A stretch of 64,000 nt of DNA, taken from Glaciihabitans sp. (GTDB lineage: Bacteria > Actinomycetota > Actinomycetes > Actinomycetales > Microbacteriaceae). A program made the position numbers and the translations under genes. Below the pieces are notes generated by a model. The model made no database searches. It was not told the origin of the DNA and saw only the letters and a list, made by a program, of their open reading frames with translations. The DNA is taken from positions 19,335-83,334 of the forward strand of contig JAODMY010000110.1 of NCBI GenBank assembly GCA_025465535.1, given 5' to 3'. Position 1 is the stretch's first letter. Each line of letters opens with the position of its first letter. Positions 1 through 64,000 of this stretch are shown here, piece by piece.

Positions 1-1212
1 CTTGCCCTCACCGGAGCCCTGGCCCTGAGCGCCTGTGGATCCGGATTCAGCAGTTCGTCGGGATCCAGCGGAGGCAAGCTGACATCCTCCAAGAAACCAC
101 TCACGGTTCTCATCGGGTCGAGCGGACCGGCAGAAACCAAGGCGGTGACGTCCGCCGTCGCATCCTGGTCCAAGTCATCCGGGACCGGCGCCAAGGTCAT
201 CGCGGCAAACGCCCTCGACCAGCAGCTCGCGCAGGGCTTCGCGTCGGGCAAGCCGGCCGATGTCTTCTACCTTTCGACAGGTTCGCTGGCCGGTTACGCA
301 GCCAATGGATCACTTCTCGCCTACGGCAGCATGCTGCCGAACAAGAGCGACTTCTACCCGACCCTCGTCAAGTCGTTCACCTACAACGGCAAGTTCTACT
401 GCGCACCGAAGGACTTCTCGACGCTTCAGCTCGTGATCAACTCCGACCTGTGGGCAAAGGCCGGCCTCACCGCGGCCGACTACCCGACAACCTGGGCAGA
501 GCTTGAGACAGTCGCCAAGAAGCTGACCACCGGCAAGGTCGTCGGACTCAGCCTCAATGGCGAGTACGCGCGTCTCGGTGCATTCATGACCGAGGCCGGC
601 GGCAACCTCATGAACGGGGACAGCTCGAAGGCCACCGCAGACAGCGCCGGCAATGTCGCGGCACTCACGTTCGTCAAGAAGATGCTCAACGAGGGCGTCC
701 TCAAGTACGCCAAGAACGTGGGCGAGAGCGACGGCGGACAGGCGCTCGGTTCGGGCAAGGCAGCCATGACGATCGAGGGCAACTGGGTTCAGGGTGAACT
801 TTCCGCCGACTTCCCGACGACAAAGTACACGGTCGCACCGCTGCCCGCCGGCCCGTCGGGCAAGGGAACGCTTCAGTTCTCGAACTGCTGGGGCATCGCG
901 AAGGACAGCCCCAACCAGGCCGCCGCGCTCAAACTCGTCGAGCAGCTGACCACCACAAAGGACCAGCTCGGATTCTCGAAGGCGTTCGGCGTCCTTCCCT
1001 CGATCCAGTCGGCAGCCGCAGCGTGGAAGACACAGAACCCGTCGCTCGTGCCGTTCCTCGACGGGGCGACCTACGCACAGGGCGTGCCGACGGCTAAGGG
1101 AGCTGACACCGTCGTGACCGACTTCAACTCGAAGCTCGAGACGCTCTCGACCAGTGATCCGAAAACGATCCTGGCCGCGACTCAGACCAACCTCCAAGCG
1201 ATCCTGAAGTAG
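1..1212 (+). CDS. ABC transporter sugar-binding lipoprotein, 5' end cut by window edge
   Basis: Frame 1 is open from base 1 (LALTGALALSACGSG..., lipobox LSAC) and continuous with the listed 145..1212 ORF; extracellular solute-binding protein family 1-like sequence; followed by two permeases. Confidence 0.9.
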   Translation, partial: LALTGALALSACGSGFSSSSGSSGGKLTSSKKPLTVLIGSSGPAETKAVTSAVASWSKSSGTGAKVIAANALDQQLAQGFASGKPADVFYLSTGSLAGYAANGSLLAYGSMLPNKSDFYPTLVKSFTYNGKFYCAPKDFSTLQLVINSDLWAKAGLTAADYPTTWAELETVAKKLTTGKVVGLSLNGEYARLGAFMTEAGGNLMNGDSSKATADSAGNVAALTFVKKMLNEGVLKYAKNVGESDGGQALGSGKAAMTIEGNWVQGELSADFPTTKYTVAPLPAGPSGKGTLQFSNCWGIAKDSPNQAAALKLVEQLTTTKDQLGFSKAFGVLPSIQSAAAAWKTQNPSLVPFLDGATYAQGVPTAKGADTVVTDFNSKLETLSTSDPKTILAATQTNLQAILK

Positions 1213-2355
1213 GTGCCCGTGTCGACGCTGCTCGAGTCGACCGTGATCGAGTCGACACAGCCGGGTGGGACTCCCCGTGGACCCCGTCGCCCTCGCGGCG
1301 GGATCCGCGGCGGGGAGTCCGCCTCCGGGTGGCTGTTCACCGCCCCGACCATCCTCCTGCTCGGCCTCTTTCTGCTCGTGCCTATCCTCATGGCGCTCTG
1401 GGTGAGCGTCTCGGACTGGAGTGGCAACGGCAGCCCGTTCAGCGCCGGTGTCCACTTTGTCGGAGCGCAGAACTTCGGGTCGGTGCTGTCCGGCGGCGGT
1501 CTCACCGAGGAGAACTTCGGTATCTCGCTGAAGAACAACCTCTGGTACGTCATCCTTGTCGTGCCTGCACAAACCGTCGTCGCGCTGTTCCTCGCGGTCA
1601 TGGTCAACCGGCAGATCCTCAAGGGCCGCGGTTTCTTCCGCACCGCCTTCTACTTTCCGTCGGTCACCAGCTCCGTCGCGATCACGGTGCTCTGGTTGTT
1701 CCTGTTCAGCCAGTCCGGCGCGATCAACAACGTGCTGTCCTGGCTCGGAGTCAACGGGCCCAACTGGTTCCAGGAGCCGTCCGGAATCGTTCAGGATGCG
1801 CTCGCCGGCCTCGGGATCCGGCAGGGGCCTAGCGCCCTGACCGGTGGCGGCTTCCTCGGCGTCTCCTGGTGGGACTGGATCGGCGGCCCGTCCGTCGCCA
1901 TGACGGCCCTGATCTTCATGGCCATCTTCACCACGAGCGGAACGTTCATGCTGCTCTTCATTGCCGCACTGCAGAACCTCAGCGGTGAGGTCCAGGAGGC
2001 CGCGATGGTGGACGGCGCCAGCGGGTGGCAGCGGTTCCGATTCATCACCCTTCCGCAGTTGCGACCAACGCTCTTCACGGTGCTGACGCTCGGCCTGATC
2101 GGCGGCTGGCAGATATTCGACCAGATCTACACGGGGACGCAGGGCGGACCGGCCAAGACGACGACCGTGCCGGCTTACCTCTCGTACACCTCCGCGTTCC
2201 ATGATCAGAACTGGGGGCAGGGGGCCGCGATCGGCTTCATCCTGTTCGTGATCATCATCGTATTCACGATCCTGCAACGCTTCGCGCTGCGGGATCGCGC
2301 GGTGTCGAAGCGCAGGATGCGGCTGTACACGATCGAGACCGGAGGCCGACGATGA
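1213..2355 (+). CDS. Carbohydrate ABC transporter permease (MalF/UgpA-like)
   Basis: Multi-pass protein with the binding-protein-dependent permease EAA-type motif (EAAMVDGASGWQRFRFITLPQLRPT); GTG start directly after the SBP stop. Confidence 0.9.
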   Translation: MPVSTLLESTVIESTQPGGTPRGPRRPRGGIRGGESASGWLFTAPTILLLGLFLLVPILMALWVSVSDWSGNGSPFSAGVHFVGAQNFGSVLSGGGLTEENFGISLKNNLWYVILVVPAQTVVALFLAVMVNRQILKGRGFFRTAFYFPSVTSSVAITVLWLFLFSQSGAINNVLSWLGVNGPNWFQEPSGIVQDALAGLGIRQGPSALTGGGFLGVSWWDWIGGPSVAMTALIFMAIFTTSGTFMLLFIAALQNLSGEVQEAAMVDGASGWQRFRFITLPQLRPTLFTVLTLGLIGGWQIFDQIYTGTQGGPAKTTTVPAYLSYTSAFHDQNWGQGAAIGFILFVIIIVFTILQRFALRDRAVSKRRMRLYTIETGGRR

Positions 2356-3254
2356 GCGTCGCAGTCAAGGCCGGCTCACCAGCCGAACTCAAACAGGTCG
2401 TCTACAAACACCGCGAGAAGCTGACGCGCAAGCAGCTGGCCACGCGATCGCTGCTGTACGCCGTGCTGTTGATCATCGCCGTCATCTACGTCTACCCGTT
2501 CCTGATCGAGATCTTCACCTCGTTCAAGACGGAGTCGGATGCCACAGCCGACCCGATCGGCCTGATCCCGACGACCTGGACGACGGCCGCGTACCAGCAG
2601 CTGTTCGTGAACTCCGACTTCCCGGTCTGGTTCAAGAACTCCGCGATCGTCACCGTCTTCGTGACGACCGGGCGCGTCTTCTTCGACTCGCTCGCCGGGT
2701 ACGCGCTTGCGCGCATCCATTTCCGCGGGCGAGGCTTCGTGTTCGCCGCGGTCGTCGCCGTGATGGCGGTGCCGTCGGTCGTGCTGCTGATTCCCAAGTT
2801 CCTTGTGCTCAACACGATCGGGCTGTACGACTCGTACGCGGGCATGATCCTGCCGATTCTCGTCGATGCGGCGGGCGTGTTCATCATGAAGGGGTTCTTC
2901 GAGTCGATCCCCGCGAGTGTCGAGGAGCAGGCCCGAATCGACGGAGCCGGCACGTTCAGGTTGTTCTGGTCGGTCGTGCTGCCGATGGCTCGGCCTGCAC
3001 TGATCACCATCATCATCCTGTCGTTCCAGGGGTCATGGAACGAACTGTCGCAGTTCATCATCTCGTCCCAGAGCCCCAACCTGACAACGCTGACCAAGGG
3101 GGTCGCATCTCTCGCGTCCGGCCAGGTCGGATCGGCGAACCGGTATCCGCTCAAGCTGGCCGCCGCCCTGCTCATGACGATTCCGGTGGCGGCGATGTTC
3201 TTCATCTTCCAGAGCAAGATCCTCAATACGAGCGACGGGGCGGTCAAGGAGTGA
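2352..3254 (+). CDS. Carbohydrate ABC transporter permease (MalG/UgpE-like)
   Basis: EAA-like motif (EEQARIDGAGTFRLFWSVVLPMARPALITI), six-TM-like pattern, 4-bp overlap with the upstream permease. Confidence 0.9.
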   Translation: MSVAVKAGSPAELKQVVYKHREKLTRKQLATRSLLYAVLLIIAVIYVYPFLIEIFTSFKTESDATADPIGLIPTTWTTAAYQQLFVNSDFPVWFKNSAIVTVFVTTGRVFFDSLAGYALARIHFRGRGFVFAAVVAVMAVPSVVLLIPKFLVLNTIGLYDSYAGMILPILVDAAGVFIMKGFFESIPASVEEQARIDGAGTFRLFWSVVLPMARPALITIIILSFQGSWNELSQFIISSQSPNLTTLTKGVASLASGQVGSANRYPLKLAAALLMTIPVAAMFFIFQSKILNTSDGAVKE

Positions 3255-5224
3255 TGGGGCCGACCGAACCAACTCCGCCGCAGCCATTTCCGCTGCAGCC
3301 ATTCCTGAGCGACGAGACCGTCGTGCTGCGCGCGCCGACGCAGGCCTGGTCGGCGGCCGACGGGACGATCGGCGCCCGCGGCATCCACGGGGTGTATTTC
3401 TCCGACGTGCGGATCGTGTCATCGCTCGCGGTCAGTTACGGGGGCGAGCCGGGCGAGGTGGTGGCCGCGGTCCCGGACGGGGCCGACTCGATCGACTTCG
3501 TCACCCTGCTTCGCAGACTGGATGACCGCAGTGCCGATCCACGGATCCGTGCGGTGCATCGCCGAACCGTTGGCACCGGTGGAGCCAGCGAGACCGTCAC
3601 CGTCTCATCGACGCTCGCGCATCCGGTCATGACAACCATCACGGTTCGACTCGGGGCGGATCTCGCCAACATGGATGCGGTCAAGTCCGGCCTGCACACG
3701 GATGCGGTCACCATCGCTGTCGCCGACCCTGCCGCCGACGCTGCCGCCGAATCCACCGCCAGCTGGGGCCGCGATGCGATCTCGGTCACGCTCCGGGCGA
3801 CCGACGCGCGCCTCACCATCGTGGGGGACGACCTCGAGCTCGCCTGGGACGTCACGGTACCGGCAAAGGGCTCGACCTCCGTCGGCTGGGACATCACGGC
3901 CACCGACTCGAGCGCCGTCGTCACCTCCGCCTCCCGAGCACCGGACTGGACGGTGCCGACCGCATCGAGTGGCGACGACCGGCTCGACCGCTGGCTCGCG
4001 AGGGCGCTGGTCGACCTCGAAGCGCTGCGGATGTCCCCAACGGCCGGCGATCCGGCATCCAGCGGTCCCGCACCCGTCTTCCTCGCGGCGGGTGCGCCCT
4101 GGTTCTTCACCCTCTTCGGCCGCGACTCGATCTGGTCGGCGCGACTGCTGCTACCGCTCGGCGGCACTCTCGCCGCGGACACGCTGCGTGTTCTCGCGTC
4201 GATGCAGGGCACGAAGCATGACGCCGCAACCGCCGAGCAGCCGGGCAAGATCATGCACGAGCTGCGCAGGCAGCCGCAGGAGATCCCGGCCGAGGGTCTC
4301 CTCCTGCCGCCGCTCTACTACGGCACGATCGATGCGACACCGCTGTGGATCTGCCTCCTGCACGACGCGTGGAAGTGCGGGATGCCCGACGCGGAGATTC
4401 GCGCGCTGCTGCCCAACCTTGTCGCCGCCCTCGGCTGGATGCGCGACTACGGCGACGCCGATGGCGACGGCCTGCTCGAGTACGTCGACAGCACCGGACA
4501 CGGGCTGGCCAACCAGGGCTGGAAGGATTCCGGCGACTCGGTGCAGTGGCGCGACGGACGCCTCGCCGAGGGCCCGATCGCGCTGTGCGAGGTGCAGGCC
4601 TACGCGTACGAGGCCGCGATGCACGCCGCCGACCTGCTCGACCACTTCGGCGGCGACAGCGACGACAGCAGCAGCAGCAGCGAGTGGCGCAGCTGGGCCG
4701 CGGCCCTCCGCGCGCGCTTCCACGAGACGTTCTGGATCTCGGACGCAGCCGGTGAATATCCGGCGATCGCCCTCGACGCCCACAAACGGCCGGTCGACAC
4801 GGTCACCAGCAATATCGGGCACCTGCTCGGCACCGGAATCCTCGACGACGACCAGAGCGCGCGGATCGCCTCGCGGCTCGTGTCGCCCGAACTGTCGTCG
4901 GGCTATGGCCTGCGGACCATGTCGACCGACTCCGCCGGATACTGGCCGCTCAGCTACCACGGCGGAAGCGTCTGGGCGCACGACACCGCGATCGTCATCC
5001 GCGGGCTGACCGCCGCCGGGCGCGACGCCGAGGCCGCCGTGCTCACGGATGGGCTGCTCGCCGCGGCGGCATCCTTCGACTATCGGATGCCAGAGCTGCA
5101 CTCGGGAGACGCCGCGACCGCCTTCTCCCGCGCCGTCCCATACCCCGCCGCGTGCCGCCCGCAGGCCTGGTCGGCCGCGGCCGCCGTCGCGGTCTGGGCG
5201 GCGGGAACCAGCTCTGCCGGTTAG
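3254..5224 (+). CDS. Glycogen debranching-type amylo-alpha-1,6-glucosidase (GH-like, N-terminal debranching domain)
   Basis: ATG at 3254 overlaps the upstream stop; motifs GAPWFFTLFGRDSIWSARLLLPLGG, PGKIMHELR, DATPLWI, GYWPLSYHGGSVWAHDTAI. Confidence 0.85.
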   Translation: MGPTEPTPPQPFPLQPFLSDETVVLRAPTQAWSAADGTIGARGIHGVYFSDVRIVSSLAVSYGGEPGEVVAAVPDGADSIDFVTLLRRLDDRSADPRIRAVHRRTVGTGGASETVTVSSTLAHPVMTTITVRLGADLANMDAVKSGLHTDAVTIAVADPAADAAAESTASWGRDAISVTLRATDARLTIVGDDLELAWDVTVPAKGSTSVGWDITATDSSAVVTSASRAPDWTVPTASSGDDRLDRWLARALVDLEALRMSPTAGDPASSGPAPVFLAAGAPWFFTLFGRDSIWSARLLLPLGGTLAADTLRVLASMQGTKHDAATAEQPGKIMHELRRQPQEIPAEGLLLPPLYYGTIDATPLWICLLHDAWKCGMPDAEIRALLPNLVAALGWMRDYGDADGDGLLEYVDSTGHGLANQGWKDSGDSVQWRDGRLAEGPIALCEVQAYAYEAAMHAADLLDHFGGDSDDSSSSSEWRSWAAALRARFHETFWISDAAGEYPAIALDAHKRPVDTVTSNIGHLLGTGILDDDQSARIASRLVSPELSSGYGLRTMSTDSAGYWPLSYHGGSVWAHDTAIVIRGLTAAGRDAEAAVLTDGLLAAAASFDYRMPELHSGDAATAFSRAVPYPAACRPQAWSAAAAVAVWAAGTSSAG

Positions 5225-6321
5225 AGCTTCGAGAGCGCGGCGACCACCTGGCGCGCGATCATCCGCCCGGCGCGGTTGGCTCCGATGGTGCTCGCCTGCG
5301 GGCCGTATCCGGCGAAGAAGACGCGCGGATCCTTGAAGGAATTACCTCCGCCGACCGCGACGCCGCCGGCCTTCTCGCGCAGTTTGAGCGGGGCGAGGTG
5401 GCGAAGCTCCGGGCGGAATCCGGTTGCCCAGATGATGGCATCCACCTTGCGGAATGTCCCGTCGGACCAGCGCACGCCCTCTGGCTCGATCGCGCTGAAC
5501 ATCGGGTGGGCGTTGAGCACACCGCGGTCGATCCCGGCCTGAACTCGACGGGTGCGCGGAACGCCCGTGCCGCTCACGATGCTCGGCAGTGCTCGACCGG
5601 CACGCGCGGCCTCATCCTGCTTCGCGACAGCGGCCTCGGCGTCTTCCATGTTGATTTCGCCCTCGTTGAAGAATTCGATGTCACGTCTCGCGACCCAGGT
5701 CAGTTTCGACGCGACGCCCTCGAGCTCGAGCAGGAACCCGATCGCCGAGGTACCGCCGCCGACCACGATCACGCTTTGCCCCGCGAACTCCTGGGCCTGA
5801 AGATAGTCGGTGGTGTGAACCTGGCGGCCGGCGAAGCTGTCCCGTCCCGGGTACCACGGGATGAACGGGGCGCCCCAGGTGCCCGTCGCGTTCACGACGA
5901 CATCGGTGGTCACATCCTGAACGTCGTCCTCGCCGTTGTTGAAAGTCACGAGCAGGTTCTCGGACTTGTTGTTCGTCACCGAGGTCACGACGGCCGGGCG
6001 CACAACCTGGAATTCGTAGTGATCCTCGTACCGGTGGTAGTAGTCGCCGATGATGTCCTTCGCCGGGAGCGAGCGATCGGCGGATTCGAAACTGATGCCG
6101 AGCGCATCCATTCCCGGGAGGTCGTTGACCTTGTGCGTCGATCCGAGCCGCAGGCCCTCCCACCGCGATTGCCACGCGCCGCCCGTCCCCGGGCCACGAT
6201 CCAACAGGACGAATTCGTTGCCCGCATCCAGCCCGAGTCGCTTCAGGTAGTAGGCGACGGAGAGGCCGGCCTGACCCGCGCCGATCACCACAACAGAGGT
6301 GTCGGTTCCAGCGGTAGCCAC
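5221..6321 (-). CDS. Flavin-containing monooxygenase / NAD(P)/FAD-dependent oxidoreductase
   Basis: N-terminal GAGQAGLSVAYYLKRLG and internal VVGGGTSAIG Rossmann motifs; FATGFR-like ATGFRPEL. Confidence 0.85.
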   Translation of the reverse strand: MATAGTDTSVVVIGAGQAGLSVAYYLKRLGLDAGNEFVLLDRGPGTGGAWQSRWEGLRLGSTHKVNDLPGMDALGISFESADRSLPAKDIIGDYYHRYEDHYEFQVVRPAVVTSVTNNKSENLLVTFNNGEDDVQDVTTDVVVNATGTWGAPFIPWYPGRDSFAGRQVHTTDYLQAQEFAGQSVIVVGGGTSAIGFLLELEGVASKLTWVARRDIEFFNEGEINMEDAEAAVAKQDEAARAGRALPSIVSGTGVPRTRRVQAGIDRGVLNAHPMFSAIEPEGVRWSDGTFRKVDAIIWATGFRPELRHLAPLKLREKAGGVAVGGGNSFKDPRVFFAGYGPQASTIGANRAGRMIARQVVAALSKL

Positions 6322-6464
6322 CCGTCAACGTTACCCGCGATGACTCGCATCGCGGGCGTGCTCGCGGAGGATGGTCAGCGGCGGACTATCGGGGGGTGCA
6401 TGATAAAGTGATCGGTAGATTTTTACCTGTCCGTTGAACCGTTGCCTAACTGAGGGGGTCTCGC

Positions 6465-6662
6465 ATGGGGCGTGGCCGTCAAAAGGCGAAACACACGAAA
6501 GTCGCCCGGGATCTGAAGTACTACAGCCCGGACACGAACTACGGTGCACTCGCCAATGAGCTTCACACCAGCACGCCCACGTCCTCTGAAATGGACAAGT
6601 GGGCGGAGTATCTGGACGGCGATGGAGCCGAGGACGCCGACGAAGAGTCGCGCACGGCGTAA
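6465..6662 (+). CDS. DUF3073 family small actinobacterial protein
   Basis: MGRGRQKAKHTKVARDLKYYSPDTNYGALANEL matches the characteristic DUF3073 sequence. Confidence 0.85.
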   Translation: MGRGRQKAKHTKVARDLKYYSPDTNYGALANELHTSTPTSSEMDKWAEYLDGDGAEDADEESRTA

Positions 6663-6713
6663 CTGCTCGCTGTTGGTTAACTGCTCGCTGTTACTTAACT
6701 GCTCGCTGTTGGT
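6660..6713. repeat. Tandem repeat, 3 x 18 bp (TAACTGCTCGCTGTTGGT), starting at the DUF3073 stop codon
   Basis: Units 6660-6677, 6678-6695, 6696-6713; units 1 and 3 identical, unit 2 ends ACT; each begins with an in-frame TAA. Confidence 0.95.
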
Positions 6714-6724
6714 TGAACCAACGG

Positions 6725-7822
6725 CTACGCGTACGCCCCGACCAGGCGAACCGCTCCGCCGTTGACGCCCTTTGCACCCTGCTCGAATCCCTCGAATGAC
6801 CGGGCCGAGGTCTGCACCGTGCCGGTGACCCACGCCGGGAATCCGTCGACACCGAGCTTCTCGATCACGGCATCCACGGCGTGCGGAGCGACGACGGCGA
6901 TCATCCCGATTCCCAGGTTCCAGGTGCCCTCGGTCTCGGTGAGCTTGATGCCGCCGAGGTCGGCGAGCACACGGAACACCGGTGCCGGCGACCAACTCGA
7001 GCGATCGAGCTCGGCCCACGAACCGATGGGCAGCACCCGCGCGAGGTTGGCCGCGATGCCACCACCGGTGATGTGGCTGAGCGCGTGAACGCCCGTGCCG
7101 ACGACGGGATCGGACAACAGGCGCAACAGCGGGGCGGTGTAGAGCCGGGTCGGCTCGAGCAGTACCTCGCCGACGACGCCGCCGAGTGCATCCGATCGAT
7201 CCGTGTAGCCGATGCCGTTCTTGGTCAGGATGTGGCGGACGAGCGAGAATCCATTCGAGTGCAGCCCGGATGATCCGATCGCGATGACGACGTCGCCGTC
7301 CTTGACGAGATGCGGGCCGAGCTGAGCGTCCGCCTCGACGGCACCCACGGCGGCCCCAGCGACGTCGTAGTCGTCCGGCCCGAGGAGCCCGGGATGTTCG
7401 GCGGTCTCGCCGCCGACGAGCGCGGTTCGGGTCTCGGCGCAGGCGCGGGCGATCCCGGCGACGATGTCCGCGATCCGCTCGGGTACGACCCGGCCGCAGG
7501 CGATGTAGTCCGTCATGAACAGCGGCTTGGCGCCGACGACGACGATGTCATCCACGACCATTCCGACGAGGTCCTGGCCGATGGTGTCGTGTTTGTCGAG
7601 CGCCTGGGCGATGGCGACCTTCGTGCCGACGCCATCCGTGGAGGTCGCAAGCAGTGGTCGCCGGTACGCCTTGAGGAACGACACGTCGAAAAGCCCGGCG
7701 AAGCCACCGACGCCGCCGAGAACCTCGGGGCCGTGGGTCTTCTGTACGGCCGACTTCATGAGTTCGACGGCGAGGTCGCCGGCCGCCGTGTCAACACCCG
7801 CCTCGCGATAGCTCGTGGTCAT
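6725..7822 (-). CDS. purM: Phosphoribosylformylglycinamidine cyclo-ligase
   Basis: MTTSYREAGVDTAAGDLAVELMK...; GGFAGLFDV, TDGVGTKV, DDIVVVGAKPLFMTDYIACG, GGETAEHPG motifs. Confidence 0.97.
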   Translation of the reverse strand: MTTSYREAGVDTAAGDLAVELMKSAVQKTHGPEVLGGVGGFAGLFDVSFLKAYRRPLLATSTDGVGTKVAIAQALDKHDTIGQDLVGMVVDDIVVVGAKPLFMTDYIACGRVVPERIADIVAGIARACAETRTALVGGETAEHPGLLGPDDYDVAGAAVGAVEADAQLGPHLVKDGDVVIAIGSSGLHSNGFSLVRHILTKNGIGYTDRSDALGGVVGEVLLEPTRLYTAPLLRLLSDPVVGTGVHALSHITGGGIAANLARVLPIGSWAELDRSSWSPAPVFRVLADLGGIKLTETEGTWNLGIGMIAVVAPHAVDAVIEKLGVDGFPAWVTGTVQTSARSFEGFEQGAKGVNGGAVRLVGAYA

Positions 7823-7913
7823 GCACCAAGTCTGCCCCACTCAGCAACACCCGCCGAGCGACCCTTAGACTAGAGGTGACTTATTTCGCTAGCGTCAGGA
7901 ACACCCCGGCAGC

Positions 7914-9371
7914 ATGTGCGGCATTGTGGGCATCGTCTCAGCACAACCCGTCAATCAGCAGGTTTACGACAGCCTGTTGCTTCTTCAGCACCGTGGACAG
8001 GATTCGACCGGTATGGCGACAGCCGATACCGACACCTTCCACATCTTCAAGGCCAAGGGCCAGGTGCGTGAGGCGTATCGAACGCGCGACATGCGCTCGC
8101 TCACCGGGACCATGGGTCTCGGTCACGTGCGCTACGCGACTCGAGGAAACGCCTCCAATGAGGAGGAGGCCCAGCCGTTCTATGTGAACGCGCCGTACGG
8201 CATCATCCTCGTCCACAACGGAAACCTGACGAACACGCGCGAGCTGACGCAGGAACTGTTCCACGTGGATCGCCGCCATCTCAACACCTCGAGCGACACC
8301 GAGTTGCTTGTCAACGTTCTCGCCAACGAGCTGCAGGCGCAGGTCAGCGGATCCGAACTCGACCCCGACCAGATCTTCACAGCGATCTCCCGGCTGCACG
8401 AGCGCGTCGAGGGCTCCTACGCCGCGATCGCGCTGATCGCGGGCCACGGGTTGCTGGCGTTCCGGGATCCCTTCGGCATCCGTCCGCTCGTCCTCGGGCG
8501 CAGGCAGACCGGTTTCGTCGGGGAGGACTGGATCGTCGCATCCGAATCCCTCGTGCTGGAGAGCGCCGGCTATGAGATCGTTCGCGACCTCGAACCGGGT
8601 GAGGCTGTTTTCATCGCGATGGATGGCGAGATGACCTCGCGCCAGTGCGCCAAGAATCCGCGGCTGATCCCGTGCTCGTTCGAGTATGTCTACCTCGCCC
8701 GCCCAGACTCGATCATGAACGGCATCTCCGTCTACGAGGCTCGACTGCGGCTCGGCGACCGGCTTGCAGACACCATCGCGCAGTACACGCCGGCGGGCGA
8801 TATCGACGTCGTCATGCCGATTCCGGATTCCTCGAGGCCCGCCGCAATGCAGGTCGCGCAGAAGCTGGGCGTCGAATACCGCGAGGGTTTCTACAAGAAC
8901 CGCTACGTCGGTCGGACCTTCATCATGCCCGGCCAGGCGGAGCGCAAGAAGTCGGTCAAGCAGAAGCTGAACGCCATGGGCAGCGAGTTCCGTGGCAAGA
9001 ACATCCTGATTGTGGATGACTCGATCGTGCGGGGCACCACCTCGAAGGAGATCGTGCAGATGGCCCGCGAGGCCGGCGCGAACAAGGTCACGTTCACCTC
9101 GGCCGCGCCCCCCGTCCGCTTCCCACACGTCTACGGGATCAACATGCCGACCGCCCACGAGCTCGTCGCGCACGGTCGCAAGATTCCCGAGATCGCCACA
9201 GAGCTCGGCGCCGACTACCTGATCTACCAGGAGGTCGCCGATATGCAGGCGGCCATCATCGAGGGATCGAACGTCACAGAGCTCGAGATGAGCTGCTTCA
9301 CGGGCGACTACGTCACGGGCACCGTCACGCCCGAGTACCTGGCCTGGGTCGAAGCGAACCAGCTGAGCTAG
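7914..9371 (+). CDS. purF: Amidophosphoribosyltransferase
   Basis: MCGIVGIVS N-terminal nucleophile; LQHRGQDSTGMAT; PRPP motif ILIVDDSIVRGTTSKEI. Confidence 0.98.
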   Translation: MCGIVGIVSAQPVNQQVYDSLLLLQHRGQDSTGMATADTDTFHIFKAKGQVREAYRTRDMRSLTGTMGLGHVRYATRGNASNEEEAQPFYVNAPYGIILVHNGNLTNTRELTQELFHVDRRHLNTSSDTELLVNVLANELQAQVSGSELDPDQIFTAISRLHERVEGSYAAIALIAGHGLLAFRDPFGIRPLVLGRRQTGFVGEDWIVASESLVLESAGYEIVRDLEPGEAVFIAMDGEMTSRQCAKNPRLIPCSFEYVYLARPDSIMNGISVYEARLRLGDRLADTIAQYTPAGDIDVVMPIPDSSRPAAMQVAQKLGVEYREGFYKNRYVGRTFIMPGQAERKKSVKQKLNAMGSEFRGKNILIVDDSIVRGTTSKEIVQMAREAGANKVTFTSAAPPVRFPHVYGINMPTAHELVAHGRKIPEIATELGADYLIYQEVADMQAAIIEGSNVTELEMSCFTGDYVTGTVTPEYLAWVEANQLS

Positions 9372-9391
9372 TCGGGCCGGCCGCGGGTTCC

Positions 9392-9844
9392 TTAGCCGGC
9401 GGCCTTCGTGAACGCGTACTGGACGTTCGCATCCGGATCCCCGAGGTCGACGTAGAGCTGGCGGTTCGATGTGGTGCTGCCCTCGACCAGCATCGTGAGT
9501 CCGTTGAAGGTGCCGACCATGGTCGGCTTCAGGAAGTGGAGCTGCACGGCGGGCGCCCCGCCGGCGTCGTTGCCGCCACTGCCGATCTTCCAGGTTCCCT
9601 TGACCGTGATGATCGGCCCCTTGATTTTGGCGCCATCCTGAATAATGGCCTGCTTGACGACACCGGTCGGGATTCCGCTGACGACAAAGTCGCCATCCTT
9701 GTCGAGTTCGAGGGTCGCCGTGCCGTGTCGCCAGGTGCCGATCACCTGCGCGCGCGTGGGAACGGGGACGGGAACCGCCGACTCACAAGCGCTCAGGCCC
9801 ATGCAGGCCGCGAGCAGAATGACGAGGGACGCGGCTTTTCGCAT
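9392..9844 (-). CDS. Small hypothetical lipoprotein
   Basis: Signal peptide with lipobox MRKAASLVILLAACMGLSAC; convergent with purF. Confidence 0.7.
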   Translation of the reverse strand: MRKAASLVILLAACMGLSACESAVPVPVPTRAQVIGTWRHGTATLELDKDGDFVVSGIPTGVVKQAIIQDGAKIKGPIITVKGTWKIGSGGNDAGGAPAVQLHFLKPTMVGTFNGLTMLVEGSTTSNRQLYVDLGDPDANVQYAFTKAAG

Positions 9845-9889
9845 TGCCCCATTCTCCCCCGGTCAGCTGAGCGCGGGGGCGGGATCCTG

Positions 9890-10225
9890 CTAGTCGGCGT
9901 TCCGAACGTCGCCTGCGTCGTCGGCCTGCTCGTCATCCGCAATCTGCAGCCGATCCACCGAGGCTGTGATCGTCTTGGCGCGCCGACTCAGCAACTTGTC
10001 GAGAACGACCGCGATGACAGCGCCAAGGAGTGCGCCGATGACGATCCCGTAGAGAGCGAAGTAACCGAACGTCGCACCGAAGCCGACCGTCGGATCGACC
10101 GGGAAATACGCGGTCGTCACGAGCGCGACAATCACGCCGATGACCGCACCGAGGACGATGAACACCAGAAACTTCGGTGCCCTGCGGATGCGCACTGTCG
10201 TTGCGCCGTCATCGGTGTTGCTCAC
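9890..10225 (-). CDS. Small membrane protein, two TM segments
   Basis: GTG start proposed at 10225 (MSNTDDGATTVRIRRAPKFLVFIVLGAVIGVIVAL...); the longer ORF start adds a low-plausibility R/P-rich extension. Confidence 0.65.
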   Translation of the reverse strand: MSNTDDGATTVRIRRAPKFLVFIVLGAVIGVIVALVTTAYFPVDPTVGFGATFGYFALYGIVIGALLGAVIAVVLDKLLSRRAKTITASVDRLQIADDEQADDAGDVRNAD

Positions 10226-10229
10226 CAAC

Positions 10230-10628
10230 TCATTCTCGCATCCGCAGGACGGGTAAATGTTCGGACAGGTCCGCGCGGGAACCGGACGCCGACACGGCCC
10301 CCGCGGCGAGCGCGACGGGCCAGTCGGTGGCGCCGGTTGCCAGCGCGAGCCAGGTTGCGGAATCCATCTCGACGACGTTGGGAGGGGTGCCGCGGGTGTG
10401 GCGCGGTCCCTCGATCGCCTGGGTTGCGCCAAATGGCGGCACCCGCACCTCGACCGTGTTGCCCGGGGCGGATTCGGCCAGCAGCTGCAGCAGGTAGCGG
10501 ACGGCGGTCGCAGTCGTGTCGCGATTCACGCCCCGAATTCCGCTGCCGGTTGCCCCGGTCCCGCCCTCCGCTACCGCGGCACGCACGGCCGACTCACCAA
10601 CCTCATCCGCGATCCGTGCCCTTGCCAT
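10230..10628 (-). CDS. Sterol carrier family protein-like (MDMPI/SCP-like small actinobacterial protein)
   Basis: [20 protein letters not shown]...[43 protein letters not shown]. Confidence 0.65.
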
Positions 10629-10630
10629 AT

Positions 10631-10675
10631 CTCAACGGTAGCCACCTCAACGGCAGCCACCTCAACGGCAGCCCG
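10631..10675. repeat. Tandem repeat, 3 x 15 bp (CTCAACGGCAGCCAC)
   Basis: ctcaacggtagccac / ctcaacggcagccac / ctcaacggcagcccg, immediately upstream of the minus-strand gene at 10628. Confidence 0.9.
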
Positions 10676-10680
10676 ACCGC

Positions 10681-10780
10681 CCGTTCATAACTCAGCCTGA
10701 TTTTCACCGAGGACGGTCCGGCTCCCGGAAACACTGGACTCCCGGCGGCGCATCGCAAATCCAGGCTGAGTTATGAACGG
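10681..10780. repeat. Inverted-repeat element, perfect 19-bp arms, 62-bp spacer
   Basis: CCGTTCATAACTCAGCCTG at 10681-10699 and its exact reverse complement CAGGCTGAGTTATGAACGG at 10762-10780. Confidence 0.95.
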
Positions 10781-10844
10781 CAGCGACGGTCGCGAGACAC
10801 GGGGAAAGGGACACAGGCCGCGCAGCCGCCAGTAGCCTTAGGGG

Positions 10845-12086
10845 GTGCGAATCCTTGTATTGGGCTCCGGTGCGCGCGAGCATGCCATCATCACGTCGCT
10901 GCTGTCAGAGCGCGCCGGTCACGAGATCACCTCGGCTCCGGGCAACGCCGGCATCGCCGCGGTCGTGCCCGTCGTCGCGCTCGATCCGACCAACGGGGAT
11001 GTGGTGGCGCAGTACGCGCTCGACAACGCCATCGACCTGGTCGTCGTCGGGCCCGAGGCGCCGCTCGTCGCGGGTGTCGCCGACAAGCTGCGCACGCGCG
11101 GCATCCCGGTGTTCGGGCCGAGCAAGGCGGCCGCCGCCCTCGAGGGCAGCAAGACGTTCGCGAAGCGGATCATGGATGAGGCCGGAGTTCCGAGCGGACG
11201 GGCCATTCGCGCCGGCACGCTCGCCGAAGCGATCGAGGCGATCGACGAATACGGCGCGCCCTACGTAGTCAAGGCCGACGGGCTCGCGGCCGGCAAGGGC
11301 GTACTCGTCACACCGGATCGCGATGCCGCCGTCGCCCACGCGGAGTACTGGCTCCAACACGGGAGCGTCCTTGTCGAAGAATTCCTCGCTGGCCAGGAGG
11401 TCTCGCTGTTCCTTTTGAGCGACGGCCACACCGTTCTTCCGCTGTCTCCCGCCCAGGATTACAAGCGAGTTTTCGATCGCGACGAGGGTCCGAACACGGG
11501 CGGAATGGGCGCGTACTCGCCCCTGCCCTGGCTTCCCGACGGCTTCGTGGACGAGGTGATCGACACGATCGCCCTGCCGACGATCCGGCAGTTGGCGGCC
11601 GAGCAGAAACCGTTCATCGGGCTGCTGTACTGCGGACTGATCCTGACGGCGAAGGGCACCCGCGTCATTGAGTTCAACGCGCGCTTCGGCGACCCGGAGA
11701 CGCAGGTCGTCCTGCCGCGACTGGTAACCCCCTTGAGTGGTTTGCTGTTTGCCGCGGCAACCGGCGGCCTCGGATCGTTGCCGCGACCCGAGTTTTCGGA
11801 TGAGGTCGCCGTCACCGTCGTGCTCGCGAGCGAGGGATACCCGGAGGATCCGATCACGGGTCGCCCGATCTCCGGACTCGACCGGGTGGAGGACGTGACC
11901 ATCGCGCACGCGGCGACCGCCGCATCTGGTGACGGCGGCTACATCGCGACCGGTGGGCGCGTGCTCAGCGTCGTCGCGCTCGGCGAGACTTTTGAGGCGG
12001 CGCGTGCGAAGGCCTACGCGGCGCTCGAGCAGATCCACCTCGAGGGAAGCCACTACCGCACCGATATCGCAGAGAGGGTCGTCTAG
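10845..12086 (+). CDS. purD: Phosphoribosylamine--glycine ligase
   Basis: [28 protein letters not shown]-grasp [31 protein letters not shown]. Confidence 0.98.
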
Positions 12087-12958
12087 TGCCTGACACCGAT
12101 TCCGCAGCACAAGAGCTGGACGGCTGGACGCACGAATACTCCGGCAAGGTCCGCGACCTTTACTCGTCCCCCGAACATCCGAAACGGGTGCTGATGGTGG
12201 CTAGCGATCGGGTGAGTGCGGCAGACCACGTGCTCACGCCGGCCATCCCCGGTAAGGGAGCGCTGCTCACGAAGCTCAGTCTGTGGTGGTTCGACCAGCT
12301 GGACAGCATGCCGAATCACCTCGCGCCAACAGACGAGTGGGCGGCGATTCCGGCCTCGGTCGCCGATCGCGCGATGCTCGTGACCAAGCTCGACATGTTC
12401 CCCATCGAGTGCGTCGTCCGCGGTTACCTCTCGGGCAGCGGCTGGGTCGAATACCAGGCGAGCCAGAGCGTGTGCGGCGTTCCGCTGCCCGCCGGACTCA
12501 CGGATGGCGACCGACTGCCCGAGCCGATTTTCACCCCGGCCTTCAAGGCCCCCGTGGGCGAGCACGACGAGAACATCACCCTCGAACGCACAGCGCAGCT
12601 GGTCGGAATCGAGAACGCCAGCGCACTGCGCGACCTGTCGATCGCGGTGTTTGAGCGCGCATCCACCATTGCTGAGGCCAAGGGCATCATCCTTGCCGAC
12701 ACCAAGTTCGAGTTCGGCGCGAGCGAGGACGGGACGATCACGCTGGGGGACGAGGTCCTCACCTCTGACAGCAGCCGATACTGGGATGCGGCAACCTACG
12801 CCGGCGGCAACCGCACGGCCAGCTTCGACAAGCAGGGCGTGCGCGACTGGCTGAAGGCGAACTGGTCAGGCGAGGGCACGCCGCCGCCGCTTGCCGCAGA
12901 CGTGGTCACCGCGACGGCGACGCGATACCGGGAGTTGGTCGATCGGCTCACCGCCTGA
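12086..12958 (+). CDS. purC: SAICAR synthase
   Basis: YSGKVRDLY; ASDRVSAADHVL; IECVVRGYLSGSGWVEYQ; LADTKFEFG. Confidence 0.97.
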   Translation: MPDTDSAAQELDGWTHEYSGKVRDLYSSPEHPKRVLMVASDRVSAADHVLTPAIPGKGALLTKLSLWWFDQLDSMPNHLAPTDEWAAIPASVADRAMLVTKLDMFPIECVVRGYLSGSGWVEYQASQSVCGVPLPAGLTDGDRLPEPIFTPAFKAPVGEHDENITLERTAQLVGIENASALRDLSIAVFERASTIAEAKGIILADTKFEFGASEDGTITLGDEVLTSDSSRYWDAATYAGGNRTASFDKQGVRDWLKANWSGEGTPPPLAADVVTATATRYRELVDRLTA

Positions 12959-12970
12959 TCCTCAAACCCC

Positions 12971-13036
12971 GTCTGCCCCCGTGCGATGCGTCTGCCCCCG
13001 TACGTACGGGGGCAGATGCATCGGGCGGGGGCAGAC
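12971..13036. repeat. 66-bp nested palindrome, copy 1
   Basis: gtctgcccccgtgcgatgcgtctgcccccgtacgtacgggggcagatgcatcgggcgggggcagac; GTACGTAC centre; 12 bp after the purC stop. Confidence 0.95.
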
Positions 13037-13075
13037 TGAAGGAATGCGCGACCGGTCCATGAGGTTATACCAGAG

Positions 13076-13957
13076 ATGAACGACAACCTCCTGGCCGCAG
13101 ACACCGCGATGGGGCCGGTGACCCTTCTCGTCGCCGACCTCGACGCGATGACGGCGTACTACCGGGACGCGGTCGCGCTCCGCGTGATCGACGAGACGCC
13201 CGGAGGTGCGACGGCGGCTCGCGTGACTCTTGGCCGCGGCACCACGCCGGTCATCATCCTCGAGGACTCGCCGGGCCTGAAGCACGCGTCGCGGCACGAT
13301 GCCGGACTGTTCCACACGGCGATCCTGTTCGAGACCGAGCGGGCGCTCGCCGCATCCGTATATTCGGTCGCACAGAAGCATCCCGGGTCGTTCACCGGCA
13401 GCTCCGACCACCTGGTCTCGAAGGCCTTCTACTTCACCGATCCCGAGGGCAACGGCGTCGAACTCTACTGGGACAGGGACCGCACCCAGTGGAGCTGGAC
13501 GCACGGCTCGATCGAGATGAGCACGCTGTTCCTCGATCCGAACGGATTCCTGCGGGAGAACCTGACTGATGAAGTGATCGAGAACCCGGTGGATGGCGGC
13601 GCCCGCGTCGGCCATGTCCACCTCTCGGTCGGTGACACGGCCACCGCGCGCGAGTTCTACGTCGACCGCCTCGGCTTCGAACAGACCATTGAAATACCCG
13701 GCCAAGCCGTGTTCGTCAGCGCCGGGAAGTACCACCATCACATGGCCATGAATGTGTGGAACTCGCGCGGAGCCGGACGCCGCGCACGAACCCTCGGCCT
13801 CGGCCAGGTCGACATCGTCGTGCCGTCGGCGGATGACATCGGCGCCCTCACCGAACGGATGTCGCACTTCGGAATCGAGACCCGCGACGACGGAGCGACG
13901 GTTGCCTTCGATGACCCATGGGCGAACCTGATTAGGGTCACATCTTCGGCGCGATAG
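13076..13957 (+). CDS. VOC-family glyoxalase / catechol-2,3-dioxygenase-like protein
   Basis: Two VOC modules (VTLLVADLDAMTAYYRDAVALRVI... and GHVHLSVGDTATAREFYVDRLGFE); DPEGNGVELYWDRDR. Confidence 0.85.
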   Translation: MNDNLLAADTAMGPVTLLVADLDAMTAYYRDAVALRVIDETPGGATAARVTLGRGTTPVIILEDSPGLKHASRHDAGLFHTAILFETERALAASVYSVAQKHPGSFTGSSDHLVSKAFYFTDPEGNGVELYWDRDRTQWSWTHGSIEMSTLFLDPNGFLRENLTDEVIENPVDGGARVGHVHLSVGDTATAREFYVDRLGFEQTIEIPGQAVFVSAGKYHHHMAMNVWNSRGAGRRARTLGLGQVDIVVPSADDIGALTERMSHFGIETRDDGATVAFDDPWANLIRVTSSAR

Positions 13958-13967
13958 CCTGAGCAGG

Positions 13968-14699
13968 ATGGCCATTAATCCCCGCTACAGCCGCCTCATC
14001 GCGGTGCTCCTCGGCCCCGTCGTGTTGCCGCAGGCTCAGCGGGTGAAGCGCGTCATCCCTCGGCTCCCCGATGCCGCCCAGCCGTGGCACGGTGCGGTCG
14101 CGGGCGACGACCAGTTGAGCATCCTCGTGCTCGGGGATTCGACGGCGGCCGGCGTCGGCGCCGACACCCAGGACGACGCCCTTCCCGGCCACCTCGCCCG
14201 AGCCTTCGCGGCCGAGTGGGAGCGCGGTGTCGCCTGGCGGGCCATCGGCGAGAATGGGGCAACGACGCAGGACATCGCGCTTCGCTACCTCGACGACGCA
14301 TGCCACGAGCGCTACGACCTGATCTTCCTGACCGTCGGCGCGAACGATGCGCTGACGCTGCGGTCGCGACGGGCGTTTCGGCGCGACTTCCGCACCATCC
14401 TTCGGCGACTGCGTGCGGCGAATCCGAAGGCGCTGATCATGGTGTCGAGCCTGCCCGGGTTCTCGCAGTTCGAGTCGCTGCCCAATCCTCTTCGCTTCGC
14501 GCTTCACCTGCACGGCCAGAATCTGGAGAACGCGGCACGCAAGTTCGTGAAGTCCGAGCCGGGCGTGATCATGTCACCGTCGGCGCCCGGATACACCCCG
14601 GGGTTCTTCGCGAGCGACCGCTTTCACCCGAGTCCCAGCGGATACCGCGACTGGGTCGACTTCGCCCTCGCCGACGCCAAGCTCGTCCGCGGATCATGA
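13968..14699 (+). CDS. SGNH/GDSL-type esterase/lipase
   Basis: Block I LSILVLGDSTAAGVGA; GANDAL; terminal DRFHPSPSGY. Confidence 0.88.
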   Translation: MAINPRYSRLIAVLLGPVVLPQAQRVKRVIPRLPDAAQPWHGAVAGDDQLSILVLGDSTAAGVGADTQDDALPGHLARAFAAEWERGVAWRAIGENGATTQDIALRYLDDACHERYDLIFLTVGANDALTLRSRRAFRRDFRTILRRLRAANPKALIMVSSLPGFSQFESLPNPLRFALHLHGQNLENAARKFVKSEPGVIMSPSAPGYTPGFFASDRFHPSPSGYRDWVDFALADAKLVRGS

Positions 14700-15349
14700 C
14701 CGAACTGCGCTCGCTCGACGAGGTCGCGCGAGTGATTCGGGGCTCTCTCGTTCCGGGCAGGCGCACGCTCGTCGCGATTGTCGGCGCGCCGGGAGCAGGC
14801 AAATCCACCATCGCGGCCCTGCTCGCCCCACTAATCCCTGCCGCGATCCTGCCGATGGACGGATTCCACCTGCCGCAGGCCGAACTGGTGCGCCTCGGAC
14901 GCCGCGACCGGATGGGCGCGCCGGACACCTTCGACGTCGAGGCGTTCCTCGCGGTGCTGACCGCGCTTAACGGAAATTCAGGAGATCGCATACTCGCACC
15001 AGGCTTCGACCGCGAGATCGAGGAGCCAATACCGGATGCGATTGACATATCTCCTGAATTTCCGTGCGTCATCGTCGAGGGCAACTACCTGCTGCTGGAT
15101 CGGGGGGCCGGCGGCGGCACTGATACCGGCGCCAGCGGCGGGTGGGCGCGCGCCGCCGACCAGTTCGACCTCAGCTTCTACGTGGAAGTCGACCACCCGC
15201 TTCGGCTCGCACGGCTGATCGCCCGGCACGAGCAGTTCGGCAAGAGCCCTGCTGATGCTCTGGCCTGGGCGCTCGGTCCTGACGAGGACAACGCCCGCAT
15301 CATCGCCGCCACGGCCACGCGCGCCGACCACACCATCAGGCTCGATTAG
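14696..15349 (+). CDS. Nucleoside/nucleotide kinase family protein (PanK/uridine-kinase-like P-loop kinase)
   Basis: Walker A VAIVGAPGAGKST; PMDGFHLPQAEL; APGFDREIEEPIPDAI; VEGNYLLLD. ATG at 14696 overlaps the upstream stop. Confidence 0.85.
   Translation: MTELRSLDEVARVIRGSLVPGRRTLVAIVGAPGAGKSTIAALLAPLIPAAILPMDGFHLPQAELVRLGRRDRMGAPDTFDVEAFLAVLTALNGNSGDRILAPGFDREIEEPIPDAIDISPEFPCVIVEGNYLLLDRGAGGGTDTGASGGWARAADQFDLSFYVEVDHPLRLARLIARHEQFGKSPADALAWALGPDEDNARIIAATATRADHTIRLD
14971..15064. repeat. Inverted-repeat element inside a CDS, perfect 16-bp arms, 62-bp spacer
   Basis: CGGAAATTCAGGAGAT at 14971-14986 and exact reverse complement ATCTCCTGAATTTCCG at 15049-15064. Confidence 0.95.
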
Positions 15350-15389
15350 AATTAGCCCATCCCCCCGCCCCTGCAGAAGGAGCAACACA

Positions 15390-15647
15390 GTGCCAACAAT
15401 CGTCGTCGAGGTCATGCCGAAGGCCGAACTTCTCGACCCCCAGGGCAAGGCCGTCGCAGGCGCGCTCGCTCGCCTCGGCAAAGACCAGTTCTCGAACGTG
15501 CGCATCGGTAAGCGCTTCGAGGTCACCGTCGACGGAACCGTGGATGAGGCCCTTTTGGCCGAAGTCCGCGAGCTGGCCGAAGAAATATTCTCAAACTCGG
15601 TGATCGAGGATGTCGTGAGCGTGACGGTCCTGGCGGAGCTCGCCTAA
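15390..15647 (+). CDS. purS: Phosphoribosylformylglycinamidine synthase subunit PurS
   Basis: GTG start at 15390; MPTIVVEVMPKAELLDPQGKAVAGALARLGKDQFSNVRIGKRFEV. Confidence 0.95.
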   Translation: MPTIVVEVMPKAELLDPQGKAVAGALARLGKDQFSNVRIGKRFEVTVDGTVDEALLAEVRELAEEIFSNSVIEDVVSVTVLAELA

Positions 15648-16343
<696 letters not shown>

Positions 16344-16746
16344 TCACCCCCTCGCCGCGTTCGCGGAGGGCCGTTTGCGGGTGTCCCTCCAACTGGGGTG
16401 ACCACGATATTCTGCGGATCTCGGCGGAAAAATACCCTCACATCCGCGAGTAATCAAGCCTGATTCCACTCATAGGCGTTTCGAAGTTTGCGCGGTACTC
16501 TGATCAAGCACTCCCGATTGCAGCGCCTGTACCCGCCGGCCGGAACGTCGTCCTGACCAGCATCGGTGCCGCAAGAACCCCCTTAGCCCGAATCTTTGGC
16601 AGGTCATGAATTGTCCCGACTTTGAATTCATAGCTACAGGTCGTTTACCCGAAGACGACACGTGCGAATTGGTACTGCCCGCGCGCTCCAACGCGATTGG
16701 AGAACGCTCTCGGCGCTAGCGCCAGCATCAAGCAAGGGTCCAGAAA

Positions 16747-19464
16747 ATGCCCAACGCTCGAACACTAAAGCCACAAACCACCCGATCCGGTGTGCGACGC
16801 CAGCCCAGCGTCGCGCAGCCAGTCCTCGATCGAGCCGATGACCTCGGCGAGTTGCTCGACGGTGTCGCGTCTCCAGGCTCTGCCATCCTCGTGGTCGGAG
16901 TGCCGGGATCCGGTCGCTCCACGCTCCTCGAAGATGTCCTCGCGAACAGCTCCGTGCGCTGCGTCTGGGTGACGCCGCATCCGTGGGAGCGGTACCAACC
17001 GCTCGCGGGCCTTTCAATGGTGCTGAATACGATCGGGGACCCCCGCATCAGCAAGTTCATCCCCCGCTTCACATTTGCCAATCCGACGGTGGACGAAACA
17101 CTAGCCACCGCGCTCGAACTGCTCCAGCTGCTGCGATCCGGCGAGCGCGAAGAGACGATCCTTCTCATTGACGACGCCGACAAGTTCGACGACCTCACCC
17201 AACTCACGTTTTCCTACCTCGCGGGTCGGCTGGCTGGAACGGGCCTCCGGATGGCAATGGTGGTGACCCCGGAGTCCGCCTACACGACCTTCGCCGGCAT
17301 CCGCAGCGTCTCGATCTCACGCCTCGACGGCGAACGGGCGATGGAACTCGCGCGCGCCATCGCGCCAACGGATGCAGACCCGCAGACCCTCGCCATGGTG
17401 TGCGACGCCTGCGCCGGCCTTCCCGGCATGATCAGCTCGACCTTTGCCCACCTGACCACGGCGCAGCTCGCCGGTCTCGCGCCGCTCGCGCTTCCGCTTT
17501 ACCCCGGGCCAGCTCCCCTCGACCTCGACAGCTGGGACCCCGAGACGGCGCTACTGCTGCGGCGCCTGTCTACCGCGCCACTCTGCAGCCTTTCGGCGCT
17601 TCCCGAGATCCGCGACGGCAACCGCGATCGATTCGAACGCCTGACCTCCCAGGGTGTGCTCGAAATCAACGGGCCCTTCGTGTCGATTCGAGATGGTGCA
17701 CTGCGATCGACGCTGTACTGGTCGATGACGACGGAACAGCGCGAGGAACTGCATCGGGATGCCGCCATCGAAGAGGCAGGACACAGCAACGCTCTCGCGC
17801 TCTGGCACGCCGACCACGGCGACAACGCGCCGGAAGGAAGCAAGGCGCTGATCGCCGAAGCCAGCGAGCTCTATCAGCAGGGCTTCGTGAGCGCGGCGAC
17901 CGAACTCACCGAACGAGCGCTGCTTCTCAGCCACGGGCTGGATGGCATCCTCGACCAGCTGCTCGCGCTATGCGAACGCCTCACGATTGTGTCCGAATTC
18001 GGCCTCGCCCGCCGGTACCTCACCCAGTGCCGTAATGAGGCCCAGGAGCCGGGCCAGCTCGCGGAGTGCCTGCGGCTCGAGGTCACTGTCGCCTCCCTCA
18101 CCGACGAGAGTATCGACGTCGGCGCGGTCGACGTCTACGCGCGGCGCATCCAGAAGAACAGCGCGCGCATCAGCGCCGAGCTGTTGTCGTTTGCCTCGGT
18201 CGCACTCGCAACGGCGGGCGACATCAGTGCGGCGCGAACCCACATCGACCGGGCATATGAGATCCAGCACGCGGATGGCGTTGCCGCGAACAGCGTGCAG
18301 AACTGGAGCCGCCGCTACCTCGACGGAATCGACGGCGCGGGAACCGGACCGACCACGAAGGATGACGCGAACGCGGACGCGGACGACCTGGCGATTTCTG
18401 TGCAACTCGTTCGTGGCCGCGCGCTCATGGTGGAGGAGCACTACGACGAAGCTCGCCACACCTTCCACAGCCTCGCGCTGTCGTCGCCCCGGCGCACCCA
18501 CGGGTCAGCCTGGACTGCTCGCGTTCTCGGTCTCTCGGCCGACAACGAGATTCGCTCGGGGCACTTCGCTGAAGCATCTCGCATCATCGACACCCTCGCA
18601 GAGCTCGCACCGCTGCAGAACTTTCGCAGCCTCCTGTTGTTCGCGTGGAACGAGGCCGTCGTGTACGACAGGCCGACCGCCGAACCGCTGCTGGCGGAGG
18701 CGCGAGACCGGGCGATGCAGTTGCACCAGCCCATCCTGTCGGCGAAGCTGCTCGCGCTGGAAGGATCGCTGGCCCTCATGCGTGGCGACCTCGACGAGGC
18801 ACGGTTCCGGCTGGCGCGCGCCTACGAATCGACGCTCGACCTGCGCCCCGACTACCTTCGCGTGGAGGGCGACTTCATCGAGGTGCTCGCACGCCGTGAC
18901 GAATGGGATGCCGCCCGTCGCGTCACCGCGCGGTTTGCGGAGCGCGCGGCGCAGTATCCGTCCCGCTGGTCCGACACCGTGCTCGCGGGCAGCCGCGCAA
19001 TCGTTGCACCCGATGACCAGCTGCTCCGCGCGTTCCAGCAGGCGCTGACGATTGCAAAGGACGATGGCGCCGGATTCGAGAATGCCCGCGGACGGCTCAA
19101 CTTCGCCTTCGCGCTTGAGCGCTTCGGCCAGGGGCAGCACGCACGCGAACAGCGCCAAACCGCCGAGTTCATGTTCGAAACACTGTCTGCCGCAGGATGG
19201 GCAAGGGCCGTGCGGGATTCGGCCGCAACCATCGAGCCTCTCCTCGAGAATTCACTCCTGTCCTCTCTCACGGAGAGCGAGCTCGCGGTGCTCCGGCTCA
19301 TGCGTAAGGGCCTGCGAAACAAGGACATCGCGGGAGCCCTGTTCGTCTCGCTGCGCACGGTAGAGGTCAGGATCACCCAGATCTACCGCAAGCTCGAGGC
19401 CCGCTCACGCTCCCACCTCTTAACCCTGCTACCCGCAGACATCGATCAGATCGAATCCTTCTGA
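16747..19464 (+). CDS. Large ATP-binding LuxR-family (LAL-type) transcriptional regulator
   Basis: N-terminal Walker A VVGVPGSGRSTLLEDV and Walker B-like ILLIDDADKF; C-terminal LuxR HTH LTESELAVLRLMRKGLRNKDIAGALFVSLRTVEVRITQIYRKLEARSRSHL. Confidence 0.9.
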   Translation: MPNARTLKPQTTRSGVRRQPSVAQPVLDRADDLGELLDGVASPGSAILVVGVPGSGRSTLLEDVLANSSVRCVWVTPHPWERYQPLAGLSMVLNTIGDPRISKFIPRFTFANPTVDETLATALELLQLLRSGEREETILLIDDADKFDDLTQLTFSYLAGRLAGTGLRMAMVVTPESAYTTFAGIRSVSISRLDGERAMELARAIAPTDADPQTLAMVCDACAGLPGMISSTFAHLTTAQLAGLAPLALPLYPGPAPLDLDSWDPETALLLRRLSTAPLCSLSALPEIRDGNRDRFERLTSQGVLEINGPFVSIRDGALRSTLYWSMTTEQREELHRDAAIEEAGHSNALALWHADHGDNAPEGSKALIAEASELYQQGFVSAATELTERALLLSHGLDGILDQLLALCERLTIVSEFGLARRYLTQCRNEAQEPGQLAECLRLEVTVASLTDESIDVGAVDVYARRIQKNSARISAELLSFASVALATAGDISAARTHIDRAYEIQHADGVAANSVQNWSRRYLDGIDGAGTGPTTKDDANADADDLAISVQLVRGRALMVEEHYDEARHTFHSLALSSPRRTHGSAWTARVLGLSADNEIRSGHFAEASRIIDTLAELAPLQNFRSLLLFAWNEAVVYDRPTAEPLLAEARDRAMQLHQPILSAKLLALEGSLALMRGDLDEARFRLARAYESTLDLRPDYLRVEGDFIEVLARRDEWDAARRVTARFAERAAQYPSRWSDTVLAGSRAIVAPDDQLLRAFQQALTIAKDDGAGFENARGRLNFAFALERFGQGQHAREQRQTAEFMFETLSAAGWARAVRDSAATIEPLLENSLLSSLTESELAVLRLMRKGLRNKDIAGALFVSLRTVEVRITQIYRKLEARSRSHLLTLLPADIDQIESF

Positions 19465-20729
19465 GGCACGGCTGCCCGCCGTTGCGGGCTCTGCCAGACC
19501 CCGCTCGATGAGCCACCGAGCGCACGGCGGAACGCGACGAGGCAGAGCACAGCGTCGAGGACGCGCAAGAGTGGGAAGACCGGCGCGTACCAAAGGAATC
19601 GGGCATTCCTCGCGAGGACGGCCGTCGCCATCGACAACGCGATATCCGGAACGAAGATGCCGAGAATCAGGACCCATCCGGGGAGCAAGGTCGAGAAGGC
19701 CAAAAGGCTCCCTGTCGAGTCCCATCCCCAACTGACGAACACTCCCGACACCTCGGACAGCAGGGCGACGGGTGGCGTGATTACCAGCATCACGCAGGCG
19801 ATGAGCAACTCGATGACCGACAGCCAGGTCACGAGGAAAAAGACCCGCGCGCGCCAGCCGTGCCGCAGCAGCGTCTGCCAGAAGCCCAGCGACCACCGCT
19901 GGACCTGCTTCGAGTATTCGTGGAGCGTGTCCGGATCCTGGGTGTGAGCGATGGCCGCGCGGGGATTGAAGGCAATCCGGCCAAGAGACTTCGCGTGGAT
20001 CTCGAACGTCATGTTGTAGTCCTCGATGCTGAGGCCGGGAGCATCGATGTCGATCGAGCCGACAACCCTGGTCCTGTACATGCTGGCAAAACCAGGAACG
20101 ATCGAGACCACGTTCACCAGTCGGGAGGCCTGCCCATACTTCAGCAGGTACTGCACCGCTATATAGACGCGCTGCCGGTACGTCACCAGAATCCGTCCAA
20201 TGAGGGTTTCGGGCGCCGGAGAGAAGATTGTCGACGCCCGGCCGGCGACCGCAACGATCTCGGGGTCGTCAAAGAGTGGCAGCCCGGAATCCAGATAGTC
20301 GTCGGCGAGCACCGTGTCCGCGTCCAACAGCATGACGACGTCGTACCGGTCGATGAGGTCGAAGTATTTGATCGCGGCCACGATAGCGCCGGCCTTACCG
20401 CGATTGGGATTGAGGTCGAGCACGTTGGCCCCCCGGCTGATGGCCAGTTCTGTAGTCGCATCCGATGAACCGTCGGACGCGACGTAGATCTGCCCGCACG
20501 GAACCTGTGCCATCGCGGAGGCGAGTGTCTTCTCGATCACGAGCTCCTCATTGTGAGCGGCGATGACGATCGCGACCGATCCCTTATTGATCACCGGGCG
20601 ATAGCCGTCCGGCACCCGACGGAGCGCACCGGAGATTGCGCGAATGATCCCGGCACTCGACCAGAACAGGGTACCGACGCCGACGACGCCGATGAAGGTG
20701 ACGAGCAGGACAATCGTTGCCGGTTGCAC
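19446..20729 (-). CDS. Family 2 processive-type glycosyltransferase, membrane-bound
   Basis: VAIVIAAHNEELVIEKTLASA; YVASDGSSDATTELA; VVMLLDADTVL; QVQRWSLGFWQ; several TM segments. Confidence 0.9.
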   Translation of the reverse strand: MQPATIVLLVTFIGVVGVGTLFWSSAGIIRAISGALRRVPDGYRPVINKGSVAIVIAAHNEELVIEKTLASAMAQVPCGQIYVASDGSSDATTELAISRGANVLDLNPNRGKAGAIVAAIKYFDLIDRYDVVMLLDADTVLADDYLDSGLPLFDDPEIVAVAGRASTIFSPAPETLIGRILVTYRQRVYIAVQYLLKYGQASRLVNVVSIVPGFASMYRTRVVGSIDIDAPGLSIEDYNMTFEIHAKSLGRIAFNPRAAIAHTQDPDTLHEYSKQVQRWSLGFWQTLLRHGWRARVFFLVTWLSVIELLIACVMLVITPPVALLSEVSGVFVSWGWDSTGSLLAFSTLLPGWVLILGIFVPDIALSMATAVLARNARFLWYAPVFPLLRVLDAVLCLVAFRRALGGSSSGVWQSPQRRAAVPQKDSI

Positions 20730-20814
20730 TTGGTCGTCCCTTCATCTTCGCGAGAACGCCGGCGTCCGCTGTTGTCGGAAGCCTTCCGATCTCAGGTTAT
20801 TAGCCGCGGGACCT

Positions 20815-20878
20815 CCCGCATATAGCGATTCCCGCACCGTTTTGCGGGTCGTACGGGCCCCCGCATTCCCTCCCCGCA
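20815..20878. promoter_or_regulatory. Cluster of five CCCGCA/TGCGGG motifs between divergent polysaccharide genes
   Basis: CCCGCA at 20815, 20831, 20860, 20873 and TGCGGG at 20843, in the 19446-20729(-)/20966(+) intergenic region. Confidence 0.5.
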
Positions 20879-20965
20879 ATTCCGCATAGTCTGCCGCGGG
20901 CCCTCGCTGTGGGCGGCGGAATGGGCAAGTGTAATCGCCAGCCCCCTCCCCGAAAGTAGGCGATC

Positions 20966-22330
20966 ATGTCCACACTTACCCCAACCGTCCAGGATGAGCG
21001 CGACGAGCCACGTCGCCCCCGGACCCGGCGGCCTCGAGCCGTACCCCGCAGCATCACCAACCCGGAATTCGACTTCGATGTCGCGATCGTCGGTCTCGGC
21101 TATGTCGGCCTTCCGACCGCGATCTCGTACCACGCGGGTGGATCCCGAGTCCTCGGACTCGATGCGAGCGAGGCACGTCTTGCGACCATCACCCACGGTG
21201 AAGCCGACCTGCTCGACCGCGACCAGCGTCGCCTCTCGGAGGCACTGACCACCGAGCGACTGCACTTGACCTCGCATGCAGCCGACCTCGGCCGTGCCGC
21301 CGCAGTTGTAATCTGCGTGCCGACTCCGGTGGACCACTACCTGACCCCCGACCTTCGCATGCTCACGGCAGCCTGCCAGACCGTGGTCGCGAACGCCGTA
21401 CCCGGCCAGTTGCTTCTCCTCACCTCGACCACGTACGTCGGATGCACGGATGACCTGCTCGTTGGCCCCCTGCGAGAGCGCGGCTTCGAAATCGGCGAAG
21501 ACATCTTCGTCGCTTTCAGCGCAGAGCGAATCGACCCTGGCAATGACGCGGTCGACCAGGAGGCGATTCCCCGAGTCGTCGGCGGCGCCACTCCGGAGTG
21601 TGAAATCCAGGCGGACATACTGCTGCGCCGATACGCGAACGAGGTGCATCACGTCGGTTCCCTCGCCGCCGCGGAGATGACCAAGCTCCTGGAGAACACG
21701 TTCCGCGCTGTCAACATCGCTCTCGCCAACGAGTTCGCCGACATCTGCGCGCACCTCGGAATCCCGGTAAACGATGTCATCGACGCCGCCGCGACGAAGC
21801 CGTACGGCTTCATGGCGTTCCGGCCAGGGCCCGGCGTCGGCGGCCATTGCATCCCGTGCGACCCGCACTACCTCCTCTGGCAACTCCGTCGCGAACGCGT
21901 TTCAGCCCCGCTCATCGAGCGCACCATGGCCGAGATCGCCAGCCGCCCCGGCCGCATGGTCGAGCGGGCACAGGCACTCCTGTCGGAGAACGGCGTTTCG
22001 CTGAGCCGAGCCCGCATCCTCGTCGTCGGAATTTCCTACAAGCCGGATGTCGCCGACCTGCGCGAGTCCCCTGCTCTCGAAATCCTGTCCGCGTTCGCAC
22101 GCGCCGGTGCTTCCGTCGGTTTTGTGGACAGCCACTTCGAGCAGGTGACCCTCGATTCGGGTGACATCGTCCCCGCAACCCGGCGACCCGAGTTCTTCCA
22201 GCCCGACCTCGTGCTCATCCACACCCGGCATTCGGACGCCGACCTCGACTGGATCCAGGACTGGCATCTTGTGCTCGATCCGCGGTATCCGGATGCTGTG
22301 ACAAACACCGTTACGGGGGTGACCTCATGA
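20966..22330 (+). CDS. Nucleotide sugar dehydrogenase (UDP-ManNAc dehydrogenase/WecC-like)
   Basis: VAIVGLGYVGLPTAISYH; ERIDPGND; KLLENTFRAVNIALANEFADIC; GPGVGGHCIPCDPHYL; GISYKPDVADLRESPALEI. Confidence 0.9.
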   Translation: MSTLTPTVQDERDEPRRPRTRRPRAVPRSITNPEFDFDVAIVGLGYVGLPTAISYHAGGSRVLGLDASEARLATITHGEADLLDRDQRRLSEALTTERLHLTSHAADLGRAAAVVICVPTPVDHYLTPDLRMLTAACQTVVANAVPGQLLLLTSTTYVGCTDDLLVGPLRERGFEIGEDIFVAFSAERIDPGNDAVDQEAIPRVVGGATPECEIQADILLRRYANEVHHVGSLAAAEMTKLLENTFRAVNIALANEFADICAHLGIPVNDVIDAAATKPYGFMAFRPGPGVGGHCIPCDPHYLLWQLRRERVSAPLIERTMAEIASRPGRMVERAQALLSENGVSLSRARILVVGISYKPDVADLRESPALEILSAFARAGASVGFVDSHFEQVTLDSGDIVPATRRPEFFQPDLVLIHTRHSDADLDWIQDWHLVLDPRYPDAVTNTVTGVTS

Positions 22331-23355
22331 GGTCTCTCATCACCGGTGGAGCAGGATTCATCGGTAGCCACCTGGTTGAACACCTGCTCGCACGCGGCGA
22401 TTCTGTGATCGTCCTCGACGACCTCAGCACCGGCAACATCGCAAACCTCAGTGCGGTCCGTGATGATCCGCGCTTCGAGTTGGTGATCGGCACGATTCTC
22501 GATCCGGCCGTCGTGCTCGACTGTGTTTCGAGGTCCGACCGGGTGTTTCACCTGGCAGCGGCAGTGGGCGTCAAGCTCATCGTCGATGAGCCACTAGCGA
22601 GCCTGCGTGCGAACATCCACGGCACCGAGAACGTGCTGGCTGCCTGCGCCGACACCGGTGCGACACTCCTGCTCGCGTCAACGAGTGAGATTTACGGGAA
22701 GAACGAATCGGACAGCCTCTCAGAGGAGTCCGATCGCATTCTCGGATCGACGCTCAAATCGCGCTGGAGCTACGCCGCCGCCAAAGGCATCGACGAGGCC
22801 TTTGCGCATGCCTACTGGACCCAGTTCGGCCTGCCCGTCTCGATCATTCGCCTGTTCAACACGATCGGCCAGCGCCAGAAGGGTCGCTACGGAATGGTCG
22901 TGCCGAGCCTCGTCGGCCAGGCCCTGCGGGGCGAGCCGCTGACCGTCTTCGGCAACGGGAAGCAGACCCGCTGCTTCTCCTCGGTTCACGACATCGTTCC
23001 GGCCATCGTGCGGATCGCCGAGTCCACCGTGGCCTACGGCAAGGCGTACAACCTGGGCGGCGCAGAGGAAATCTCCATCCTCGAGCTGGCCGAGTTGATC
23101 ATCCGCACCACCGGCAGCACGAGCGAGATCGAACTCGTGGCATACGAGAACGCCTACGGTAGCGGATACGAAGACATGCGCCGCCGGGTGCCGGACAACA
23201 CGCTCTCTCACGAGCTCGTCGGCTTCGTCCCGCGTATTCGCATCGAGGCAATGGTTCGAGAAGTCGCGCAGAGCCTATCGACGGCGGTGGACGGCGACGA
23301 CTGGATCATGTCGCAGGCGCACCCTGCGCACGTACCAGCCGGCGCGGTGTCCTGA
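22327..23355 (+). CDS. NAD-dependent epimerase/dehydratase (UDP-sugar epimerase/decarboxylase-like SDR)
   Basis: SLITGGAGFIGSHLVEHLL; SYAAAKGIDE YxxxK motif; RLFNTIGQRQKGRYGMVVP. Confidence 0.9.
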   Translation: MRSLITGGAGFIGSHLVEHLLARGDSVIVLDDLSTGNIANLSAVRDDPRFELVIGTILDPAVVLDCVSRSDRVFHLAAAVGVKLIVDEPLASLRANIHGTENVLAACADTGATLLLASTSEIYGKNESDSLSEESDRILGSTLKSRWSYAAAKGIDEAFAHAYWTQFGLPVSIIRLFNTIGQRQKGRYGMVVPSLVGQALRGEPLTVFGNGKQTRCFSSVHDIVPAIVRIAESTVAYGKAYNLGGAEEISILELAELIIRTTGSTSEIELVAYENAYGSGYEDMRRRVPDNTLSHELVGFVPRIRIEAMVREVAQSLSTAVDGDDWIMSQAHPAHVPAGAVS

Positions 23356-25160
23356 TGTGCGGGATCGTCGCGTGCCGCACAACCGACTCGGCACCCGACT
23401 ACCTGTGTGAGTCACTCGAAGCGCTCGAATACCGGGGATACGACTCGGTCGGCATCGCGGTTCAGACGGTGGGCGGCGGTGCCCTGCGGTTACGGAGCAC
23501 CCGCCGCGTGGCCGACCTGGTGGAACAGATGGCGGCCGTGGCAACGCGCGAGCTCACGGGTGTCGGCATCGGCCACACCCGCTGGGCGACGCACGGCGGC
23601 GTCTCGGAGCGCAACGCGCATCCGCACACCGACTGCACCGGCTCGGTGCACGTCGTTCACAACGGCATTATCGAGAACTGTGATGAACTGCGCGCCACGC
23701 TGACGTCCGCGGGTCACCTTTTCTCTTCCGACGTCGATAGCGAGGTGATCGCGCACCTGGTGGAGGACGAATTGGCATTCGGTGCCGACCTCGCCGACGC
23801 GCTCAGTCACACGATCGACCGCTGCGAAGGTTCCGGCGCGATCGTAGTAATGGATTCGCACTCCGGGCGGATCGTTGGCGCAAGTCGCCACGCTCCTCTC
23901 GTGGTCGCGGCATCGCCGAACGGTTCGTTCCTTGCGAGCGACATCAGCGCGTTCGGGCCGCGAGTCGCCTCGTTCCAGGTGCTCCGCGATGGCGATGTCG
24001 TCGAATTGGCCGCGCCACTGCGCTGGACTGGCATCCGGCCAGACCAGCCAGATGTGGTCACGCACGAGTGGGCTGGCACCGAGCTCGGTCTGCACGGGTA
24101 TCCCGACCACATGGCCAAGGAGATCGACGAGCAACCCGAGCTCGCCGCGCGCATCCTCGACCGGGTCGGTGCCAGTGCGACGAACGGCTCGCTGTGGCGA
24201 TCCCTCGATCTCCCCGACTTCGACAGGGTCGCGATCGTGGGATGCGGCACCTCGCTCAACGCCGGCGGGATCGTCGCCGCGGCGTTCCGTCGATTCGGCA
24301 GGATGCCCGCTGAGACGGTCATCGCCAGCGAAGCCGCGGAGGCCGTGCTCAGCCCACGCACGCTCGTCATCGCCATGAGCCAGTCGGGCGAAACCGCGGA
24401 CATCCTGCGCGCTCTCGATGGTGACAACCTTGCGCTCTGCCAGGTGCTCGCCATCACCAACAATCCACACTCGAGTCTCGCTCGTCGCGCGAACGCGATC
24501 GTCGAGTGCAGTGCGGGGCACGAAATCGGAGTTGCCGCTACCAAGACGTTTGTCGCCCAGGTGCTTACTGGTGTCGCGGTCGCGATCTCTGCGCTGCACG
24601 AACTCGGCCGCGTCGACCGCGCGAATACCGAATCGATCCTGGATGACCTTCGTCGGATGCCCGACCTCCTGGCGCAGTCGCTCACCATTGCGAAAGATGT
24701 CGTGCCGCCACTCGCGGCCCAGCTCATCGACGCCCCCGGTGTGATCTTCCTCGGCCGCGGTGCCGGCGTCGTCTACGCGGCCGAGGGCGCACTCAAGCTC
24801 AAAGAGCTGACCTACCGCTGGGCCGAGCACTATCCTGCGGGCGAGCTGAAGCACGGCCCCCTCGCGCTGGTTGAGGAGGGCACTCCCGTCGTCGTAGTCG
24901 ACAGCGGGGGCTCAAGGATCGCGGGCAACATCGCCGAAGTTGCCGCGCGCGGTGCGCGGCTCATCACGATCGGCGGCGCCGGCAGCACCATCCCGGCGCT
25001 CGGCCACAGCCTGATTGCTCCCGTCGATAACGGATTCCAGCCGTGCGGTCCGCTCGAAAGCGTCATTCCGATGCAGGTACTCGCCCGGGAGCTCGCCCTC
25101 GACCTCGGTCGCGACGTCGACAAGCCCAGAAACCTTGCAAAATCAGTGACTGTGGAGTGA
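23355..25160 (+). CDS. glmS: Glutamine--fructose-6-phosphate aminotransferase (isomerizing)
   Basis: MCGIVACRT; YRGYDSVGIA; HTRWATHGGVSERNAHPH; two SIS domains; terminal PRNLAKSVTVE. Confidence 0.96.
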   Translation: MCGIVACRTTDSAPDYLCESLEALEYRGYDSVGIAVQTVGGGALRLRSTRRVADLVEQMAAVATRELTGVGIGHTRWATHGGVSERNAHPHTDCTGSVHVVHNGIIENCDELRATLTSAGHLFSSDVDSEVIAHLVEDELAFGADLADALSHTIDRCEGSGAIVVMDSHSGRIVGASRHAPLVVAASPNGSFLASDISAFGPRVASFQVLRDGDVVELAAPLRWTGIRPDQPDVVTHEWAGTELGLHGYPDHMAKEIDEQPELAARILDRVGASATNGSLWRSLDLPDFDRVAIVGCGTSLNAGGIVAAAFRRFGRMPAETVIASEAAEAVLSPRTLVIAMSQSGETADILRALDGDNLALCQVLAITNNPHSSLARRANAIVECSAGHEIGVAATKTFVAQVLTGVAVAISALHELGRVDRANTESILDDLRRMPDLLAQSLTIAKDVVPPLAAQLIDAPGVIFLGRGAGVVYAAEGALKLKELTYRWAEHYPAGELKHGPLALVEEGTPVVVVDSGGSRIAGNIAEVAARGARLITIGGAGSTIPALGHSLIAPVDNGFQPCGPLESVIPMQVLARELALDLGRDVDKPRNLAKSVTVE

Positions 25161-25170
25161 GCTTAGACAG

Positions 25171-26046
25171 ATGAGACCCCGCCGGTCCGTGACGCTGGCG
25201 GCAATCGCGGTGGCGGCGGCCGGGATAGCCGTCCTCTGGTCGTGCACGGAGAAATCCGACACCACCGTGACGGCTCCCACGCCGTTGCCAACGGCGACGA
25301 CGTCGTCCCCGCCGCCGATTCCGACACTGACTCCAACGGCAAGTCCAATGCCCACTACGACTCCTCCCCCGAAACCCCCTCCCGCCCCGGCCAATCCTTA
25401 CCCGTGGCACACCAACATCGTTTCGACCACATTCTGGGTTGGCGAGATCTTCGATCCCAACGCTTCCGACGGCAGCCAGGTGATTTCGACCTACGACGCC
25501 CACTGGTACGCCAACTACGGCGGGTGCGACGGCGTGGTCGCGAACGGTGACTGCAGCACCGAGAGGCGCACGGCGCAGAACGGGTACTTCCCGCTCCGGA
25601 TGACGCCGAAGCAGAACCCGTTCTATCTCGACCTGCCGTTCGATGACATCAACGACCCTGCCGCCTTCGCGCGTCGCGGCCAGGTGATCCCGTGGGCCAC
25701 CTCCCCGAAGTACGCACCGTACGTCCGCGATCCCAACCTGAGCCTGATGAAGAATCGCTGGGTCGAGTTGAAAAAGGGCGGCGCGACCTGTTACGGGCAG
25801 ATCGAGGATGCCGGCCCCGGAGAATACAACGACGCGAACTACGTCTTCGGCAGCGGTGACGCCCGTCCGAAAAACCAACGCTATGGGGGCGCCGGACTCG
25901 ATGTCTCTCCCGCAATAAATGGATGCCTCGGGTTCGCCGAACTGGACGGCGACACCGACCTCGTGGCGTGGCGTTTCATCGAGGCCAATCAGGTGCCGGC
26001 CGGCCCATGGACGCGCATCATCACCTCGACGCCGGTAGAGGAATGA
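25171..26046 (+). CDS. Secreted/lipoprotein-like hypothetical protein with P/T-rich linker
   Basis: N-terminal hydrophobic segment ending SC; TPTPxPT-rich linker; C-terminal domain with KNRWVELKKGGATCYGQIEDAGPGEYNDANYVFGSGDARPKNQRYGGAGLDVSPA. Confidence 0.75.
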   Translation: MRPRRSVTLAAIAVAAAGIAVLWSCTEKSDTTVTAPTPLPTATTSSPPPIPTLTPTASPMPTTTPPPKPPPAPANPYPWHTNIVSTTFWVGEIFDPNASDGSQVISTYDAHWYANYGGCDGVVANGDCSTERRTAQNGYFPLRMTPKQNPFYLDLPFDDINDPAAFARRGQVIPWATSPKYAPYVRDPNLSLMKNRWVELKKGGATCYGQIEDAGPGEYNDANYVFGSGDARPKNQRYGGAGLDVSPAINGCLGFAELDGDTDLVAWRFIEANQVPAGPWTRIITSTPVEE

Positions 26047-26135
26047 CCGGTTCGTACGCCCCGCGCCGCCGCACACCTGTGGCGCGTGTGATTTCCGCCC
26101 ATTGATCAGCATTTTCACGATCTTCTAGCGGGAGT

Positions 26136-26181
26136 TGCGGGCATCCGCACATTCCTCGCGATCCCCGCAAGGTTGCCCGCA
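26136..26181. promoter_or_regulatory. Three CCCGCA/TGCGGG motifs upstream of the 1404-aa secreted protein gene
   Basis: TGCGGG 26136, CCCGCA 26164 and 26176; same motif family as 20815-20878. Confidence 0.45.
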
Positions 26182-26310
26182 GAGCGTTGACCGCCCTGTG
26201 TACGACAGACAGATTGGCATAGTCAGGCGCGCCCGTTCGAGGGGCATAACGCTTCGCGCTACCCGAGTGCGACGCGGCCTCGACGAAGCACGTGCGACGA
26301 GAGGAACACC

Positions 26311-29300
26311 GTGAACACCACGCCAGGATCATCCGCAAATCACCCGCGCCGTCACCTAATTGCCCAAGTGTCGGCGACGGTGGTCCTGGCGCTCGTCGCG
26401 GCGCTGTCGATCGTTGCGCCGGCCCACGCCGACGACCCGAGCACCCCGGCACCGGTGAGTACATCGGTAACCACGCCGCCGCCTGCGACGACTCCAGACC
26501 CCGCGACCACGCCAGCGCCCGCGCCTGCTACGACACCAGACCCCGTGACCACGCCGGCGCCTGCTACGACTCCGGGGCCTGACCCCGTGATACCGGATCC
26601 GGTGACCAAGCCCGATCCGAGCGCGACAGCCACGCCTGACCCCGTGACGACTCCGACCCCCACCCCCACGCCAACGCCAACGCCAACACCCAAGGCGACA
26701 CCACCATCGATCAATGCCCTTGTGGCGCCCCTCCCGGAGACGGTCGTGAGCCTCACCTTCGATGACGGCAACGCCGACACAGTGAGCGCCGCTCCCGTGA
26801 TGAATGCCGCGGGCATGCACGGCACGTACTACACCAACTCGGGAACGATCGGCCTCCCTGGCTACCAGACCCGCACCGACCTCAGCTCGCTCTCCGCGGC
26901 GGGCAACGAGATCGCTGGCCACACAGTCACCCACCCGGACCTCACCGCATTGTTAAGCGACGAGGCAAAACGCCAGATCTGCCTCGACCGCGACACGCTG
27001 CTCGGCTGGGGCTTCCCGGTCCAGAACTTCGCGTATCCGTTCGCGGCCACCAACGCTTCCGTCGATGCAATCGCCCAGGGCTGCGGCTACAACAGTGCAC
27101 GTAACCTCGGCGACATCCAGTCACGCTTCGGCTGCGCCGGATGCAAGTTCGCGGAAACCATTCCCCCCGCCAACCCCTACGAGCTCGCGGCAGTCGATGA
27201 GGCCGATACCACCTGGACGCTCGCCGATCTCGAGTCGACAGTCACCAATGCCCAGAACAACGGTGGTGGATGGGTCATCCTCACGTTCCATCACATTTGC
27301 TCTAACAACTGTGATCCACTCGCGGTCAGCCCGGAGCTCTTCAGCCAGTTCGTCTCCTGGCTCAGCACGCAGTCGGCCAACAACACGACGGTGGAGACCG
27401 TCGCGCAGGTCATCGGCGGCACGACCCAGCCCGCCGTTGTCGTGCCTCCGGCCGCCAGTTCCGCCACTGTGACCAACCCGAGCTTCGAGACAATCAATGC
27501 CACGACCAACCTGCCTGACTGCTGGGCCAAGACGGGCTTCGGCACCAACACGGCGACCTACGACACGGTGTCCCCCGGCCACACCGGTAACATTGCCGCT
27601 CGCCTCACCGTGAGCGCGTACACCGACGGTGACTCCAAGGTCATGCCGATACTCGATCTCGGCAGCTGCGCGCCCTCGGCGATACCCGGCACCTCCTATC
27701 AACTGAGCGCGTGGTATACCTCGACCGTAAATACCCAGTTCGAGGTCTACCTTCGAACAACGTCAGGAGGCTGGGTGTACTGGGATGCGAGTCCCTACTT
27801 CGCCCCGGCAACGGCCTGGACTGCGGCATCCTGGATCACCCAGCCGATACCCGCCGGCTACGACGGCATCGACTTCGGCCTCAGCCTGTTCTCGGTCGGC
27901 ACACTGACAACGGATGACTACTCGCTTACCAAAGACGCGGCACCCGTGACCACGGCAACCGTCAGTCCCGCCGCGCCCAACGGCACCGCGAGTTGGTACA
28001 CCAGCCAGCCGACCGTGACCCTGACGACACCGGTCACCGGTCTCGCGACGACGACCCAGTACTCACTGGACTCCGGCACGACGTGGCTGCCCTACACGGC
28101 TCCCGTGACGATTGCCGCGGGAACCACGACGTTCTCGTATCGATCGACGACCGCGACGCAGACTGAAGCAACACGCACCCTGCCGTTCAAGGTCGACATC
28201 GACCTGCCGGTAGTGACTGCGTCCTTCAATGACACGACCCGTACGTTCAGCGCGAGTGCGACCGACGCGACCTCCGGCGTCGCATCCATCCAGTACCGCA
28301 CCCCCGGCGGCGCCTGGACCACCTACACGACACCGACCACGATCGGCAGCGATTCGACGATGCTCGAGTTCCAGTCAACCGATGTCGCGGGCAACGTCTC
28401 CGCCTCGGTGAATATCGTCGAGGGCGCCAAGACCACCGCGACCGTCTCGCCGGCGGCCGCCGACGGGCTGGCCGGCTGGTATGTAACCGCGCCGACGGTC
28501 ACCCTGACTACCGGCGCACCCAGTGCCGGCCAGGTCACGCAATATTCGTACAACGGCACAACCTGGGGTACTTACTCCGCACCCATCGTGATCCCGGCCG
28601 GGATCTCGACCCTGTACTACCGCACCATCAGTACCGGAGTCACTGAACCCACCCAGACGCTTGTCTTCAAGGTCGACATCGACCTGCCGGTAGTGACTGC
28701 GTCCTTCAATGACACGACGCGCACCTTCAACGCGAGTGCGACCGACGCGACCTCAGGCGTGGCATCCATCCAGTACCGGACCCCCCGCGGTGCCTGGACC
28801 ACCTACACGACACCGACCACGATCGGCAGCGATTCGACGACGCTCGAGTTCCGGGCAACGGATGCCGCCGGCAACATCTCCGCTTCGGTGAACATCGTTG
28901 AGGGTGCCAAGACCACCGCGACCGTCTCGCCGGCGACGGCGGATGGAGCCGCAGGCTGGTACAAGGTACGACCGACGGTCACGCTCTCCGCGGGCACGCC
29001 CAGCGCTGGCCAGGTCACGCAGTACTCGTTCAACGGCGTAACCTGGGGCACCTACTCAGTGCCGATCGTGGTGCCGGATGGGATTTCTACCCTGTACTTC
29101 CGCACGATCAGTTCGGGAGTCCCCGAACTTACCCAGACGCTTGCCTTCAAGGTCGACAGCACACCGCCAGTCGTCACCCCGAAGTTCACTACGGGGACGC
29201 GCACGATCAGCGCCACTGCAACCGACGCCACGTCGGGCATTGCATCCATCCAGTACCGGACCCCTGGCGGTGCCTGGACTACCTACACGGCACCGACGAC

Positions 29301-30525
29301 CATCGGCAACGATTCGACGCCGCGCGAGTTCCGGGCAACGGACGTCGCGGGCAATGTCTCCGTCTCGGTAACCATCATCCCGGGCGCCAAGACCACCGCG
29401 ACAGTCTCCCCGGCGGTAGCGGACGGGCTCGCGGGCTGGTACGTGACACTGCCAAAGGTGACGCTATCTGCCGGCACGCCCCCCGCAGGCCAGGTGACGC
29501 AGTACTCGTTCAACGGCACAACCTGGGGCACCTATTCAGCACCGATCGTGGTGCCGGCCGGGATCTCGACCCTGTACTTCCGCACGGTCAGTTCGGGAGT
29601 CCCCGAGCCCACCCAGACTCGCGTGTTCTCTGTCGACAACAAGCGGCCAGTGGTCGTCCCGAAGTTCAATGCGGCGACTCGCACAATCAGCGCCACCGCG
29701 ACTGACGTGGGATCCGGCGTCGCGAGAATTCAACAGAGCATCTCGGGTGGCCCCTGGACGACCTACACCGGCCCGACACTGACAAGCTCGACCGCGAAGT
29801 CGCTCTCCTTCCGGGCAACGGACATCGCGGGCAACGTATCGCTGAGCGTTCCTCTCGCGATCGCGTTCGGCAACCCCACCTACCCGGATTCGCTCGTTCG
29901 TTACATTGACTCCGTCTACAGGGATGTCCTCGGCCGCAACGCCAGCGCACGCGAGTACCCGGGGTGGGTCAAGCAGATCCTCAACGGGATGCCGCGGGCC
30001 AAGGTCGGTGTCGGATTCGTCACCAGCACCGAATACCGAAACCTGATGACGATAGCCGCATACAAAGCCGTTCTGGGCCGGACTCCAAGCACCGCGGAGG
30101 TCGCCGGCTGGGTGACCGCGATGAAGAAGGGCTACACCACCCCCGACGGAATCTGGGAGATCTTCCTCTCGACCAAGGAGTTCTTCAACGACAGCGGCGC
30201 CACCAACGCCGGCTACGTCAACGGTGTCTTCGAGAAGATCGTCGGTCGTGCCGCAACAGCGGCAGAGCAGGCGAACTGGTCGAAGGTCATCGTCGCCAAG
30301 GGCAGCAAAGCCTTCATCAACGCCATCTTCACCTCTCCCGAAGCCGAGCGCGTGCAGGTCAACGCGGCCTTCGAAAAGTTCCTCGGCCGGGCGGCGAGCA
30401 CCAACGACCAGAACACCTGGGCAACGTATGTGCGCACCCACGGCCTGCTGTCGCTCCGCGTTCAGTTGCTGAGCTCAACCGAATACTGGAACCGCGCACA
30501 GAAGACACCGGTACCAACGAGTTAG
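26311..30525 (+). CDS. Secreted multidomain protein: P/T-rich linker, NodB polysaccharide deacetylase domain, tandem beta-sandwich-like repeats, C-terminal DUF4214 modules
   Basis: Signal peptide; PATTPDPATTPAP repeats; NodB motifs SLTFDDGNAD and EIAGHTVTHPDL; 160-aa repeats (KTTATVSPA..DG..GWY); DUF4214-like VYRDVLGRNAS.../YKAVLGRTPS.../FEKIVGRAAT.../FEKFLGRAAS. Confidence 0.9.
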   Translation: MNTTPGSSANHPRRHLIAQVSATVVLALVAALSIVAPAHADDPSTPAPVSTSVTTPPPATTPDPATTPAPAPATTPDPVTTPAPATTPGPDPVIPDPVTKPDPSATATPDPVTTPTPTPTPTPTPTPKATPPSINALVAPLPETVVSLTFDDGNADTVSAAPVMNAAGMHGTYYTNSGTIGLPGYQTRTDLSSLSAAGNEIAGHTVTHPDLTALLSDEAKRQICLDRDTLLGWGFPVQNFAYPFAATNASVDAIAQGCGYNSARNLGDIQSRFGCAGCKFAETIPPANPYELAAVDEADTTWTLADLESTVTNAQNNGGGWVILTFHHICSNNCDPLAVSPELFSQFVSWLSTQSANNTTVETVAQVIGGTTQPAVVVPPAASSATVTNPSFETINATTNLPDCWAKTGFGTNTATYDTVSPGHTGNIAARLTVSAYTDGDSKVMPILDLGSCAPSAIPGTSYQLSAWYTSTVNTQFEVYLRTTSGGWVYWDASPYFAPATAWTAASWITQPIPAGYDGIDFGLSLFSVGTLTTDDYSLTKDAAPVTTATVSPAAPNGTASWYTSQPTVTLTTPVTGLATTTQYSLDSGTTWLPYTAPVTIAAGTTTFSYRSTTATQTEATRTLPFKVDIDLPVVTASFNDTTRTFSASATDATSGVASIQYRTPGGAWTTYTTPTTIGSDSTMLEFQSTDVAGNVSASVNIVEGAKTTATVSPAAADGLAGWYVTAPTVTLTTGAPSAGQVTQYSYNGTTWGTYSAPIVIPAGISTLYYRTISTGVTEPTQTLVFKVDIDLPVVTASFNDTTRTFNASATDATSGVASIQYRTPRGAWTTYTTPTTIGSDSTTLEFRATDAAGNISASVNIVEGAKTTATVSPATADGAAGWYKVRPTVTLSAGTPSAGQVTQYSFNGVTWGTYSVPIVVPDGISTLYFRTISSGVPELTQTLAFKVDSTPPVVTPKFTTGTRTISATATDATSGIASIQYRTPGGAWTTYTAPTTIGNDSTPREFRATDVAGNVSVSVTIIPGAKTTATVSPAVADGLAGWYVTLPKVTLSAGTPPAGQVTQYSFNGTTWGTYSAPIVVPAGISTLYFRTVSSGVPEPTQTRVFSVDNKRPVVVPKFNAATRTISATATDVGSGVARIQQSISGGPWTTYTGPTLTSSTAKSLSFRATDIAGNVSLSVPLAIAFGNPTYPDSLVRYIDSVYRDVLGRNASAREYPGWVKQILNGMPRAKVGVGFVTSTEYRNLMTIAAYKAVLGRTPSTAEVAGWVTAMKKGYTTPDGIWEIFLSTKEFFNDSGATNAGYVNGVFEKIVGRAATAAEQANWSKVIVAKGSKAFINAIFTSPEAERVQVNAAFEKFLGRAASTNDQNTWATYVRTHGLLSLRVQLLSSTEYWNRAQKTPVPTS
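26455..26700. repeat. Low-complexity coding region encoding (P/T/D)-rich linker
   Basis: Recurrent gcgacgactccagaccccg / ccaacgccaacgccaac units. Confidence 0.9.
27946..29865. repeat. Coding tandem repeats of 480 bp (160 aa), about 4 copies
   Basis: Anchor accgcgaccgtctcgccggcg recurs at about 28434, 28914 and 29394 (480-bp spacing), with a diverged first copy near 27955; a stretch of about 53 bp (ttcaaggtcgacatcgacctgccggtagtgactgcgtccttcaatgacacgac) is identical at about 28189 and 28669. Confidence 0.9.
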
Positions 30526-30628
30526 CACACCCCACTGGCGGCCCGGGCAGGGGTGATGTAGCGTTTTCGTGAACGTGTGCTTGGAAGGGGAAACTCCGGC
30601 ATCCGTAGAATCTTGGGGGGATTCATCC

Positions 30629-32098
30629 ATGGCTTCACGCGCTTGCAGGCTTCGATTCGTTTCGGTACTGACAACTTTCGCGGTCCTAGCGGCCCTGGCT
30701 CTGGCGGTGGGTGAGGCGCCTGCGGCGACTGCCGCCAACACCGTTCCGCCTGCCGTGACGCTCGCGTGGCAGAAACAGCTGACAACGGGAAGAGGGGTTG
30801 TGCTCGGGGGCGCGGGTGTTGGCAACCTTGATGGACGCGGTACTGACGTGGTATTCGGTGACCGCGCTGGAAAAGTGTGGGCCTTTAACACCGCAGGCGC
30901 GGCGGTAGCCGGATGGCCATTCCAGGCCGACGCCAGCATCGAATCCACCCCGGCCGTCAGCGGAACCGGCAGCGGCTCTCGCGTCTACGTTGGGGTTGGC
31001 ACTTCGGACAATCCATCCAAGGGCGGGTATCTCAAGCTGAGCGGCGCCGGCAAGGGGATGTGGGAGGTGCGCACCTACCTACTCCCCGGAAATCGAGGTG
31101 GCACCCGCGGCGTAATGGGTTCACTGGCGCTTGGTCCCATCCAGAGCAGCATGGATGTTGTCGGCGGGGCGATGGGCCAGGAGCAGCTGGCCATCAACAC
31201 GGGAACCGGTCACGTCCTTAGCGGTTTTCCGTGGCTACAGGCCGACACGAACTTCTCTTCACCGGCGCTTGCCGACCTCTACCACACGGGCCACGACTAC
31301 ATCATCGAGGGCGGCGACTCCAGCAAGGGGATCGCCGGTGCGACCAATTACACCAACGGTGGTCACATTCGAGTGCTTCGCAACACCGGCCACGCGGGCC
31401 GCCCGTACCAGAACAGCGGCATCTACTGCGAGTACGACACCAACCAGGTAGTCCAGTCCTCGCCCGCCGTCGGTAACTTCCTGGATGGCGGAGCCACTGT
31501 CGGAATCGTGAGCGGAACCGGTACCTACTTCAAGGGCGCGAGCAACACGAACCAGATCATTGCGATCACCACGGCTTGCAAGCTGCGCTGGAAGACCACG
31601 CTCGATGGCAGCTCGCTCCCGAGTCCGGCCCTCGCCGATGTCGATGGCAATCCGAGCACGAGTCCTGATGTGGTGACCGAGAGCGGTGCTGGCACGCTCT
31701 ACGTCCTGAGCGGTACGACTGGTTCGGTTCGTTGGAAGATCCCCTTCGGCGGCGGCGCCTCCGGTTCGCCGACAACCTTCAAGGACCCCAACGGAAACTT
31801 CCAGGACATAGTGGTTCCGACGGGAAACGGTGTCTACCTCGTCAATGGACTGAGTCATCTGTACACAAAGATCTCGACACTGCACGCTGAGAGCCCGGAG
31901 ACCGTCACGGCCGACTCCAACGGCAAGATCGGAATCACGGTCCTCGGGTACAACGGAAGCGGTACGGGGGTCGTCGAACACTACACGGTGAACAGCAGCT
32001 CTCACGTCTCCACGGTGCAGACTCCGGGCGCATGGCCGATGTTCCACCACGACCCGCAACTCACGGGATACGCGAATAACCTCCCGAGGACCCCGTGA
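30629..32098 (+). CDS. Secreted FG-GAP/VCBS- or PQQ-like beta-propeller protein
   Basis: Signal peptide MASRACRLRFVSVLTTFAVLAALALA from ATG 30629; repeated GNLDGRGTDVVFGDRAGKVWAFN and ALADVDGNPSTSPDVV blade motifs. Confidence 0.8.
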   Translation: MASRACRLRFVSVLTTFAVLAALALAVGEAPAATAANTVPPAVTLAWQKQLTTGRGVVLGGAGVGNLDGRGTDVVFGDRAGKVWAFNTAGAAVAGWPFQADASIESTPAVSGTGSGSRVYVGVGTSDNPSKGGYLKLSGAGKGMWEVRTYLLPGNRGGTRGVMGSLALGPIQSSMDVVGGAMGQEQLAINTGTGHVLSGFPWLQADTNFSSPALADLYHTGHDYIIEGGDSSKGIAGATNYTNGGHIRVLRNTGHAGRPYQNSGIYCEYDTNQVVQSSPAVGNFLDGGATVGIVSGTGTYFKGASNTNQIIAITTACKLRWKTTLDGSSLPSPALADVDGNPSTSPDVVTESGAGTLYVLSGTTGSVRWKIPFGGGASGSPTTFKDPNGNFQDIVVPTGNGVYLVNGLSHLYTKISTLHAESPETVTADSNGKIGITVLGYNGSGTGVVEHYTVNSSSHVSTVQTPGAWPMFHHDPQLTGYANNLPRTP

Positions 32099-32128
32099 AG
32101 ATGGTACTCACCGGTAACTGATCTCTGA

Positions 32129-34297
32129 CTAGCTCGGGTGCGCGTTCGCCGCTGCGGGCGAGCATGTCGGCAGGGTGCCGGAGGAAGTCGCCGTGACCTT
32201 CCAGACATCCACCGTCAGCGAGAGGTACTGCCACCCGCCGTTCGTCGGCGGCTCACTCAGAAGACTCAGCCTTCCGCGGTCGCTGGCCAGGCGGGTGATC
32301 GTGAGGTTGGGGTCGACGATGCGCGAGCCGAGATTCTTACCGGTGTTCTGCAGCTCGAAGACCAGAATGCTCCCCGTGGAGCTGCACGCCAGCTCCTGCT
32401 CGAGCACCGTGTAGCCAACAACCTCATCGCGATCGATGTTGTTGCGGTTGTCGATTCGCTTCACGTTGTAGCCGTAAGAGACCTGCATCGGGCGCGCGAA
32501 CGCCATCCAGGTATTCGGAAAGAAGAATCCCGGCAACACACTGGTCGACGTCGACGTCCACAGCACCGGCACCTTCTTGTTCGGGATGCTGGCGTCGAGC
32601 TTTGCCTGGAATTGCTGTGCGCCGTCAAGGTAACTGTCGGTGGCCTCGAGCTTCAGGTCGTGGCGTTCTGTGAAAGCAAATCCGGCGAGCACGACGGCCA
32701 CCACGGCGACGACCGCGGGGATCGACAGTATTGCCGGCCGCAGCCAGCCGCGGGACTTCGCGAGGATGAATAGTGCGTTAAGGGAAATGCCCGTGAGCAC
32801 GAACAGACAGGGCAGAACCTCACTCACGAAGTAACGGTCCCAGTAGAGGAAGAACGCGTGCGCGGAGTGGTCGGACAGGCGGTACGTCTGCAGCCCGGTG
32901 AACATCGCGGCGATAGCACCGACGAGCAGCACGAACGCGGTCTGTCGAGTGTCGAACCGGCGGAGGCTGGCAAACACGATGGCCGCGAGCCCAAGGATGG
33001 TGAACTCGAGTCCGATCCGTTCGAGGATCTGCCATCCGCCGGCGTTGACAATTGCGGCGCCTGTGATCCCGAAGAACAGGAGACCGCTGAGAATCCAGCC
33101 GAGGATCGACGGCAGCTTGCCGGTCTTCGCGGGCACATCCTCCTCAACTGCCTTGATTCGCCATGCGACCAGCGCGACGATCACGACGCTGAGGACGAGG
33201 ACGGTGGCGGTCAGGAAGTTCGGCGTGAAGGCCCGCAGCTTGTACTCGAAAAAATCCGCAATCCCGGCTGGCACGAGCGACCGGAACTGCATGTCGACGT
33301 AGTACTGCTGGATGCGCGTGATGCCATACCAGAATGCGAGCACCGAACCGGCAAGCCCTGAGGCCAGCAGCTGCCACACGCGCTTCGCCTGCCAGCGCCA
33401 GGCCGGCACCACGAGAACAACAACCGCGAGAAGCACCAGCGGCACGAGTAGGAACGGCCCGGTGCCGCGCGTGAGACCGAGCGCGAGCATCGCCGCAGCA
33501 TTCATGGCCAGCCATGGGATGACGTTGCGTGCGCGGAGGGCGCCGACCACGGTGATCAGCCAGGCCAGGAACATGGGAGCGTCGAGCGCTTCGCTCGACG
33601 GGAAGGTCGAGTACCAGATCGCGTGGACGCTGAGCGCCGCGAGCCCCGCCGACAACAGCACGATCCAGCGGTTGGCCCCCAGCAGGCCGAGGATGCGGCA
33701 GAGCGCCACGATGAGCACGAGGCCGGCCACACCGAGGCTTGCCGTGGTCTCCGACGTGCCGAAGACGGCGGCAGGAACCGCGAGGAACGACGAGAGGAGC
33801 GGCGGCCAGGTGGCACTCAGCACGCCGGTGCGGGCGAACTCGTTCGCCCAGTTCACGTATGCGCCCATGTCGCCGACCCATGGCAGGAAGTTCACATTGT
33901 GCAGGCGGAACAGGACCGCAATGACCGCGATGACCGCGGCGAAGACGAGGAGCGCCCAGGAGCGGCGGTTCGGGTTTTCCGGCCGCACCGGCCACGCCGG
34001 GCGACGCACGATGGCGAGCACCGCGACAGCCAGCCACGCGGCGGCGAACAAGACGAGGCCGGTGACTCCGATCCACGCGAACAGGGTTGGCGAGAGAGCA
34101 AAGGCCACAAAGCCGAAAACGAGCCCATCCGCGAGGAATGACGGCCATCCGTCACTCGAGCGCCGCGTAAAGAGGGCGATGGGAAGCCCAAGAAGCAGGG
34201 AAACCAGGGCGGTCAATGCGATAGGCAGAAGCAAGCTCGGTACCGGTTTCTTTCGTCGACAGCAGACGCCAGGCCTCGGCCTCGCTGGGGCGCTCAC
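32129..34297 (-). CDS. Large multi-pass membrane protein, GT-C/ArnT-like glycosyltransferase or polymerase candidate
   Basis: More than 10 hydrophobic segments; luminal-type VGDMGAYVNWANEFARTGVLSATWPPLLSSF segment; glycosyltransferase neighbourhood. Start codon uncertain. Confidence 0.7.
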   Translation of the reverse strand: MSAPARPRPGVCCRRKKPVPSLLLPIALTALVSLLLGLPIALFTRRSSDGWPSFLADGLVFGFVAFALSPTLFAWIGVTGLVLFAAAWLAVAVLAIVRRPAWPVRPENPNRRSWALLVFAAVIAVIAVLFRLHNVNFLPWVGDMGAYVNWANEFARTGVLSATWPPLLSSFLAVPAAVFGTSETTASLGVAGLVLIVALCRILGLLGANRWIVLLSAGLAALSVHAIWYSTFPSSEALDAPMFLAWLITVVGALRARNVIPWLAMNAAAMLALGLTRGTGPFLLVPLVLLAVVVLVVPAWRWQAKRVWQLLASGLAGSVLAFWYGITRIQQYYVDMQFRSLVPAGIADFFEYKLRAFTPNFLTATVLVLSVVIVALVAWRIKAVEEDVPAKTGKLPSILGWILSGLLFFGITGAAIVNAGGWQILERIGLEFTILGLAAIVFASLRRFDTRQTAFVLLVGAIAAMFTGLQTYRLSDHSAHAFFLYWDRYFVSEVLPCLFVLTGISLNALFILAKSRGWLRPAILSIPAVVAVVAVVLAGFAFTERHDLKLEATDSYLDGAQQFQAKLDASIPNKKVPVLWTSTSTSVLPGFFFPNTWMAFARPMQVSYGYNVKRIDNRNNIDRDEVVGYTVLEQELACSSTGSILVFELQNTGKNLGSRIVDPNLTITRLASDRGRLSLLSEPPTNGGWQYLSLTVDVWKVTATSSGTLPTCSPAAANAHPS

Positions 34298-34414
34298 AGC
34301 CTAAACCACCGCAGGATCGCCACCCTGACCGGCGCACTGAAGTGCATGAGACCGTGCTCCGGCCCGCGGCACGCCATAATTGAGAGTTCGCGCCGTCTAG
34401 CAAGAAGGTATGTC

Positions 34415-35461
34415 ATGAAGGTCTTTGTTCAAATTCCCTGCCTGAACGAAGAGACGACCCTCCCTCTGGTACTCGACTCCATCCCGAAGACCATCGACGG
34501 CGTCGACGAGATCGTGGTCCTCGTCATCGACGACGGGTCGAGCGACCGCACGGTCGAGGTCGCTCGCGAACACGGCGTCACCCACTTCGTCCGCCACGCT
34601 CGCAACATGGGCCTTGCGCGCTCGTTCCGCGATGGCGTCGACTACGCCCTCCTGAACGGCGCAGACATCATCGTCAACACGGATGGCGACAACCAGTATC
34701 CGCAGGACATGATCGGCCAGCTGGTGCAGCCGATCATCCGCGGCGAGGCCGAGATCGTCATCGCCGACCGCCAGACGGCCAAGATCGCACACTTCTCTCC
34801 GTTCAAGAAGGTCATGCAGCGCTTCGGCAGCTGGGTCGTGAACAAGGCCGCCGGAACGACGCTTCCCGATGCCGCGAGCGGTTTCCGCGCATACTCACGT
34901 GAGGCGGGCATCCGGCTGAACGTCGTCACCAAATTCAGCTATTGCATGGAAACGATCATCCAGGCGGGCAACAAGCGGCTGGCGATCACGAGCATCCCGG
35001 TCACGACAAACGAAAAAACCCGTGAGTCGCGGCTCTTCAAGAACATCTGGCAACACATGTTCCAGTCGGGTTCCGCCATCGTGCGCGCGTACGTTATGTA
35101 CAAGCCGTACATGATCTTCGCGAACCTCGGCCTCTTCTTCCTCGTGATCGGGCTGATCCCGTTCATCCGCTACCTCGTGCTCATCGGCACATCTGCGCCA
35201 GGCAACCACATCCAGTCGCTGCTCGTCGGAACGATGCTCCTGACCGGCTCACTGTTGTCGTTCGCGATCGGAGTGGTCGCCGACCTCACCCGGGTCAACC
35301 GAACGCTGCAGGAAGAAGCGCTCGACTTCCTGAAGCTGCAGCGCTACGCGCAGAAGTCAGGAAGTGGACTCGATAGCAAGGTCGTTCTCGACCATCGCAG
35401 CGACAATCTGCTCGAACGCCCTGGTCGGCGCCCATCCAGTGCGCGCACGCAGGCGAGATGA
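34415..35461 (+). CDS. Family 2 glycosyltransferase (dolichyl-phosphate-mannose synthase-like)
   Basis: MKVFVQIPCLNEETTLPLVLDSIP; VIDDGSSDRTVEVA; NTDGDNQYPQDM; two C-terminal TM segments. Confidence 0.9.
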   Translation: MKVFVQIPCLNEETTLPLVLDSIPKTIDGVDEIVVLVIDDGSSDRTVEVAREHGVTHFVRHARNMGLARSFRDGVDYALLNGADIIVNTDGDNQYPQDMIGQLVQPIIRGEAEIVIADRQTAKIAHFSPFKKVMQRFGSWVVNKAAGTTLPDAASGFRAYSREAGIRLNVVTKFSYCMETIIQAGNKRLAITSIPVTTNEKTRESRLFKNIWQHMFQSGSAIVRAYVMYKPYMIFANLGLFFLVIGLIPFIRYLVLIGTSAPGNHIQSLLVGTMLLTGSLLSFAIGVVADLTRVNRTLQEEALDFLKLQRYAQKSGSGLDSKVVLDHRSDNLLERPGRRPSSARTQAR

Positions 35462-36325
35462 GTCACCGACAAACTCCGTAGCCTCTTTCGGACGGACGAA
35501 TGCGGCATCCTGCTTAACGTATCCGCGCCAGTCCACAACGCCTGCGGCGGCAAACGCCGCGGCCACAAAATCTTCGACCGAATGAGCCTCGCCGGTCGCA
35601 ATGACGTAGTCGTCCGGTTCCGCTTCGGCAACCAGCTGCATGGCTGCGGCATAATCCGGCGCCCAGCCCCAGTCCCTGCGGGCATCGAGAGATCCGAGCA
35701 CGAGCTCGGTCTCGAGGCCGAGCGAGATGCGTGCGACCGTTCGGGTGATCTTTCTCGTGACGAAAGTCTCGGGGCGACGTGGCGACTCGTGGTTGTACAG
35801 GATGCACGAGGATGCCGCGAGGCCCATGGACCGGTATGACGCCACCAGATGGTGGCCATAGGCCTTCGCCGCGCCGTAGGGGTTAACCGGACGCACCGGC
35901 GTTTCCTCGTTCTGCGGCGATTCACTCGGCGACCCGAAGATCTCAGCGCTTGAGGCCTGCACGAAGGAAACACGCCGATCTTCGCGCCGCTGGACGCCGA
36001 GCGCCGCATCCAGCAGCACGGCAGGCGGAACCGCAGTGATCAGCGCGGTATCGAGTGGACGCTCCCACGACGCCGCAACGGAGCTGAGGCCACCGAGGTT
36101 GAAAACCGCATCCGGGGCGACCCGCGCGACCAGGTCGGCAAGACGCTCTCCATCGCCGAGGTCGCCCTCCAGAAGCTCGAGGCCCGGCGTGCGCTCCTCG
36201 AGCGCCTGCCTGGTCTCATCCCCGCCACGGACGAGCCCGACCACGCGATAGCCACGGGCGAGCAGAATGTCGGCCAGGTAGCTTCCGGTCTGGCCGGTGA
36301 TCCCGGTTACGAAGGCGGTAGGCAT
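35357..36325 (-). CDS. GDP-mannose 4,6-dehydratase-like NAD-dependent epimerase/dehydratase (paralogue 2)
   Basis: TAFVTGITGQTGSYLADILL; YNHESPRRPETFVTRKI; LGSLDARRDWGWAPDY; WRGYVKQD..FVRP. Confidence 0.85.
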   Translation of the reverse strand: MPTAFVTGITGQTGSYLADILLARGYRVVGLVRGGDETRQALEERTPGLELLEGDLGDGERLADLVARVAPDAVFNLGGLSSVAASWERPLDTALITAVPPAVLLDAALGVQRREDRRVSFVQASSAEIFGSPSESPQNEETPVRPVNPYGAAKAYGHHLVASYRSMGLAASSCILYNHESPRRPETFVTRKITRTVARISLGLETELVLGSLDARRDWGWAPDYAAAMQLVAEAEPDDYVIATGEAHSVEDFVAAAFAAAGVVDWRGYVKQDAAFVRPKEATEFVGDSSRLRARTGWAPTRAFEQIVAAMVENDLAIESTS

Positions 36326-36333
36326 CCTTCTAA

Positions 36334-37317
36334 TCAGACGCGATTGTTGGCAACGCGCTCGACGTCGGCATCGACCATCATCGTGACGAGCGAGGGGAAA
36401 TCGACCTCACGCTTCCAGCCGAGCTTCTCCTGGGCCTTCGACGCATCGCCGATCAGCAGGTCGACTTCGGCCGGCCGGAAGAACTGGGGGTCCTGGAAAA
36501 TGTGCTTCTCCCAGTCGGAGATACCGACATGGTTGAACGCGATTTCGAGATACTCGCGCACCGAGTGCGTCTCGTTGGTCGACACGACGTAGTCGTCAGC
36601 CTCGTCCTGCTGCAGCATCCGCCACATGGCGTCGACGTAGTCGCCCGCGAAACCCCAGTCGCGTTTCGCCTCGATGTTTCCGAGCGTGATGCGGTCCTGC
36701 AGGCCTGCCGCGATCTTCGCGACGGCGAGGCTGATCTTGCGGGTGACGAACTCCGGCCCACGCATCGGCGACTCGTGGTTGAAGAGGATGCCGCTGGAGG
36801 CGTGCATCCCGTAGGACTCGCGGTAGTTGATGGTCATGTAGTGCCCGAAGACCTTGGCGACGCCGTATGGCGAGCGGGGCCAGAGCAGCGTTGACTCCGA
36901 CTGCGGAACGTGCTGCACCTTGCCGAACATCTCGGAGCTCGAGGCCTGGTAGAAGCGCACAGAGTCCGGCTTGTCGCCCGCGTAGAGACGCACAGCCTCG
37001 AGGATGTTGAGCACGCCCTTGCCCGTGACGTCGCTGGTCAGGAACGCGTTCTCCCACGAGTATGCGACGAACGAAATCGCGCCGAGGTTGTACACCTCGT
37101 CCGGCTTCGAGGCGGCGAGCGCACGCATCAGGCTTGACACGTCGAGAAGGTCGCCCGTGAGGATCTTCACCTCGGGGAGGTGCTCGTGCAGGAACTCGAT
37201 CTTCGGGTTGTTCTGGCCGCGAACGAGACCGTAGACCTCATACCCCTTCGACAGAAGGAGTTTGCTGAGGTAGTAGCCGTCCTGCCCGGTGACACCGGTT
37301 ACCAGCGCGCGTTTCAT
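36334..37317 (-). CDS. gmd: GDP-mannose 4,6-dehydratase
   Basis: MKRALVTGVTGQDGYYLSKLLLSKGYEVYGLVRG; FNHESPMRGPEFVTRKI; LGNIEAKRDWGFAGDYVDAMW. Start set at 37317. Confidence 0.85.
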   Translation of the reverse strand: MKRALVTGVTGQDGYYLSKLLLSKGYEVYGLVRGQNNPKIEFLHEHLPEVKILTGDLLDVSSLMRALAASKPDEVYNLGAISFVAYSWENAFLTSDVTGKGVLNILEAVRLYAGDKPDSVRFYQASSSEMFGKVQHVPQSESTLLWPRSPYGVAKVFGHYMTINYRESYGMHASSGILFNHESPMRGPEFVTRKISLAVAKIAAGLQDRITLGNIEAKRDWGFAGDYVDAMWRMLQQDEADDYVVSTNETHSVREYLEIAFNHVGISDWEKHIFQDPQFFRPAEVDLLIGDASKAQEKLGWKREVDFPSLVTMMVDADVERVANNRV

Positions 37318-37486
37318 GAAAGTCCATTCCCGATTGCCTTGGCGAGTACTGCCATGCGAATACGTGGGCGAGCCCCGCAGGGTTCGCCGCAAACCACGGA
37401 GCAGTCTACCCGGCGCGCCAACGGGGGCCGCGACATAATGGTCTGATTGCTTGTCGCCAGCCGCTCGAAGCCGAAAGTCTAGAAGA

Positions 37487-38632
37487 GTGAATTCACTTCC
37501 CATCGTTCTTCTCGACGCGACCGCGATCCCGGCGGAGGTCGGCGGTGTCGGGCGCTATGTGGAGGAACTGCTCGCTCGCTATGACAGCGATGGCCGAATC
37601 GTGGTTGTTGCGCAGGCGGCATCGGTGGAACGCCTGAAGTCCATCGCACCGGGCGTCACGGTCGTCGCCGCTCCGGCCAGAATCTCCAGCCGCCCTCTTC
37701 GGATGCTGTGGGAGCAGTTCGCACTGCCCCGCCTGGCGAAGCGGCTGGGCGCCACGCTCATCCACTCTCCCCACTACACGATGCCGGTCTTCGCCGGCCT
37801 GCCGGTCGTCGTCACCCTGCACGATGCGACCTTCTTCTCCGACCCGGAAGTCCACAGCCGCGGCAAGCGCGTCTTCTTCCGCGCCTGGACGCGCTATTCA
37901 CTGAAGCACGCCGCCGCCATCATCGTGCCGAGCGCGGCGACACGGGATGAGCTGGCACGCTACCTGCCGGGCAGCACCGCCCGCGTCGTCGTCATCCATC
38001 ACGGCGTGGATCTCGACCAGTTCCACGTTCCGACGCCGGCCGAGCGGGGCGCCGCGGCCGAACTGGTCGGCGCCGCGCACTGGATAGCGTTCCTCGGCAC
38101 GCTCGAACCGCGCAAGAACGTCGGTTCGCTTGTGCGGGCGTTCGGCGACCTCGGCGACGAGGTCTTCGAGCGTTTCCCCGACCTGAGACTGGTGCTCGCC
38201 GGTGCGAAGGGATGGGATACCAGCCTCGCGAGCGCGATCGCCGACTCCCCGCGGGCGGACCGAATCGTGCAGGCGGGCTACGTGCCTCGTGAAGCCCTTA
38301 CGGGCATCCTCGGCGGCTCGGTGCTCGTCTGCTACCCGAGCCTCGGCGAAGGATTCGGACTGCCCGTGCTCGAAGCCATGGCCTGCGGAGCGAGCGTTCT
38401 CACCACCCGGCGGCTCGCCCTGCCGGAAGTCGGCGGCGATGCCGCGCGGTATTCTGAGCCAGACGAAAAGTCGCTCGCGGCCGCGATCACGGCGCTGGCG
38501 CTCGATGAGAATGAGCGCAGGACGCTGCCAGTGCTCGCACGCGAACGCGCGGAGACGTTTAGTTGGAACGCAACCGCCGACGCCCACGCCGAGGTCTTCG
38601 CTTCCGTCGCTATGAGGGACACGAAACGATGA
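37487..38632 (+). CDS. Family 1/4 glycosyltransferase
   Basis: GVGRYVEELL; FLGTLEPRKNV; YPSLGEGFGLPVLEAMACGASVLTT; GTG start at 37487 proposed. Confidence 0.9.
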   Translation: MNSLPIVLLDATAIPAEVGGVGRYVEELLARYDSDGRIVVVAQAASVERLKSIAPGVTVVAAPARISSRPLRMLWEQFALPRLAKRLGATLIHSPHYTMPVFAGLPVVVTLHDATFFSDPEVHSRGKRVFFRAWTRYSLKHAAAIIVPSAATRDELARYLPGSTARVVVIHHGVDLDQFHVPTPAERGAAAELVGAAHWIAFLGTLEPRKNVGSLVRAFGDLGDEVFERFPDLRLVLAGAKGWDTSLASAIADSPRADRIVQAGYVPREALTGILGGSVLVCYPSLGEGFGLPVLEAMACGASVLTTRRLALPEVGGDAARYSEPDEKSLAAAITALALDENERRTLPVLARERAETFSWNATADAHAEVFASVAMRDTKR

Positions 38633-39570
38633 CAAGGACTCCCGCCAGGCGCGCGACCGAACCGTCCTACGGCGACGGTCTCGCAATCATCACCGTTACC
38701 TACTCGCCGGGCGAATCCATCAACGCGATGCTCGCGTCTATCCCGTCGGCCACGAAGTCCAATCCGACCGTCATCCTCTCCGACAACGGATCCACGGATG
38801 GCTCGGTCGAGGCAGCCGTCGAGAAGTTCCCGTTCGCGAAACTGCACCGCAACCCGGGCAACCCCGGCTATGGCGGCGCGATCAACTCCGCCGTCGCCGA
38901 CCTCGACGACAACATCGGCTGGATCCTCGTCGTGAACCCGGATACGGAGTTCGGCGAAGGGTCTGTCGACACGCTGCTCGCCGTTGCGAAGTCCGATGCG
39001 GCCATCGGGTCGGTCGGCCCCCTCATCGTCTCTGAGGATGGCGTGCCGTATCCGTCCGCTCGAGCGCTCCCGTCGTTCCGCACCGGCGTCATCCACGCAC
39101 TGTTCTCTGGCGTCTGGCCGAATAACCCGTGGAGCCGTGCGTACCGCCAGGATGCGGTGATCGAGCAGGGCAAGCAGGTTCCGACCGGCTGGCTGTCCGG
39201 CGCCTGCGTGCTTGTGCGCCGCGTCGCCTTCAACCAGGTCGGCGGTTTTGACGCTCGCTACTTCATGTATTTCGAGGATGTCGACCTCGGCAAGTCGCTC
39301 GGCGAAGCGGGCTGGAGCAACATCTACGCCCCATCGGCGCGCATCATGCACATCGGCGGGACGACCGCGGCGAAGTTCCCGGTGCGCACCCTCACCGCCC
39401 ACCACGACAGCGCCTACCGCTATATCGCGAAGAAGCATCCGGAGTGGTGGCTGTTCCCGGTGCGGGTCGCGATCTGGACGGGACTGAAGGTGCGCCAGTG
39501 GTCGATCCTTCGCAAAGCACGCCGCTTGGATGCCGCCAACAGCGGCCGCTCCGACCGAACTGGTGGGTGA
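38629..39570 (+). CDS. Family 2 glycosyltransferase (rhamnosyltransferase-like)
   Basis: LAIITVTYSPGESI; LSDNGSTDGSVEAA; NPGYGGAIN; GGFDARYFMYFEDVDLGKSLGEAGW. Confidence 0.9.
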   Translation: MTRTPARRATEPSYGDGLAIITVTYSPGESINAMLASIPSATKSNPTVILSDNGSTDGSVEAAVEKFPFAKLHRNPGNPGYGGAINSAVADLDDNIGWILVVNPDTEFGEGSVDTLLAVAKSDAAIGSVGPLIVSEDGVPYPSARALPSFRTGVIHALFSGVWPNNPWSRAYRQDAVIEQGKQVPTGWLSGACVLVRRVAFNQVGGFDARYFMYFEDVDLGKSLGEAGWSNIYAPSARIMHIGGTTAAKFPVRTLTAHHDSAYRYIAKKHPEWWLFPVRVAIWTGLKVRQWSILRKARRLDAANSGRSDRTGG

Positions 39571-39589
39571 CCTCCGCTACTATTCGTCG

Positions 39590-40543
39590 GTGACCGATTC
39601 CACAAGGGGTGCCTTTCTCGCGAAGCTTCGGGGAGTCGGCGAGCGCATCAGCGGGTCACGAATCGTGCAATTCGCGCTTCGCCACAAGAAGGCGATCGCG
39701 ATTGTGGTGCTCGTCGCGTTCTTCGTTCTCGTCGGCGTTTACATCGCCGTCGATCCGAGCATTTTCCTTCGCGCCGTCTCGATCGGGTGGAAGAACATCG
39801 TCCTGCTCGTCGTGCTCTACTGCGGCATCATCTGCACGAACTTCGGCATCCTCCTGGCTACGGTCCGGTTGTGCGGCGCGAAACTCGGCGCCCGCGAAGC
39901 ACTGCTCCTGATCATCTACTCGACGGTCGCCAACTTCTTCGGCCCGCTGCAGAGCGGACCCGGCGTGCGAGCCGCCTACCTCAAGACGCGGATCGGGCTT
40001 CGGTTCCGCGACTTCACGGTCGCGACGCTCTTCTACTACGCGGCGTTCGGCGCATTCAACCTCGGCCTGCTCTTCCTTGTTATTGCGCCGTGGCTCTCCG
40101 CCCTCGCCGTCATCGCGGTCATCGCGGTCATCGTGTTCGTCTGGCGCAAATACAAGCTCGGCAAGCGCGCGCGCTCGCTTTGGGTGATCGCGGCAGTGAC
40201 GCTCGTGCAGGTCGTAGCAATGAGCACGATCTTTTTCGTCGAGTTGAACGCCGTGAGCTCGTCGTTCGTCTCGTTTGTGCGCGCGCTGATCTACGGCGGG
40301 AGCGCAAACCTTTCGCTCTTCGTCTCGATCACGCCAGGGGGAATCGGGTTCCGGGAGGCGTTCCTCCTGTTCGCCCGCGGCCTGCACCACGTGCCGGTCG
40401 ACACCATCGCATCCGCCGGTATCGTCGACCGCGCGTTCTACGTGCTGTTCCTCGCCGCGCTACTGGTCTTTTCGAGCCTGCTCCACCTGCGCGGCCGGTT
40501 CGTCAAAAACGAGGCCGAGACGGTCAGCGACGACGTCGCCTGA
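39590..40543 (+). CDS. Lysylphosphatidylglycerol synthase TM / UPF0104-like flippase-like membrane protein
   Basis: Multi-TM; GPLQSGPGVRAAYLKTRIGLRFRDF; NLSLFVSITPGGIGFREAFLLF. GTG start at 39590 proposed. Confidence 0.75.
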   Translation: MTDSTRGAFLAKLRGVGERISGSRIVQFALRHKKAIAIVVLVAFFVLVGVYIAVDPSIFLRAVSIGWKNIVLLVVLYCGIICTNFGILLATVRLCGAKLGAREALLLIIYSTVANFFGPLQSGPGVRAAYLKTRIGLRFRDFTVATLFYYAAFGAFNLGLLFLVIAPWLSALAVIAVIAVIVFVWRKYKLGKRARSLWVIAAVTLVQVVAMSTIFFVELNAVSSSFVSFVRALIYGGSANLSLFVSITPGGIGFREAFLLFARGLHHVPVDTIASAGIVDRAFYVLFLAALLVFSSLLHLRGRFVKNEAETVSDDVA

Positions 40544-41560
40544 GAATTCGCGCTCGTAGAGGGCGCGGCCAGCACGCCCGATCTCCGGCAACTTCGACTT
40601 GTTGTCCGCGGCCCAGCGGAACACGTCCGCAAGCGCCGCCTCGCTGCCTCGCTCGACGAGGAGGCTGTCGACACGATTGGCGAAGACGCCCGTCTCGCGA
40701 TTGATACCGATGACCGTTGGCACCCCGCTGCCGAGAAACTGGTAGGTCTTGCCCGTGATCACGAACTGGGACTGCACGGTGTCGCCGAACGGTCCGCCGA
40801 GCATGAGATCGCAGCTGTCGATGAGGGTGGGCAGCTTGGAGTACGGCACCCAGGATTCGTACTCGATCCTCGCGCCGCGGGCGCGCGCGTCCTCAACCTG
40901 GACGCGTGTCGCATCCGTTCCACCGACCAGTACGAGCGAGACGTCCGGCCGGTCTTTCATAAGAACGGCGGCCTCGAGGACGACCGGCAGGCCGTGCAGC
41001 GGCAGCATCGAGCCGTAATACAGGATGCGGAGCCCCGGCCGATCCGGATGTGCGCCCCCCGGAATGAATGTCTCGTCGTCGCTTCCCACCGGGACAGGAT
41101 GGAACATCGAACGCTCGAGATCCATGAGCTCGGCCGAATAGTCCGCGTGGGACACCGTGTCGGTCAGGACCCCGGCCGCGCGCTTCATGAGGCGGCGAAA
41201 AATCGAGCGCAGGAGCTTCGCACGCAGCGACTTCGGCGAGAACTTGTGGTGCTCGTACACGAACCATTCGACGGGATTGATGAACTCGTCGTAGTAGACG
41301 GGGCGACCGCCTGCGAGCGCGAGGACGACCGGGAGGATCTCGTAGCCTCGGAAGGTCACGAGATATGCATCCGGTCGGCGCTTACTCCTGAGCGCCAGCA
41401 GCTGCCGCGTGACCTGCAGGTACCGCGCGACACCGCTCGAACGGTTCTTCACGACCACGACGTTGTCGAAACTCTTCGCTGCCGCCTTCCGGAGCGCGAT
41501 GGCACGCACGTAGTCAGGCTGGCGATAGCAGGTGACGACCGCGATGGTGCGCCCGGTCAT
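40460..41560 (-). CDS. Glycosyltransferase (GT4-like)
   Basis: [61 protein letters not shown]; start set at 41560. Confidence 0.8.
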
Positions 41561-42438
41561 GCTCTGGGTGTACCAGCCTGCGCGATAAGACCAAGCAGGT
41601 AACCGCCGTAGCCGCTCTTGATGAGCGGGCGCGCAAGCTCCGCGAGTTGGGCGTCGGAGATCCAGCCCGCGCGCCACGCGACTTCCTCGATGCAGCCGAT
41701 CTTGAAGCCCTGCCGGTCTTCGATCACGCGCACGTACTCTGAGGCCTGCATCATCGACTGGAACGTGCCTGTGTCGAGCCACGCTGTGCCGCGGTCGAGG
41801 ATCTCGACCCTGAGTGCGCGCTTCGCGAGGTATCGCTCGTTGACGGCCGAGATCTCGAGCTCGCCGCGCTCGCTCGGCGTGATCGATTTCGCGACCTCGA
41901 TCACCGAGTTGTCGTAGAAGTAGAGGCCGGGTACCGCGTAGTTGCTCTTCGGCTGCGCCGGCTTCTCCTCGATCGAGACGGCGGTCATGTTCTCGTCGAA
42001 CTCCACGACCCCGTACGCCGCCGGGTCGGCCACCTGGTAGGCGAAGATCAGGCCGCCCTCGATCTCACCGCGGTGGGAGAGCGACGGCGCAAGGCCAGCA
42101 CCGTGAAAGATGTTATCGCCGAGCACCAGCGCTACCGACTCGTCGCCGATGAACTCCTCGCCGATGATGAAGGCCTGCGCGAGTCCGTCGGGAGAGGGCT
42201 GCACGGCGTATTCGATGCGCATCCCGAGGCTGCTGCCGTCGCCGAGCAACGCACGGAATTGCGCGTTGTATTCCGGCGTCGTGATGACCAGCACCTCTGT
42301 GATGCCCGCCATCATGAGTGTCGACAGCGGGTAGTAGATCATCGGCTTGTCGAAGATCGGCATCAGTTGCTTCGAGATGCCCTTGGTGATCGGCCAGAGG
42401 CGCGTACCGCTGCCGCCCGCCAGGATGATGCCGCGCAT
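41557..42438 (-). CDS. rfbA: Glucose-1-phosphate thymidylyltransferase
   Basis: [46 protein letters not shown]. Confidence 0.97.
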
Positions 42439-43070
42439 CAGCCCGCCACGGACCCGGATGCCTGGAACGCGGCATCCAACTCTGCATAGTACGAACGAAG
42501 GTCATCCCAGCGCGGAAGGGCGCCGAGTGCCTCCGCCTCGGCTAGCGTCGGCGCGCTGGCGTCAGCCGGCGAGAGAATGGGCTTGCCCGCCTCGGCAGGG
42601 AACACCAGCTCCAGCTGCGGGTCGAACAGGCTCACGCCGTGCTCGCGAGGTTTGTTGTAGACGTCGGTCGTGAAATAGCTGACCGTGGTGTTGTCTGCGA
42701 GGGACAAGAAAGCGTGGCCGAGACCCTCCGCAACGTAGACGGCTCGACGGTCCACGTCATCGAGAAGAACGGATTCCCACCTGCCAAAGGTCGGAGAACC
42801 GAGGCGGATATCGACGACGTAGTCGATCACGGCGCCGTGCGCGACCGTCACGTATTTGGCCTGGCCACGCGGGACGTCCGCGTAATGGATGCCACGGGCC
42901 ACGCCTTTGTGCGAGACGGAGATGTTTCCCTGCCGCAGGTCGACCGGGTGCCCCACGATCTCCGCGAGCTTGTCGAAGCGGTACGACTCGAGGAAGACGC
43001 CCCGGTCATCGCCGAACTGCTTCGGCGTTATCTCGTAGGCGTCTGGTATTCCAAGCTCGCGAATCTGCAC
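42438..43070 (-). CDS. rfbC: dTDP-4-dehydrorhamnose 3,5-epimerase
   Basis: GTG start at 43070 gives [28 protein letters not shown]; RmlC-type [34 protein letters not shown]. Confidence 0.93.
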
Positions 43071-43189
43071 GAAAGCAGAGTCTAGCAAGCGGGTATTGGC
43101 CGCCATGCGGGCCCGCTGCCGCGCAAATTGGCCCGCCCGCTAGGATGATGCAGTCCTGAATATCGATGAGCGCTTAAGGAATCCGGTAG

Positions 43190-44176
43190 TTGAGAATATT
43201 GGTCACCGGCGGCGCCGGGTTCATCGGATCGAACTTCGTTCGCCGGGTCCTCACCGACACGTATGAGGGTCTTGAGGGCGCAGAGGTCACCGTCCTCGAC
43301 GCGCTCACCTATTCCGGCAACCTGGCGAACCTCGCGCCGGTCGCCACGTCCGCTCGCTACGCCTTCGTGCACGGCGACATCCGTGATGCCGAGCTGCTCG
43401 ACCACGTGCTCCCCGGGGTCGATGCCATCGTGCACTTCGCGGCCGAGTCACACGTCGACCGCTCCGTGCGTGACGCGGCTCCGTTCATCTCGACCAACGT
43501 CGGCGGAACGCAGCAGCTGCTCGACGCGGCGGTGCGCCACCAAATCGAGCGATTCGTGCACGTCTCGACCGACGAGGTGTACGGGTCGATCGAGACCGGT
43601 TCGTGGCGAGAAGACCACATCCTCGAACCGAACTCCCCGTACGCGGCGTCCAAGGCCTCGAGCGACCTGCTCGCCCGCGCCTGGCACCGCACGCACGGGC
43701 TCAACATCTCGGTAACGCGCTGCTCCAACAACTACGGCACGTACCACTTCCCCGAAAAGCTCATCCCGCTGTTCGTGACCAACCTGCTCGACGGGCTGCC
43801 TGTTCCGCTCTACGGCGACGGCGAGAACGTGCGCGACTGGCTGCACGTCGATGACCACTGTCGCGGCATCGCGATGGTGCTGACCCGCGGTGCGGCGGGT
43901 GAGATCTACAACATCGGCGGCGGCACAGAACTCACCAACCGACAGCTCACCGAACTGCTCCTCGAGGCCACGAGCCGCGACTGGTCCTTCGTCACCCAGG
44001 TCGAAGATCGCAAGGGCCACGACCGCAGGTACAGCGTCGACATCGGCAAGATCTCGTCCACTCTCGGATACCAGCCGCAGGTGGATTTCACCGCGGGCCT
44101 CGCCGACGTCGTCGCCTGGTACCGCGATAACCGCGCGTGGTGGGAACCGCTCAAGCAGCGCGCCGGGCTCGTCTAG
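43190..44176 (+). CDS. rfbB: dTDP-glucose 4,6-dehydratase
   Basis: MRILVTGGAGFIGSNFVRRVL; FAAESHVDRSV; STDEVYGSIE; YAASKASSDLLARAW; RCSNNYGTYHFPEKLIP. TTG start proposed. Confidence 0.97.
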   Translation: MRILVTGGAGFIGSNFVRRVLTDTYEGLEGAEVTVLDALTYSGNLANLAPVATSARYAFVHGDIRDAELLDHVLPGVDAIVHFAAESHVDRSVRDAAPFISTNVGGTQQLLDAAVRHQIERFVHVSTDEVYGSIETGSWREDHILEPNSPYAASKASSDLLARAWHRTHGLNISVTRCSNNYGTYHFPEKLIPLFVTNLLDGLPVPLYGDGENVRDWLHVDDHCRGIAMVLTRGAAGEIYNIGGGTELTNRQLTELLLEATSRDWSFVTQVEDRKGHDRRYSVDIGKISSTLGYQPQVDFTAGLADVVAWYRDNRAWWEPLKQRAGLV

Positions 44177-44178
44177 CC

Positions 44179-45021
44179 ATGCGCTGGCTGGTGACCGGTG
44201 GTACCGGCATGCTCGCGCAAGACCTGCGACGTGAACTTGCGGGCCAGGATGCGACCTTCCTCGGCCACGCCGAGCTGGATGTGACCGACCTCGAGTCGGT
44301 CATCGCCGCCGTCAAGGACCACGATGTCGTCGTAAACGCCGCCGCGTACACGCGGGTGGACGACGCGGAAACGGATGTCGAAACCGCTACCGCAGTGAAC
44401 GCGACAGGCGCGGAAAACCTGGCCATCGCGGCCGAGCGCTTCGCGGCGAAACTCATCCAGGTCTCGACGGATTATGTCTTCGACGGCACCGCGACGACTC
44501 CATACCCGGAAGACGCACCGGTTAGCCCGGTATCGGTCTACGGCCGGACGAAGGCCGAAGGCGAGCGCCTCGCTCTCGCGGCGCATCCGACCGGCACTCT
44601 CGTTCTTCGCACGGCCTGGCTGTACGGGGCTGGCGGCGACAACTTCGTCGCTGCGATGCTGCGCCTCGCCGGCAGGCTCGACACCGTACCCGTGCTCACC
44701 GACCAGCTCGGGCAACCGACCTGGACGGTCGATCTTGCGCGCCAGATCGTCACAGCAGTCGATGCGGATGTCGCCCCCGGCATCTACCACGCGACCAACT
44801 CCGGCAGCACAAGTCGCTTCGATTTCGCCCGTGAGATCTACCAGCTCGCGGGGCTTGACCCTGACCGGATCGTGCCAGCGGAGGGCGACCAGTTCAAGCG
44901 CCCGGCGCCGCGGCCCGCATACTCGGTCCTCGGCCATGTCGCCTGGGGCGGCACAAACGTCGCTCCGATGCGACCCTGGGAGGAAGCCCTCGCGGCGGCC
45001 AGGGCTGCTGGCGCGTTCTGA
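44179..45021 (+). CDS. rfbD: dTDP-4-dehydrorhamnose reductase
   Basis: MRWLVTGGTGMLAQDLRREL; NAAAYTRVDDAE; STDYVFDG; YGRTKAEGE. Confidence 0.95.
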   Translation: MRWLVTGGTGMLAQDLRRELAGQDATFLGHAELDVTDLESVIAAVKDHDVVVNAAAYTRVDDAETDVETATAVNATGAENLAIAAERFAAKLIQVSTDYVFDGTATTPYPEDAPVSPVSVYGRTKAEGERLALAAHPTGTLVLRTAWLYGAGGDNFVAAMLRLAGRLDTVPVLTDQLGQPTWTVDLARQIVTAVDADVAPGIYHATNSGSTSRFDFAREIYQLAGLDPDRIVPAEGDQFKRPAPRPAYSVLGHVAWGGTNVAPMRPWEEALAAARAAGAF

Positions 45022-45117
45022 ACGTGACTTGACGCTCGCGGCAGAGCCTCATCGACGGGCTGGTAAAATCGAGTCGCCCTCGCCGGAGGGTGCCGCGTTC
45101 GACCTGTAAGGGAACCC

Positions 45118-46257
45118 ATGTCTACCCTTCGCGTGATCGTTGACCAGATCCTCGCCCCCGTGCCGGGTGGCATCGGGCGCTACGCGGAAGAACTCACGAG
45201 GGAACTCATCCTTACGGCCCCCTCGGGCTCGGACGTCGCGGGCATCGTGTCCGCATCCACCGAGGCCCAATACGCGACCATCGACGAACGGCTGCCCGGT
45301 CTGAGCAACCTGTACAAGTCACCGCTCGCGCGCCGGGAGCTGTCGCTGGCCTGGCAACACGGGTTCACCATCCTTCCCGGTAAGGGCATGGTGCACGCGA
45401 CGAGCATGCTCGCTCCGCTCTACCGCCACGATCGGGTCAACGACCGCGAGAACCAGACGGCAATCACTATCCACGATGTCGTGCCGTGGACGCATCCAGA
45501 AACTCTCACCCCCCGCGGCGTGCGCTGGCACAGGGCTATGGCCGCACGCGCGCATAAATATGCGGATGCCGTCGTCGTCGACACCCACGCCGTCGCGCAG
45601 GAGCTGAGCGAGTACTTCGACTTCGGCGACCGGATTCGCGTGGTCAGCGCCGCGGTCGGTTCTGCCCTGAAGCTCCCGGTCGATGCCGAGGCGCGCGCCA
45701 TCGGGCTGAAGCTCCCCGAACGCTACCTGCTCGCGGTCGGCACGCTCGAGCCGCGCAAGGGTCTCGAGCCGCTCATCAAGGCTCTCGCACTGCCCCAGAC
45801 ACAGGATCTTCCGCTGCTGATCGTCGGTCCAGAAGGCTGGGGAGACGTGGATGTCTCCTCCATCGCCAGGGACGCCGCCCTCGCCGAGGGTCGGGTTCGA
45901 ACCCTCGGTTACCTGAGTGACGCCGACCTCGCAGTCGTGCAGTCCCGCGCTACCGCGTTCGTCTTCCCCTCGCTCGCCGAGGGATTCGGGCTGCCGGTTC
46001 TCGAGGCCATGAGCCTCGGCACCCCGGTGATCCACTCCGACATCCCGGCCGTTGTCGAAGTCGCCGCCGACGCCGGAATCATGGTCGAACGGGGTGACGC
46101 GGCGGGCTACCCGGAGCGCCTGGCGGATGCCATCGGCATGGTCGCCTCCGACGACGAACTTCGCGAACGCCTCAAATACCTGGGAATCGACCGCTCGCAC
46201 GCCTTCAGCTGGCGAGCGTCAGCCGAGAAGGTCTGGCAGCTGCACGCCGACCTGTAG
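45118..46257 (+). CDS. Family 1/4 glycosyltransferase
   Basis: GGIGRYAEELTREL; AVGTLEPRKGLEPLIKAL; FPSLAEGFGLPVLEAMSLGTPVIHSD. Confidence 0.9.
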   Translation: MSTLRVIVDQILAPVPGGIGRYAEELTRELILTAPSGSDVAGIVSASTEAQYATIDERLPGLSNLYKSPLARRELSLAWQHGFTILPGKGMVHATSMLAPLYRHDRVNDRENQTAITIHDVVPWTHPETLTPRGVRWHRAMAARAHKYADAVVVDTHAVAQELSEYFDFGDRIRVVSAAVGSALKLPVDAEARAIGLKLPERYLLAVGTLEPRKGLEPLIKALALPQTQDLPLLIVGPEGWGDVDVSSIARDAALAEGRVRTLGYLSDADLAVVQSRATAFVFPSLAEGFGLPVLEAMSLGTPVIHSDIPAVVEVAADAGIMVERGDAAGYPERLADAIGMVASDDELRERLKYLGIDRSHAFSWRASAEKVWQLHADL

Positions 46258-46394
46258 GCGGATCTGGCTCGTACCCCGCCGTCGGCCGACTTGACACTCG
46301 TTGTCAGCTCTGACCGCGTCGCGCGACAACCACTGTCAGCTCGCCTGGCCTGCACGACAGCGAGGGGCCGATGCCGGCGGGAACGACGCCAGTT

Positions 46395-47786
46395 CTACTT
46401 CCCGGGCACGGGCGTCGACGTCGAGGTCGGGATGGCGAGCGCCTTCGATACCAGCTGCCGGATCTGCGCGAAATCCGGATTGGGCTCGTACACGGTCGGG
46501 GGCACCAGCTCGAGCTGGGCCGGAGTCTGCGTGCGCGACAGGCTCGCGAGTTGAACGAACCGCCCAAGCATGACCTGCGGGATGTCCGTCTTGACGACCT
46601 GCTTGCCCGCCGCCGCAATGGCCTCGAACTTGCTCAGCACAACCGTCGGCTGGAACTGTGCGAGCAACGCGGCCTGCACCTGGCGCTGACGTGCCATCCG
46701 CGCGTAGTCACTGTCACCGTGCCGGGAACGGACGTACCACTGGGCGGTAAAGCCGTTCATTCTCTGGACGCCCGGATTGATCCATTTGTCGACATTGATG
46801 GGTTGGCCGGCGGCATTGATCCCGCCGCCGATGGGCAGCTTCGACGCCACGGTGATCGTGACCCCGCCGAGCGCGTCGATGAGGTCGGAGAACCCCTGCA
46901 TGTCGATGAGTGCGTAGTACTGGATCTTGATCCCGAGGACGCCCTGGACGGCATCCCTCGTCGCCTCGATCCCGGGCTGGCTGCCATCCCTCACGGCATT
47001 GGGATAGAGAGCTGGATGTGCCTGGCCGTACGTGTAGAGGAAGCTGATGAGGCAGTTGACGCCGCAGTTGTATCCGTTCGGGTACGGGCCGTACATCGGT
47101 GAGCCCGCAACGAAGGGCGCCTTCTGCATGTCGCGCGGGACGCCGATCAGGGTCGTCTGCCCCGTTGTCGCGTTGATACTGGCGACCGAGATGCTGTCGG
47201 GGCGAAGACCCAGGCGGTCGGGGCCCGCATCCCCGCCGAGAAGCAGGATGTTGTAGCGGCCGTTCACGGGATCCGCGTACTGCTTGTCGCTCGAGAAGAT
47301 CGAGTCGACAGCGGAGCGCGCCGACCCGACGATGAACGCCCCACGGGTCGCAACACCGGCGGTCGCGACCAGCAGCCCGACCGAGACGATGGCGACGGCG
47401 ATCCGCGCTACGGGTCCGGCCTTGATGAGCTTCGAGAGTCGCAGGGCGTCGAGGGTGAGGATGACCCAGAGCACGGCGTAGAACACGAGCAGCACCTGCA
47501 GCGCAGTCAGAGCGATCGAGTTGGTGGCGACCGAGTACACGGTGGTCGGCGATATCAGCCAGACCACGAATGCGATGACCGCGACGATCCAGAGCACGAG
47601 GGTGAAGAACAGACCGAACTTGCCGAGTCGACGATTCCCGGCGACGGCCTGCGCGGTCCCCGGCATCACAACATTGAGGAGGACCAGCCACCAGGCACGC
47701 CTGGTCATCTCACTTCGGGAGGCGAGATTCGGATTTCGTACTGGGGTCGGTCGGCCCTCGAGTTCGGAACTCATTGGACGGCTCAC
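46395..47786 (-). CDS. LytR-CpsA-Psr (LCP) family protein
   Basis: [92 protein letters not shown]. Confidence 0.93.
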
Positions 47787-48277
47787 AGACTCGACTTGAG
47801 CGCGGCGTTCTTCTCTTCGACGGTACGTTCGAGTGCGGCCGCGAACTCCGTGAGCTTCTGTGAAATCCGGGCATCCGACACGGAAAGGATGCGCGCCGCG
47901 AGGATCCCGGCGTTGCGCCCGCCGCCGATGGAAACGGTGGCCACCGGAACTCCGGCCGGCATCTGGACGATGGACAGCAGCGAGTCCAGCCCGTCGAGTT
48001 TCGCGAGAGGAACCGGAACGCCGATCACCGGAAGCGTCGTCACCGCCGCCAGCATTCCAGGCAGGTGGGCCGCTCCGCCCGCTCCGGCGATGATGACCCC
48101 GATGCCGCGACCCGCGGCCTCCCGGCCGTACCGGATGAGCTTGTCCGGAGTGCGATGAGCGGAGACGACCTCCACCTCGGCTTCGATCTCGAACTCGGCA
48201 AGGGCGTCGGCCGCGGCCTTCATGACCGACCAGTCAGAATCGGAGCCCATCACGACGGCAACTCGGGGTGTGGACAT
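47783..48277 (-). CDS. purE: 5-(carboxyamino)imidazole ribonucleotide mutase
   Basis: [56 protein letters not shown]. Confidence 0.97.
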
Positions 48278-48348
48278 GCTGACAATGGTAGGTCGCTGGC
48301 AGCGCGAGTTGGCAGCGTGACACTCCCCCTATTGCGCTCCGAACCCGA

Positions 48349-49449
48349 TTACGCTCCGAAGAATTCGGCTGCGGCCCGCGCCTGGTACACGACCTCGTCG
48401 AGTTGGTCGCCGATCGCGGTCACGTGACCGACCTTGCGACCTGGGCGAGCGGACTTCCCGTAGTCGTGGAACTTCACCGTCGGTTGGTCTGTCATGGCGA
48501 TCGGGTACCGCCCGACCAGCGGTGTTCCGAGCACGTTGACCATGACACTCCAGTCGCGGTGAGTGCCGGTCGCCCCGAGAGGCAAATCGAGGACGGCGCG
48601 AAGGTGCTGCTCGAACTGGCTGGTGCGCGAACCGTCGATCGTCCAGTGCCCCGTGTTGTGCGGTCGCATCGCGAGTTCGTTGATCAGGATGCGCTGGTCG
48701 CTGGTCTCGAACAGCTCGACCGCGAGGACTCCCGTGACGTTGAGTCGCTCCGCCACGGTCATGGCGATATCGGCGGCCACGTCGGCGATGGCGCCGGTGG
48801 AATTGGGTGCCGGTGCGACCACCTCGACGCAGACGCCGTCGCGCTGCACGCTCTCGGCGACCGGCCAGACGGTGACCTCACCGGACGGGCGACGCGCGAC
48901 CAGCTGGGCGAGTTCGCGGCGAAATTCCACCAGCTCTTCGACCAGGAGCGGGCCGCCGGCGGCGAACCAGTCGTCGGCCTCATCGGCCGCGCGCACGACG
49001 CGAACCCCCTTACCGTCGTATCCGCCACGAGGCGTCTTGACGACGGCGACGCCGCCGTGGTCGGCGAGAAAGTCGGCGAGCTCTGCGGAAGACTCGACGC
49101 TCGCCCAGTCCGGCAGTGGCATCCCGAGCTCCGCGAGCTTCGAACGCATGAGCAGCTTGTCCTGCGCGACGGCTAGAGCGGCCGGGTTCGGATGAACGGC
49201 GACCCCGCTGGCAACCAGTCGGGCGAGGACGTCCTGCGGTACGTGCTCGTGATCGAAGGTCACCACGTCTACCCCGCTCGCGAACTCGAGAACTGTTTCG
49301 GCGTCCGTGTAGTCGCCGACCATTGTCGTGGCCTGGATCGCTGCCGATCCTGGAGTCTCGGAGAGAACTCTCAGTTCGATTCCGAGCGAGATTGCCGGAG
49401 GAATCATCATCCGGGCAAGCTGCCCGCCCCCAATTACGCCGACTATCAT
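48349..49449 (-). CDS. purK: 5-(carboxyamino)imidazole ribonucleotide synthase
   Basis: MIVGVIGGGQLARMMIPPAISLGIEL; TPRGGYDGKGVRVV; NELAMRPHNTGHWTIDG. Confidence 0.97.
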   Translation of the reverse strand: MIVGVIGGGQLARMMIPPAISLGIELRVLSETPGSAAIQATTMVGDYTDAETVLEFASGVDVVTFDHEHVPQDVLARLVASGVAVHPNPAALAVAQDKLLMRSKLAELGMPLPDWASVESSAELADFLADHGGVAVVKTPRGGYDGKGVRVVRAADEADDWFAAGGPLLVEELVEFRRELAQLVARRPSGEVTVWPVAESVQRDGVCVEVVAPAPNSTGAIADVAADIAMTVAERLNVTGVLAVELFETSDQRILINELAMRPHNTGHWTIDGSRTSQFEQHLRAVLDLPLGATGTHRDWSVMVNVLGTPLVGRYPIAMTDQPTVKFHDYGKSARPGRKVGHVTAIGDQLDEVVYQARAAAEFFGA

Positions 49450-49503
49450 GTCAATCGCCCTCTCAGATCAACTCCCATTCTTCCTCATCGATTCGAGCCC
49501 CGC

Positions 49504-50004
49504 ATGCGCTTACTGATCTCCCAGCTCGCCAGGTTCGGTGTGGTTGGGGCCGTCGGGTTCGTGATCGACACGGTGATCTTCAACGTGCTTCTGGCGACGA
49601 CCTTCTCGACGGATAGTAACCACGAGGGTCCACTCTGGGCGAAGGTCATCTCCACGAGCGTCGCAATCGTCGTCAACTGGATCGGCAACCGCTATTGGAC
49701 GTTCCGCAAGGAAGAGCGCAGGCACCCCGTATCCGAGTCCATCGAATTCTTCGTTGTGAGTCTCGTGGGGCTCGGCATCGGGCTCGGCTGCCTCTGGATC
49801 TCCCACTACGCGCTTGGCCTCACCTCACCGCTCGACGACAACATCTCGGCCAACGTGATCGGACTGGGGCTCGGAACGGTGTTCCGCTTTGCTCTCTACC
49901 GTTTGTGGGTGTTCAACCCGCGGCGGGGTTCCGCACAGCGCGCGCGGCGGGTGCGGAAAGCGGCGGAGACCGGTTCGCTAGGGTCGACCGAGGCTTCGGT
50001 ATAG
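49504..50004 (+). CDS. GtrA family membrane protein
   Basis: LARFGVVGAVGFVIDTVIFNVLL; VNWIGNRYWTFRKEERR; RFALYRLWVF. Confidence 0.9.
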   Translation: MRLLISQLARFGVVGAVGFVIDTVIFNVLLATTFSTDSNHEGPLWAKVISTSVAIVVNWIGNRYWTFRKEERRHPVSESIEFFVVSLVGLGIGLGCLWISHYALGLTSPLDDNISANVIGLGLGTVFRFALYRLWVFNPRRGSAQRARRVRKAAETGSLGSTEASV

Positions 50005-51288
50005 CCAGCCGGCCGAACGCCAGCGTTCACGGTCGAGGCAGTTTCGGCCATCGAGGATGATGCGGCCCGCGGCTCCATCGAGATCGGTCGGCACGAGTTC
50101 GCGGTAGTTCTTCCACTCCGTCAGGACCAGCACGGCATCCGCTCCGACGACCGCCTCGGCAGCCGTCCGGACGTAGTCAAGCTCCGGATGCAGGCGGCGG
50201 GACGTCTCGATCGCCTCCGGGTCGGTCGCAATCACGGTCGCCCCTTCGGCCTTCAACCGCATGGCAACGTCGAGCGACGGGCTGTCTCGGACGTCGTCGG
50301 AATCCGGCTTGAACGCGAGACCGAGCACGGCCACCCGCTTGCCGTCGAGCGATCCCCCGAGGACCTCGCGCGTGAGATCGACCATGCGGGAGCGACGGCG
50401 CAGGTTGATCGCATCGACTTCGCCGAGGAAAGCAAGCGAATCTCCGAGCCCGAGCTCTTCCCCACGGGCGCGGAAAGCACGGATGTCCTTGGGCAGGCAT
50501 CCCCCGCCGAAGCCGAGACCTGAGTTGAGGAAGCGACGGCCAATTCGCGCGTCGTGGCCGATCGCATCGGCCAGCTGGGTGACATCCGCACCGGTCGCCT
50601 CGGCGATCTCGGCCATAGCGTTGATGAAGGAGATCTTGGTCGCAAGGAAGGCGTTGGCCGAAACCTTGACGAGCTCGGCCGTCGCGTAGTCGGTGATGAT
50701 TCGCGGGGTGTCGTGCGCGAGTGCGACCTCAAATACCTCGTCGAGGATACTCACGGCTCGCGTGCCAGACTCGCCGGAAGAAACCCCGTAGACGAGGCGA
50801 TCCGGCCCGAGAGTGTCTTTGACGGCGAATCCCTCGCGCAGGAACTCTGGATTCCAGGCCAGCATTGCGTCGACGGGGGCCGAGGCTACAAGCTCGGCGA
50901 GACGGGACGCCGTTCCAACCGGAACCGTCGACTTCCCGACCACGAGCGCTCCGTCGCGCAGGTACGGCAACAGGGACGTCACCGCCGCATCCACGTAGGT
51001 GAGGTCGGCGGCAAACTCGCCCTTCTTCTGGGGCGTGCCGACGGCGATGAAGTGCACGTCGACCTCGGCGACCTCGCTGATGTCGGTCGTGAACCGCAGG
51101 CGACCGGATGCGTTGGCCGAGGCGAGCAGCTCAGGCAGACCCGGTTCGAAGAAAGGAGCGGTGGCGGCCTCGAGCGCGCTGATCTTGGCCGGATCGACAT
51201 CGACGCCGATGACCTCATGGCCGAGTTCGGCCATGCACGCGGCGTGCACCGCTCCGAGGTATCCGCATCCAATGACAGAGATCTTCAC
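49978..51288 (-). CDS. UDP-glucose/GDP-mannose dehydrogenase family (UDP-glucose 6-dehydrogenase)
   Basis: MKISVIGCGYLGAVHAACMAELGHEVIGVDVD; GGGCLPKDIRAFRA; LGLAFKPDSDDVRDSPSLDVA. Confidence 0.93.
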   Translation of the reverse strand: MKISVIGCGYLGAVHAACMAELGHEVIGVDVDPAKISALEAATAPFFEPGLPELLASANASGRLRFTTDISEVAEVDVHFIAVGTPQKKGEFAADLTYVDAAVTSLLPYLRDGALVVGKSTVPVGTASRLAELVASAPVDAMLAWNPEFLREGFAVKDTLGPDRLVYGVSSGESGTRAVSILDEVFEVALAHDTPRIITDYATAELVKVSANAFLATKISFINAMAEIAEATGADVTQLADAIGHDARIGRRFLNSGLGFGGGCLPKDIRAFRARGEELGLGDSLAFLGEVDAINLRRRSRMVDLTREVLGGSLDGKRVAVLGLAFKPDSDDVRDSPSLDVAMRLKAEGATVIATDPEAIETSRRLHPELDYVRTAAEAVVGADAVLVLTEWKNYRELVPTDLDGAAGRIILDGRNCLDRERWRSAGWLYRSLGRP

Positions 51289-51372
51289 GTTAACTCCAAC
51301 TTCCTACCGGGTCGCGCAGCGTTCACGCCCGGAACCATCCTAGGAAGCCCAGCGGCCCTCGATTTACGCCTG

Positions 51373-51476
51373 CTAACGACTGCTCCGGATGGTCGTCTCG
51401 TCGTCACAGCGAGAAGCCTCACAATTTACTAGCGAGTACCCCAGATGGTCGTCTCGTCGTCACCGCGAGAAGCCTC
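51373..51476. repeat. Direct duplication (56-bp period) of the 3' end of the PH-domain gene, including the stop codon
   Basis: GATGGTCGTCTCGTCGTCAC(A/C)GCGAGAAGCCTC at 51388-51420 and 51444-51476 (1 mismatch in 33); both preceded 15 bp upstream by cta(a/g)cga. Confidence 0.9.
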
Positions 51477-51983
51477 CTGTTGGCGGTGCGTCGCGACCGC
51501 GTTCTGGCTCGCCTCCATCAGGTCGTGAAGCGCCGCCTGGACGAGGTCCGCATGCGGAACATCCTTCAGCACGACCGGCCGCTCGAGTCCGGTGTTCACC
51601 AGCACATCGCCACTGCCGAACACGCTCTGCAGCGCGTTCTTGCGCACCGTGACGTCGTAGCCGCGGCTGTGCAGCAGTTCCTGTCGGACGCGAACCAGAA
51701 AGCCGCTGCGGAGGACTATGCGGCGGGTCGTGATGGTGTAATTGCGGCCGAGCCAGGCGAACAGGGGAAGCAACCAGAGAAGAAGTGCGAGCAGCGCCGC
51801 ACCAATCAGGACGCCCAGGTTTTCCCACTTTTCCGGAAACTGCCCGTAGAAGTAACTGCCAGCGGCGACGATCACGACGAGTGCGAGACATGGCCAAAAC
51901 AGCGCCCTGCCGTGTGGGCGAAGGCGGGCTATGACACTTTCAGGCGCCTGGGGGTTCGGCTGCGCCTGGCCGTGAATGGACAT
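51429..51983 (-). CDS. PH-domain (bPH2/YdbS-like) membrane protein
   Basis: Two TM segments then RNYTITTRRIVLRSGFLVRVRQELLHSRGYDVTVRKNALQSVFGSGDVLV. Confidence 0.85.
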   Translation of the reverse strand: MSIHGQAQPNPQAPESVIARLRPHGRALFWPCLALVVIVAAGSYFYGQFPEKWENLGVLIGAALLALLLWLLPLFAWLGRNYTITTRRIVLRSGFLVRVRQELLHSRGYDVTVRKNALQSVFGSGDVLVNTGLERPVVLKDVPHADLVQAALHDLMEASQNAVATHRQQEASRGDDETTIWGTR

Positions 51984-51986
51984 CTC

Positions 51987-52790
51987 CTATTCATACCGCA
52001 GGTGAGTCACGTCGCCGGCCGCGACAGCCTGTACCGCGCCATCCGCGGTCCGCTGGACAACCAGTCGCCCGGTGGCATCGATCCCGGTCGCGACCCCGAC
52101 GAGGTCATCGCCGCCGGGCAGATGCACGCGGACCTCCTGGCCGAGCGTGCTGCACCACTCGGAGACGAGATCGAGGATGCCGCTGGCACCGGCATCCGCC
52201 CCGACCCGGAGGAAGGCCGTGACCAGTTCCTCCAGAGTGGTGAGGTAGTCGCTGAGGATGACGTCGACCAGTTCCTCGCCTGTCGCATGCACGCCCGCGA
52301 GCATTAGCGATGTCGCCGTGGGAACCGGGAGTTCGTCCGCCGCGAGGCTGAGGTTGACTCCGGCACCGATGACGACCGCATCGGCGCTCGGGAGGAGTTC
52401 AGCAAGGACACCGCACACCTTGAAGCCGTCGATCTGTACGTCGTTGGGCCACTTGAGCTTCGTGCGACCACCACCCACGATCGCGTCGATCGCGGTCGAC
52501 ATCGCGACCCCGGCGATCAGGGGCAGCCAGCCGAAGTGCTCGACCCCGAGCGGTTCGCCGGCCGGCAGCACCGGACGAAGCAGGACCGACACCGCGAGTG
52601 CCTTGTCTTTTGGGGCCACCCAGACCCGGCCGAGCCGACCGCGGCCGCCCGTCTGGTTGAGGGTGACAACGGTCGAGAGGTCGGGTTCTACGTCCTCGGC
52701 CGCGAGCGCGGTGAGGACGTCATTCGTCGAGACGGCTTCATCCAGCACTCGAAGTCTCGACGCGATTTCGCTGCTTCTGCGGAGCCCCAT
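51987..52790 (-). CDS. birA: Biotin--[acetyl-CoA-carboxylase] ligase
   Basis: LNQTGGRGRLGRVWVAPKDKALAVSVLLRP; KWPNDVQIDGFKVCGVLAEL; VIGAGVNLSLA. Confidence 0.93.
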   Translation of the reverse strand: MGLRRSSEIASRLRVLDEAVSTNDVLTALAAEDVEPDLSTVVTLNQTGGRGRLGRVWVAPKDKALAVSVLLRPVLPAGEPLGVEHFGWLPLIAGVAMSTAIDAIVGGGRTKLKWPNDVQIDGFKVCGVLAELLPSADAVVIGAGVNLSLAADELPVPTATSLMLAGVHATGEELVDVILSDYLTTLEELVTAFLRVGADAGASGILDLVSEWCSTLGQEVRVHLPGGDDLVGVATGIDATGRLVVQRTADGAVQAVAAGDVTHLRYE

Positions 52791-52855
52791 GGCAGCGAGC
52801 CTATAGACCGATTGTTACGAATAAGTTGAATCCATGTCACGAGCAGACCCCTCTT

Positions 52856-54055
52856 TCACGCCGATCTCGGCGATGACGTAGACGGGCTGCCAGCGGCAAG
52901 AAGGATCCGCTCCGCGACCTCGCGAATCGCGCCGTGGCCGCCGTGCTGCGTGAGCACCACTCGCGCGACGGCGAGGACCTCCGGATGCGCGTCCGCGACC
53001 GCGATCGGCCAGCCGACGATCTCCATGCAGCCAACGTCGTTGATGTCGTTGCCGACGTACGCGATCCGCGACAGTTCGATCCCCCGGGCCTTGGCCCAGG
53101 CCGCGAGCACAACCGCCTTCACCTCGACGCCCTGGCGCACCTCGACACCGAGCTTGCGTCCGCGGGCTGTGACGACCCGGTTGGTCTCCCTCGAGAGAAT
53201 CAGCAGCGGATAGCCGGCCTTGCGCAACATGTCGACGCCGATGCCATCCGCCCGGCTCGCGGTGATCCGTTCCATCCCGTCGCCGCCGATCGAGACCCGA
53301 TCGTCGGTGTGTACCCCGTCGAAGTCGGTCACCAGCGCGTCGATGTCGATGGCCTCAGGACGCTCGAACAACGGAGCGAGGGATCTGGCAATGACGAGGT
53401 CGCCCGGCTCGTCGATCTCGAGCGCACGGGTTCGATCGACGATCGCGACTTCCGCGCGGCCGAAGAATCGAATCCCGGCCTGGCGAAAACCCGCAGCCCG
53501 CATGGCATAGAACGCGCCGGTCTCGCGGTACTGCTTTGCGTCGTATTTGTGCCGCTCGTCCCGGTCCCGCACCCGTTCTCGCGGAGCCGCGAATGCGTCG
53601 TGGTTCACGCCGACGGCGCCATCCTTCGTCGAGGTCCAGAGAAGGGTGTGGGTTTCGACGGCCGCAAATGCGACGTCACACTGGCCGTCGCGTACTCGGC
53701 CGACGGCGGCGTCCAGATCGAGCGGATCGATGAACGGTGAGGCGGCCTCGATCAAGACGACGATGCCGGTGGCGCGCCCGAGCGACTCCATGGCGTGCAG
53801 GATCGCGGACTCCGAGGTCGCCGATGGGTCACTGCCAGGCTCCGGCTGACGGCGAACGACCTCGGCTCCAGCGGTCAGGGCCTCGGCTGCGATGGCGTCG
53901 TCGTCTGTACTGACGACAACCCGATCGATCGAGGAGGAACGCCGTGCAGACTGCACCGCGCGGGCGACAAGGCTCACGCCGCCGACCCGCTTCAGGTACT
54001 TGCCGGGGATCCCATCCGAACGGCCGCTCGCTGGGATGATCGCCACCACGCTCAC
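52856..54055 (-). CDS. Acylneuraminate cytidylyltransferase fused to a KdsC-like HAD phosphatase domain
   Basis: N-terminal VVAIIPASGRSDGIPGKYLKRVGGVSLVARAV; C-terminal VTDFDGVHTDDRVSI, ADGIGVDMLRKAGYPLLILSRE, YVGNDINDVGCMEIVGWPIAVADAHPEV. Confidence 0.9.
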   Translation of the reverse strand: MSVVAIIPASGRSDGIPGKYLKRVGGVSLVARAVQSARRSSSIDRVVVSTDDDAIAAEALTAGAEVVRRQPEPGSDPSATSESAILHAMESLGRATGIVVLIEAASPFIDPLDLDAAVGRVRDGQCDVAFAAVETHTLLWTSTKDGAVGVNHDAFAAPRERVRDRDERHKYDAKQYRETGAFYAMRAAGFRQAGIRFFGRAEVAIVDRTRALEIDEPGDLVIARSLAPLFERPEAIDIDALVTDFDGVHTDDRVSIGGDGMERITASRADGIGVDMLRKAGYPLLILSRETNRVVTARGRKLGVEVRQGVEVKAVVLAAWAKARGIELSRIAYVGNDINDVGCMEIVGWPIAVADAHPEVLAVARVVLTQHGGHGAIREVAERILLAAGSPSTSSPRSA

Positions 54056-54198
54056 GATGATCTCCCAATCCTGCGATGTTCCCTCATTGTTCGCTCAACG
54101 CTAGGCAAGGCAGGACGCCTGCCGGTTGCTGTCGAGTGAACCGTTAGTAACGCGCAGGCGGCGAATTAGCGACGCGCAAAGTCGCAAGGCGCAAATTG

Positions 54199-54225
54199 TG
54201 TGGATTCCACAACGTCCCCTGTGGA
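54199..54225. promoter_or_regulatory. Candidate operator: palindrome TGTGGA-T-TCCACA plus a further TGTGGA half-site
   Basis: Located 24-50 bp upstream of the acyl-CoA carboxylase beta start at 54249. Confidence 0.3.
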
Positions 54226-54248
54226 CTTCGCCCAAGTAAAGTGAACGC

Positions 54249-55847
54249 GTGACTGCCGATAACGACTCTCCCTCCGTATTCACGACCGCCGGCAAGCTGG
54301 CCGATCTCAAGGTTCGCTATCACGAAGCCGTGACGGCCAGTGGTGAAACCGCGATCGAGAAGCAGCACAGGAAGGGCAAGAAAACCGCGCGCGAGCGCAT
54401 CGACACCCTGCTGGATCACGGCTCGTTCGTCGAGCTTGACGAGTTTGTCCGCCACCGCACGCACGCCTTCGGCATGGAGAAGAATCGGCCTTACGGTGAC
54501 GCGGTAGTCACCGGAACCGGAACCATCCACGGTCGCCAGGTCGCCGTGTACAGCCAGGACTTCACCATCTTCGGCGGATCGCTCGGCGAGGTCGCCGGCG
54601 AGAAGATCATCAAGGTCATGGATCTCGCGCTGAAGACGGGTGTGCCGATCATCGGGATGCTCGACTCGGGCGGCGCCCGCATCCAGGAGGGCGTCGTCGC
54701 CCTCGGCAAGTACGGCGAGATCTTCCGACGCAACACGCAGGCGTCCGGGGTCATCCCGCAGATCTCGATCATCATGGGGCCCGCGGCCGGCGGTGCCGTC
54801 TACTCCCCCGCGCTCACCGACTTCGTGATCATGGTCGATAAGACCAGCCAGATGTTCGTGACGGGCCCCGACGTCATCAAGACGGTGACGGGCGAGGACG
54901 TCGGCATGGAGGAGCTCGGTGGCGCCCTCACCCACAACAAGATCTCCGGAGTCTCGCACTACCTCGCGAGCGACGAGGATGACGCGCTCGACTATGCGCG
55001 GACCCTGCTCAGCTTCCTGCCGGACAACAATCTCGCCGAGCTGCCCGTCTACGAGAGCGAGGTCGACCTCGAGATCACGGATGAGGACCGCAGGCTCAAC
55101 ACCATCATCCCGGATTCGACGAACCAGCCGTATGACGTCAAGACGGTCATCGAACACATCGTCGACAGCGCGGACTTCCTCGAGGTGCAGCCGCTCTTCG
55201 CCCCGAACATCGTCATCGGCTTCGGTCGCGTCGAGGGCCGCTCGGTTGGCATCATCGCGAACCAGCCGAGCGCGATGGCCGGAACCCTCAACATCGACGC
55301 CGGTGAGAAGGCTTCGCGCTTCGTGCGGTTCTGTGACGCGTTCTCGATCCCGATCCTGACGCTCGTGGATGTTCCCGGCTACCTTCCCGGGACCGACCAG
55401 GAGTGGACGGGCGTCATCCGTCGCGGGGCGAAGCTGCTCTACGCCTATGCCGAGGCCACCGTTCCGCTTGTCACGGTGATCACGCGCAAGGCCTACGGCG
55501 GCGCATACATCGTGATGGGGTCGAAGCAGCTCGGCGCGGATCTCAACTACGCGTGGCCGACTGCCGAGATCGCCGTCATGGGTGGCCAGGGCGCTGTCAA
55601 CATCCTGTACCGCAACGAGCTGAAGGCCGCGGAGGCCGCCGGCGAGGATGTCGCCGCCGTCCGCACCAAGCTTGCCAACGAATACACCTATAACGTCGCA
55701 TCCCCGTTCCTCGCGGCCGAACGCGGAGAGCTCGACGGCGTAATCGAGCCGGCCGCCACTCGCGTCGTGGTGACCAAGGCGTTGCGCGCGCTGCGCACCA
55801 AGCGTGCGAGCCAGCCGCCCAAGAAGCACGGAAACATCCCCCTGTGA
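54249..55847 (+). CDS. Acyl-CoA carboxylase beta subunit (carboxyltransferase)
   Basis: [82 protein letters not shown]. Confidence 0.96.
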
Positions 55848-56119
55848 TGGGCTCGACGAATCCGGGCGGTGAGAGCACGGGGCACGAACCCGCCGAGAGC
55901 GAGACGCCGAGCGAACCGGACATCATCGTGGTCTCCGGCAATCCCGAAGGCCACGAGATGGCTGCGCTGACGGCCGTGCTCAGCGGCGTACTCGAGGAAC
56001 TCGCTGCGGAACGCGGGCGACGCGAAGTCCGCGGACCTTCCGCGTGGCAGCGATCCCAGCGCTCGCTGCGCGCTCCGATGCACCCCGGCCCTGGCGAATG
56101 GCGCAGTTTCAGCGCGTAA
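55847..56119 (+). CDS. Acyl-CoA carboxylase epsilon subunit-like
   Basis: DIIVVSGNPEGHEMAALTAVLSGVLEELA, WQRSQRSLRAPMHPGPGEWRSFSA; overlaps the beta-subunit stop. Confidence 0.85.
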   Translation: MGSTNPGGESTGHEPAESETPSEPDIIVVSGNPEGHEMAALTAVLSGVLEELAAERGRREVRGPSAWQRSQRSLRAPMHPGPGEWRSFSA

Positions 56120-56132
56120 GCCCTCAAAACCG

Positions 56133-56167
56133 GACGACAGGGCCCGTTTTGACGACAGGGCCGTTTT
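56133..56167. repeat. Imperfect tandem repeat, 2 x 17-18 bp (GACGACAGGGCC(C)GTTTT)
   Basis: gacgacagggcccgtttt 56133-56150, gacgacagggccgtttt 56151-56167; starts 14 bp after the epsilon-subunit stop. Confidence 0.85.
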
Positions 56168-56513
56168 GTTGTTCAGGTCACTAGATAGTGGCGGATCTGG
56201 GGTACAAACGCGAGAATTCGTTGGCTCAACGACGATTTGGCGCGAAACAGGTTGTTCTACTCCCGAACAACCGTCGAAATCAGCAGCTACTGGCCATATG
56301 TACCCCGTTTTTGTCGGTCCTCTAGGGGGTGAATCCCCAAAAATCCGAGAATTCCGTGAAGGTCTCCGCAGGATTGTCCCCCAAATGTCCTCCTAAATGA
56401 CGACTTTGATTCGGGGGCACGGCAATGCAGTATTGATCTTGCTAGGTGTTGCTCTCTGAGTTACACCACCAGGCAGTTGGCCGACTAGGGTAAGCGGGCC
56501 AAATGCTTGGGGG

Positions 56514-56550
56514 CGGGTCAGGACGATATTCGGGTTATGGTCCTGACCCG
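56514..56550. other. Strong hairpin, 11-bp perfect stem / 15-nt loop
   Basis: CGGGTCAGGAC 56514-56524 pairs with GTCCTGACCCG 56540-56550. Confidence 0.85.
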
Positions 56551-56560
56551 GGTCTTGCAT

Positions 56561-56599
56561 AGGGCCGGAGATGTGCTCGTTTAGAGCCGCTCCGGCCCT
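56561..56599. other. Strong hairpin, 10-bp perfect stem with possible inner GCTC/GAGC stem
   Basis: AGGGCCGGAG 56561-56570 pairs with CTCCGGCCCT 56590-56599. Confidence 0.85.
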
Positions 56600-56666
56600 G
56601 TACTTCTTAAAGGCCACTTCTTAAACGCCGTTCCGGTGTTCCATCAAACACCGGTCCGCAAGCGCT

Positions 56667-56732
56667 GTCTGCCCCCGCCAGATGCGCGTGCCCCCGTACG
56701 TACGGGGGCAGACGCATCACACGGGGGCAGAC
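56667..56732. repeat. 66-bp nested palindrome, copy 2
   Basis: gtctgcccccgccagatgcgcgtgcccccgtacgtacgggggcagacgcatcacacgggggcagac. Confidence 0.95.
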
Positions 56733-56742
56733 GCCATCTGGA

Positions 56743-56825
56743 GTCAACCGTCGAGGGTCAACCTTCAAGGGTCACGGTCGAGGGGCAGGGTTGAGCAGAA
56801 GCGCCTCGTTGAGCAGAAGCGCCTG
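56743..56825. repeat. Two adjacent short tandem repeats: 3 x about 14 bp (GTCAACCGTCGAGG) and 2 x 18 bp (GTTGAGCAGAAGCGCCTS)
   Basis: Units 56743-56756, 56757-56770, 56771-56783 and 56790-56807, 56808-56825; just downstream of the minus-strand stop at 56843. Confidence 0.9.
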
Positions 56826-56842
56826 GGGGCCGAGGCGAGCGA

Positions 56843-57901
56843 TCAGATAGCGGGCGCGGCGGGCGCCGCCACCGCACTGCGCGGGATCTCCAGCCACAGG
56901 TTGACCTCGTCGTCCTCGAGCGCCTCCTGGCCGAGAGCACTCGCGCTGTCGTCACCCACCGTGCGCAGTCCGACGACGGTGATGGCGACATCCGATCCCT
57001 CCGGAACCGTTCGCGCGATCACCTTGTCGGCGTCGGTTCCGGCCAGCGCCTCCGCCAGGCGGTTGAGCACGCGCTCCAGATCCTCGTCGGAGAGGTCGTC
57101 GAGACCGCCCTCGTCCAGAAGAGTCACGATGGCGCCGCGGCGCCGCGCGCTCATGACCTGCTCGCGCACGGCATCGTTCAGCAGCTTGCGTCCACGAATC
57201 TCATCGCGGATCGCGCCCTCGAGATGCAGGCACTCCTTACGCTGTTCTTCAGTGAGGTCGCCGTTGGCGTCCTCGATCGTCCGCAGCATCTCCAGGGCCA
57301 TCGAGCTCGTCTGTCCCAAGCGAAACTGACGTTCGAACACGTGGGCCTCCTGGGCGGCCTGCCAGTCGGTCGCCTCGCGTTCGGCGAGGGCAAAGCGCTG
57401 GGCGTCCCGGCTGGCCTTCGCCATGGCGTAGCTGAGCACGTGGGAGATCCCGACCCAGACCACGCTGCCGATGACACCGATGTTGGCGAGCTCTCCGGGA
57501 CCAGCCCAGAGGACGGTCTGGACGACCAGGAATCCGACGCCGATCCACGCGAACGTGTGCCGACGCCTCGTCGAGGTGATCGTCATGAGCGTGCCGACGG
57601 CGGCGACATACCAAGTGCCGTAGCCGTTCTCCAGGTGCGGGTCGAGCTGGCCGCTGACCAGCAGTGGCAACGCGATGACGACCGCGAGATTCAGCCCGGC
57701 CATCCACACCGGTATGCGCGTCGGCCCCCACGGCAGGAGGCTCACGGCCGACGCCACCGCATAGATAATCATGGCGAGGAAGATTGGCCCCGCGCTGAAC
57801 GGAATGCCCCTGATGAGCGAATAGCCTGCGAGCACAAGATGGTAGGCCGAGAAGACGGCGGCCAGGCCGACGACCAGGTAGCGCGGAACCCCGATGTTCA
57901 C
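56843..57901 (-). CDS. Membrane protein with cytoplasmic coiled-coil/kinase-like C-terminus, degenerate sensor-kinase-like partner
   Basis: Six-TM-like N-terminus then helical region (AEREATDWQAAQEAHVFERQFRLGQTSSMALEMLRTIEDANGDL); no recognisable N/G boxes; overlaps the upstream histidine kinase by 4 bp. Confidence 0.65.
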   Translation of the reverse strand: MNIGVPRYLVVGLAAVFSAYHLVLAGYSLIRGIPFSAGPIFLAMIIYAVASAVSLLPWGPTRIPVWMAGLNLAVVIALPLLVSGQLDPHLENGYGTWYVAAVGTLMTITSTRRRHTFAWIGVGFLVVQTVLWAGPGELANIGVIGSVVWVGISHVLSYAMAKASRDAQRFALAEREATDWQAAQEAHVFERQFRLGQTSSMALEMLRTIEDANGDLTEEQRKECLHLEGAIRDEIRGRKLLNDAVREQVMSARRRGAIVTLLDEGGLDDLSDEDLERVLNRLAEALAGTDADKVIARTVPEGSDVAITVVGLRTVGDDSASALGQEALEDDEVNLWLEIPRSAVAAPAAPAI

Positions 57902-59301
57902 TTCGTTACCTCCCCGTCAACGGGCGAGCCAGAGCCGATGGCGTCGAGTGCGTCGGCATCATCCAGCGCATCCTGGTCGACCGGCTCACCTGGTTCGTCC
58001 GGTTCACCTGGTTCGTCCGGTTCATCAGATTCGTCAGGTGCGTCAGATTCGTCAAGTACGTCAGTCGCGACGTTTCGATCGAGTGGCCAGCGAACCGTGA
58101 CGACCGCACCCTGATTCGGCGCTGAGACGATCGAGACCGAGCCGCCGCTGTTCGTCACGCGCTCGACAATCGAAATGCGAACGCCAAGGCGCTCGGTCGG
58201 GACAGCCTCGAGAGCGAAACCGCGGCCAGTATCGCTGATCTCGACCTCGATGCCGCCGGGCCGAACGCCCTTCATGGTGACCCGACGCTCGATCTCCGGC
58301 GAATCGCCGGCGTGCTGGACGCTGTTGACCATCGCCTGCACGGCAGCCGAATACACCGCCTCGCCCGCGCTCATCGGGATCGAACGCGACCCGACGTCCC
58401 CACTTCGAACCCGGAACGGCGGCGACATGGTGGCAGCCGCATCCGTGATCCGCTTGGCGATGGCGCGCAGTCGGATGGTCGTGCCATCGTCCGGCTGCAC
58501 GAGGGCGGCATCGTGCAGATGCCCGATGGCGTTGCCGGCCATGACCGCGGCGAGTTCTTCCGCCTCTGGCGTGTACGCCCGCGCGGCCGAGATCAGCGTC
58601 GTGAGCACGCTGTCGTGCACGATCGAGTCGACCTGAACGCGCTCGACCTCCGTCGCGTGCTGCCGCACAGCGTGCCCGTAACGCTCGAGGGCCGTGCTCT
58701 GCGCCCCGTCGACGTTCGAAGCGGTCTGCCTGAGCATCGTGATGATCACAATGACGGCACCGCCGAGGATGATCGCGTAGATCGCGTCGAGTGCGGCGAG
58801 CGGGACAGTGGCGCTTCCACCGGCAGGCGTGACACGAATGACGCCGTAGGCGATCGGCACGAGAAACAGGTAGACGGACGCTGCCCTGGTCGAGAAAGCG
58901 ATCGCAGCGGTCGAGGTCCCCACGGTCAGAATGAAGTACAGCCAGTAATTGTCGGTGTCGATGTGCGGGTGCAGGACCGCGAAGGGCCAGGAGAGCAGGG
59001 CGACAACGTAGACGCCCGCGACGATCCCGTGCGCCGTCCTGACGAAGCGTCCGATGATCGACAGCACGAGCGCCAGAATGAAGCTCGCGCACAGCGCCGA
59101 AACCACGATGGTGGCCCAGAGCGGACTCGCCTGCTTCACCTGGGACATCAGCGCACCGACCGTCTGGGCGCCGAAGACCAGGCCGCCCACCGCGACCGAG
59201 CGCGACAGTACTTTGTCGACCTGCTTGAGGCTGATCGGATTGCGCGCCAGTTTGAGCTGTGGCGCGCTCCGCAATCCCGGGCTAGACGCCATCACCGCCA
59301 T
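57898..59301 (-). CDS. Sensor histidine kinase with acidic repetitive C-terminal tail
   Basis: HDSVLTTL H-box-like motif; ATPase motifs QAMVNSVQHA, EVEISDTGRGFALEAVPTERLGVRISIVERV; tail DESDAPDESDEPDEPGEPDEPGEP. Confidence 0.85.
   Translation of the reverse strand: MAVMASSPGLRSAPQLKLARNPISLKQVDKVLSRSVAVGGLVFGAQTVGALMSQVKQASPLWATIVVSALCASFILALVLSIIGRFVRTAHGIVAGVYVVALLSWPFAVLHPHIDTDNYWLYFILTVGTSTAAIAFSTRAASVYLFLVPIAYGVIRVTPAGGSATVPLAALDAIYAIILGGAVIVIITMLRQTASNVDGAQSTALERYGHAVRQHATEVERVQVDSIVHDSVLTTLISAARAYTPEAEELAAVMAGNAIGHLHDAALVQPDDGTTIRLRAIAKRITDAAATMSPPFRVRSGDVGSRSIPMSAGEAVYSAAVQAMVNSVQHAGDSPEIERRVTMKGVRPGGIEVEISDTGRGFALEAVPTERLGVRISIVERVTNSGGSVSIVSAPNQGAVVTVRWPLDRNVATDVLDESDAPDESDEPDEPGEPDEPGEPVDQDALDDADALDAIGSGSPVDGEVTK
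57983..58064. repeat. Coding 18-bp tandem repeat (about 4.5 units) in the histidine kinase C-terminal tail
   Basis: ggctcacctggttcgtcc / ggttcacctggttcgtcc / ggttcatcagattcgtca / ggtgcgtcagattcgtca / agtacgtcag. Confidence 0.9.
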
Positions 59302-59983
59302 CCGGATCCAGTCCGGGAAGAATCCCGTCTTCTACCGCGCGACGCAACAGGTCGACCTTGGTCGGGGCGGGGCGACCCACCTCGATGTACTTGACGCGGA
59401 TTCGGTCGAGGTACTCACGCGCTGTCGAGTAGCCGATCCCGAGTTGTTCTGCCGCGAGCTTCAGGGGGAGACCGGATGCGTAGAGGTGGAGGATTTCGCG
59501 CTCGCGTCGACCCAGCTGTGCCTTCGAGAAGTCGCGGTCCGCGTCGATCGCGCTAGCCCACTCGAGGTTGTTGAGCACGTCACCACGAGCGACCGTCGCC
59601 GCGGCCTGCAGGACCGTGCTTGTGGCAGAGGATTTCGGGATGACGCCGGCGGCACCGGCAGCGAGAGCCTCTCGAACACTTGCGACTCGATCCGCGATGC
59701 TGTGAACAAGAACCGCAGACCCGATGGCCTGAACGCGCTTGACGTTGTCGGTGACGACCGAGCCATCGCCGAGGGAGAGGTCGAGCACGACGACATCCAC
59801 TTCACGCTGGTTGAGTCCCTCGATCAGCTCATCGACATTCGCCGCGGCGAGCACGAAGTCGTATCCCGCTTCGATGAAAGCCGTCTTGAGGCCGAGTCGC
59901 ACCGACTCGTGGTCGTCGACCACCGCAACACGCACTGCACTGGCCCGAACGTTGCTCGCTGTCTCGTCGATGGTGGTCTGCAC
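59282..59983 (-). CDS. NarL/LuxR-type response regulator
   Basis: Receiver VRVAVVDDHESVRLGLKTAF...VVVLDLSLGDGS; C-terminal HTH LGRREREILHLYASGLPLKLAAEQLGIGYSTAREYLDRIRVKY. Confidence 0.9.
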   Translation of the reverse strand: MQTTIDETASNVRASAVRVAVVDDHESVRLGLKTAFIEAGYDFVLAAANVDELIEGLNQREVDVVVLDLSLGDGSVVTDNVKRVQAIGSAVLVHSIADRVASVREALAAGAAGVIPKSSATSTVLQAAATVARGDVLNNLEWASAIDADRDFSKAQLGRREREILHLYASGLPLKLAAEQLGIGYSTAREYLDRIRVKYIEVGRPAPTKVDLLRRAVEDGILPGLDPDGGDGV

Positions 59984-60163
59984 TCTGCTCGTTCCCCATT
60001 CACTGCGTTGGGCGCTGTCAGCGGCCGTTTACATGGTATCGGGATTGGGATGAACGAGGGTTGATCCTCACCGGTCGAGTCGCGTGATGCACTTTCCCGC
60101 GGAAGGTGACCTCGAGCAGGCATGCAGTAGTCGCGTAGCAGGCGTGCAGCGGCCGACTACCGG

Positions 60164-61396
60164 CTACGAGACACGCACCAGGCGGGCGACGGCCTCGACG
60201 TGGTGGGTGCTCGGAAACAGGTCGAATGCGCGGAGGCCGGCCAGTTCGTAGCCGCGCTCGCGCAGGAGTCCGACATCCCGACTGAGCGCGACGGGATCGC
60301 AGGCGACGTAGACAAGCTGCGCGGGGGCGAGATCCGCGAGCGCGTTGACGACCTCTTTGCCGGCACCGGAGCGCGGCGGATCGAGCACCACGGTCGCGCC
60401 GCTCAGCCGTGACCCGCCCGCGGTGGCGGCGAGGGTTGCGATCCAGCGTTCGACTCGTGCGGTGATCGCCTGGGCGCCGAGCCACTCGCTCAGGTTTTCG
60501 CCAGCGTGCTCGGTTGCTCGCGGGTCGCTCTCGACACTGGTAATCCGGGTCGTCGAGCCAAAGCGATCGCCCACGGCGGCCGCGAGCAGGCCGACTCCGC
60601 CGTACAGGTCGAGGTTCTGGGCACGGGGGTCGAAGAGCGCGGGGTCGATGGCATCCTGCACAGCACGGGTCAACGTCTCGGCCGCGTGGGCGTGCACCTG
60701 CCAGAATCCGCCGTCGTCGAGTCGGAACTCCCGTTCGCCGACGCGCTCGCGAATGGTTATCGGTTTCTGCCTGCCGACGATGAGACGCGCGCCACCGGTG
60801 GAAGGCTCGAGCACGTCGATGTGCTCCTCTCCCGGAAACAGTTCGTCGAGTGGGGCGGTGGATGAAACGGCGTCGGTCGCCAGTGGCAGGTCGCGGACCT
60901 CGATAACCCGGTGGCTCCTCGCGGCGAACGGACCCGGCCGCCCCTGTTCGTCGACGTGCAGGCGGACCCGCGTGCGCCATCCCGTTCCGTCGGCGTTGCC
61001 GGGCAGAGCCTCGACCGTTACCGCCGAGGCGACGCCGGAATCGAGACCGGCCATTCGCTTGAGGGAGTCGGTGAGAACCTGGCGCTTGAGTTCACGCTGG
61101 TGGCCGATCTCGATGTGCCCGAACTCGGCCCCGCCCGCGCGATCCGCAGGCGCACGGTCGATGCTCGCCGCGCTCCAGACGTGGGGCTGGCGATGCTCGC
61201 TCGCGGTGATCACCGTGACCGTCTCCGCCCGCCAGAACGACTTCTTCGAGTCCTCGGTGATGCGCGCGCGCACGGTTTCGCCGGGGATCGCATCGCTGAC
61301 GAAGACGACTCTGCCCTCGTGGCGAGCGACCGAAATTCCGCCGTGCGCGACGTTGGTAACCTCGAGTTCGAGCTCTCGCCCCTGCATTTCACCCAT
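60164..61396 (-). CDS. TRAM-domain class I SAM-dependent RNA methyltransferase (RlmD/TrmA-like)
   Basis: N-terminal TRAM-like LEVTNVAHGGISVARHEGRVVFVSDAIPGETVRARI; LDLYGGVGLLAAAVG; VVLDPPRSGAGKEVV; YVACDPVALSRDVGLL. Confidence 0.92.
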   Translation of the reverse strand: MGEMQGRELELEVTNVAHGGISVARHEGRVVFVSDAIPGETVRARITEDSKKSFWRAETVTVITASEHRQPHVWSAASIDRAPADRAGGAEFGHIEIGHQRELKRQVLTDSLKRMAGLDSGVASAVTVEALPGNADGTGWRTRVRLHVDEQGRPGPFAARSHRVIEVRDLPLATDAVSSTAPLDELFPGEEHIDVLEPSTGGARLIVGRQKPITIRERVGEREFRLDDGGFWQVHAHAAETLTRAVQDAIDPALFDPRAQNLDLYGGVGLLAAAVGDRFGSTTRITSVESDPRATEHAGENLSEWLGAQAITARVERWIATLAATAGGSRLSGATVVLDPPRSGAGKEVVNALADLAPAQLVYVACDPVALSRDVGLLRERGYELAGLRAFDLFPSTHHVEAVARLVRVS

Positions 61397-61419
61397 CCCT
61401 CAAGCTTAGGAGCAGCATC

Positions 61420-62070
61420 GTGCGTCTCTACCTCGCGTCGACTTCACCAGCGCGACTCGCGACTCTCCGAGCGGCGGGGATCGAGCCGATCCTGCTGTCG
61501 AGCGGCGTTGACGAGGAGGCCGCCGTTCTGGCTGCCGAACTCGCCGCGGCGACTGCGCTGACCGGACCGGAGATGGTTCTGCTGCTCGCGCGGTTGAAGG
61601 CAGAGGCCGTCGCGAGTCACGTCGTGGCCGGCGAGCCGATCGACGGCTTCATCCTGGGCGGCGACTCCGCATTCGAGATCGACGGGGCGATCTACGGAAA
61701 ACCTCACCTGCCAGAGGTCGCGAGGGAGCGCTGGCTGCAGCAGCGCGGTCGCGAGGGTCGGCTGCACTCCGGACACTGGTTGATCGACGCGCGCCGCGAG
61801 TCGTCGGCCGCGGCATCCGCAGGCTCCGTCTCGACCGCGATCGTCCGCTTCGCCGACAACATCTCGGACGCCGAAATCGACGCGTACGTCGCCACAGGCG
61901 AGCCGCTCGAGGTCGCCGGCGCATTTACGATCGACAGTCTCGGCGGGGCGTTCATCCGCGAAATCGTGGGCGATCCGCACGCCGTTGTCGGCCTGTCCCT
62001 CGCCACGGTCCGCGAGTTGCTTCTCGGCTTCGGAGTCAGCTGGCCCGAGCTGTGGAACCTGCCGCGATAG
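61420..62070 (+). CDS. Maf-like nucleoside-triphosphate pyrophosphatase
   Basis: LYLASTSPARLATLRAAGIEPI; GFILGGDSAFEIDGAIYGKPH; VGDPHAVVGLSLATVREL. Confidence 0.93.
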   Translation: MRLYLASTSPARLATLRAAGIEPILLSSGVDEEAAVLAAELAAATALTGPEMVLLLARLKAEAVASHVVAGEPIDGFILGGDSAFEIDGAIYGKPHLPEVARERWLQQRGREGRLHSGHWLIDARRESSAAASAGSVSTAIVRFADNISDAEIDAYVATGEPLEVAGAFTIDSLGGAFIREIVGDPHAVVGLSLATVRELLLGFGVSWPELWNLPR

Positions 62071-62163
62071 CCAACCAGTTGTAGGCATCATCCGTGTTCC
62101 GGGATCCGTTTTGTGCCCTCCGGACAAAAGCGCTGGCCCCTCTGCCCCATAGGCTGGGTAATT

Positions 62164-63918
62164 ATGGCTCGCATCACCAAGGTCCTCATTGCCAATCGCG
62201 GAGAGATTGCGGTGCGCGTCATCCGCGCCGCCCGCGACAGTGGCATTGCATCCGTTGCCGTCTACGCCGACCAGGATCGGGATGCGCGTCACGTCAAGCT
62301 CGCCGATGAGGCATATGCCCTCGAGGGCACGACGAGCGCGGAGACGTATCTCGTCATCGACAAGATCCTGTCGATCGCGCGCCGCTCCGGTGCCGACGCG
62401 ATCCATCCGGGTTACGGATTCCTGGCGGAGAACGCCGGCTTCGCGCAGGCAGTCATCGACGCGGGCATCGCCTGGATCGGGCCATCGCCCGACGCCATCG
62501 AGAAGCTGGGCGACAAGGTCTCGGCAAGGCATATCGCCGAGAAGGTCGGCGCGCCGCTGGCTCCCGGAACGCTCAACCCGGTCTCCGGAGCAGACGAGGT
62601 GCTCGACTTCGTCGATATTCACGGTCTGCCCGTCGCGATCAAGGCGGCGTTCGGCGGCGGCGGTCGCGGTCTCAAGGTCGCCCGCACCCGCGAGGAGATT
62701 CCCGAGCTGTTCGAGTCCGCGACCCGCGAGGCGATCGCGGCCTTCGGGCGCGGCGAGTGCTTCGTCGAGAAGTACCTCGACCAGCCACGTCACGTCGAGA
62801 CCCAGTGCCTCGCCGACTCGCACGGAAACGTCGTCGTCATCTCGACCCGCGACTGCTCGCTGCAGCGTCGACACCAGAAACTCGTCGAGGAGGCGCCAGC
62901 GCCATTCCTGACCGATGAGCAGAACCTCGCGCTGTACACCTCGTCAAAGGCCATCCTCAAGGAGGTCGGCTACGTCGGCGCCGGAACCTGCGAGTTCCTG
63001 GTCGCGAAGGACGGCACGATCTCCTTCCTCGAGGTGAACACTCGGCTGCAGGTCGAGCATCCCGTGTCCGAGGAGGTCACCGGAATCGACCTCGTCCGTG
63101 AGCAGTTCCGCATCGCAGAGGGCGGAACGCTCGAATACGGCGATCCGAAGCCGCGCGGGCACTCGTTCGAATTCCGCATCAACGGTGAGGATGGCGGACT
63201 GAACTTCCTACCCTCCCCCGGCCCCGTTCGCACGCTTCGCCTCCCAGGCGGCCCCGGTGTCCGCGTCGACAGCGGGGTCACGACCGGCGACGTCATCACG
63301 GGAGCCTTCGACTCGCTGCTCGCAAAGCTGATCGTCACGGGATCCAGCCGCGAGGATGCCCTCGAGCGCGCCCGCCGCGCCCTCGACGAATTCGAGGTGA
63401 CGGGGCTGCCAACCGTGCTGCCGTTCCACCGCAAAATCGTGCGTGATCCCGCGTTCACCTCGAACCCCTTCCGCGTCTACACCCGCTGGATCGAAGAGGA
63501 ATTCGTCAACGACATCGAGCCGTGGAGCGGCGAGCTCGAACTCGAGCCGGCCGGCTCAGCCCCCCGCCACAAGGTCGTTGTCGAAGTCGACGGCAAGCGG
63601 ATCGCCGTCTCGCTTCCCACGAAACTGCTTCCGTCATCCGGCGGGCTAGCCAACACTCCGGCCCCGAGGCGCCACGGCGGCGGCGCGGTCAGCACCGTCA
63701 CGGGCGACTCTGTTTCGGCGCCAATGCAGGCGACCGTCGTGAAGCTCGCCGTTGCCGACGGCGACCGGGTCGTCAAGGGCGACCTCGTGCTCGTGCTCGA
63801 GGCCATGAAGATGGAGCAGCCGATTCTCGCGCACAAGGATGGCGTGGTCGCGGCCCTCAATGCGGCGGTCGGCACGACCGTCTCCTCCGGGCACGTGCTG
63901 CTCAGCATCTCCGACTAG
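62164..63918 (+). CDS. Acetyl/propionyl-CoA carboxylase alpha subunit (biotin carboxylase + BCCP)
   Basis: [45 protein letters not shown]; biotinylation motif [12 protein letters not shown]. Confidence 0.97.
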
Positions 63919-63941
63919 AGCAGTATTTCTCTCCTAACCGC

Positions 63942-64000
63942 GTCTGCCCCCGGGTGATGCGTCTGCCCCCGTACGTACGGGGGCAGACGCATCACCCGGG
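63942..64000. repeat. 66-bp nested palindrome, copy 3 (cut by window edge)
   Basis: gtctgcccccgggtgatgcgtctgcccccgtacgtacgggggcagacgcatcacccggg; 23 bp after the carboxylase alpha stop. Confidence 0.95.

Follow-up and report, generated by a model that had tools for sequence, protein, structure and literature searches.

Among dispersed palindromes of bacteria, the best understood are those that a RAYT moves, as is the case for REPINs and GTAG-tagged REPs (Nunvar 2010, PMC2817692; Bertels and Rainey, cited in PMC3733652). For the CGTC-tagged REPs no dedicated or known transposase is on record, and their origin was left open in the survey that describes them (Di Nocera 2013, PMC3733652). These REPs have an 8-9-bp stem, a 4-5-nt loop and an unpaired CGTC or TGTC tag; conv-REPs lie <20 bp from both 3′ ends, families private to a single species were reported, and Actinobacteria are not mentioned in the survey (PMC3733652). 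Terminators formed by inverted pairs of DUS or USS words were described in Neisseria and Pasteurellaceae (PMC2267715). Our literature search found no paper combining RAYT, REPIN and Actinobacteria.

The window analyzed here, a stretch of 64,000 bp from the host genome (G000:C87:19335-83334), holds three copies of a 66-bp nested palindrome. The initial annotation had placed these copies 3′ of purC, the 56843-57901 gene and the carboxylase alpha gene, and had given a nested-palindrome consensus for them; the sequence is exactly as described, with distances to the genes of 12, 110 and 23 bp. Contig C87 stops at window base 64000, and because this contig end is the right end of the window, copy 3 is truncated. 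The features of interest are the following:

12086-12958, plus strand: purC, SAICAR synthase, ending 12 bp upstream of copy 1
12971-13036, no strand assigned: copy 1 of the 66-bp palindrome, spacers TGCG/CGGG, a single inner-arm change (ATCTGCC), flanked by purC (plus) and the glyoxalase-family gene (plus)
12971-12981, plus strand: outer unit GTCTGCCCCCG of copy 1, with its inverted partner at 13026-13036; the outer units are the best-conserved part of the arms
12993-13014, no strand assigned: core TGCCCCCGTACGTACGGGGGCA of copy 1, near-invariant across copies and used as search probe
13076-13957, plus strand: gene of the glyoxalase/dioxygenase superfamily, downstream of copy 1
54249-55847, plus strand: carboxyltransferase subunit gene, left of copy 2 at a distance of 819 bp
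56667-56732, no strand assigned: copy 2, spacers CCAG/CACA, inner arm GCGTGCC, in convergent context between the carboxyltransferase gene (plus) and the 56843-57901 gene (minus)
56843-57901, minus strand: gene without family match, its 3′ end facing copy 2 at 110 bp
62113-63918, plus strand: acyl-CoA carboxylase alpha (biotin carboxylase and BCCP), ending 23 bp upstream of copy 3
63942-64000, no strand assigned: copy 3, spacers GGTG/CACC, cut by the contig end

Copy 3 had rightly been called a perfect palindrome over its remaining part, as had the arm mismatches of copies 1 and 2 been placed outside the core. With one mismatch allowed, the three copies contain 10 matches to GTCTGCCCCCG, compared with a chance expectation of 3.2; none of 100 shuffles reached 10.

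The anatomy of the element was read from 53 distinct copies in sampled stretches of the genome, 43 of which are complete. Its plan is GTCTGCCCCCG-NNNG-ATGC-GTCTGCCCCCG-TACGTA, followed by the inverse; each arm consists of two direct GTCTGCCCCCG copies 19 bp apart, and the two arms are opposed around TACGTA. The N4 spacer takes the form NNNG (G in 52 of the 53 copies) and is drawn from a small repertoire that includes GGTG, TGTG and CCAG. The core and CCCCCG/CGGGGG are near-invariant, and variation of the inner arm is found mainly at positions 21-22, where GTC is changed to GTG or GCC. The 11-mer GTCTGCCCCCG occurs 184 times in 594 kb vs. 1.5 times expected and is almost never alone; one solo copy was found, and solo words are at chance level.

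In the 43 complete copies, deviations from the consensus were seen in 7 of 86 outer 11-mers vs. 37 of 86 inner 11-mers, although both have the same consensus (p=1.7e-7). The spacers are identical between the arms in 19 of 43 copies, compared with 10.2 expected after re-pairing of the arms, and 442 of 473 inner-arm positions pair vs. 435.2 (sd 2.5) for re-paired arms, so that the pairing of spacer and inner arm exceeds that of re-paired arms by about 2.5 sd. The difference between outer and inner units, together with this excess of pairing, indicates that the ends are constrained as sequence and that in the middle it is partly the pairing that is kept. Such a pattern fits selection on a hairpin as well as a folded strand in which one arm corrects the other, and the data do not separate these two. 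Three 3-unit copies (L047 16395, L065 5985 and L069 1334) are missing one outer unit and stop precisely at an inner 11-mer, which is accounted for by deletion between the 11-bp direct repeats.

Element counts rest on pattern searches and sampled stretches of the host genome, a 3.10-Mb draft that is about 90% complete. The 20-nt core CCCCCGTACGTACGGGGGCA was found with up to two mismatches at 65 places on each strand of the draft; the reversed control matched nowhere. Leaving the core free in a second pattern gave 63 places, including those with AACGTT and GTACGTCC cores. The genome thus carries at least 65 copies, and the dispersed family claimed initially from three copies had been understated. 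Contigs C11, C18, C44, C51, C85, C87 and C105 of the draft begin or end within a copy; so many contig ends within copies mean that the assembly is interrupted by the repeat, whose true copy number may exceed this count.

No match to the 22-nt core (up to one mismatch) was found in 399 other genomes of the same family, five of them of the same genus, the only positive among 400 being the query, and a looser pattern gave only non-palindromic two-mismatch matches in the congeners. One contig matched in an exact scan of 85,462 species, from which same-species records were possibly left out. This match, on a Kaiserbacteria contig, was rejected as a family member, being a short isolated palindrome that lacks the outer units. 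Plasmids and phages gave no match, and the 28 Rfam matches, all below the gathering threshold and mostly to eukaryotic miRNA hairpins, were judged artefacts of a perfect hairpin. Around purC the host shares about 73-80% DNA identity with its congeners, which lack the element, so the family is either younger than the split of the species or was lost elsewhere. The suggestion of a mobile, dispersed family survives these searches on account of the many copies in the genome; as there are none in relatives, the family is private to the species and not genus-wide.

Gene contexts were predicted with a simple codon-usage model, and individual contexts may be wrong; the sampled loci were chosen for holding a copy, which inflates the density of the element but should not create an orientation bias. 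The element is extragenic, with one of 53 copies predicted inside a gene. Of 50 copies lying between two predicted genes, 34 are in convergent, 14 in tandem and two in divergent position. Convergent spacers make up 15% of the intergenic bases (p=3e-17 for the excess of copies) and divergent ones 37% (p=5e-8 for the deficit). The median distance from the nearest stop codon to a copy is 17 bp.

A transcribed copy folds into an RNA hairpin with a mean energy of -63.6 kcal/mol and a stem of about 30 bp. Outward from the stem, both sides read roughly R-S-G-G-N-T-N-G-G-G-G. With respect to intrinsic terminators, the GC-rich hairpin is present and T reaches 0.61-0.63 at +6 only, followed by G-rich sequence, in agreement with the missing T-tract remarked on initially. 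Element-free convergent gene pairs do well with a median spacer of 28 bp, indicating that termination there does not require the element. In convergent spacers, residual hairpins look the same whether or not an element is present. The stem does not extend into the flanks of the main family, where pairing is no better than for re-paired flanks; in the family of congener G173 described below it is slightly above. Likewise, we saw no fixed orientation defined by the flanks, their overall information not being clearly above the null; AG on both flanks was rarer than expected (1 vs. 4.8, p=0.009).

The element had been described as REP/REPIN-like, with a search for a RAYT proposed. For the RAYT domain (PF01797, Y1_Tnp), no match was found in the host genome (about 90% complete) and five congeners, two of the six genomes being about 97-99% complete, whereas 5 of 14 control genomes were positive. 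Flanks of the element showed no excess of left/right identity at k=2-10 that would indicate a target-site duplication. A MITE of a DDE-type IS was rejected, since terminal inverted repeats are present and the target-site duplication is absent. Genes between close pairs of elements are ordinary (clpX, copC, TetR, epimerase, DUF222), with no transposase among them. One pair of identical copies, which share a rare spacer haplotype, is separated by 286 bp and has unrelated flanks; this suggests that the element was copied without its surroundings.

The element resembles REPINs and GTAG REPs in its dozens of near-identical extragenic copies, inverted layout, position near gene 3′ ends, lack of target duplication, frequent restriction to one species and compensatory stem changes. 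Of the original REP/REPIN comparison, copy number, extragenic position at 3′ ends and the layout as inverted pairs stand; the head, the half-unit palindrome and the RAYT do not. The protein-bound cruciform also suggested initially is favoured over an RNA hairpin by none of the observations. Unlike in RAYT-linked REPs, the unit starts with GTCTG and has no GTAG/GTGG (GTRG) head, the outer flanks read R-S-G-G outward, and neither GTCTGCCCCCG nor the 33-nt arm is an inverted repeat, only the whole element being palindromic. Each arm is, moreover, a tandem pair of 11-mers, the host is of high GC and probably belongs to the Microbacteriaceae, and the six genomes of the genus gave no RAYT. As in CGTC REPs, a C or T precedes the unit in most copies, giving a CGTC or TGTC start, no dedicated transposase is seen, and copies lie near the 3′ ends of convergent genes. 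In contrast to those REPs, the GTC is paired in the element and the stem measures about 30 bp.

A de novo hairpin search, run in sampled genome stretches, revealed three private families besides the main one: CGAGTCCGG in congener G115, GAGTTGCCC in congener G173 and a minor one, CGAGTCGGGGC, in the host genome (G000) itself. At the purC 3′ end of the sister species G115 there is a long hairpin unrelated to the main family, and this hairpin is a repeat private to G115, with 25 arm matches there and few weak ones elsewhere. In G173 the GAGTTGCCC arm was matched 51 times, as against zero in five congeners; the arm of the minor family was matched 24 times in the host and 0-3 times per genome elsewhere. 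A gene 3′ end adjoins 26 of 27, 9 of 10 and 8 of 8 copies of the three further families. Their common plan is a nearly fixed total of 56-61 bp, of which the first 9-11 bases are invariant, with compensatory mid-stem changes and a freely varying loop.

The minor family of the host has the form CGAGTCGGGGC-(variable, compensating)-CCCTTCCC-loop over 57 bp and is present in about 15-20 copies, most of them at gene 3′ ends (L054:14468-14524, L199:2966-3022 and L201:2997-3053, among others). The 56-61-bp hairpins of G173 (L168-L187) and G115 (L148-L164) have species-specific arms and also lie at 3′ ends. Some G173 palindromes have extra direct copies of the arm word about 16-26 bp outside; at L170:2930-3005, L177:6500-6640 and L171:2981-3093 the spacing is about 20-26 bp. 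They look as if the arms grow by tandem duplication, and echo the doubled arm of the main family. No comparable dispersed family was found in 398 kb of congener G043. Its purC gene is followed by tandem arrays of 25-bp and 18-bp units (AGTGCCAGCTCGGGTAGTGATACGC; AGTGCCAACTCGCGGGGC) at L137:3041-3127 and 3536-3661, the 18-bp array containing CGAGTTGGCACT words; these arrays occupy the gene-end spacer that holds palindromes in relatives. A search of 200 kb in each of two genomes from other genera yielded only ordinary, weakly related hairpins. A hairpin with GTCGAGACC/GGTCTCGAC lies in genome G223 at L236:17372-17429, and we take similar words to be common repeats in other Actinobacteria.

Orthologous sites sometimes hold different families, as observed at purC, clpX and copC. 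The clpX-copC segment is bounded at its two outer ends by the main family in the host (L045) and by the G173 family in G173 (L174), and two G115 sites are minor-family sites in the host, with diverged arms. These replacement examples stem from element-rich stretches and are biased accordingly; the synteny test of G173 sites is less so, and it found a known element at none of the seven syntenic G173-element sites with both flanks present in the host. The commoner state is an element in one species and a short empty spacer in the other. At five inspected sites the spacers are about 3, 50, 94, 95 and 226 bp in the host vs. 93, 215, 162, 274 and 328 bp in G173, the 93 bp opposite the 3-bp spacer including the G173 hairpin. 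In G115, one convergent site has about 6-12 bp between the genes, as opposed to >100 bp with an element in the host. Gained spacers exceed the length of the palindrome, and clean insertion of one unit is therefore not demonstrated; as for the direction of turnover, gain vs. loss, we infer it. Beside an element at L056:5880-5937 of the host, GCCAAAAAGTAGCTTC occurs twice, including the stop codon region, and this site is empty in G115.

Taken with the placement and conservation of the copies, these results make it probable that the element is a species-private, non-autonomous, REPIN-like mobile palindrome that is tolerated at 3′ ends and whose hairpin probably ends or caps both transcripts. The family would have expanded after the host species split from its sisters, with copying presumably carried out by an enzyme that recognizes the conserved ends or a folded single strand. 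Copies persist almost only just behind stop codons, above all between convergent genes; insertion there may be harmless, or useful since the hairpin would stop or protect the transcript. Between convergent genes the DNA would be transcribed from both sides and fold into a hairpin of roughly 30 bp, most likely stopping or capping (3′ exonuclease protection) both mRNAs. The effect on transcripts, termination and mobility is what we infer from the genomic data.

A rather unlikely, yet substantial, alternative is that the element is the preferred bidirectional terminator of the species, multiplied through ordinary recombination or gene conversion and maintained because termination is selected for, with no dedicated mobility. 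Like bidirectional intrinsic terminators of high-GC bacteria, it places a hairpin between convergent stop codons, and the strong 3′-end and convergent bias, the very stable hairpin, the compensatory mid-stem changes and the slight T enrichment 5-7 nt past the stem on both sides agree with such a role. So do the two G115 and two minor-family hairpins at orthologous sites, whose arms have diverged as under concerted evolution. However, terminators at different sites normally share no sequence relationship, whereas the 66 bp of the element are conserved as a repeat family, and a terminator could do without 66 near-identical bases and without outer ends held tighter than the inner stem. Sites are, besides, mostly unshared, a known element lacking in the host at 7 of 7 syntenic G173 sites, and some of the empty spacers are as short as 3-12 bp.

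Movement of a REPIN/REP family by a RAYT or another IS200/IS605-type tyrosine transposase is very improbable. High-copy extragenic palindromes near 3′ ends, near-identical variants and the missing target duplication would be expected of it, but PF01797 is missing from six genomes of the genus while the search detects it in control genomes, the GTAG head is absent and the half-unit is not palindromic; this largely refutes the explanation, barring a divergent transposase in the missing 10% of the draft. We consider improbable, too, that the four 11-mers form an array of sites for a DNA-binding protein, be it a nucleoid or silencing protein or a recombinase. Their fixed spacing, their 184 occurrences in 594 kb vs. 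1.5 expected and the strong constraint on the outer copies speak for it; yet the 11-mer is hardly ever solo (one was found), placement tracks gene ends rather than promoters or a spacing rule, and the covariation in mid-stem speaks for arms that pair with each other. That GTCTGCCCCCG is an uptake-signal-like word acting as a terminator when paired seems barely conceivable. The word is species-specific and occurs as inverted pairs at gene ends, as in DUS/USS terminators. Uptake words, however, are mostly dispersed singles; here solo words are at chance level and the whole 66-bp architecture is conserved.

Location at 3′ ends and restriction to one species are not new by themselves, as both are reported for CGTC REPs (PMC3733652). 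What is new here is that two sister species have their own unrelated private 3′-end families and that this genome has a second, minor one. We propose only tentatively that a genus-wide, RAYT-independent process keeps creating and amplifying species-private 3′-end palindromes from a short word repeated directly and inversely; these would possibly form a new non-autonomous class with its own mover favouring transcribed convergent ends. If so, sister species would differ in their dispersed 3′-end hairpins. With private families in three species, RAYT absent and orthologous sites replaced or empty, this small genus makes the origin of such repeats and their settling at convergent gene ends directly testable.

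Apart from the palindromes, ARAGORN called a tRNA-Thr (CGT) on the minus strand of the window at 43911-44006; at 96 nt it is unusually long, possibly a false call or a tRNA with a long variable arm.
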